A stretch of 23,857 nt of DNA from a virus: positions 1 to 23,857 of IMG/VR virus record IMGVR_UViG_3300010970_000148; one strand, given 5' to 3'. Position 1 is the first letter of the stretch; each line of letters begins with the position of its first letter. The notes below the pieces were generated by a model, which did no database searches, was not told the DNA's origin, and worked only from the letters and a program-made list of their open reading frames with translations. Of this stretch, positions 1-23,857 are shown piece after piece. The position numbers and the translations under genes are program-made.

Positions 1-169
1 TACGCTTGACCCTGTGACGGGCATGTACTCACCCAACAACGGCCAACTGGGCTTTTCTGTTGCGGGCACCAACATTGCCACGATGGACGCAACGGCCGGT
101 GTGGGTAACTACGTGACTCGTTTTGTGGGGCGCGTGCAGGCAGACCTGATCTCTGGAGGCGCGTTCTAA
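1..169 (+). CDS. C-terminal end of a phage structural protein (5' truncated)
   Basis: An open frame enters from the left edge (codons start at base 2) and ends with TAA at 167-169, leaving 55 visible residues. The piece is rich in Gly, Thr, Asn and Val, ends in SGGAF, and has no recognisable catalytic motif. Its composition and position directly before the gp10-like gene suggest a virion or tail protein, but the family cannot be named from this fragment. The stop codon shares its last A with the ATG of the next gene, and GGAGG at 155-159 lies in its last codons as the ribosome binding site of that gene, so the two are probably translationally coupled. Confidence 0.75.
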   Translation, partial: TLDPVTGMYSPNNGQLGFSVAGTNIATMDATAGVGNYVTRFVGRVQADLISGGAF

Positions 170-2295
170 TGGCGACGGAACCGTCCAAAATCTTCACCCT
201 CTTTGTGAAGCCCGGCATCAAACGGGACGGTACACGCTTTGAGGCAGACGAGTATAACGACGGCAAGTGGGTAAGGTTTCAGCGCGGTAAGGCAAAGAAG
301 ATTGGCGGCTACCGCCAAATGTTTGCCTCCCCCACTGGTATTCCTCGTGGAATGATCACCAACTCACTGAACGGCGTTAACTACATCTACGCGGGTAGCA
401 ACGGCGGCGTTGAGGTGTTCAACACCGGCACCGACCAAGGTGTGGGTGTGGGCCCGTTCCCTGTTGAATTTAGTAACACCTTTGCTGTTATTCAGGTTAA
501 CGTGGCCCCTCGGACAATTCACGTACACGGCAACTACGTTTCTACGTTCCCTAACCCCACAACGTTTTGGGCGTACAACACGTCTGGTGTTCGTACAAAC
601 TACACAACAGACACAACACCCACGTACAACGCGCCGGGTAACTACACAGAATTGCACTTGGTGTCTGTTACCGGTTTGCCCACAACAGGAACGTTTGAAA
701 TATACGTGCCCAATCTTTTTGCAACAAGCAACCAGCATTTGTGGCAGTTTGACATTGCGTACGATTCCACTGGCACAGGTGCTTCTAAGCTATTAGCCCA
801 CCCCGGACACAACCTAGACAACATTGACTCAGGGGTAAACAGTTCGCTTTATGCGGGTAATTTTTTGCCCGACCCGACAACGAACATTTATACACTGACT
901 CAGGTGATTGACTCTACTGGGTCAACACCAACGTACCTGCCTATTGACGTGAGCGGCGGTGTTGTGGTGTTGCACCCGTTTGTGTTTGTCTATGGCAACT
1001 ACGGCCTTTTGCGCAACAACAACGTCATCTTCAACTCACCCACAGCCAACGTACAGACCTTCAGTGACTGGAACGGCACGCTTGCCAACGAGGTCAACGT
1101 GACGGCCGGCAAGATCGTGCGTGGGTATCCCATTCGTGGTGGTACCTCCTCACCCTCTGGCCTCTTCTGGGCCACTGACTCTTTGGTGCGTGTGTCCTTC
1201 ACAGGCACTGCGCCCTACTACTGGCGCTACGACACGGTGTCTAACCAGACTTCTATCATGTCGTCCAGTTCGGTTGTTGAGATGGACGGCACGTTCTTTT
1301 GGATGGGTGTTGACAGGTTTTATCTGTACAACGGCGGCGTTAAGGTTTTGCCTAACGACAAGAACGTTAACTACCTGTTTGACAACATTAACTTTACCGC
1401 CCGCCAAAAGGTGTGGGCAACCAAGGTCCCACGCTATAACGAGATCTGGTTCTTCTACCCACGTGGCACCGCAACAGAGTGCACAGACTGCATTATCTTT
1501 AACGTCAAGGATAACATCTGGTACGACGCAGGTGAGGCTGAAGGTGCACGTCGCTCGTGTGGGTATGTGACTGAGGTGTTCCCCCGTCCCGTTTGGGCAG
1601 GTTGGGACTTCACAGGACAACTGGGCCAGACGTATACCCTGACCTACGGGCCAAACCACGGCACAGCGCCTGTCACAACAGCCTATCAGGTGATTGCCCC
1701 GGGAGACCTGACCACTAACCCTGCCGGCAGTTTCATGGTGTTTGACACTCAGATCGGCGAGACCTTTGTTAATGCCAACCAGATCACGGCGGCGGTGTTT
1801 ACAAACAACTCATCTGGCGGGTACACCACGCTGACCTTTGCGGACATTGTTCCTGTCACGGTGACCACAGGCAGTTCCATGTCACAGGCCACGGGCGGCT
1901 ACGTGATATGGGAGCAGGAGTTTGGCAAGAACAAGATCACGGCAACAGAAGAGTACGCAATTGACTCGTTCATTGAAACCTGTGACATCAGTTGGGTGGG
2001 CGGAACGCCTGCCTCAGACGAGCCTATGGGCGTTAACAGACGCATGCACTTGACCCGTATTGAGCCAGACTTCAAGCAGGTCGGTGACATGGAGTTGACC
2101 ATTGTGGGTCGCCCGTTTGCCAACGACGGCGTGGAAGAAAAGGGCCCCTTCATCTACGCACCCACGTCCGGCAAGGTGGATCTTCGTGCTGAGTACAGGC
2201 TTGTCAGTTTGCGCTGGCGCAGTAACGTCATTGATGGAGATTACGAGGCCGGTAGAACGCTAATTACCGCCGAGTTCGGCGACGAACGGCCTTAA
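169..2295 (+). CDS. P22 gp10-like packaged-DNA stabilisation / tail hub protein
   Basis: This 708-residue protein probably plugs or extends the portal channel after DNA packaging, as gp10 does in P22-like podoviruses. The N-terminus shows the family-like pattern PG(I)xRDGTxFEA...Y.DGKWVRF..GKAKKIGGYR at about residues 15-48. The middle (about 320-480) has the aromatic-rich beta-propeller-like stretch with GLFWATDSL, FFWMGVDRFYLYNGG, LPND and NEIWFFYP, which resembles the Phage_stabilise group. P22 gp10 is shorter, so the extra C-terminal 200 or so residues are an elaboration. The ATG at 169 overlaps the previous stop and has GGAGG nine bases upstream. Assignment rests on motif memory, not a search; a T7 gp12-like tail tube protein is the main alternative. 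Confidence 0.62.
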   Translation: MATEPSKIFTLFVKPGIKRDGTRFEADEYNDGKWVRFQRGKAKKIGGYRQMFASPTGIPRGMITNSLNGVNYIYAGSNGGVEVFNTGTDQGVGVGPFPVEFSNTFAVIQVNVAPRTIHVHGNYVSTFPNPTTFWAYNTSGVRTNYTTDTTPTYNAPGNYTELHLVSVTGLPTTGTFEIYVPNLFATSNQHLWQFDIAYDSTGTGASKLLAHPGHNLDNIDSGVNSSLYAGNFLPDPTTNIYTLTQVIDSTGSTPTYLPIDVSGGVVVLHPFVFVYGNYGLLRNNNVIFNSPTANVQTFSDWNGTLANEVNVTAGKIVRGYPIRGGTSSPSGLFWATDSLVRVSFTGTAPYYWRYDTVSNQTSIMSSSSVVEMDGTFFWMGVDRFYLYNGGVKVLPNDKNVNYLFDNINFTARQKVWATKVPRYNEIWFFYPRGTATECTDCIIFNVKDNIWYDAGEAEGARRSCGYVTEVFPRPVWAGWDFTGQLGQTYTLTYGPNHGTAPVTTAYQVIAPGDLTTNPAGSFMVFDTQIGETFVNANQITAAVFTNNSSGGYTTLTFADIVPVTVTTGSSMSQATGGYVIWEQEFGKNKITATEEYAIDSFIETCDISWVGGTPASDEPMGVNRRMHLTRIEPDFKQVGDMELTIVGRPFANDGVEEKGPFIYAPTSGKVDLRAEYRLVSLRWRSNVIDGDYEAGRTLITAEFGDERP

Positions 2296-2535
2296 ATGCT
2301 GATCGAATTCTTGCCCGAATATAGCACTTGGGAAGATTGGAACGGGAACTTGCTTCACTACTTTGGTGAACAGCAGTTCCCGTTTTTGCCTGAAGACCAG
2401 TGGCGTGAGGTGGCCTACGCGGTTAACTTCAACCCCGTGTTTGACAAGTACGCCATTCCGAACCCCGAGGCGTTTGAAACATGGCAAGAATGGGCCAACC
2501 TGCTGATCACCGCAGTCAACGGCGACGGGGCATAA
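2296..2535 (+). CDS. Small conserved-type virion-module protein, function unknown
   Basis: A 79-residue acidic, Trp/Phe-rich protein that starts immediately after the stop of the gp10-like gene. It has the alternating aromatic/acidic pattern typical of small soluble phage accessory proteins, no membrane segment and no Cys. It lies between the gp10-like gene and the largest virion gene, so a tail-assembly or chaperone-like role is possible, but I do not recognise the family. A Shine-Dalgarno sequence is weak; coupling to the upstream stop is the likely route of initiation. The codon pattern and close packing support a real gene. Confidence 0.7.
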   Translation: MLIEFLPEYSTWEDWNGNLLHYFGEQQFPFLPEDQWREVAYAVNFNPVFDKYAIPNPEAFETWQEWANLLITAVNGDGA

Positions 2536-2549
2536 ACGCCTGAAATTAT

Positions 2550-2568
2550 GGGTAATTCTCTATAGGAA
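2550..2568 (+). promoter_or_regulatory. Promoter-like motif copy 1 (phage RNA polymerase type)
   Basis: GGGTAATTCTCTATAGGAA sits in the 56-base gap before the 1493-residue virion gene. The same 19 bases with one substitution occur on the other strand at 20258-20276, also at a gene gap. The 3' part aligns with the initiation region of T7/SP6-type promoters (CTATAGG). If the first G of GG (2565) is the start site, the leader is only 27 bases, CA-rich and without a Shine-Dalgarno. The sequence identity is observed; the promoter role is inferred. The flanks GGGTA and TACCC could also form a short hairpin here, but that pairing is not kept in the other copy. Confidence 0.45.
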
Positions 2569-2591
2569 TACCCAACCAACAACGCACACAA

Positions 2592-5500
2592 ATGGCAATA
2601 AATTACGGTCAACAACAATGGGGCGAGGACTTATTCGAAGACAGAGTCGACGATGTCGGTGGCTTGTCGTCTTTGGGTGCGGGCTCAAGCGCGCCCTCAG
2701 TTATGAGTGACGAAGCGTTGTACCAACTGACGGGAAGTTGGGAAGCGGCCGCGGCGTTGAGGGACGAGCAGAACAACGCATTAAACCAGTACAACTGGAC
2801 TGGTGGTGGTGGAGTTGGTGGCCTTAACTTAGCAAATGAGACTGTAGCGGCGCCAACAACCACCGTTGCAGACACCTCATCAAATGAGGGTAATGTTTTA
2901 ACAGGTAACATTCTTGCTGGCGCAAGTTGGAACAGCACAAACAACACTCTTGCTGATCAACTGACAGAAGCCACGGGACAACAGACATTGAACACCGCCG
3001 TTGGTGGTGCCACTTCAGCCGACACACTAAACCAACTCAATACCTTTATTGACTCTGGTGGATCATTTGCACCCGGCTCAACTGTGTTCTTGCAAACCGG
3101 CGGTGTGGACATGTTGCAGGGTGTTGACCAAAACACCATATCTAACAACATTAACCAGATTGTTTCAACCCTTGGTAACCAAGGCGTTAACGTGGTGTTG
3201 ACAGGATCACCTAATGTTTCGTCAATGAACGACGTTACCACTGGTAACTTTGACACTGGTTTGGCTTCTTTCTACAACGATATTGCCGCAAACAACAGCA
3301 ACGTTGTTCTTGTTGACTCAATGGGCAGAATCTTGCAGGATCAGTCACTATTGCGTGATGCACTGCACACCAACGCGGCAGGTGAGTCCATATACAACCA
3401 GTCTGTAATTGACGCTTATAAAACCCTTGGTGGTTTACCAACAACGAGTGGACGTGTAGCTGAATTAAACGCCCCCACCACACCCACACAGCCAGACTAC
3501 AACAAACTTGTTCAAGATGCCTACGCCACAATTGGTCGTACAGGAGTTGGTGAGGGAGCAAACCAGATTGACCAAGCGGGTCTTGACGCTTGGACTGGAG
3601 CTTTGCAAAGGGGTGAATTAAAACCCGAAGATCTAAATACTCGTTTTGCGTCTGCCGTTACAGATTACATGGCGCAGAACCCAAAGGATCAATACACACA
3701 GTACGTTAAAAATTACAAGTCTGGTTTAGAAAACGAATACCTTCAAGCAAATACTGACGTAGCTAACGAGTTTCTTACAAACAGCCGAGGCATGACTGCG
3801 GATCAGTTTGCTCAATGGCATTTTTTAAATTTTGGCAAAGAAGAAGGTCGTCCAGCTTCATCGCAAATGTTAGCCGCAGACGCAAAACTAAAGGACTTAC
3901 CAAGTGTTGGTGATTCATCTAACAGAGTAAATATTCCCGGGTACGGAGACGTTGATCCTAACGGTCTTAAAGACTGGGAGCCTTGGCGTTTAGAAATGTG
4001 GGGTCTGGCTAAAGACGTAAACGGAGACGTCAAATCAAAAGGTGGTGCAGGTTGGGAAATTGCTACCGGCGATTCAAAAACTCTTTTTGACCAGATTAAC
4101 GGTATCGCCAAGATCCCCGGCAATGACGGGATGATCTCAGGTGGTGCAACAGAAAGAAGAGAAGCTGGATTTGGTTCTAAAGAAGCTGTTATATGGGACA
4201 TGACAAACAAGTTGACCGCACAAGGCGTCACAAGTTTAGCGGATCTCAAAACACGTACAGTTCAACAAAATGTGCCCGGAGAAAGCGGCGATTACACTCA
4301 AGACGTTACCGAAATCTATAACGTTAAAACCGGACAGCCTGTAGTTTTAGAAGGCACAGGAGCGGGTAACCACCAAACCGTATATCAACTTCAACCCACA
4401 AAAGATGGGTTTGTTGTTCCAACGTCTTCTGGTACTGGAAGCCAGTGGGTTCAGTTTAGAGACTCTGTCGTCCCTATTGCGGCCTTGGCGCTTTCTGTAA
4501 TAAACCCCGCGCTTGCTCCGTACATCCAAGGCGCAAACGCATTAAATGCGGCGTCTAAAGGAGACTGGACTGGCGCAATATTAAGTGGTCTTAGTTCCGC
4601 CAGTGGGTTTGCGGGCAACACTATGGCTGAAATTGACGCACTGGCTAACGCGGGTGATTTTGCTGGAGCAAACGCGCTTTATGAAAGCAGTGTGCTTGCG
4701 CAAAACGCAAACCTTATCAACACCACAAAAACTGTTGCCGGCGGCTTGAACGCACTGGACAAAGGCAACATTATTGGTGTTGTAAATTCTGGTCTTACTT
4801 TGGGTGGTGCAAGTGTTCCCACAGAGGTAAGAACAGCGGCCACATTGTTCAACGCGGCCGCGGCACTTGGAAGCGGCGACGCCGCAACGATACTAGACGC
4901 CGCATCTTCTTTGACCGGCAGTACTGACGCCAAATTAGCCGCGTCGGCTTTAAGGTTTAAAACTGCATTTGAGTCTGGAGACCCCAACGCAATTGCAAAC
5001 GCCACAGCAGGGTTTAAAACATCAATTGAATCCGCGTCAAAAGATAACGCGGCATTCAACACGTTTAAAAATACACTGGTCGCGGGTGGTTCTTCTGACG
5101 ACGCGTTTGCCGCGGCAAGTCAGTTGACAGGCACAGACACATTTGAGGGTGTTAACCAACTGGCCTCAAATACTGCAGGCACCAACTTAACACAAGATTT
5201 ACCTGTTTCTGCAGAGGCAGAAGACATCATTTCGCAAGTAGCAGGCATCAAACCAGACGAGCTTGCGTTTGCTGGATCTGTGCCTGCACTTGGAAGTGCC
5301 GCCGCCGCAGAAACAGCCGCGTTGATGCAACGACTGGCCGCAACACCAGCGGGCCAAACAGCCCTGCGCGAGGCCGCCAACGCAAGCACAAAGGTGCGCG
5401 ATGCTTTGATTGCCACAGGTATTTTTGGAAGCGCAGGCGTTGCGTCGTTTATGCAAGGCGCCTCGTTGGTTCCTGAAAAATTAAACACACAAACAAGCAC

Positions 5501-7073
5501 TCAGAATTCTGACCTTGTTAGCCAGATCCCCACCGGCTACACACCGTTTACGCAAAGCGCAACTGTTACCACAGCGCCCGGTGTGACTGACGCGGGCGAG
5601 ATGACTGTGACTGGAACAAGACCGGCTAATATTGACGTGCTTGAAGGATTGACTAACACAGGACTCACTGGCGACCAGTACAACGAGGCAGGTGAGTTGT
5701 TGGTTGGCGGTGAGGTGTACACGCCCGGCACTGGAACAGACCAAGTGTCTGCAGACGTTGCTGGTGTCGCGCAACGTTTAGGCATCTCTAACGCAGACGC
5801 GTTGGCCATGAAACAAACAAGCCCCGGTTTGTTTGAGCAGTACAACATCTATGGTGAGAACGAGGTGTTCACACCGGCCAACGCAGAGACAATGCGTTCT
5901 ACTGATTTGATTCAAGGCCGTGAAGGTGGTGCAGACGATAACATTGTTATCAACGACGGAAAAACTAGTACTACCACGCCAACGCCAACGCCTACGCCTA
6001 CGCCTACGCCTACGCCTACGCCTACGCCTACGCCTACGCCTACGCCAACGCCTACGCCTACGCCAACGCCTACGCCTACGCCTACGCCTACGCCTACGCC
6101 TACGCCTACGCCAACGCCTACGCCTACGCCAACGCCTACGCCTACGCCTACGCCTACGCCTACGCCTACGCCTACGCCAACGCCTACGCCTACGCCAACG
6201 CCTACGCCTACGCCTACGCCTACGCCTACGCCTACGCCTACGCCAACGCCTACGCCTACGCCAACGCCTACGCCTACGCCTACGCCTACGCCTACGCCTA
6301 CGCCTACGCCAACGCCTACGCCTACGCCAACGCCTACGCCTACGCCTACGCCTACGCCTACGCCTACGCCTACGCCAACGCCTACGCCAACGCCTACGCC
6401 AACGCCTACGCCTACGCCTACGCCAACGCCAACGCCTACGCCTACGCCTACGCCTACGCCTACGCCTACGCCTACGCCTACGCCTACGCCTACGCCGAAA
6501 ATAGGTTTTGGCGGCGGATATACACCAACACCAGTCCTTGCGGCGGACACAAAGTTGTCCTACCAAAAAGTGTCGGAAGAAGCTAAGATTTTGAACCCGC
6601 TTTTGTTCAGCTTGGCGGGCGTAGCAGTACCACAATCCACTCCTGAAAAAACCTTGACAACGGAAGAAGAAAAGGATAAAAAGGAAGAGGAACAAAACAA
6701 GAAAGAGGCCCCCGCTTTGGACCTACTCAGTTTCTTCTCATTTGCTGAAGGTGGCATGGTTCCACAGCACCCCATGGGTCAACCAGAGTTTTACTCTGAG
6801 GGTGGCGCAGGAACAACCTACATCCAAGGCCGCGGTGATGGTACGTCAGACCAGATCCCCGCCATGGTGGCCAACAGCGAATTTGTGTTACCTGCGGACA
6901 TTGTGTCTGCTTTGGGTAACGGCTCCAGTGACTCTGGCGCAGACATTTTGGACCAGTTTATTAAAACAATTCGAGCACACAAGCACTCTAACCCTCCGGG
7001 CGAGTTGCCACCAGAAAGCAAAGGCCCGTTAGAATATCTCTCTAGCGTGCAAATGAAAGGAAGAAAAAAATGA
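2592..7073 (+). CDS. Giant virion protein with SGNH-like segment and (Thr-Pro)87 linker
   Basis: A 1493-residue virion-associated protein. Residues about 100-280 resemble an SGNH/GDSL hydrolase: GAS112 in place of [12 protein letters not shown] (138-139 Gly pair), LQTGGVDML in place of GxND, and D256-ALH259 as the Asp/His block. Residues about 300-420 carry YATIGR..G and YLQANTDV...[11 protein letters not shown] repeats seen in phage and surface proteins. A long Ala-rich helical part follows. Residues 1129-1302 are an uninterrupted Thr-Pro repeat. The C-terminus has [33 protein letters not shown]-type and LPP..KGPLEYL motifs common at ends of phage structural proteins. No Shine-Dalgarno precedes the ATG at 2592. 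It may be a fibre, internal or ejection protein; role uncertain. Confidence 0.75.
5976..6497 (+). repeat. Hexanucleotide tract (ACGCCW)87 encoding poly(Thr-Pro)
   Basis: Counting codons from 2592 gives exactly 87 hexamers (522 bases), each ACG-CCT or ACG-CCA, with ACG-CCG as the last. The CCA variants are not random. From 6042 to 6371 the unit order A-T-T-A-T-T-T-T-T-T-T (A = CCA, T = CCT) repeats five times without error, so an 11-hexamer (66-bp) higher-order unit was itself copied in tandem. The left edge is a partly matching copy, and the right end (from 6372) is scrambled (A-T-A-T-A). At protein level the tract is a proline-rich, probably extended spacer. Confidence 0.97.
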
Positions 7074-7891
7074 GCGTTTTTGATTCAAGTAGTACAGTTA
7101 ACACAACCCTGCCAACGTGGTTCACAACTGCACAACAAGACATTGCCACTAACAAGGCACCAACGACCTACGGGGCCATTACAGACCCTAGCAAAACCGT
7201 TGCGGCGGGTTTGATCAGCGATCTTGGTAGTCAAACGGCCAACCCTTTCACAACGGCCATTTCGGGCCTGCAGGCCTCCCAGACGGCCAACGCTAATCCT
7301 TTCTTGGAAACTGGCGCGCCCAACACGGCAAGCCCTCTGGGCGCCTTGTTTGCGTCCCAGAACGCTAAGTTGGACCAACTCCTCCCACAGCTTACCTCTC
7401 AGGTTGGCGCGGGTGGTATTGCTTCAGGCAACTATAATTCTTTACGTGGCCAAACAGCCACAGAGACAGCGCGCGCAGGCGCTTTGGCCACACTGAATGA
7501 ACAACAAAACAAAGCGGCCATGGACGCAATGCAACAGTCTATTCAAGCCGGTCAGGCGTTGGGTAACGTGGGCGCTCAATACGGCACGACGGCACTAAAC
7601 ACAGCAACCCAAGAGATGATGGGCGGCTTGCCTGCACTGGCTAAGTACAGCGACATCATCAACGCCATGGGGCCAACAACCGACAAGAGCGTGGAGACAA
7701 CCACGTCTAAAGGCGATTACGCCAACTTCTTGGCAGGTCTTACTGCAATTGGTGGCGCGGGTAACGTGCTTTCTAACGCGTACAATGCAAACACCGCGTA
7801 CCCTTGGTTGAACAAACTGCTTTCTAGTGATGTTGCGGGTGTAAACTTTGGTGGCAGTGGTAGCGGCACTTTTGGTGAAGGCGATTACTAA
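7070..7891 (+). CDS. Ala/Gln-rich virion-module protein, possible internal/ejection protein
   Basis: A 273-residue protein whose ATG overlaps the stop of the giant virion gene (ATGA, 4-base overlap), with AAAGGAAG upstream as a ribosome binding site. Residues about 100-180 form an Ala/Gln/Asn-rich helical stretch with heptad-like spacing ([19 protein letters not shown] and onward), and the C-terminus is Gly/Ser-rich. I recognise no catalytic motif. Proteins of this composition between tail genes and an SLT-bearing protein are often minor virion or DNA-ejection proteins in podoviruses; that role is inferred from position only. Confidence 0.7.
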
Positions 7892-7893
7892 TT

Positions 7894-9591
7894 ATGGAAA
7901 ACCCAACAACGACTGAACCAACAGGCGGACTGCCGCTTGTAAAAGGCGAAATGCTTGGTAAGAGTGGACTGAACGTTCTTGGTAACAAGGGCGTCGCACT
8001 TGGCATGGACGACAGCGCCAGTATCCGCGACTACCTCCAACAAATGATCAACCAACGTCAGGCTTACAAAGGTAGCTTTGAGCAGGGCATGGATCAAATG
8101 CGTTCTGTTCTTGGTGACACCCAAAACCAGATGGCCCAGAACATGCAAACGCAGAGCACTAAAGAGCGCACTAATGATCAAGACATTTTCAACATGCGCG
8201 TCAACATGGCCCAGTTGAAGACGCAAGAAGAGCGCTTGATGCAAGAGAAGATGCAAGCGGCCGCACAAAAGCAACAGTTTATGACAACCCTTGGTTTGGC
8301 AAATGCTCCTCAAGCAGGTGGTGCTCCTCAAGCAGGTGGTGTGCCTCAAGCAGGTGGTGTGCCTCAAGCAGGTGGTGTGCCTCAAGCAGGTGGTGTGCCT
8401 CAAGCAGGTGGTGTGCCTCAAGCAGGTGGTGTGCCTCAAGCAGGTGATAACCTTACCCCACAGCAAAAAATCGCGTTGCTTCAACTGTATCAAACAAACC
8501 CACAAGAGGCACAAAAGCAATACCTTGCTTTGACCAAGAAAGACGACATTGAGCGTCGTATGGAGTTAGCTGGTATTGTGCGCGGCTCACCAACATGGAA
8601 CCAAATGTTGGCGGTTAATATTGCCGGCGCTGGCGCTTTTACACCTCACGACGTTCGTGGTGTTGGTGGAACAGGACAACAGACACCGTTTGGTGCTGTT
8701 GGTGCCGCATTGGGCAATACGCCCGCACCTGCACCACAACCAAATGCAGGCGGCCTTCCTGTAGCGGCGGCTCCTACTCCTCAAGGTGCTCCTGTAGCGG
8801 CGGCTCCTACTCCGGCACCAGCAAGGCCTCCTGCTCCTGTAGCGGCGGCTCCTGCACCAACGCAGGGAAGTCCTTTTGCTCCCGGAACAAAAGAAGATCT
8901 GGAATGGAGACAGAAACAAGCGGGAGTGACTATTGCAGGAGACACAAAAGAAGCCGAAAAAATGGCCGAAACATTGGCCGCGGAACAAACCGCTTTGCGT
9001 GCCGCGGCAGACGCCGCACCAACTAACATTTTGCTTGCTAATCAAGTTATGCAGGATGTTAAAGAACACAAAGATTTGTTTGCTAAATTAAATCAACCTT
9101 CTTTAGGTTCCGCGCTTGCTGGCTTATTGAAATCCGGCGTTCAAATTGGCCAGTTTGGTTCTATCAGCGTTCCCGGCATTAACGACTTCTTACAGCAGGT
9201 TGACCCCGGCGCAAAAGACAATCCAAAACGTTTGGAGGCTTGGACACGTATTACAGCCAGCATGGCCCAGATCAACTTGGATTACGCACAACGTGTAATG
9301 AAAGGTCAAGGCGCTGTGTCTAACTTTGAACGCGAGTTAGTAGAACGTGCCGTTGGAGACATCAACCGCGATTCTGCGCGAAACATGATGGTCAAAATGA
9401 AAATGTTGGAAATTGCAAGCTCTAATGCCCAACAAATAAATGATAAGTGGGCAGAAGCACAAAAAGCTGGTTTAAATTGGCAACAATTTAAGAATAGCCC
9501 CACATACAAAGACATTAAGCGCGAACAATACTACAACACCGCTAAAACAATGCAAATCAAGAACCCTCCTAAATATCCCGGAGATGCGTAA
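7894..9591 (+). CDS. Virion-module protein with PQAGGV tandem repeat and proline-rich linker
   Basis: A 565-residue protein starting two bases after the previous stop. Order: residues 1-40 contain a GLPLVKGEMLG-type Gly-rich start; 45-130 are a Gln/Met-rich predicted coiled coil; 139-185 are eight PQAGG(V/A) hexapeptides; 190-250 are helical; about 285-325 are a Pro/Ala linker with three PVAAAP copies; the remainder is a helical domain ending in a charged Lys-rich tail. There is no Cys-rich or catalytic signature. It is followed within two bases by the SLT-bearing gene, so it probably belongs to the same virion subassembly, possibly an internal or ejection protein. The family is not recognised. 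Confidence 0.72.
   Translation: MENPTTTEPTGGLPLVKGEMLGKSGLNVLGNKGVALGMDDSASIRDYLQQMINQRQAYKGSFEQGMDQMRSVLGDTQNQMAQNMQTQSTKERTNDQDIFNMRVNMAQLKTQEERLMQEKMQAAAQKQQFMTTLGLANAPQAGGAPQAGGVPQAGGVPQAGGVPQAGGVPQAGGVPQAGGVPQAGDNLTPQQKIALLQLYQTNPQEAQKQYLALTKKDDIERRMELAGIVRGSPTWNQMLAVNIAGAGAFTPHDVRGVGGTGQQTPFGAVGAALGNTPAPAPQPNAGGLPVAAAPTPQGAPVAAAPTPAPARPPAPVAAAPAPTQGSPFAPGTKEDLEWRQKQAGVTIAGDTKEAEKMAETLAAEQTALRAAADAAPTNILLANQVMQDVKEHKDLFAKLNQPSLGSALAGLLKSGVQIGQFGSISVPGINDFLQQVDPGAKDNPKRLEAWTRITASMAQINLDYAQRVMKGQGAVSNFERELVERAVGDINRDSARNMMVKMKMLEIASSNAQQINDKWAEAQKAGLNWQQFKNSPTYKDIKREQYYNTAKTMQIKNPPKYPGDA
8308..8445 (+). repeat. 18-bp tandem repeat encoding PQAGGV
   Basis: Eight tandem units of CCTCAAGCAGGTGGTGTG. 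The first ends in GCT (Ala) instead of GTG, units 2-7 are identical, and the eighth is cut to 12 bases before GATAAC. The near-perfect identity at DNA level shows recent expansion. It encodes a flexible Pro/Gly linker between a coiled coil and a helical domain. Confidence 0.95.
8758..8853 (+). repeat. Three dispersed copies of an 18-base PVAAAP-coding repeat
   Basis: CCTGTAGCGGCGGCTCCT occurs identically at 8758-8775, 8791-8808 and 8836-8853, separated by short Pro/Thr/Gln-coding spacers of unequal length. It lies in the second linker of the same gene and suggests local duplication. Confidence 0.92.
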
Positions 9592-9593
9592 GA

Positions 9594-12500
9594 ATGGCTC
9601 AAAACAACGTGCCTGATTGGGTAACTAAACTTGATGCTAGACGGCAGGCAACTGCCAAACGCGTCATGGCCGAAGCTCAATCACAGGGTGTTCCTACTGA
9701 ACTTGCGCTTGCTATGGCTATGCAAGAAAGTGGTTTTGATCAAAGCAAAAAGTCTAAGACGGGACCAACTGGTGTAATGATGCTCGGTAAAGCGGCCGCC
9801 AAAGACATGGGCGTTAACCGGTATAACGAAACAGAAAACATTCGCGGCGGCGTCAAGTATATGAAAATGATGCTTGATAAATATAACAACGATGTTGATA
9901 AAGCGTTGATTGCTTACCATGACGGCCCAAGCAGTGAATATTTTACGACAGGACAAGCAAGTCCCGCCGCATTAAACCACATTCAAAAAGTTAGAGGGTA
10001 CGCCGGATACGAACCAACGGCGCCACAAACAACACAAACCGCGGCAACACAAACTACGGCGCCACAAGGAGCACAACCAATGGCTAAAGAAAATAAACTT
10101 GGAAGCGGCACATATCAAGTGGCCCCGTTAGATCTCGACGCGTTAGACGAGATTGATAAAATTACCAGACAAGACTCTAATAGGTTTTTAAACCCCTTTG
10201 TTCAAGGCGCGGGAGTTGTTGGTGCTATCGCTGGTGCTACGTTTGGACAAGACAAACCTAAGTCGGGTGAAAAATTTCAGGCGGAAGTTTCTCAAAGCAA
10301 AATTCCAATGCAAGCCGCACAAGTGCGCAACCAAGCTTTACAGGCCCAGTATGACGCGGATGTAAGAGCACACAACGACGCTTTGAAGTTGCGTAAAGAG
10401 TTAATGGATTCTGCGGCTAAAGTGCAAGGTGCTGACATAAGCAATTGGTCTTTAGGCCAATACAGGGGAGCAATTCCCTTTGTTGAAGGCCAAGAAGCTT
10501 TAAGTATGAAAGAAGCTGGGACAATGGGTGAAGAAGGCGTTAAAAAAGAGCGTCAAGCCCGAGCCATGATGCCCGGGGTTAAGTTTGATAAGACAACAGG
10601 TCTTATGCTTCCCCCCTCTGCCGCACCGGCTCCTATACCACAAATTCCTCAACAACACCCTTTGCTACAGGGGTTGCCTCCTTATCCTCAACCACTTACG
10701 TTGGAACGTGTACCAACGCCTAAAACAGTAAGCCCCGGCTCACGTTTTGGTCAAGGTGCTAACGCTGTATCTGGTGGTTTGGCAGGCATTCAAGCCGCGG
10801 ACGCATACCAACGCGGAACCAATGATCCTGTTGGTGCAGGACTCGGTGCTTTAAGTTCCGTAGGCTTTGGAGCAACTGCGGCAGGCAACCCCAAAGCTAA
10901 AGCTTATGGCGCGGCGGCGGGTGTTATCGGTGGAGCGGCGCAAAAAGTGTGGGATGTTTTTAACACTAAAGACGAAACCAAGTCAGTACTGCAATCCGAT
11001 GGCTCCCCCGTCAAGTATAAAAAAGGTGGTGCAGTAAAAAAGCCGGTCGGCGGCTTGCCCGCCGTTGAGCACTTTGACGGTGGTGGCCGTACAGGTCTGT
11101 TAAAAACCGCAGGTAGTAAAATTGCAGGTGCGTTTGGTCAGGCCCCCGGCCAGTTGATCATTCCCTCTGCTGAAGAGATTGCTAAGTTTGCACCAAAGCC
11201 AACTAAGCAAATTAAGTTCAGCGAGGCCATCAGGCCGTACCAAGACCACTATCTTGGCGTGCACATGTCTGACAGACAGGGTGTTCACGGCGGTCGTTGG
11301 GGCGGCACAGGTTTCCCCAACTTCCAAAACACTAACCCCCTTCACGCGGCCAACAAGGCTGTGTGGATGAACGACAGTGAAGAGGCCGCCAACAAGCTAA
11401 TTCAGACCGCCAGAGAGTTTAACGGCCGTCCCATGGTCAACACCAACTACATTGGTGCGCCAGACCAACACAGGTCCAACAAGACCGTGTTCAATGACGT
11501 GCTTGAAACGTTTTACAAGAACTACGCCGCGGGTGATGTAACACCAGAGCAAATTGAGAAAATCAACCAAGCCATTCTGAGCAAGGCCAAGACAACAGGC
11601 ACGCTGAAAAACCTCCCGTTCAATGACAAGTTTGACATCATGGACAAGGACGCGGTCAGGGCAATTGCCGGACAAACGTTTGAGGGCCGCAAGGCAATCG
11701 GCGACTTGCTTGGCATGGGTCTTGGCACACGCAAGCCCGCAACCGTGCCCCAGTATGCAAACATCTTAGAAGACCACGCAGACCCCTTCACTAAGGGCGC
11801 GCCTACAAGCGCGGTGGGCACTCGTTTGTTTACAGTAGACAACTTGCCTGCGCAGTACGCAGACGACGTGTTGCACCCAGACTATCGTTGGAAAGTAACC
11901 GGTGAAGACAAGCAGGTGCAGTTCCCCGCGGTGCCACAGAATATTGCCGTGCGTGACTGGTACAACGAGATCAAGCCTCGTATTGGCATGGAGCCCCACG
12001 GCAACGCATGGTTCTCTTATCCAAAGCGACCACAACTTATCAGCAAGGACTACATCACCATGGCAGAAGACGCGGGGTATGCGGGCGGTGGTTTGGTACA
12101 GCACTTTGACGGTGGTGGCAAGGTGGGTGGGTTGACGCGAATTGCGCAGTCCGCGTACGACATGCTCAAGCTGACGCCTGAGAAGGTTGACGCGTGGCGC
12201 AAGCTGAACGCAAAGCCCTACAAGCAACAACAGGACCCCCAACTGGCTCAAGCGCTTGAAGCCTACATGACAGGCAAGATCTCGCAGGCTGACTACCTGC
12301 GCATCATGAACGAGCGCAGGCCAATTCGCCCGTTGACTGAGTTACCAACCGCGCACTCCAACATTGACATTGTGTCTGCACTGGACAAGAACAAAGCCGA
12401 CAAGGGCATTCTGGGTTTGAACCTGCAAGTGCCTGAGGGCATGCGCGTAGGCAACCGCCTTGACATCCCCGCATACGAGCGCTACGGCACCTACGTTGAC

Positions 12501-12953
12501 ACAATGCACGACACTGCAGGCAAGCCTATTGGGTATGGTCACACAGGCCATTTAAAAGACGTGGAGTTTCAGTCTGATCCCAACAGGGCCATTCGCGTGG
12601 GTCTTGGAACCAGAGAGCAAGCGTTGACCCCATTGTCTGTAGAAGAGGGTTCGAACAAGGGTCCGTTTGCTATGATGATGGGCAACCAACAAACAACCAA
12701 AGACGAGGAAGTCCGCAGGATGCTTGCAGAGGCCCTAAAGGACCCCTCATGGCGCCAGATCGGCATGAACCCATACCGTGGGTCACAATTCTATGACAAG
12801 GCCGACATGCAACCCGTGTGGAGCGCGGCTGAAAAGATTCAGGCCGGTCCACTGGTGTTGGCCCGTGACGTAGAGAAAACGTCGTGGAAAGACCCACGAC
12901 TAAAAACCAAGTACGGCGTGAACTACGCGCAGGGTGGTTTGACACACTTGTAA
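9594..12953 (+). CDS. SLT lytic transglycosylase-bearing virion protein with polyvalent-type C-terminal modules
   Basis: A 1119-residue protein that probably cuts peptidoglycan during DNA entry. Residues about 15-135 form an SLT domain: ALAMAMQESGFD with catalytic Glu45, TGPTGVMML for the GLMQ block, and NIRGGVKYM...ALIAYHDGP. Residues 150-370 are linker and helical; 385-450 are Gly/Ala-rich and hydrophobic. HFDGGG linkers occur at 493-498 and 837-842. The segment between them contains GGTGFP...and DQHRSN, and residues about 945-1095 contain RLDIPAY, IGYGHTGHLKDVEF, DPSWRQIGMNPYR and AGPLVLA. These patterns resemble domains of large polyvalent proteins. By analogy with T7 gp16 or P22 ejection proteins it may be injected, but this is inference. 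The ATG follows the previous stop by two bases. Confidence 0.75.
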   Translation: MAQNNVPDWVTKLDARRQATAKRVMAEAQSQGVPTELALAMAMQESGFDQSKKSKTGPTGVMMLGKAAAKDMGVNRYNETENIRGGVKYMKMMLDKYNNDVDKALIAYHDGPSSEYFTTGQASPAALNHIQKVRGYAGYEPTAPQTTQTAATQTTAPQGAQPMAKENKLGSGTYQVAPLDLDALDEIDKITRQDSNRFLNPFVQGAGVVGAIAGATFGQDKPKSGEKFQAEVSQSKIPMQAAQVRNQALQAQYDADVRAHNDALKLRKELMDSAAKVQGADISNWSLGQYRGAIPFVEGQEALSMKEAGTMGEEGVKKERQARAMMPGVKFDKTTGLMLPPSAAPAPIPQIPQQHPLLQGLPPYPQPLTLERVPTPKTVSPGSRFGQGANAVSGGLAGIQAADAYQRGTNDPVGAGLGALSSVGFGATAAGNPKAKAYGAAAGVIGGAAQKVWDVFNTKDETKSVLQSDGSPVKYKKGGAVKKPVGGLPAVEHFDGGGRTGLLKTAGSKIAGAFGQAPGQLIIPSAEEIAKFAPKPTKQIKFSEAIRPYQDHYLGVHMSDRQGVHGGRWGGTGFPNFQNTNPLHAANKAVWMNDSEEAANKLIQTAREFNGRPMVNTNYIGAPDQHRSNKTVFNDVLETFYKNYAAGDVTPEQIEKINQAILSKAKTTGTLKNLPFNDKFDIMDKDAVRAIAGQTFEGRKAIGDLLGMGLGTRKPATVPQYANILEDHADPFTKGAPTSAVGTRLFTVDNLPAQYADDVLHPDYRWKVTGEDKQVQFPAVPQNIAVRDWYNEIKPRIGMEPHGNAWFSYPKRPQLISKDYITMAEDAGYAGGGLVQHFDGGGKVGGLTRIAQSAYDMLKLTPEKVDAWRKLNAKPYKQQQDPQLAQALEAYMTGKISQADYLRIMNERRPIRPLTELPTAHSNIDIVSALDKNKADKGILGLNLQVPEGMRVGNRLDIPAYERYGTYVDTMHDTAGKPIGYGHTGHLKDVEFQSDPNRAIRVGLGTREQALTPLSVEEGSNKGPFAMMMGNQQTTKDEEVRRMLAEALKDPSWRQIGMNPYRGSQFYDKADMQPVWSAAEKIQAGPLVLARDVEKTSWKDPRLKTKYGVNYAQGGLTHL
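11068..12119 (+). repeat. In-frame 20-bp direct repeats bounding a 344-codon module
   Basis: The identical 20-mer AGCACTTTGACGGTGGTGGC occurs at 11068-11087 and 12100-12119. The distance is 1032 bases, exactly 344 codons, so recombination between copies would remove or duplicate the module in frame. Both encode the HFDGGG linker, and both are preceded by Gly/Val-rich linkers, which marks this as a module boundary within the SLT protein. Confidence 0.9.
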
Positions 12954-12961
12954 GCGTGGAG

Positions 12962-12993
12962 GAGAAGAGCGGTCACCAAACCGCCCCCTTCTC
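12962..12993. terminator. Hairpin between converging modules, possible terminator
   Basis: GAGAAG(A)GCGGT at 12962-12973 pairs with ACCGC(CCC)CTTCTC at 12980-12993, with a six-base loop and a small internal asymmetry. It lies nine bases after the SLT gene stop and just beyond the polymerase stop, where rightward and leftward transcripts meet. The U-tract is poor on both sides (CCCTTATTTG on +), so efficiency is uncertain. Confidence 0.55.
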
Positions 12994-12997
12994 GCCC

Positions 12998-14941
12998 TTA
13001 TTTGCGGTAGCGTGTGTCGATCCAAGACTCTGCCGCAAGCGGGAAATCTCCCGCCCAACTTGGTGGTGTGGTCAAAGACTTCATCACCAATTCTTCAGTT
13101 TGTTTCGCGTCTTCAACACGGCATAACGAAAGAATTTCATCATGGATCAGGTTAATCACCGACACGCCTTTACCCTCCAGTTCAAGCGTAGCCTCGGCAA
13201 GAAAATCGCGTGCGGTTCCTTGAACAGAGGACTGGAAGATACTGGAGCCGATCAGCTTGTTGCGCCCCCACTTGCGGGTAAAGGTGTTCTGACTGGTGAC
13301 GTACACCACGTCAGCCAACTTACCCCATGGCGTGTGCTCCTGAATGACCTCGGGTGCCTGCCAACAAATTAAACGGCCACTGGGTAGTTGCATCCACAGC
13401 GCCCCTTTAGCAACCTTAAACGTCACCTTACCGGCCTTAAAAGCCCGTCCCTGTTCCTGTATGGCGTCGATGGCCGCTTGGCCCATCAGGTACCAACAGT
13501 TCTTCACCTTGGCATAAGACAGCCTGTACGCGTTCACGGCGTTCTCGGCCTGTCCGAGGTCCAACATAACCCCCATCCCTTCAGCGTAGGCCACAAGGCC
13601 CTTTGCGCCCTGCCCAAACATGCAACCGAGCACAGCGGACTTGCTGACCTGACGCATGTCCTTGGTCACCTCTTCGTAGGGTACCTTGTACAGGCTTGTT
13701 GACGCGAACGTCTTGTACTCGTCCAGACCTTGGCGGAACAACTCCACCTTGTCATTCTGGCCCGCGATCCATGACGCCACCCTGTTCTCGATGGAGGACA
13801 GGTCAGCGTCCACAAAGGTGTACCCCTCTGGCGCCTTGATGGCGTTGCGCACAATCGACGAGCACGCGTCCATCACGCGGTCACCAAAGCGCTCCTTCAT
13901 GGCCAAATAGCCGCCGTACTCCAGACCGATCTGCACCGCGTCTACGATGTCTTGGTCCTTCATCCACAGCGCGGGTCGCGCGATGTTCTGCAGGTTGATA
14001 CCCCGACTGGCCCAACGGCCCGTGGAGGCGCCGTGGTACACCAGACCGTTACGAATGCGCCCGTCCACCTGAACGTCAGCCATCTTGCTGAACTTGGTGA
14101 CAGACGTCTTGGAGCCCTCAGAGCGTAACTTCAGCACCTTGTCAACGTCTGGGTTGGCGTGCGTCTTCTTGGCCTCGGTCTCAATTGTTTCGGCCTGCAT
14201 GTCAGTCAGTGGCACGCCTCTGGCCCTAAACCAGTTGAGTAACTGCTCACGCTTGGACACCTCAATGCCACCTGTCAGGCGCGTGATCTCTTCGTTGATG
14301 TGGGCCATCTCGTTGGTCACCACGTTCATAATGTTGGTCAATTCAACGGGGTCCACTGGAACGCCACGTTGGTTGATCTTCTGCGTGGCCACCCACACGT
14401 TGTGTTCAGCGCCAGACAGTGGGCGCAGTTTGGCCACGATGGAGATCTCTGTCTGCACGTCGCGCTTGCAGTACTCAAGCATCTCGGCCACGAGCACTGG
14501 GTCCTCGCTGAACGTGCCGTCGCGCTTGGGCTTGCTCAAAAGCTGAATGAGCTTCTTGCCGCGCTTGTCTTTTTGGAAGTCAGAGGACATGACCTCGCCG
14601 GCCGTGTCCAAGTCTTGGGGGATGTTGTTTGCGGCCGCGATGGCCATGGAGTCAATGAGTTGCTCCCACTGGAGCGCGGGCCACCCAAAGCGGGTACCTA
14701 CACGGTTCCAGATGTGGTGCTCGAAAGACGCGTTCCAAGCGGAGACTAGGTTGCCTCTTTGCACGTGGTCTAATACCCACTGGGGTACTTGGTCTGGCGT
14801 CCAGACCTGCACGTCGTCCGCGGTGTATCCTGCGGCGAGGCAAATGATTTCTGTTGTGGGGGATGAGGCGTACACGTCAAGGCCGTGGACCTTGAGATCG
14901 ATCGTGCTACGGGTTTCGAAGTCGATTGAAAGAACTGACAT
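12998..14941 (-). CDS. polA: Family A DNA polymerase with 3'-5' exonuclease domain
   Basis: This 647-residue protein is the replicative polymerase candidate. The exonuclease carries DFE (Asp7, Glu9), NASFE (Asn70-Glu74) and EYCKRD (Tyr157, Asp161). The polymerase part has GRWASRGINLQN (308-319), motif A DADLSSIENR (Asp378, Asp380), motif B R430-QVS-K434 followed by Leu438 and Phe442, and motif C HDE (600-602). There is no 5'-nuclease domain, as usual for phage enzymes. The position equivalent to E. coli Phe762 is Leu438, and that of Tyr766 is Phe442. The ATG at 14941 has TTAGGAGC upstream. It is the last gene of the leftward cluster and is separated from the rest by a strong terminator-like hairpin. 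Confidence 0.95.
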   Translation of the reverse strand: MSVLSIDFETRSTIDLKVHGLDVYASSPTTEIICLAAGYTADDVQVWTPDQVPQWVLDHVQRGNLVSAWNASFEHHIWNRVGTRFGWPALQWEQLIDSMAIAAANNIPQDLDTAGEVMSSDFQKDKRGKKLIQLLSKPKRDGTFSEDPVLVAEMLEYCKRDVQTEISIVAKLRPLSGAEHNVWVATQKINQRGVPVDPVELTNIMNVVTNEMAHINEEITRLTGGIEVSKREQLLNWFRARGVPLTDMQAETIETEAKKTHANPDVDKVLKLRSEGSKTSVTKFSKMADVQVDGRIRNGLVYHGASTGRWASRGINLQNIARPALWMKDQDIVDAVQIGLEYGGYLAMKERFGDRVMDACSSIVRNAIKAPEGYTFVDADLSSIENRVASWIAGQNDKVELFRQGLDEYKTFASTSLYKVPYEEVTKDMRQVSKSAVLGCMFGQGAKGLVAYAEGMGVMLDLGQAENAVNAYRLSYAKVKNCWYLMGQAAIDAIQEQGRAFKAGKVTFKVAKGALWMQLPSGRLICWQAPEVIQEHTPWGKLADVVYVTSQNTFTRKWGRNKLIGSSIFQSSVQGTARDFLAEATLELEGKGVSVINLIHDEILSLCRVEDAKQTEELVMKSLTTPPSWAGDFPLAAESWIDTRYRK

Positions 14942-14958
14942 AACTGCTCCTAAGGCAT

Positions 14959-14972
14959 GCAGACGAATCTGC
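14959..14972 (-). other. Short UUCG-loop hairpin in the polymerase 5' leader
   Basis: On the minus strand GCAGA-TTCG-TCTGC is a perfect 5-bp stem with a UUCG tetraloop. It lies between the upstream terminator and the TTAGGAGC ribosome binding site of the polymerase gene. It could stabilise the mRNA 5' end or tune translation; a function is not shown. Confidence 0.5.
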
Positions 14973-14975
14973 GTT

Positions 14976-15006
14976 AAAAAAGAGCAGGAGAGTTGCCTCC
15001 CCTGCT
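14976..15006 (-). terminator. Rho-independent terminator ahead of the polymerase gene
   Basis: Minus strand AGCAGGGGA-GGCAAC-TCTCCTGCT forms a 9-bp stem (one G-U pair) with a six-base loop, followed by C and six T. It lies 38 bases after the stop of the 37-residue gene and 34 bases before the polymerase start, so it probably ends or attenuates the RNR operon transcript. Confidence 0.82.
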
Positions 15007-15044
15007 TAAAAGTCCAACCAAGGACTCACCATGAAACACTCAAA

Positions 15045-15158
15045 CTATACCACAGGTTTTGGTTCTGGTTTCTTTTTACCAAAAATCTTGTCGTAGTTTT
15101 CCGAATACTTTTTCTGGTCTGTTGGGCGTTGCTTGTCGCCCTTGCCGCCGTCACTCAT
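15045..15158 (-). CDS. 37-residue basic phage peptide ending IFGKKKPEPKPVV
   Basis: ATG at 15158 to TAG at 15045 encodes a short, Lys-rich soluble peptide starting MSDGGKGDKQRPTD and containing SENYDKIFGKKK. This pattern (Gly/Lys start, RPTD, a central YxxNxDxIFG) is one I associate with tiny conserved phage proteins of unknown function. AGGAGG lies six bases before the ATG, which argues strongly that it is translated. The start overlaps the end of the dATP/dGTP diphosphohydrolase gene by eight bases. It is the last gene before the terminator. No activity can be assigned. Confidence 0.75.
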   Translation of the reverse strand: MSDGGKGDKQRPTDQKKYSENYDKIFGKKKPEPKPVV

Positions 15159-15444
15159 GGCGCGCCTCCTGTTCAAAGGCCAGTAGGTACAAAAGGCAAC
15201 ACGCCGCGTGGGCTAGGTGTGACCGCTTTGTTTCCTCGTCTAGGCTTGATCCAATTTTCCACTCGACAATGTGTCGCATGGCCGCGTCCCAATATCGCGC
15301 CTCTTTGTCTGGAACTTTGCGCCAGTTGTCTGGCGCGTATTTGTGGGCACCGTATTCAAGCACCTCAACGACCTCCCTGACCGCCCCAAGGGGCAGTAGG
15401 GACCATCGTATCTTGTCGCCGTCGTATTTGACGCCCTCTTTCAT
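15151..15444 (-). CDS. dATP/dGTP diphosphohydrolase-like protein (DUF5664, MazZ-like)
   Basis: A 97-residue member of the all-alpha NTP pyrophosphohydrolase (MazG-like) group that would hydrolyse purine dNTPs. It shows KYDGDKIRWSLLPLGAVREVVEVL, then EYGAHKYAPDNW, RYWDAAMRHIVEW with the conserved Arg-His, and HLAHAACCLLYLL. These are the hallmarks of the dATP/dGTP diphosphohydrolase N-terminal family that includes MazZ of cyanophage S-2L. An upstream in-frame GTG at 15483 would add 13 residues, but the ATG at 15444 overlaps the stop of the small membrane protein gene (ATGA), so I prefer it. It lies in the RNR operon, which fits a dNTP-pool role. Substrate preference is inferred from family. 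Confidence 0.8.
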   Translation of the reverse strand: MKEGVKYDGDKIRWSLLPLGAVREVVEVLEYGAHKYAPDNWRKVPDKEARYWDAAMRHIVEWKIGSSLDEETKRSHLAHAACCLLYLLAFEQEARHE

Positions 15445-15587
15445 TTGTATGCGCTCAGTGCGTACATGTGCAGGTGACCCCACAGGCCCACGCCTATGAA
15501 CACCAAGTAGCAGGCAAACAGAAATCCCACCAACATACTAAAAGCACCCAGAATGCTTTCACAAATTTCTAACAACTTGTCTTTCAT
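15441..15587 (-). CDS. 48-residue single-pass membrane protein
   Basis: ATG at 15587 to TGA at 15441-15443 encodes MKDKLLEICESILGAFSMLV and onward: a short charged N-terminus, then one hydrophobic helix at about residues 12-36, then a His/Tyr tail ending SAYK. TCAGGAGA lies five bases upstream of the start, within the end of the glutaredoxin gene, and the stop overlaps the ATG of the next gene (ATGA). This coupling and the ribosome binding site make it a credible gene despite its size. Two Cys (9 and 26) are present. It has no recognised family; lysis-related or nucleotide-metabolism-associated roles would both be guesses. Confidence 0.75.
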   Translation of the reverse strand: MKDKLLEICESILGAFSMLVGFLFACYLVFIGVGLWGHLHMYALSAYK

Positions 15588-15588
15588 T

Positions 15589-15789
15589 TCATTCTCCTGA
15601 TTCGGTTACAACAAAGGGCACCTGACGCACGAGGGGGAATTGTTCCTTGAACGCCTCGACAGTGATGTCCCGACCAATTTTTACTTCCTTAAAATCAACA
15701 CCCTCTTTGGTTAATCGGGCCTTGAGTTGGACACACGCAGGACAGTTGTCCTTTGAGTATACAGTCGTGGTTTTTAAGTATTCAGTCAT
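15589..15789 (-). CDS. Glutaredoxin/thioredoxin-like protein (CPAC)
   Basis: A 66-residue small glutaredoxin fold: strand TTTVYSKDNCPACVQLKARL with the redox motif C-P-A-C, then DFKEVKIGRD, the cis-Pro region RQVPFVV, and a short end. It lacks the usual last helix, so it is at the short end of the family (NrdH-like). It sits just after the class II RNR gene and most likely reduces the C-terminal Cys pair of that enzyme. The chosen ATG at 15789 has no clear Shine-Dalgarno. A longer frame open to a TTG at 15858 exists. The N-terminal codons are part of a 21-bp tandem repeat, which makes the start uncertain. Confidence 0.82.
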   Translation of the reverse strand: MTEYLKTTTVYSKDNCPACVQLKARLTKEGVDFKEVKIGRDITVEAFKEQFPLVRQVPFVVTESGE

Positions 15790-15802
15790 TGATTTTAAGT
15801 AT
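15751..15802 (-). repeat. Imperfect 21-bp in-frame tandem repeat at the glutaredoxin start
   Basis: On the plus strand CTTTGAGTATACAGTC (15751), TTTTAAGTATTCAGTC (15772) and TTTTAAGTAT (15793) start exactly 21 bases apart. The repeat is in frame and encodes TVYSKDN, TEYLKTT and, upstream of the ATG, TLYLKSM. It therefore duplicates the first beta strand of the glutaredoxin and contributes the apparent start codon. Confidence 0.8.
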
Positions 15803-15807
15803 AAGGT

Positions 15808-15851
15808 GGGGCGGTATGCGCTCCCCCGAGAACTCCCAGAGGTACCGCCCC
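15808..15851 (-). other. 9-bp perfect inverted repeat between RNR and glutaredoxin genes
   Basis: GGGGCGGTA at 15808-15816 and TACCGCCCC at 15843-15851 are exact reverse complements around a 26-base loop. The right arm starts eight bases from the RNR stop. No U-tract follows on the minus strand (ACCTTATACTT), so it is not a standard terminator. It could be an mRNA-stabilising or processing stem. It starts in the gap just after the RNR gene. Confidence 0.6.
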
Positions 15852-15858
15852 AATTCAA

Positions 15859-17727
15859 TTATATCTCGCAACCGCCGGCGGTGCAAGCCAAGGTCTGAGC
15901 GCCTTCAACGTTGTCTGTGTTCTCAGCAAACGCGGCCCAGTTGATTGTTGGCATTTGCGCCAACAGTCGGTCGTAGTCCTCCTTGGTGCACTCCTCGTAG
16001 GGCGCCTGTCTGTACGTGCCGCCGTCGTGGGGCAAGAACGACACACCAGACATTTCGTCAAAGTGGTCCCAAACAAACGCGCCGACCTTTGGCCACTCGC
16101 TCTCTTTGACCGAGATGGTCACAGAGGGCTTGTGCTCACACCAGTGGCGCTGATACGCCAACCAGAGGCCCAAGTGCTTGATTGCGTCAATGTCGTCACG
16201 TGTGGTCAAGCCCTCTGGCGCCTTCTGTGGGAAGCTGAACACGACCGTGTTGTTGGGCTTCATCACGCATGGCTCGTTGGGGATGCCTTGGGAAATCAAG
16301 AACTGTGACAGTGGGTCCTTCATGTCACCGCGCACGCGGCGGATGTAGTAGGGCGAGTGGCGTGGGTGGATGCCGCTTGCTGTGTCTGTCAACTGGCTCA
16401 CAGTACCGCTAGGCTTAACGGCCGTGATGGCTGTTGAGCGTGGGATACCGAGCAAATCGGCGAACTCGGCGTTGGCCTCTTCAGCCACCAAGCGCAACTG
16501 GGGCAACCACAATGCGGCGCCGTTTATATCGCTTGTAACCTTGTGGTCGTAGATGCCGGTCAATGACACGCCCAACAAACGCTCTTCCTCGGTGTTGCGT
16601 TGCCAGACCTTACGCAGGTACGGGAAGTGCGTGAACGTGGCTTGGATGGTGCCCAAAATGGCCGCCATGCGCACCTTCTGCTTCAGGCTCTCCAGTGTGT
16701 CCTCTGGGCGCACCATGACCTCTGTCAGGTTACAGAACTGGTAGGGGCGCAGGATGATCTCACTGCAGGGGTTTGTGCCGAACTCGTAGTTGGGGTCACG
16801 CTTGCCGTACTTGGCCACAGCGGCCTTGGCGGCCTCGCGGTTGAAAATACCGCGCTCACCAGAGTGGCTGTTGTACAGGGACGTCCACTCTTCCAAGAAC
16901 GTGCCAACTGTTGGCTTGACGTCGTACACGGCGCTGTTGTTGGCCAGTGCTCGGTGGCCGGCAGTTTCCCACCAGTTACCCGACTTGGCGTGGCGGATGC
17001 GCTCGTCGTTCAGGTCGGACAAAGAGATCATGGCAGAGCGGCGCACGCCACCCACCACAACAACCTCACCAATCTTGCACATCAGGTCGTGGCACTCAAG
17101 CGTGTTCAGCTTGCGGCCCTGTGCGGCCTTGAAGATTTTGATTGTGAAGTGGAACAGGTCAACCAATGGCTCTGGGCCGGATGCACGGCCACCAAAGGTC
17201 TTCAGGGGCGTGCCTGCGGCGCGCACCTTGCTCACGTCCCATTTTGGGATCTCGCCGGCGTACAGGTTGGCTAACAGCAGGCGGTAAGACTTGGCCCAAC
17301 CTTCTTTGCTGTCGTGCACGTTGATGACGTGGTCGGAGTCGAACAGGCGCTCTGGCACTTCCGGCAGTTTGTTGGTGTACTTAGATTCCACAGAGAAGCC
17401 GACACCCGTACCACAGAGCAGGATGAACATGGCTTCGTCGAACGACTTGACGTCGTCAACAGGGAGGTAAGAGCAGTTGTATACGCAGGTGTTGTCACGG
17501 TCGGCGGCTTTTCCAGAGGTCATCATGGCGCGCATTGACGGCATGATGTGATGGCCAGAGATGGCATTAAAGATGTCTTGCTTCATTGAAGAATCAAGCT
17601 TGGGTGTCTTGTTAAAAACATAGTCCACATAGCGGGCTACAGTTTCGTTCCAGTCCTCACGTCGATTTTGATCTGGCATGAACTTAGCATAGCGGCTCTT
17701 GTGGATGTATTGTTGGTATTGGTTCAT
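15859..17727 (-). CDS. nrdJ: Class II adenosylcobalamin-dependent ribonucleoside-triphosphate reductase
   Basis: A 622-residue monomeric (RTPR-type) ribonucleotide reductase that makes dNTPs for phage replication. Relative to the ATG at 17727, it shows N-C85-S, the catalytic GTNPC321SEI (thiyl Cys321, Glu323), QFC332NL as partner of the Cys85 disulfide, KPSGTVSQL, and a C-terminal C615-x4-C620 relay pair at the very end. These match the five functional cysteines of the Lactobacillus enzyme. No NrdB partner is needed. It is shorter than the Lactobacillus protein (about 739). A GTG at 17763 would add 12 residues, but it lies in the loop of the upstream hairpin and the extension would run through that hairpin's T-run, so I reject it. 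No good Shine-Dalgarno precedes the ATG. Confidence 0.93.
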   Translation of the reverse strand: MNQYQQYIHKSRYAKFMPDQNRREDWNETVARYVDYVFNKTPKLDSSMKQDIFNAISGHHIMPSMRAMMTSGKAADRDNTCVYNCSYLPVDDVKSFDEAMFILLCGTGVGFSVESKYTNKLPEVPERLFDSDHVINVHDSKEGWAKSYRLLLANLYAGEIPKWDVSKVRAAGTPLKTFGGRASGPEPLVDLFHFTIKIFKAAQGRKLNTLECHDLMCKIGEVVVVGGVRRSAMISLSDLNDERIRHAKSGNWWETAGHRALANNSAVYDVKPTVGTFLEEWTSLYNSHSGERGIFNREAAKAAVAKYGKRDPNYEFGTNPCSEIILRPYQFCNLTEVMVRPEDTLESLKQKVRMAAILGTIQATFTHFPYLRKVWQRNTEEERLLGVSLTGIYDHKVTSDINGAALWLPQLRLVAEEANAEFADLLGIPRSTAITAVKPSGTVSQLTDTASGIHPRHSPYYIRRVRGDMKDPLSQFLISQGIPNEPCVMKPNNTVVFSFPQKAPEGLTTRDDIDAIKHLGLWLAYQRHWCEHKPSVTISVKESEWPKVGAFVWDHFDEMSGVSFLPHDGGTYRQAPYEECTKEDYDRLLAQMPTINWAAFAENTDNVEGAQTLACTAGGCEI

Positions 17728-17751
17728 TTTATGGTGATAAATTTTAGAGAC

Positions 17752-17777
17752 AAAAAAGCCCACACGTGAGCATGGGC
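17752..17777 (-). terminator. Terminator after the 59-residue gene
   Basis: Minus strand GCCCA-(10-base loop)-TGGGC is followed directly by six T. It lies between the stop of the 59-residue gene (17799) and the RNR ATG (17727). The stem is only five pairs, so it may be leaky. Its position also shows that the RNR cannot sensibly start at the upstream GTG. Confidence 0.6.
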
Positions 17778-17798
17778 GCGGGTACAGCAGGGTAGTGG

Positions 17799-17978
17799 TT
17801 ACTCTGCTGTTGGTTCTTCGGTTTCTTCAGCGGCTTTCGCGGCTTCCAAAGCTTCAGCTTGGGGTCGGCCTTGGTCAACAATGGCCATGATGGTCATGTT
17901 CACGTCAGCAAATGGGAGCTTGCCCAACAACATCAAAATGTGGTTGACTTCGTCAACAGAGAATTCAAGTTTGATCAT
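17799..17978 (-). CDS. 59-residue acidic phage protein, function unknown
   Basis: ATG at 17978 to TAA at 17799 encodes MIKLEFSVDEVNHILMLLGK, then LPFADVNMTIMAIVDQG and an Ala/Glu-rich acidic tail ending EETEEPTAE. The first 40 residues look like a compact helix-rich domain and the tail is disordered. The frame is well placed between two hairpins, ahead of the RNR gene. I recognise the general pattern as a small protein common in phages but know no function. There is no clear ribosome binding site before the ATG. No ATG lies upstream in frame before the palindromic terminator. Confidence 0.72.
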   Translation of the reverse strand: MIKLEFSVDEVNHILMLLGKLPFADVNMTIMAIVDQGRPQAEALEAAKAAEETEEPTAE

Positions 17979-18001
17979 GATAAATGTTCAGTATATTAAA
18001 C

Positions 18002-18033
18002 AAAATTGGGTTGTAGCTTATAAGCTACAACCC
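18002..18033 (-). terminator. 26-bp perfect palindrome, probable terminator of the SSB gene
   Basis: GGGTTGTAGCTTA at 18008-18020 is followed immediately by its exact reverse complement to 18033, giving 13-bp arms with no spacer. On the minus strand AATTTTGTTT follows. It lies ten bases after the stop of the DUF2815 gene. As RNA it would form a strong hairpin with a weak U-tract. A dimeric-protein operator is the alternative. Confidence 0.7.
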
Positions 18034-18042
18034 CCTACCTAC

Positions 18043-18558
18043 TTAGACCGCGAAGTCAGAGGCGGCAGAAGAACCACCACCCAAACGCTCACCATCTTCC
18101 AACTTTTGCAAGTTGTTCAAACCGCAGGCAATGCCCTTGGAGCCTTGTTGGTTGTACGCGTAGAACGTCAAAGACGCTCTGCCGTAGCAACCAGAGTACA
18201 CCTCGTCGGGGTCAAGGATTGGGTTTAGATCAGCATCCACAACACCGGGCTTTTGGTGCGTGTTGGCGTTAATGAAATAAGAGTTTGCGTACGCAGGATC
18301 ATCCTTCTCCGTGTCTCCGTCACGCAAACCGCCTTTAAGGTTTTTAGGGATTGTCCCGCCAAAAACTGAAGCATTTGCCGCTTTGGCTCTTTCAAAAGCC
18401 GCATTGATTCGGTCAATGGTATCCTTATCTTTTTTATCGATAATGATAGACACAGAAAACTTAGGCGTCATTCCCTCTTCCATTGCAACGGCTTTAAACA
18501 CGTGAACAAAAGAAAAACGAACTTTATTGGTAACCACTTTTTCAACGATTTTGGCCAT
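18043..18558 (-). CDS. ssb: Single-stranded DNA-binding protein, DUF2815 (Enc34-type)
   Basis: A 171-residue protein with the DUF2815 pattern: VRFSFVHVFKAVAMEEG near the start, KFSVSIIIDKKDKDTIDRI, an insertion with LKGGLRDGDTEKDDPAY, and a C-terminal OB-fold segment DPDEVYSGCYGRASLTFYAY...GIACGLNNLQKLEDGERLGG. The founding structure, from phage Enc34, shows an OB-fold ssDNA-binding protein. It would coat single strands during replication and recombination. The usual acidic C-terminal tip is modest here (SDFAV). AAGGAGG sits seven bases before the ATG, the strongest ribosome binding site in the cluster, which fits a highly expressed SSB. It is flanked by hairpins and by an 8-bp repeat in its leader. 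Confidence 0.88.
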   Translation of the reverse strand: MAKIVEKVVTNKVRFSFVHVFKAVAMEEGMTPKFSVSIIIDKKDKDTIDRINAAFERAKAANASVFGGTIPKNLKGGLRDGDTEKDDPAYANSYFINANTHQKPGVVDADLNPILDPDEVYSGCYGRASLTFYAYNQQGSKGIACGLNNLQKLEDGERLGGGSSAASDFAV

Positions 18559-18571
18559 CTTGGCCTCCTTT

Positions 18572-18594
18572 TTAGCTTGTTAGCTTGTTAGCTT
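18572..18594 (-). repeat. Triple 8-bp repeat in the SSB leader
   Basis: TTAGCTTG occurs three times in tandem (the last lacks one base) at 18572-18594, read as AAGCTAAC units on the minus strand. It lies immediately upstream of the AAGGAGG site of the SSB gene. It may be a small protein- or RNA-binding site, or slippage; its role is unknown. Confidence 0.85.
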
Positions 18595-18623
18595 AAATGA
18601 GAGCACTTTAAAATAGGCGGCTC

Positions 18624-19748
18624 TCAAGACCCAAACTCTTCCTTCAACTTCGAGGGCACCAGTTTTGGTTCCCCTGCCGGCTTGACAATCAGGTCACCAA
18701 GAATTTCTTGGAGGTGCCCTTTGCCTACCTGCTTTTCTAATTGTGCCACAGATTTCAAACTGGGTTCGGTGAATATATCACTAAATCCGGCTTTCTGCAA
18801 CTTTTTCGCCGCATCCTCTTGCGCCTCAATTTTACGATTTGTGCTTGACTGCCCCAACTCGTAACCTGTAGGCACTATGCCATGGTCCGTGGCCTGTGTC
18901 AACATATACCCTTCAACATCTGCCAACCACTTGCGTGTCTTGGAAGCGTCCTTGAGTACCTTTGCCAACTCGCTGTCGGACAAGAGTGATGGCGCCTTGA
19001 AATCGGCCGCCGCCGCGACATTGTTGAAGTCCGCTCGGGCTCGGCACTGGGCCTTGGCTCGACAGAACTGACAATGATCTCCCGCCACAAAATCCCCTTG
19101 GCCGGCATACGCCTTCTTGGCCTTGGGTTTAACTACATGCTCGGCCCAATCTTGCAAACTGTCTAGCGTCACCGTTTCGGTGGTGATGCTGTCCAGTCGG
19201 GGTTGGTGAATTGTATATTCGACGTGGGTGATGTTTGGGTGGGCGTCTTTGTACTTGTACCAACCACCAAGGCCGTACAGCCTCAGTTGTGGGTTGTCCG
19301 CGGCGTCCACTGCAACTCCCTTGCCGAATTTAAGATCAATCACGCGAACTTTGTTCTCGCTCATGATAACCACGTCGGCCGTGCCGAAGCCGTCTGGCAC
19401 CCACTCGCTGAAGTCCACCCGTTGCTCAAAGTAAGGGGTATCCCCCTCACCAATCTGCGAACGAACGTAGAGCACGTAGTTGTCCACGTGCGCCTCGAAG
19501 TCCTCGTCGTAGTAGGGTGTCGCCTTGACCTCTGCAATGGCCTCGTTGTACTCCTTGGCCGTCATCTGACCGAAATGACGGCGTAGCTTGGCCTCTGCCA
19601 TAGTGTGGGCTGTGGTGCCCTCTTGGCTGAAGTCAAACGCGCCGGATTTTCGTTTAGGTTCGGGGAGTACGGCCTCTAGTCGCGCGCTTGGTGTACAAGA
19701 CATCCAACGCTTGGACCCTGAGGCACTGAGTAGTGCATGTGCTGTGAT
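18624..19748 (-). CDS. DUF2800 Cas4/RecB-like nuclease, non-standard start
   Basis: A PD-(D/E)XK nuclease of the DUF2800 group, likely with an Fe-S cluster. If it starts at the ATC at 19748, it has 374 residues: AHALLSASGSKRWMSC (Cys18), EGTTAH, GTAD125VV, VID138LK140FG, QLRLYG (Gln154), and C226-x2-C229-x5-C235, the Cas4-type cysteine layout. Good motifs upstream of the first usual start (ATG 19703) show that the true N-terminus lies there, and AAAGGAG is six bases before the ATC. No ATG, GTG or TTG is available. Either ATC initiates, or one base was misread (ATG to ATC). It is followed by the SSB gene; a recombination or end-processing role is likely. Confidence 0.85.
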   Translation of the reverse strand: MTAHALLSASGSKRWMSCTPSARLEAVLPEPKRKSGAFDFSQEGTTAHTMAEAKLRRHFGQMTAKEYNEAIAEVKATPYYDEDFEAHVDNYVLYVRSQIGEGDTPYFEQRVDFSEWVPDGFGTADVVIMSENKVRVIDLKFGKGVAVDAADNPQLRLYGLGGWYKYKDAHPNITHVEYTIHQPRLDSITTETVTLDSLQDWAEHVVKPKAKKAYAGQGDFVAGDHCQFCRAKAQCRARADFNNVAAAADFKAPSLLSDSELAKVLKDASKTRKWLADVEGYMLTQATDHGIVPTGYELGQSSTNRKIEAQEDAAKKLQKAGFSDIFTEPSLKSVAQLEKQVGKGHLQEILGDLIVKPAGEPKLVPSKLKEEFGS

Positions 19749-19754
19749 GATGCT

Positions 19755-19761
19755 CTCCTTT
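19755..19761 (-). promoter_or_regulatory. Ribosome binding site deciding the DUF2800 start
   Basis: AAAGGAG on the minus strand at 19755-19761 lies three and six bases before two successive ATC codons and about 50 bases before the first ATG. The conserved N-terminus begins right after it, so initiation must occur here. Confidence 0.7.
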
Positions 19762-19772
19762 ATACAAAGGTG

Positions 19773-19794
19773 AAAAAAGCCCCGTGAGGGGCTT
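19773..19794 (-). terminator. Rho-independent terminator after the HTH/TerS-like gene
   Basis: Minus strand AAGCCCC-TCAC-GGGGCTT is a perfect 7-bp stem with a tetraloop, and the T-run continues to six T. It lies 40 bases after the stop of the TerS-like gene. This is the clearest terminator in the cluster. Confidence 0.88.
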
Positions 19795-19833
19795 ACGAAA
19801 TGTCGGCACTTATTGCTAAGTACCGACAGTTTG

Positions 19834-20223
19834 TTACGCCGCTTTTTTAAGCGCCGTAATTAGGTCGGTAACTGCACCAGAAAAATCCAACACGACGTCG
19901 GCCTTGACTTCAAGCTTGCTGTTCTTGTCGTCACGGTAGTCCGAGGGAAACTGTCCTCTCAATGCGATCTCAGCCACCCTGCTGTTAAAGGCCTTGTTCT
20001 CCACGTTGGCAAGCAACTGGGTTTCCCAGTAAGCCTGTGAGTGGGTGATGGCCATGTCCAGTGCTTCAGCGAACTCTGGGTGGTTTTTCTTAAAAGTCTG
20101 CGCGGCTGTGGAACTGATTCCGACGCTTGCAAACATCATTTTTTGGGACGCGCCTACCTTGCCCAACTCTATCAGTTGGTCGCACATCTCCGGTTTGAAC
20201 TCGTATTTGGATTTGGTTGCCAT
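19834..20223 (-). CDS. Terminase small subunit-like HTH protein
   Basis: A 129-residue protein with an N-terminal helix-turn-helix: YEFKPEMCDQLIELGKVGAS, FASVGISSTAAQTFKKNHPEF (about residues 24-50), then AITHSQAYWETQLL, NKAFNSRVAEIAL and QFPSDYRDD. This is the pattern of phage small terminase subunits that bind the packaging site (an early Lys/Pro start, an HTH with W/F at the recognition helix, then the NR..YRD block). It sits among replication genes rather than next to a large terminase, so a generic DNA-binding regulator is a fair alternative. AAGGTAA lies six bases before the ATG. The promoter-like motif copy 2 and a 7-bp hairpin lie upstream. Confidence 0.65.
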   Translation of the reverse strand: MATKSKYEFKPEMCDQLIELGKVGASQKMMFASVGISSTAAQTFKKNHPEFAEALDMAITHSQAYWETQLLANVENKAFNSRVAEIALRGQFPSDYRDDKNSKLEVKADVVLDFSGAVTDLITALKKAA

Positions 20224-20240
20224 GGTGTTACCTTATATTC

Positions 20241-20258
20241 AAGGCCTAAAAAGGCCTT
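20241..20258 (-). other. AAGGCCT hairpin at the 5' end of the TerS-like transcript
   Basis: AAGGCCT-AAAA-AGGCCTT is a perfect 7-bp stem and tetraloop at 20241-20258. If the neighbouring promoter-like motif starts RNA at its GG, this stem would be close to the mRNA 5' end, ahead of the ribosome binding site. No U-tract follows. It may stabilise the message. Confidence 0.6.
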
Positions 20259-20276
20259 TCCTATATAGAATTACCC
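20258..20276 (-). promoter_or_regulatory. Promoter-like motif copy 2 (phage RNA polymerase type)
   Basis: GGGTAATTCTATATAGGAA on the minus strand matches the plus-strand copy at 2550-2568 at 18 of 19 bases. It begins in the last codons (GGG TAA) of the 63-residue gene and ends just before the hairpin. TATAGG aligns with the initiation region of T7/SP6-type promoters. The role is inferred from the shared sequence and from its position ahead of the TerS-like gene. Confidence 0.45.
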
Positions 20277-20462
20277 ATTTTGCGAGGGCTTTTCGACCCT
20301 CTGAACCTGAGTATTTGAGTCGCGGATCTGGGCGCGGGCCTTGGCCTCACGTAAAGCCTCGTTTACAACCAATCGCGTCACCGCTCCGGCCATTTCCATG
20401 GCTCGTTGGTCTTTTGTTTTTACGCCCAAGTTTGCTAATAAATTTGTTGCTTCATTTGCCAT
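20271..20462 (-). CDS. 63-residue basic helical protein, function unknown
   Basis: A short protein with a long amphipathic Arg/Ala/Glu helix (about residues 18-48) and a polar tail. Its ATG overlaps the stop of the upstream 64-residue gene (TAATG), and AAAGGA lies eight bases before the start. No family is recognised. Its last codons overlap the promoter-like motif. Confidence 0.72.
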   Translation of the reverse strand: MANEATNLLANLGVKTKDQRAMEMAGAVTRLVVNEALREAKARAQIRDSNTQVQRVEKPSQNG

Positions 20463-20656
20463 TATGCTAATCCTTTAGTTTGCTGTTCACGAAACCTGCG
20501 TAAATCCCGCAGTATGAAATCACACTCGTCTTCGTTCTCGAAGTGCCAGATTGACAGCACGTCTTGATCTTTCTCGAACATGGGTTGCTTGGTGTCAATC
20601 TGGATGTCTATGGTCGGCCATCCTTGCTTGACGTACTCTATTATATATCCCGTCAC
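20462..20656 (-). CDS. 64-residue acidic protein, function unknown, GTG start
   Basis: A GTG at 20656 starts this frame; AAAGGAG sits eight bases upstream and GTGA overlaps the stop of the sigma-like gene, which decides the start. The protein has a Trp/Ile-rich first half (GYIIEYVKQGWPTIDIQI) and an acidic second half with FENEDECDFILRDLRRF. There is no catalytic motif and no membrane segment. It lies between the sigma-like and the 63-residue genes, in a chain of coupled small genes. Confidence 0.72.
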   Translation of the reverse strand: MTGYIIEYVKQGWPTIDIQIDTKQPMFEKDQDVLSIWHFENEDECDFILRDLRRFREQQTKGLA

Positions 20657-20949
20657 AATTTTAACTCCTTTCGTATCTTATTGATTGCCGCGCTGTAGTG
20701 GTATCTCCAATACTTCTGGGTAACCGCTAAGTCGTGGTAGTTGTATCCCGCTAAATGCGCCTCAATGATTTCCCTCTGCTGTGGGGTCAGCTTCTCGGCC
20801 ACGACGTTGTACACGTCTTGGATGGTGTCTGGGCCCCACGGCGCCCACCCTGCGCCGCCAGTGGTAGGTTCTGAGGACGAATCCTCGTGCTCAAGAGGAT
20901 CCGGCTCTTCGTCTGAAAGGCGGCGAATTGTGGCGTTGATTTTGATCAT
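20653..20949 (-). CDS. Sigma-70 region 4-like HTH protein
   Basis: A 98-residue protein. The first half is acidic and disordered (EEPDPLEHEDSSSEP), followed by a Gly/Trp stretch. The second half has LTPQQREIIEAHLAGYNYHD (residues 54-73), then LAVTQKYWRYHYSAAINKIRKEL. This matches the helix-turn-helix of sigma region 4 in pattern (LTPxQRExI...G...DLA...xxxxxxxxxxIRKEL). It lacks sigma region 2, so it cannot act as a complete sigma factor. Possible roles are transcription co-regulation or DNA binding in replication. The ATG overlaps the stop of the helicase gene (ATGA). Confidence 0.7.
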   Translation of the reverse strand: MIKINATIRRLSDEEPDPLEHEDSSSEPTTGGAGWAPWGPDTIQDVYNVVAEKLTPQQREIIEAHLAGYNYHDLAVTQKYWRYHYSAAINKIRKELKL

Positions 20950-22283
20950 TGAAGTTTTAAGGCGTTCATTAACGCATTTTGCATGTCGATCTTCCCTTCT
21001 AGCACATCCATGACCTGACTGTCAATACTTTTTTGCATGGTCAGGTGATGAATAATCACAGGCTTTTCTTGCCCCTGTCTGAACAGGCGCGCGTTGGCTT
21101 GTAGGTAGTCTTCACTGGACCATGGCAGGTCGAACCAGACAATCTGGGCCGTGTCGCCCACGTTGCACTGTAGGTTCAGGCCAATGCCCACGCTCTTGGG
21201 GTGGCAAAGTAGCACTGAGACCTTACCAGAGCGCCATAGGGCGATTGTTTTCTCGTCGTCAGGGTCAAGTAGCACCGCCTCAGGAATCGCGCCCTGAAGC
21301 CGTTTTAGGCTGTGTTTAAAGTTGTAGAACACAATGGTGGGCGTGTCCTCCAACATGTCGGTCAGGTATTCCAGTTTGGTGTCGTGGATGTGGATAACCT
21401 CCTTGGTTTCAGAATAGATAGACCCAGCGGTCATTTGCAACAGCTTGCCTGTGAGCACGCCGGCCGAGGCCGCTGTGAGTGTTTCCTCGTCGACCTCCAC
21501 CACCATATCCTTGCGCATGGTGTTGTAGGCCTGTTTGGGCCCCTTCTCCCACTCAATGGTGTGCACAATGTCCTGACGCTGTGGCATGGTCAGATAATCC
21601 TCCTTGCGCAGGGACACGCAAATGTCCCCGATCAGGGCGTCGATCTGTTCTTTGGCGTTGGGTTTTAACTTCCAACTCCAGACCATGCCGGTCCTACGAT
21701 CTCGGGTGTCTGGCTCGAAGAACTTCTCTTTGTAGGAAGTCATCGATTTCCCGAGTCGTTGGCCCAAATCCAAAATGCCGACTTGGGTCCACAGGTCTAG
21801 GTACGACTTCGGGGTCGGTGTTCCTGTAAGTATGTACCTGTGCTCGAAGTTCTTCAATTGTCCCTTCAAGGTCTTCCATCGTTTCGAGGATGGATTCTTG
21901 AACCTGCTTGACTCGTCGATCACTAATGTTTTCCAACGCGGCAATGAGGCTTGCTCGAACAGCCATACCACGTTCTCGACATTGATCAAATACACGGTCG
22001 AATCGCTCTGCAACGCTTTCAACCTCTCCTGTGGGCTTCCCACAATGAGGGCAAACTTCATCTTCTCGGTGTGCGTCCAATTTCCTGCCTCCTGTTTCCA
22101 AACGTTTTTAACGACGGCCTTTGGTCCAATGATCAGCGTCTTGCCCTCAAGTTGGCTGAGAATTGTCAGGGTTGTTATCGTCTTGCCCAACCCCATGTCC
22201 ATCAGCAGACCCATGTGTGGTTTGGCCTTGCTCTCCCCAACTAGCCGCTGTTGGTAGGGGTGTAAATTTTTTAATGTCAACAT
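20946..22283 (-). CDS. SNF2-family helicase/ATPase
   Basis: A 445-residue superfamily 2 enzyme of the SNF2 type: Q-like start LHPYQQRLV, Walker A MGLGKT (30-35), DESSRFKN (Asp123-Glu124), TGTPTP (153-158), SVGIGLNLQ in motif V, and LQANARLFRQGQ in motif VI. It is small, with no extra domains, as typical of phage copies. It probably remodels protein-DNA complexes or drives fork restart during phage replication. It overlaps the HNH gene at its start (ATGA) and the sigma-like gene at its end (ATGA), so the three are coupled. Confidence 0.93.
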   Translation of the reverse strand: MLTLKNLHPYQQRLVGESKAKPHMGLLMDMGLGKTITTLTILSQLEGKTLIIGPKAVVKNVWKQEAGNWTHTEKMKFALIVGSPQERLKALQSDSTVYLINVENVVWLFEQASLPRWKTLVIDESSRFKNPSSKRWKTLKGQLKNFEHRYILTGTPTPKSYLDLWTQVGILDLGQRLGKSMTSYKEKFFEPDTRDRRTGMVWSWKLKPNAKEQIDALIGDICVSLRKEDYLTMPQRQDIVHTIEWEKGPKQAYNTMRKDMVVEVDEETLTAASAGVLTGKLLQMTAGSIYSETKEVIHIHDTKLEYLTDMLEDTPTIVFYNFKHSLKRLQGAIPEAVLLDPDDEKTIALWRSGKVSVLLCHPKSVGIGLNLQCNVGDTAQIVWFDLPWSSEDYLQANARLFRQGQEKPVIIHHLTMQKSIDSQVMDVLEGKIDMQNALMNALKLQ

Positions 22284-22765
22284 CAGTAGCCTGCTCTTTC
22301 CCTTGCTGTAGCGTCGTTAACAATGCGATGGCGCGTTGGACGAGTGATGTAGGTATTTGCAGGGTCGCCAAGTGGGGGCGGTCGTGCACCTCCATTATTT
22401 ACCTCCTTTATCTTTTCGTGTGTCCAGTCCGCAACCTTGTAAAGGTCCTCTTGGGTTGCGTTGGACTTGATCATGTTTGCTCTGTTACTTAACCACGCCA
22501 CGTTACCTTTAACGTAGCCCTTTTCTGGAATGATGCGGTCCAGACTGGGTGAGTCTGGGCCGCTTACCCCAACAGTACCTGAGTGCCCAAACCCCCAAAG
22601 AATTTTGGTCTTGAAGATTGGGCAGTACTCCGGCGCGATTGCACACAGGTATTTGTGATCCAACTCAAATGGAATACCTGCGGCAGAGGCGCGTCGTTTA
22701 ACGTTGAACATTGTTTTGGCAATGTGGTTGCGCTTCTTGGCTTCGTGTGCTTCGTCGTCAGTCAT
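22283..22765 (-). CDS. HNH-like endonuclease, phage type
   Basis: A 160-residue protein. The block CPIF near residue 48 is followed by SPSLDRIIPEKGYVKGNVAW (73-92) and SNRANMIKSNATQEDL. This is the familiar signature of small phage HNH-type endonucleases that contain a Cys early and the SLDRI...GYV.GNV...N..K block. The classic HH pair is not visible, so the activity is inferred. The C-terminus is a basic tail with PPP. It sits between the VRR-NUC nuclease and the SNF2 helicase, overlapping both by four bases. A role in recombination or packaging-linked cleavage is possible. Confidence 0.75.
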   Translation of the reverse strand: MTDDEAHEAKKRNHIAKTMFNVKRRASAAGIPFELDHKYLCAIAPEYCPIFKTKILWGFGHSGTVGVSGPDSPSLDRIIPEKGYVKGNVAWLSNRANMIKSNATQEDLYKVADWTHEKIKEVNNGGARPPPLGDPANTYITRPTRHRIVNDATARERAGY

Positions 22766-23034
22766 AGGTCATCAACGAATTGGTCGACCTGTTGCTCGCT
22801 TGACAGCACGTGTGTCTGTACCCCCCGCGCCTGCAACTCCTTGATCATCAACTCCTGCCTTGCGCTTAGTTTTCCCTTTGGGTCTTTCAACTCCACTGGG
22901 ATCACTCGGCTGTTGTGGAACACTAGCCTGTCCGGCACCCCTGTCGTCGACGGGCTTACCCACTTCAGGCACAGGCCCCCCTTCTCCTTGACCTTTTTGA
23001 CCAGCCTTTGTTCGATTTTCTTTTCGTTTTGCAA
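22762..23034 (-). CDS. VRR-NUC domain nuclease
   Basis: A 90-residue single-domain nuclease of the VRR-NUC (PD-(D/E)XK) family. It shows KKIEQRLVKKVKEKGGLCLKW, SPSTTGVPDRLVF with Gly-Pro-Asp, PVELKDPKG with the E-L-K catalytic block, and the Q at RQELMIKEL. The frame could start at TTG 23043, but that codon is directly against GGAGG; TTG 23034 has the better nine-base spacing. No ATG is available. Almost the whole gene overlaps in another frame the C-terminal 90 codons of the metallopeptidase-like ORF. It would cut branched DNA or recombination intermediates. Confidence 0.85.
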   Translation of the reverse strand: MQNEKKIEQRLVKKVKEKGGLCLKWVSPSTTGVPDRLVFHNSRVIPVELKDPKGKLSARQELMIKELQARGVQTHVLSSEQQVDQFVDDL

Positions 23035-23425
23035 TTCGACCAACCTCCGCTAAACAAGCTGTGAACATCTGACGCACCAACCACTCGGTCAGGTACGCTC
23101 GGGACTCTTCTCCAAAGTCCTCTACGTCCTCACCAATGTGGTCCAGTATACGTGAGATCACGTGGGTCGACTCGTGCGCCACCACACTGGCCAGTAGGGC
23201 CGCGTTGTCAACACACTCGGCAAGGTTGAACACCACAACAATGATGGCCTCCTTGGTTGAAGAAAAGCTGTGCGTTTCCGCGATACCTAACTCCAGTGGT
23301 GCCATCTCTGGCTGTGCCGTGATGCCGTGGTCCTTCAGCACCTTGTAAAATGCCTTGGATGTAAAGCACATCTTTACAGGCACCGGAAAGAACCCGACGT
23401 CAACGTGGTAGTAAATGTTGCTCAA
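22772..23425 (-). CDS. HExxH metallopeptidase-like protein with long out-of-frame overlap
   Basis: A TTG at 23425 starts a 217-residue frame; GAGGAG is seven bases upstream, and TTGA overlaps the primase stop, which supports this start. Residues 84-88 are HESTH (zinc-binding HExxH), with EESRAYLTEWL downstream supplying a possible third ligand Glu. This resembles a small phage zinc peptidase or inactive peptidase-fold protein. The last about 85 residues (from about KENRTK) are Lys/Gly/Pro-rich, low-complexity, and overlie the VRR-NUC gene in a different frame, so they look like out-of-frame coding of that gene. The true C-terminus may be shorter if a stop was lost or frame shifted. Confidence 0.7.
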   Translation of the reverse strand: MSNIYYHVDVGFFPVPVKMCFTSKAFYKVLKDHGITAQPEMAPLELGIAETHSFSSTKEAIIVVVFNLAECVDNAALLASVVAHESTHVISRILDHIGEDVEDFGEESRAYLTEWLVRQMFTACLAEVGRIAKRKENRTKAGQKGQGEGGPVPEVGKPVDDRGAGQASVPQQPSDPSGVERPKGKTKRKAGVDDQGVAGAGGTDTRAVKRATGRPIR

Positions 23426-23857
23426 AATATCTCCTCGCGTTCAAAGTTGCTGATGCTGTCTACGTACTTCTGCGCCTTGGGCTTTAACTTCAAACCTAGG
23501 TACACGTTGGTCAACTCGCCGTCGATGCGGACCCTTGTGGCCGTCACGCGGTGGTCCTGCGTTGCCGCAAGAAACCTGCGCTTAAATGCCATGTCACTGC
23601 CGGGCGGTATGTTCTTGGCAGTGGCCCATTTGCGCCAACACACAAACACGTCGTCCTTCAGCGCTGTGGCATTTAGGTCGTAGTCCAGTGCGTCTGTAAC
23701 GAACGAGCCGATCGGGTTACCCAACTCCTCCATCAACTCCAGTAACTCGCGCCCTGTCGTTGGTTGCTCGAAGCGTTGGCCCTCACGCGCCATGCGTCGT
23801 TGCTGTCCTGCGATGGCCCAGTTGAAAATGGCGGGCAACTCTTTGGCCAACTTGTCG
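23422..23857 (-). CDS. P4/D5-type primase-helicase, C-terminal part (5' truncated by window edge)
   Basis: The frame enters from the right edge and ends at TGA 23422-23424. Visible residues start DKLAKELPAIFNWAIAGQQR, followed by FEQPTTGRELLELMEELGNP, FVTDALDYDL, DDVFVCWRKWATAKN and a winged-helix-like end VTATRVRIDGELTNVYLGLKL. This is the typical C-terminal region of D5_N/P4-type phage primases: the end of the helicase domain followed by a winged-helix module. The catalytic helicase motifs and primase domain lie outside the window. It is the first visible gene of the leftward cluster and overlaps the peptidase-like gene by four bases. Confidence 0.8.
   Translation of the reverse strand, partial: DKLAKELPAIFNWAIAGQQRRMAREGQRFEQPTTGRELLELMEELGNPIGSFVTDALDYDLNATALKDDVFVCWRKWATAKNIPPGSDMAFKRRFLAATQDHRVTATRVRIDGELTNVYLGLKLKPKAQKYVDSISNFEREEIF

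Follow-up and report, generated by a model that had tools for sequence, protein, structure and literature searches.

In-frame seam words mark module exchange within a probable phage ejection protein

Results

The modular gene and its surroundings

We analysed one window, a virus record of 23,857 bases taken at its full length, in which the virion genes lie on the plus strand. The genes for a virion structural protein (169-2295; phrog_3287, E 2.9e-27) and a virion-type protein of 1493 aa (2592-7073; weak tape-measure match at its C-terminus, E 0.0015) are followed by genes for proteins of 273 aa (7070-7891) and 565 aa (7894-9591), and directly after the latter, on the same strand, stands the modular gene of 1119 aa (9594..12953). 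The order and sizes of these last three products (273, 565 and 1119 aa) appear to recall gp14-gp15-gp16 of T7, which are given as 196, 747 and 1318 aa in PMC8954989. The minus strand of the window encodes DNA polymerase A, a B12-type ribonucleotide reductase, a DUF2800 protein, an SNF2-type helicase, an Enc34-type ssDNA-binding protein, a glutaredoxin and a dATP/dGTP diphosphohydrolase domain; the ssDNA-binding protein (18043-18555) and the DUF2800 protein, which shows PD-(D/E)XK nuclease similarity (18624-19703), adjoin each other and may be a recombination pair. Inside the 1493-aa protein, about 87 copies of ACGCCT (5976-6496) encode a Thr-Pro run of roughly 170 residues. An 18-nt unit encoding PQAGGV is repeated 7.7 times in the gene of the 565-aa protein (8308-8446), and pairwise breakpoints cluster in that gene.

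The N-terminal chassis of the modular protein contains an SLT lytic transglycosylase domain (9669..9935; PF01464, residues 26-114, E 1.8e-15), so that the earlier note had labelled the gene correctly as an SLT protein, and over residues 22-247 it matches phrog_342, "internal virion protein with endolysin domain" (E 4.9e-16). Two weakly hydrophobic Gly/Ala-rich segments follow in the chassis (10185..10241 and 10830..10886; weak Kyte-Doolittle 19-residue peaks of 1.20 and 1.22 respectively); at the threshold used for the window chassis, no such segment was found in L021 and L154 (L-numbers label relative loci, nearly all of which are metagenome contigs). Seam 1 (KKGGAVKKPVGGLPAVEHFDGGG, 11019..11087) leads into module A, which is of the A1 type (11088..12077; profile of 29 sequences, mean pLDDT of the AlphaFold model 86.1), and seam 2 (YAGGGLVQHFDGGG, 12078..12119) into module B (12120..12923; profile of 42 sequences, mean pLDDT 88.9). 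The C-terminus, a half-seam YAQGGLTHL (12924..12950), looks like a third, shortened seam; it is here that the proteins of L043, L044 and L045 continue beyond B into a further module, D.

Each of the two seams ends in one copy of an exact direct repeat of 20 nt, AGCACTTTGACGGTGGTGGC (11068-11087 and 12100-12119), so that the repeat joins the three parts of the protein: SLT chassis, module A and module B. The copies are 1032 nt (344 codons) apart and both in frame within ORF 9594-12953 (plus strand), the product being (E/Q)HFDGGG; direct inspection of the sequence thus bears out the spacing, frame and HFDGGG products that had been claimed for them. No other exact repeat of at least 18 nt occurs in the window outside the arrays at about 5800-6800 and 8200-8900. 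Codon-shuffled versions of the gene yielded no 20-nt repeat in 2000 shuffles, and identical codons at all six positions of the two HFDGGG words have a probability of about 0.012 under the gene's own codon usage.

Module architectures and seam words in relatives

Searches with module A recovered 15 close loci with a sequence query and 46 viral loci with a profile, and those with module B 35 close loci and 354 viral loci respectively, of which 80 were kept for analysis; one B locus, a MAG contig, came from a search of genome contigs. The tabulated architectures leave out L048, a fragment. A usable ORF was present in 34 close loci with module B. In 33 of these an A-type module precedes B, the 34th (L045) being cut at its 5' end. 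The best match is A1 in 17 of the 34 (47-93% identical to A of the window) and A2 in 16 (about 27-30% identical). Among these 34 loci no relative simply without A was found, and the change seen for A is therefore replacement. An ART module stands before B in six of the 34 (L019, L020 and L043-L046); the cut-off of ART-PolyVal PF18760 (31.2 bits) was exceeded in L019 (45.2 bits) and L043 (33.9 bits), and in another search in 4 of 12 records. Among the relatives, SLT and ART-PolyVal occur together in single proteins; in the window protein, SLT is the sole domain of known activity.

Other arrangements include N-A1-ART-B'-D (L145), N-A1-B'-D (L147) and N-A2-ART-B'-D (L171), and a chassis without SLT precedes A in L146, L148, L157 and L169. 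The proteins of L146, L148 and L157 end in a cysteine-containing domain of about 80 residues (WxRSEGKNPEGGLN...), which presumably resembles DUF6321. Beyond the close loci many B-bearing proteins have no A. In the Roseobacter phages CRP-9 and CRP-207 and in a spring phage, B lies in the gene right after the portal gene. In L088 (1-5800) a protein of 1932 aa ends in module B, which is preceded by a zeta-toxin domain (PF06414, E 4.3e-12). The C-terminus of the 1493-aa protein of the window holds the words FAEGG...YSEGG and a D(Q/D)IPAMxxxSEFVxPADIV-like motif, and the same words and motif recur in the post-portal protein of L050-L052, the carrier of module B in those loci.

The seams share one form, GG, a short word and GG again, mostly preceded by [YF]A ([YF]AxGG-like), and the word is alike within one gene and different between lineages. 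In the clade of the window the words are HFDGGG, HFDKGG, HFDRGG and HYDKGG; LQSGGNPK-like words occur in L043, L044, L145, L147 and L171, GYAGGKAV three times in L146, and HFA(E/D)GR in L148. The second seam of L025 is shorter (FAEGGKVGG). Between seams of one gene, identical residues are written with the same codon in 167 of 283 comparisons, which are not independent of one another, against 122.1 expected; this likeness is absent in several genes (L146, L040, L008 and L039).

Exchange of modules at the seams

The relatives show that the seams are joints where modules change. L044 and L171 are 98.7% identical over 3079 nt upstream into the chassis, 98.1% over ART and 98.7% over 2066 nt after B (90-100% per 100 columns in the matched parts, 87.8% farther upstream), and both A and B are replaced between them; the borders of B fall within the seam words, those of A some 15-25 residues past them. 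L035 and L041 are 99.9% identical over 2161 nt ending at the HF of seam 1, after which A differs; their B alleles are 83% alike, and the sequences after the gene mostly 98-100%. An ART module bounded by seams makes the difference between L019 and L021, and likewise between L145 and L147.

In a survey of 38 genes collapsed to 30 non-redundant ones, 94 of 173 sharp pairwise breakpoints lay within 45 nt of a seam against 13.2 expected for uniform positions, where the pairs are not independent and the expectation is somewhat low because nearness was counted in either gene and the expectation uses one. Counted as distinct breakpoint contexts, 50 of 90 lay within this distance. The 79 breakpoints away from seams cluster about 110 nt before seam 1 (its lead-in), where SLT ends and within A. 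The comparison of homologues for module presence and linkers, which the earlier note had proposed, thus agrees with its reading of the HFDGGG repeats as seams: other modules lie between the seams of relatives, many DNA breakpoints fall on them, and HFDGGG-type seams recur in relatives and in another gene type. What would have refuted that reading according to the note, one module shared by all relatives and no further HFDGGG seams, is not what we found. The note's suggestion that recombination adds or deletes a module in frame holds in part, for ART is present or absent between seams; module A, however, was seen in the close loci only as replaced and never simply missing, and the window's own two copies were never seen recombining.

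The modular gene is not itself a breakpoint hot spot, a possibility ruled out by the flanks as controls: sharp breakpoints per aligned kb number 0.62 in the gene, 0.41 in the 3 kb downstream and 1.33 in the 3 kb upstream. None of the 203 downstream breakpoints falls in the first 2000 nt (the position of polA in the window), all lying beyond, and the window's own upstream breakpoints are found at 7852-8933, mostly in the gene with repeat arrays (7894-9591). The flanking virion genes and the gene borders are also mosaic, and recombination itself is therefore general and ordinary in these genomes; what is particular to the modular gene is that crossovers occur within the coding sequence at in-frame seams. 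A search of 12 records for Erf, the sole recombinase family searched, gave no match.

Reassortment and a second gene type

A DNA tree of module B was built with 23 rows, from 27 listed, near-copies or 5'-cut loci having been removed beforehand and L145, L147 and L171 (B' type) and L047 (truncated) excluded; 11 of its 20 inner branches are well supported. On this tree the A type changes seven times for seven A2 rows, i.e., A2 sits on seven separate branches, and the N type changes 11 times. Combinations of N and A require 15 changes against a mean of 15.2 in shuffled data, a number as low being reached in 118 of 200 shuffles. Within the clade of the window, N, A and B look freely reassorted.

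The exact 20-mer was found in 10 stretches of viral contigs, encoding HFDGGG in all 10 (ORFs of 727-1439 aa, some cut). Two of these belong to the close family (L035 and L036). The remaining eight include near-copies and represent another type of gene, which has no SLT match and in which the 20-mer likewise stands at module borders. A match to A was obtained in six of the eight and a match to ART in five, L179 having neither. In L173 and L178, which both have this kind of gene, the flanks of an ART module unique to L178 are 86% and 96% alike, and the borders of this module lie at GG seams. Seam words are stacked in tandem in L173, L181 and L126 of the same gene type (MAEGG.AFKTLQFK.EGG.AFKTLQFK).

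What modules A and B may be

Module A matched no Pfam family at E 0.1 in 29 members. Module B of the window scores 14.4 bits against Phage_L5_gp82 (PF25735), below the curated cut-off of 27 bits, and 35 of 42 B-family sequences match this family at E up to 0.1 (best 2e-8); on these scores B is a predicted distant relative of PF25735, not a member. Foldseek gave no match to the PDB at E up to 0.001 for the model of either module, and in VIA-align no Z of at least 2 was obtained for B and at most Z 4.7 for A (82 residues, rmsd 3.4), which we took as uninformative. The profiles of A and B gave weak partial matches only to PDB sequences. Against BFVD the model of A has 18 matches at E up to 0.001, 12 of them to uncultured Caudovirales phage and five nameless, and one is the "Structural protein" of a Flavobacterium phage (E 1.8e-4). 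Among 50,697 named phage records the B query had three matches and the A query none. An ART-like fold for B, suggested by the spacing of motifs, found no support.

Discussion

The modular protein probably enters bacteria by injection, together with the viral DNA: its homology to phrog_342 and its place in the virion gene block point to a location in the virion. With moderate confidence we interpret it as an ejection protein of the polyvalent type whose cassettes are exchanged at in-frame seams specific to each lineage. The SLT chassis would open the cell wall, and the C-terminal module train (A1 or A2, ART, B or B', D) would be delivered with the genome as anti-host cargo. Modules would be traded by homologous recombination between phages, at the conserved lead-in of about 100 nt to seam 1 or, as a presumed route, at the seam word itself. 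As all seams are in one frame, recombination there replaces, inserts or removes a whole module and leaves the frame intact; its likely purpose would be a fast diversification of the cargo for the first minutes of infection. Only tentatively do we go further and regard the whole as a cassette-exchange system of injected proteins, in which a lineage's own seam word would be a standard connector, and effector modules would be traded, stacked and dropped between phages and genes. Phages would thereby have an equivalent of the polymorphic toxin tips, and early anti-host effectors would gain two new families in A and B.

Ordinary phage mosaicism, in which crossovers survive selection at interdomain linkers and the seams are passive and alike by co-copying with the modules, would fit the densities of sharp breakpoints in the 3-kb flanks, which are similar to or higher than that in the gene, and the domain exchange already described among ejection proteins (PMC8954989). 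We consider it a somewhat unlikely alternative, however: every lineage has its own seam word, which the joints of one gene share in similar form, seam codons match beyond codon usage (in pairs that are not independent), and the same exact 20-mer borders modules in another gene type. The seams might instead be protease sites, a cut at GG after assembly or injection freeing the modules and exchange being a by-product, in keeping with the GG word at every joint and with the embedded metallopeptidases proposed in PMC5512222 to process polyvalent proteins; yet the seam word itself varies between lineages and Peptidase_S78 was not found in 12 records, which makes this improbable. MPTase-PolyVal had no match in the same number of records, but the control of that search was also matchless, and this negative carries no weight.

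The main functional alternative takes A and B as structural parts of the ejection machine, the swaps tracking the host envelope or partner proteins. That the fold of A recurs in large phage proteins, one of them named "Structural protein", and that nearly every close locus has A or A2, as expected of a needed part, speak for it, as does the binding of DNA in the cytoplasm by T7 gp16-C (PMC8954989); the move of B to a different gene in other phages, its neighbourhood to ART or zeta-toxin domains and the many B-bearing proteins without A speak against it. We take effector cargo as the most likely role of A and B, above this alternative, which we judge unlikely; ARTs of the polyvalent type have been proposed to modify host proteins after delivery (PMC5512222). 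Very improbable, finally, is a reading in which chance or slippage produced the repeat and faulty assembly the swaps. Shared words can lead an assembler to a false join, and nearly all relatives are metagenome contigs; against this stand the shuffles, none of which gave a 20-nt repeat, the distribution of A2 over separate branches of the B tree, and the same architecture in several records (L041 = L042 = L049; near-copies L019/L020, L021/L023 and L173/L181), which come from possibly non-independent samples.

An ejection protein exchanging cassettes at seams would have one of its nearest likenesses in the polyvalent proteins (Iyer et al. 2017, PMC5512222), which are also multidomain, are thought to be packaged and injected, and carry ART-PolyVal and peptidoglycan-degrading domains. 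For one group of them that paper raises a possible recombinational variability like that of polymorphic toxins, although its main text contains no linker, glycine or shuffling terms; in the present case, near-identical phages are seen to exchange modules at in-frame seam words. In contrast to polyvalent proteins, modules A and B of the window have no Pfam name. Ejection proteins of the T7 gp16 and P22 type, as described in PMC8954989, likewise have an N-terminal transglycosylase, a large C-terminal part and mosaic domain swaps. The window protein differs from them in that its C-terminal cargo is a module train with repeated seams, with ART in some relatives, and in its candidate membrane segments, which are weak, two membrane-crossing regions being typical of T7 gp16-like proteins. 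In polymorphic toxin systems a constant delivery part is combined with variable C-terminal tips that are exchanged at a conserved junction; the constant part and the variable cargo are shared with the present case, whereas here several serial internal modules, each bounded by seams, are borne by phages. Modular evolution of lambdoid phages involves short shared linker or boundary sequences at module joints as exchange sites, but the seams described here are internal to a single coding sequence and keep its reading frame, recur at every joint and are specific to a lineage. Polyvalent proteins, the mosaicism of ejection proteins and general recombinational variability have thus been described before (PMC5512222, PMC8954989). 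None of the titles or abstracts found by our literature searches describes an in-frame exchange at seam words specific to lineages, and a term search of the paper on CRP-9 (PMC8528129) gave none of five terms.

The comparison shows that near-identical phage genomes exchange modules within a multidomain protein which the virion probably delivers, and the GG-seam words provide a simple rule for finding such modules. A and B are common yet unnamed modules; if they are effectors, they would offer new activities against the host or its defences.
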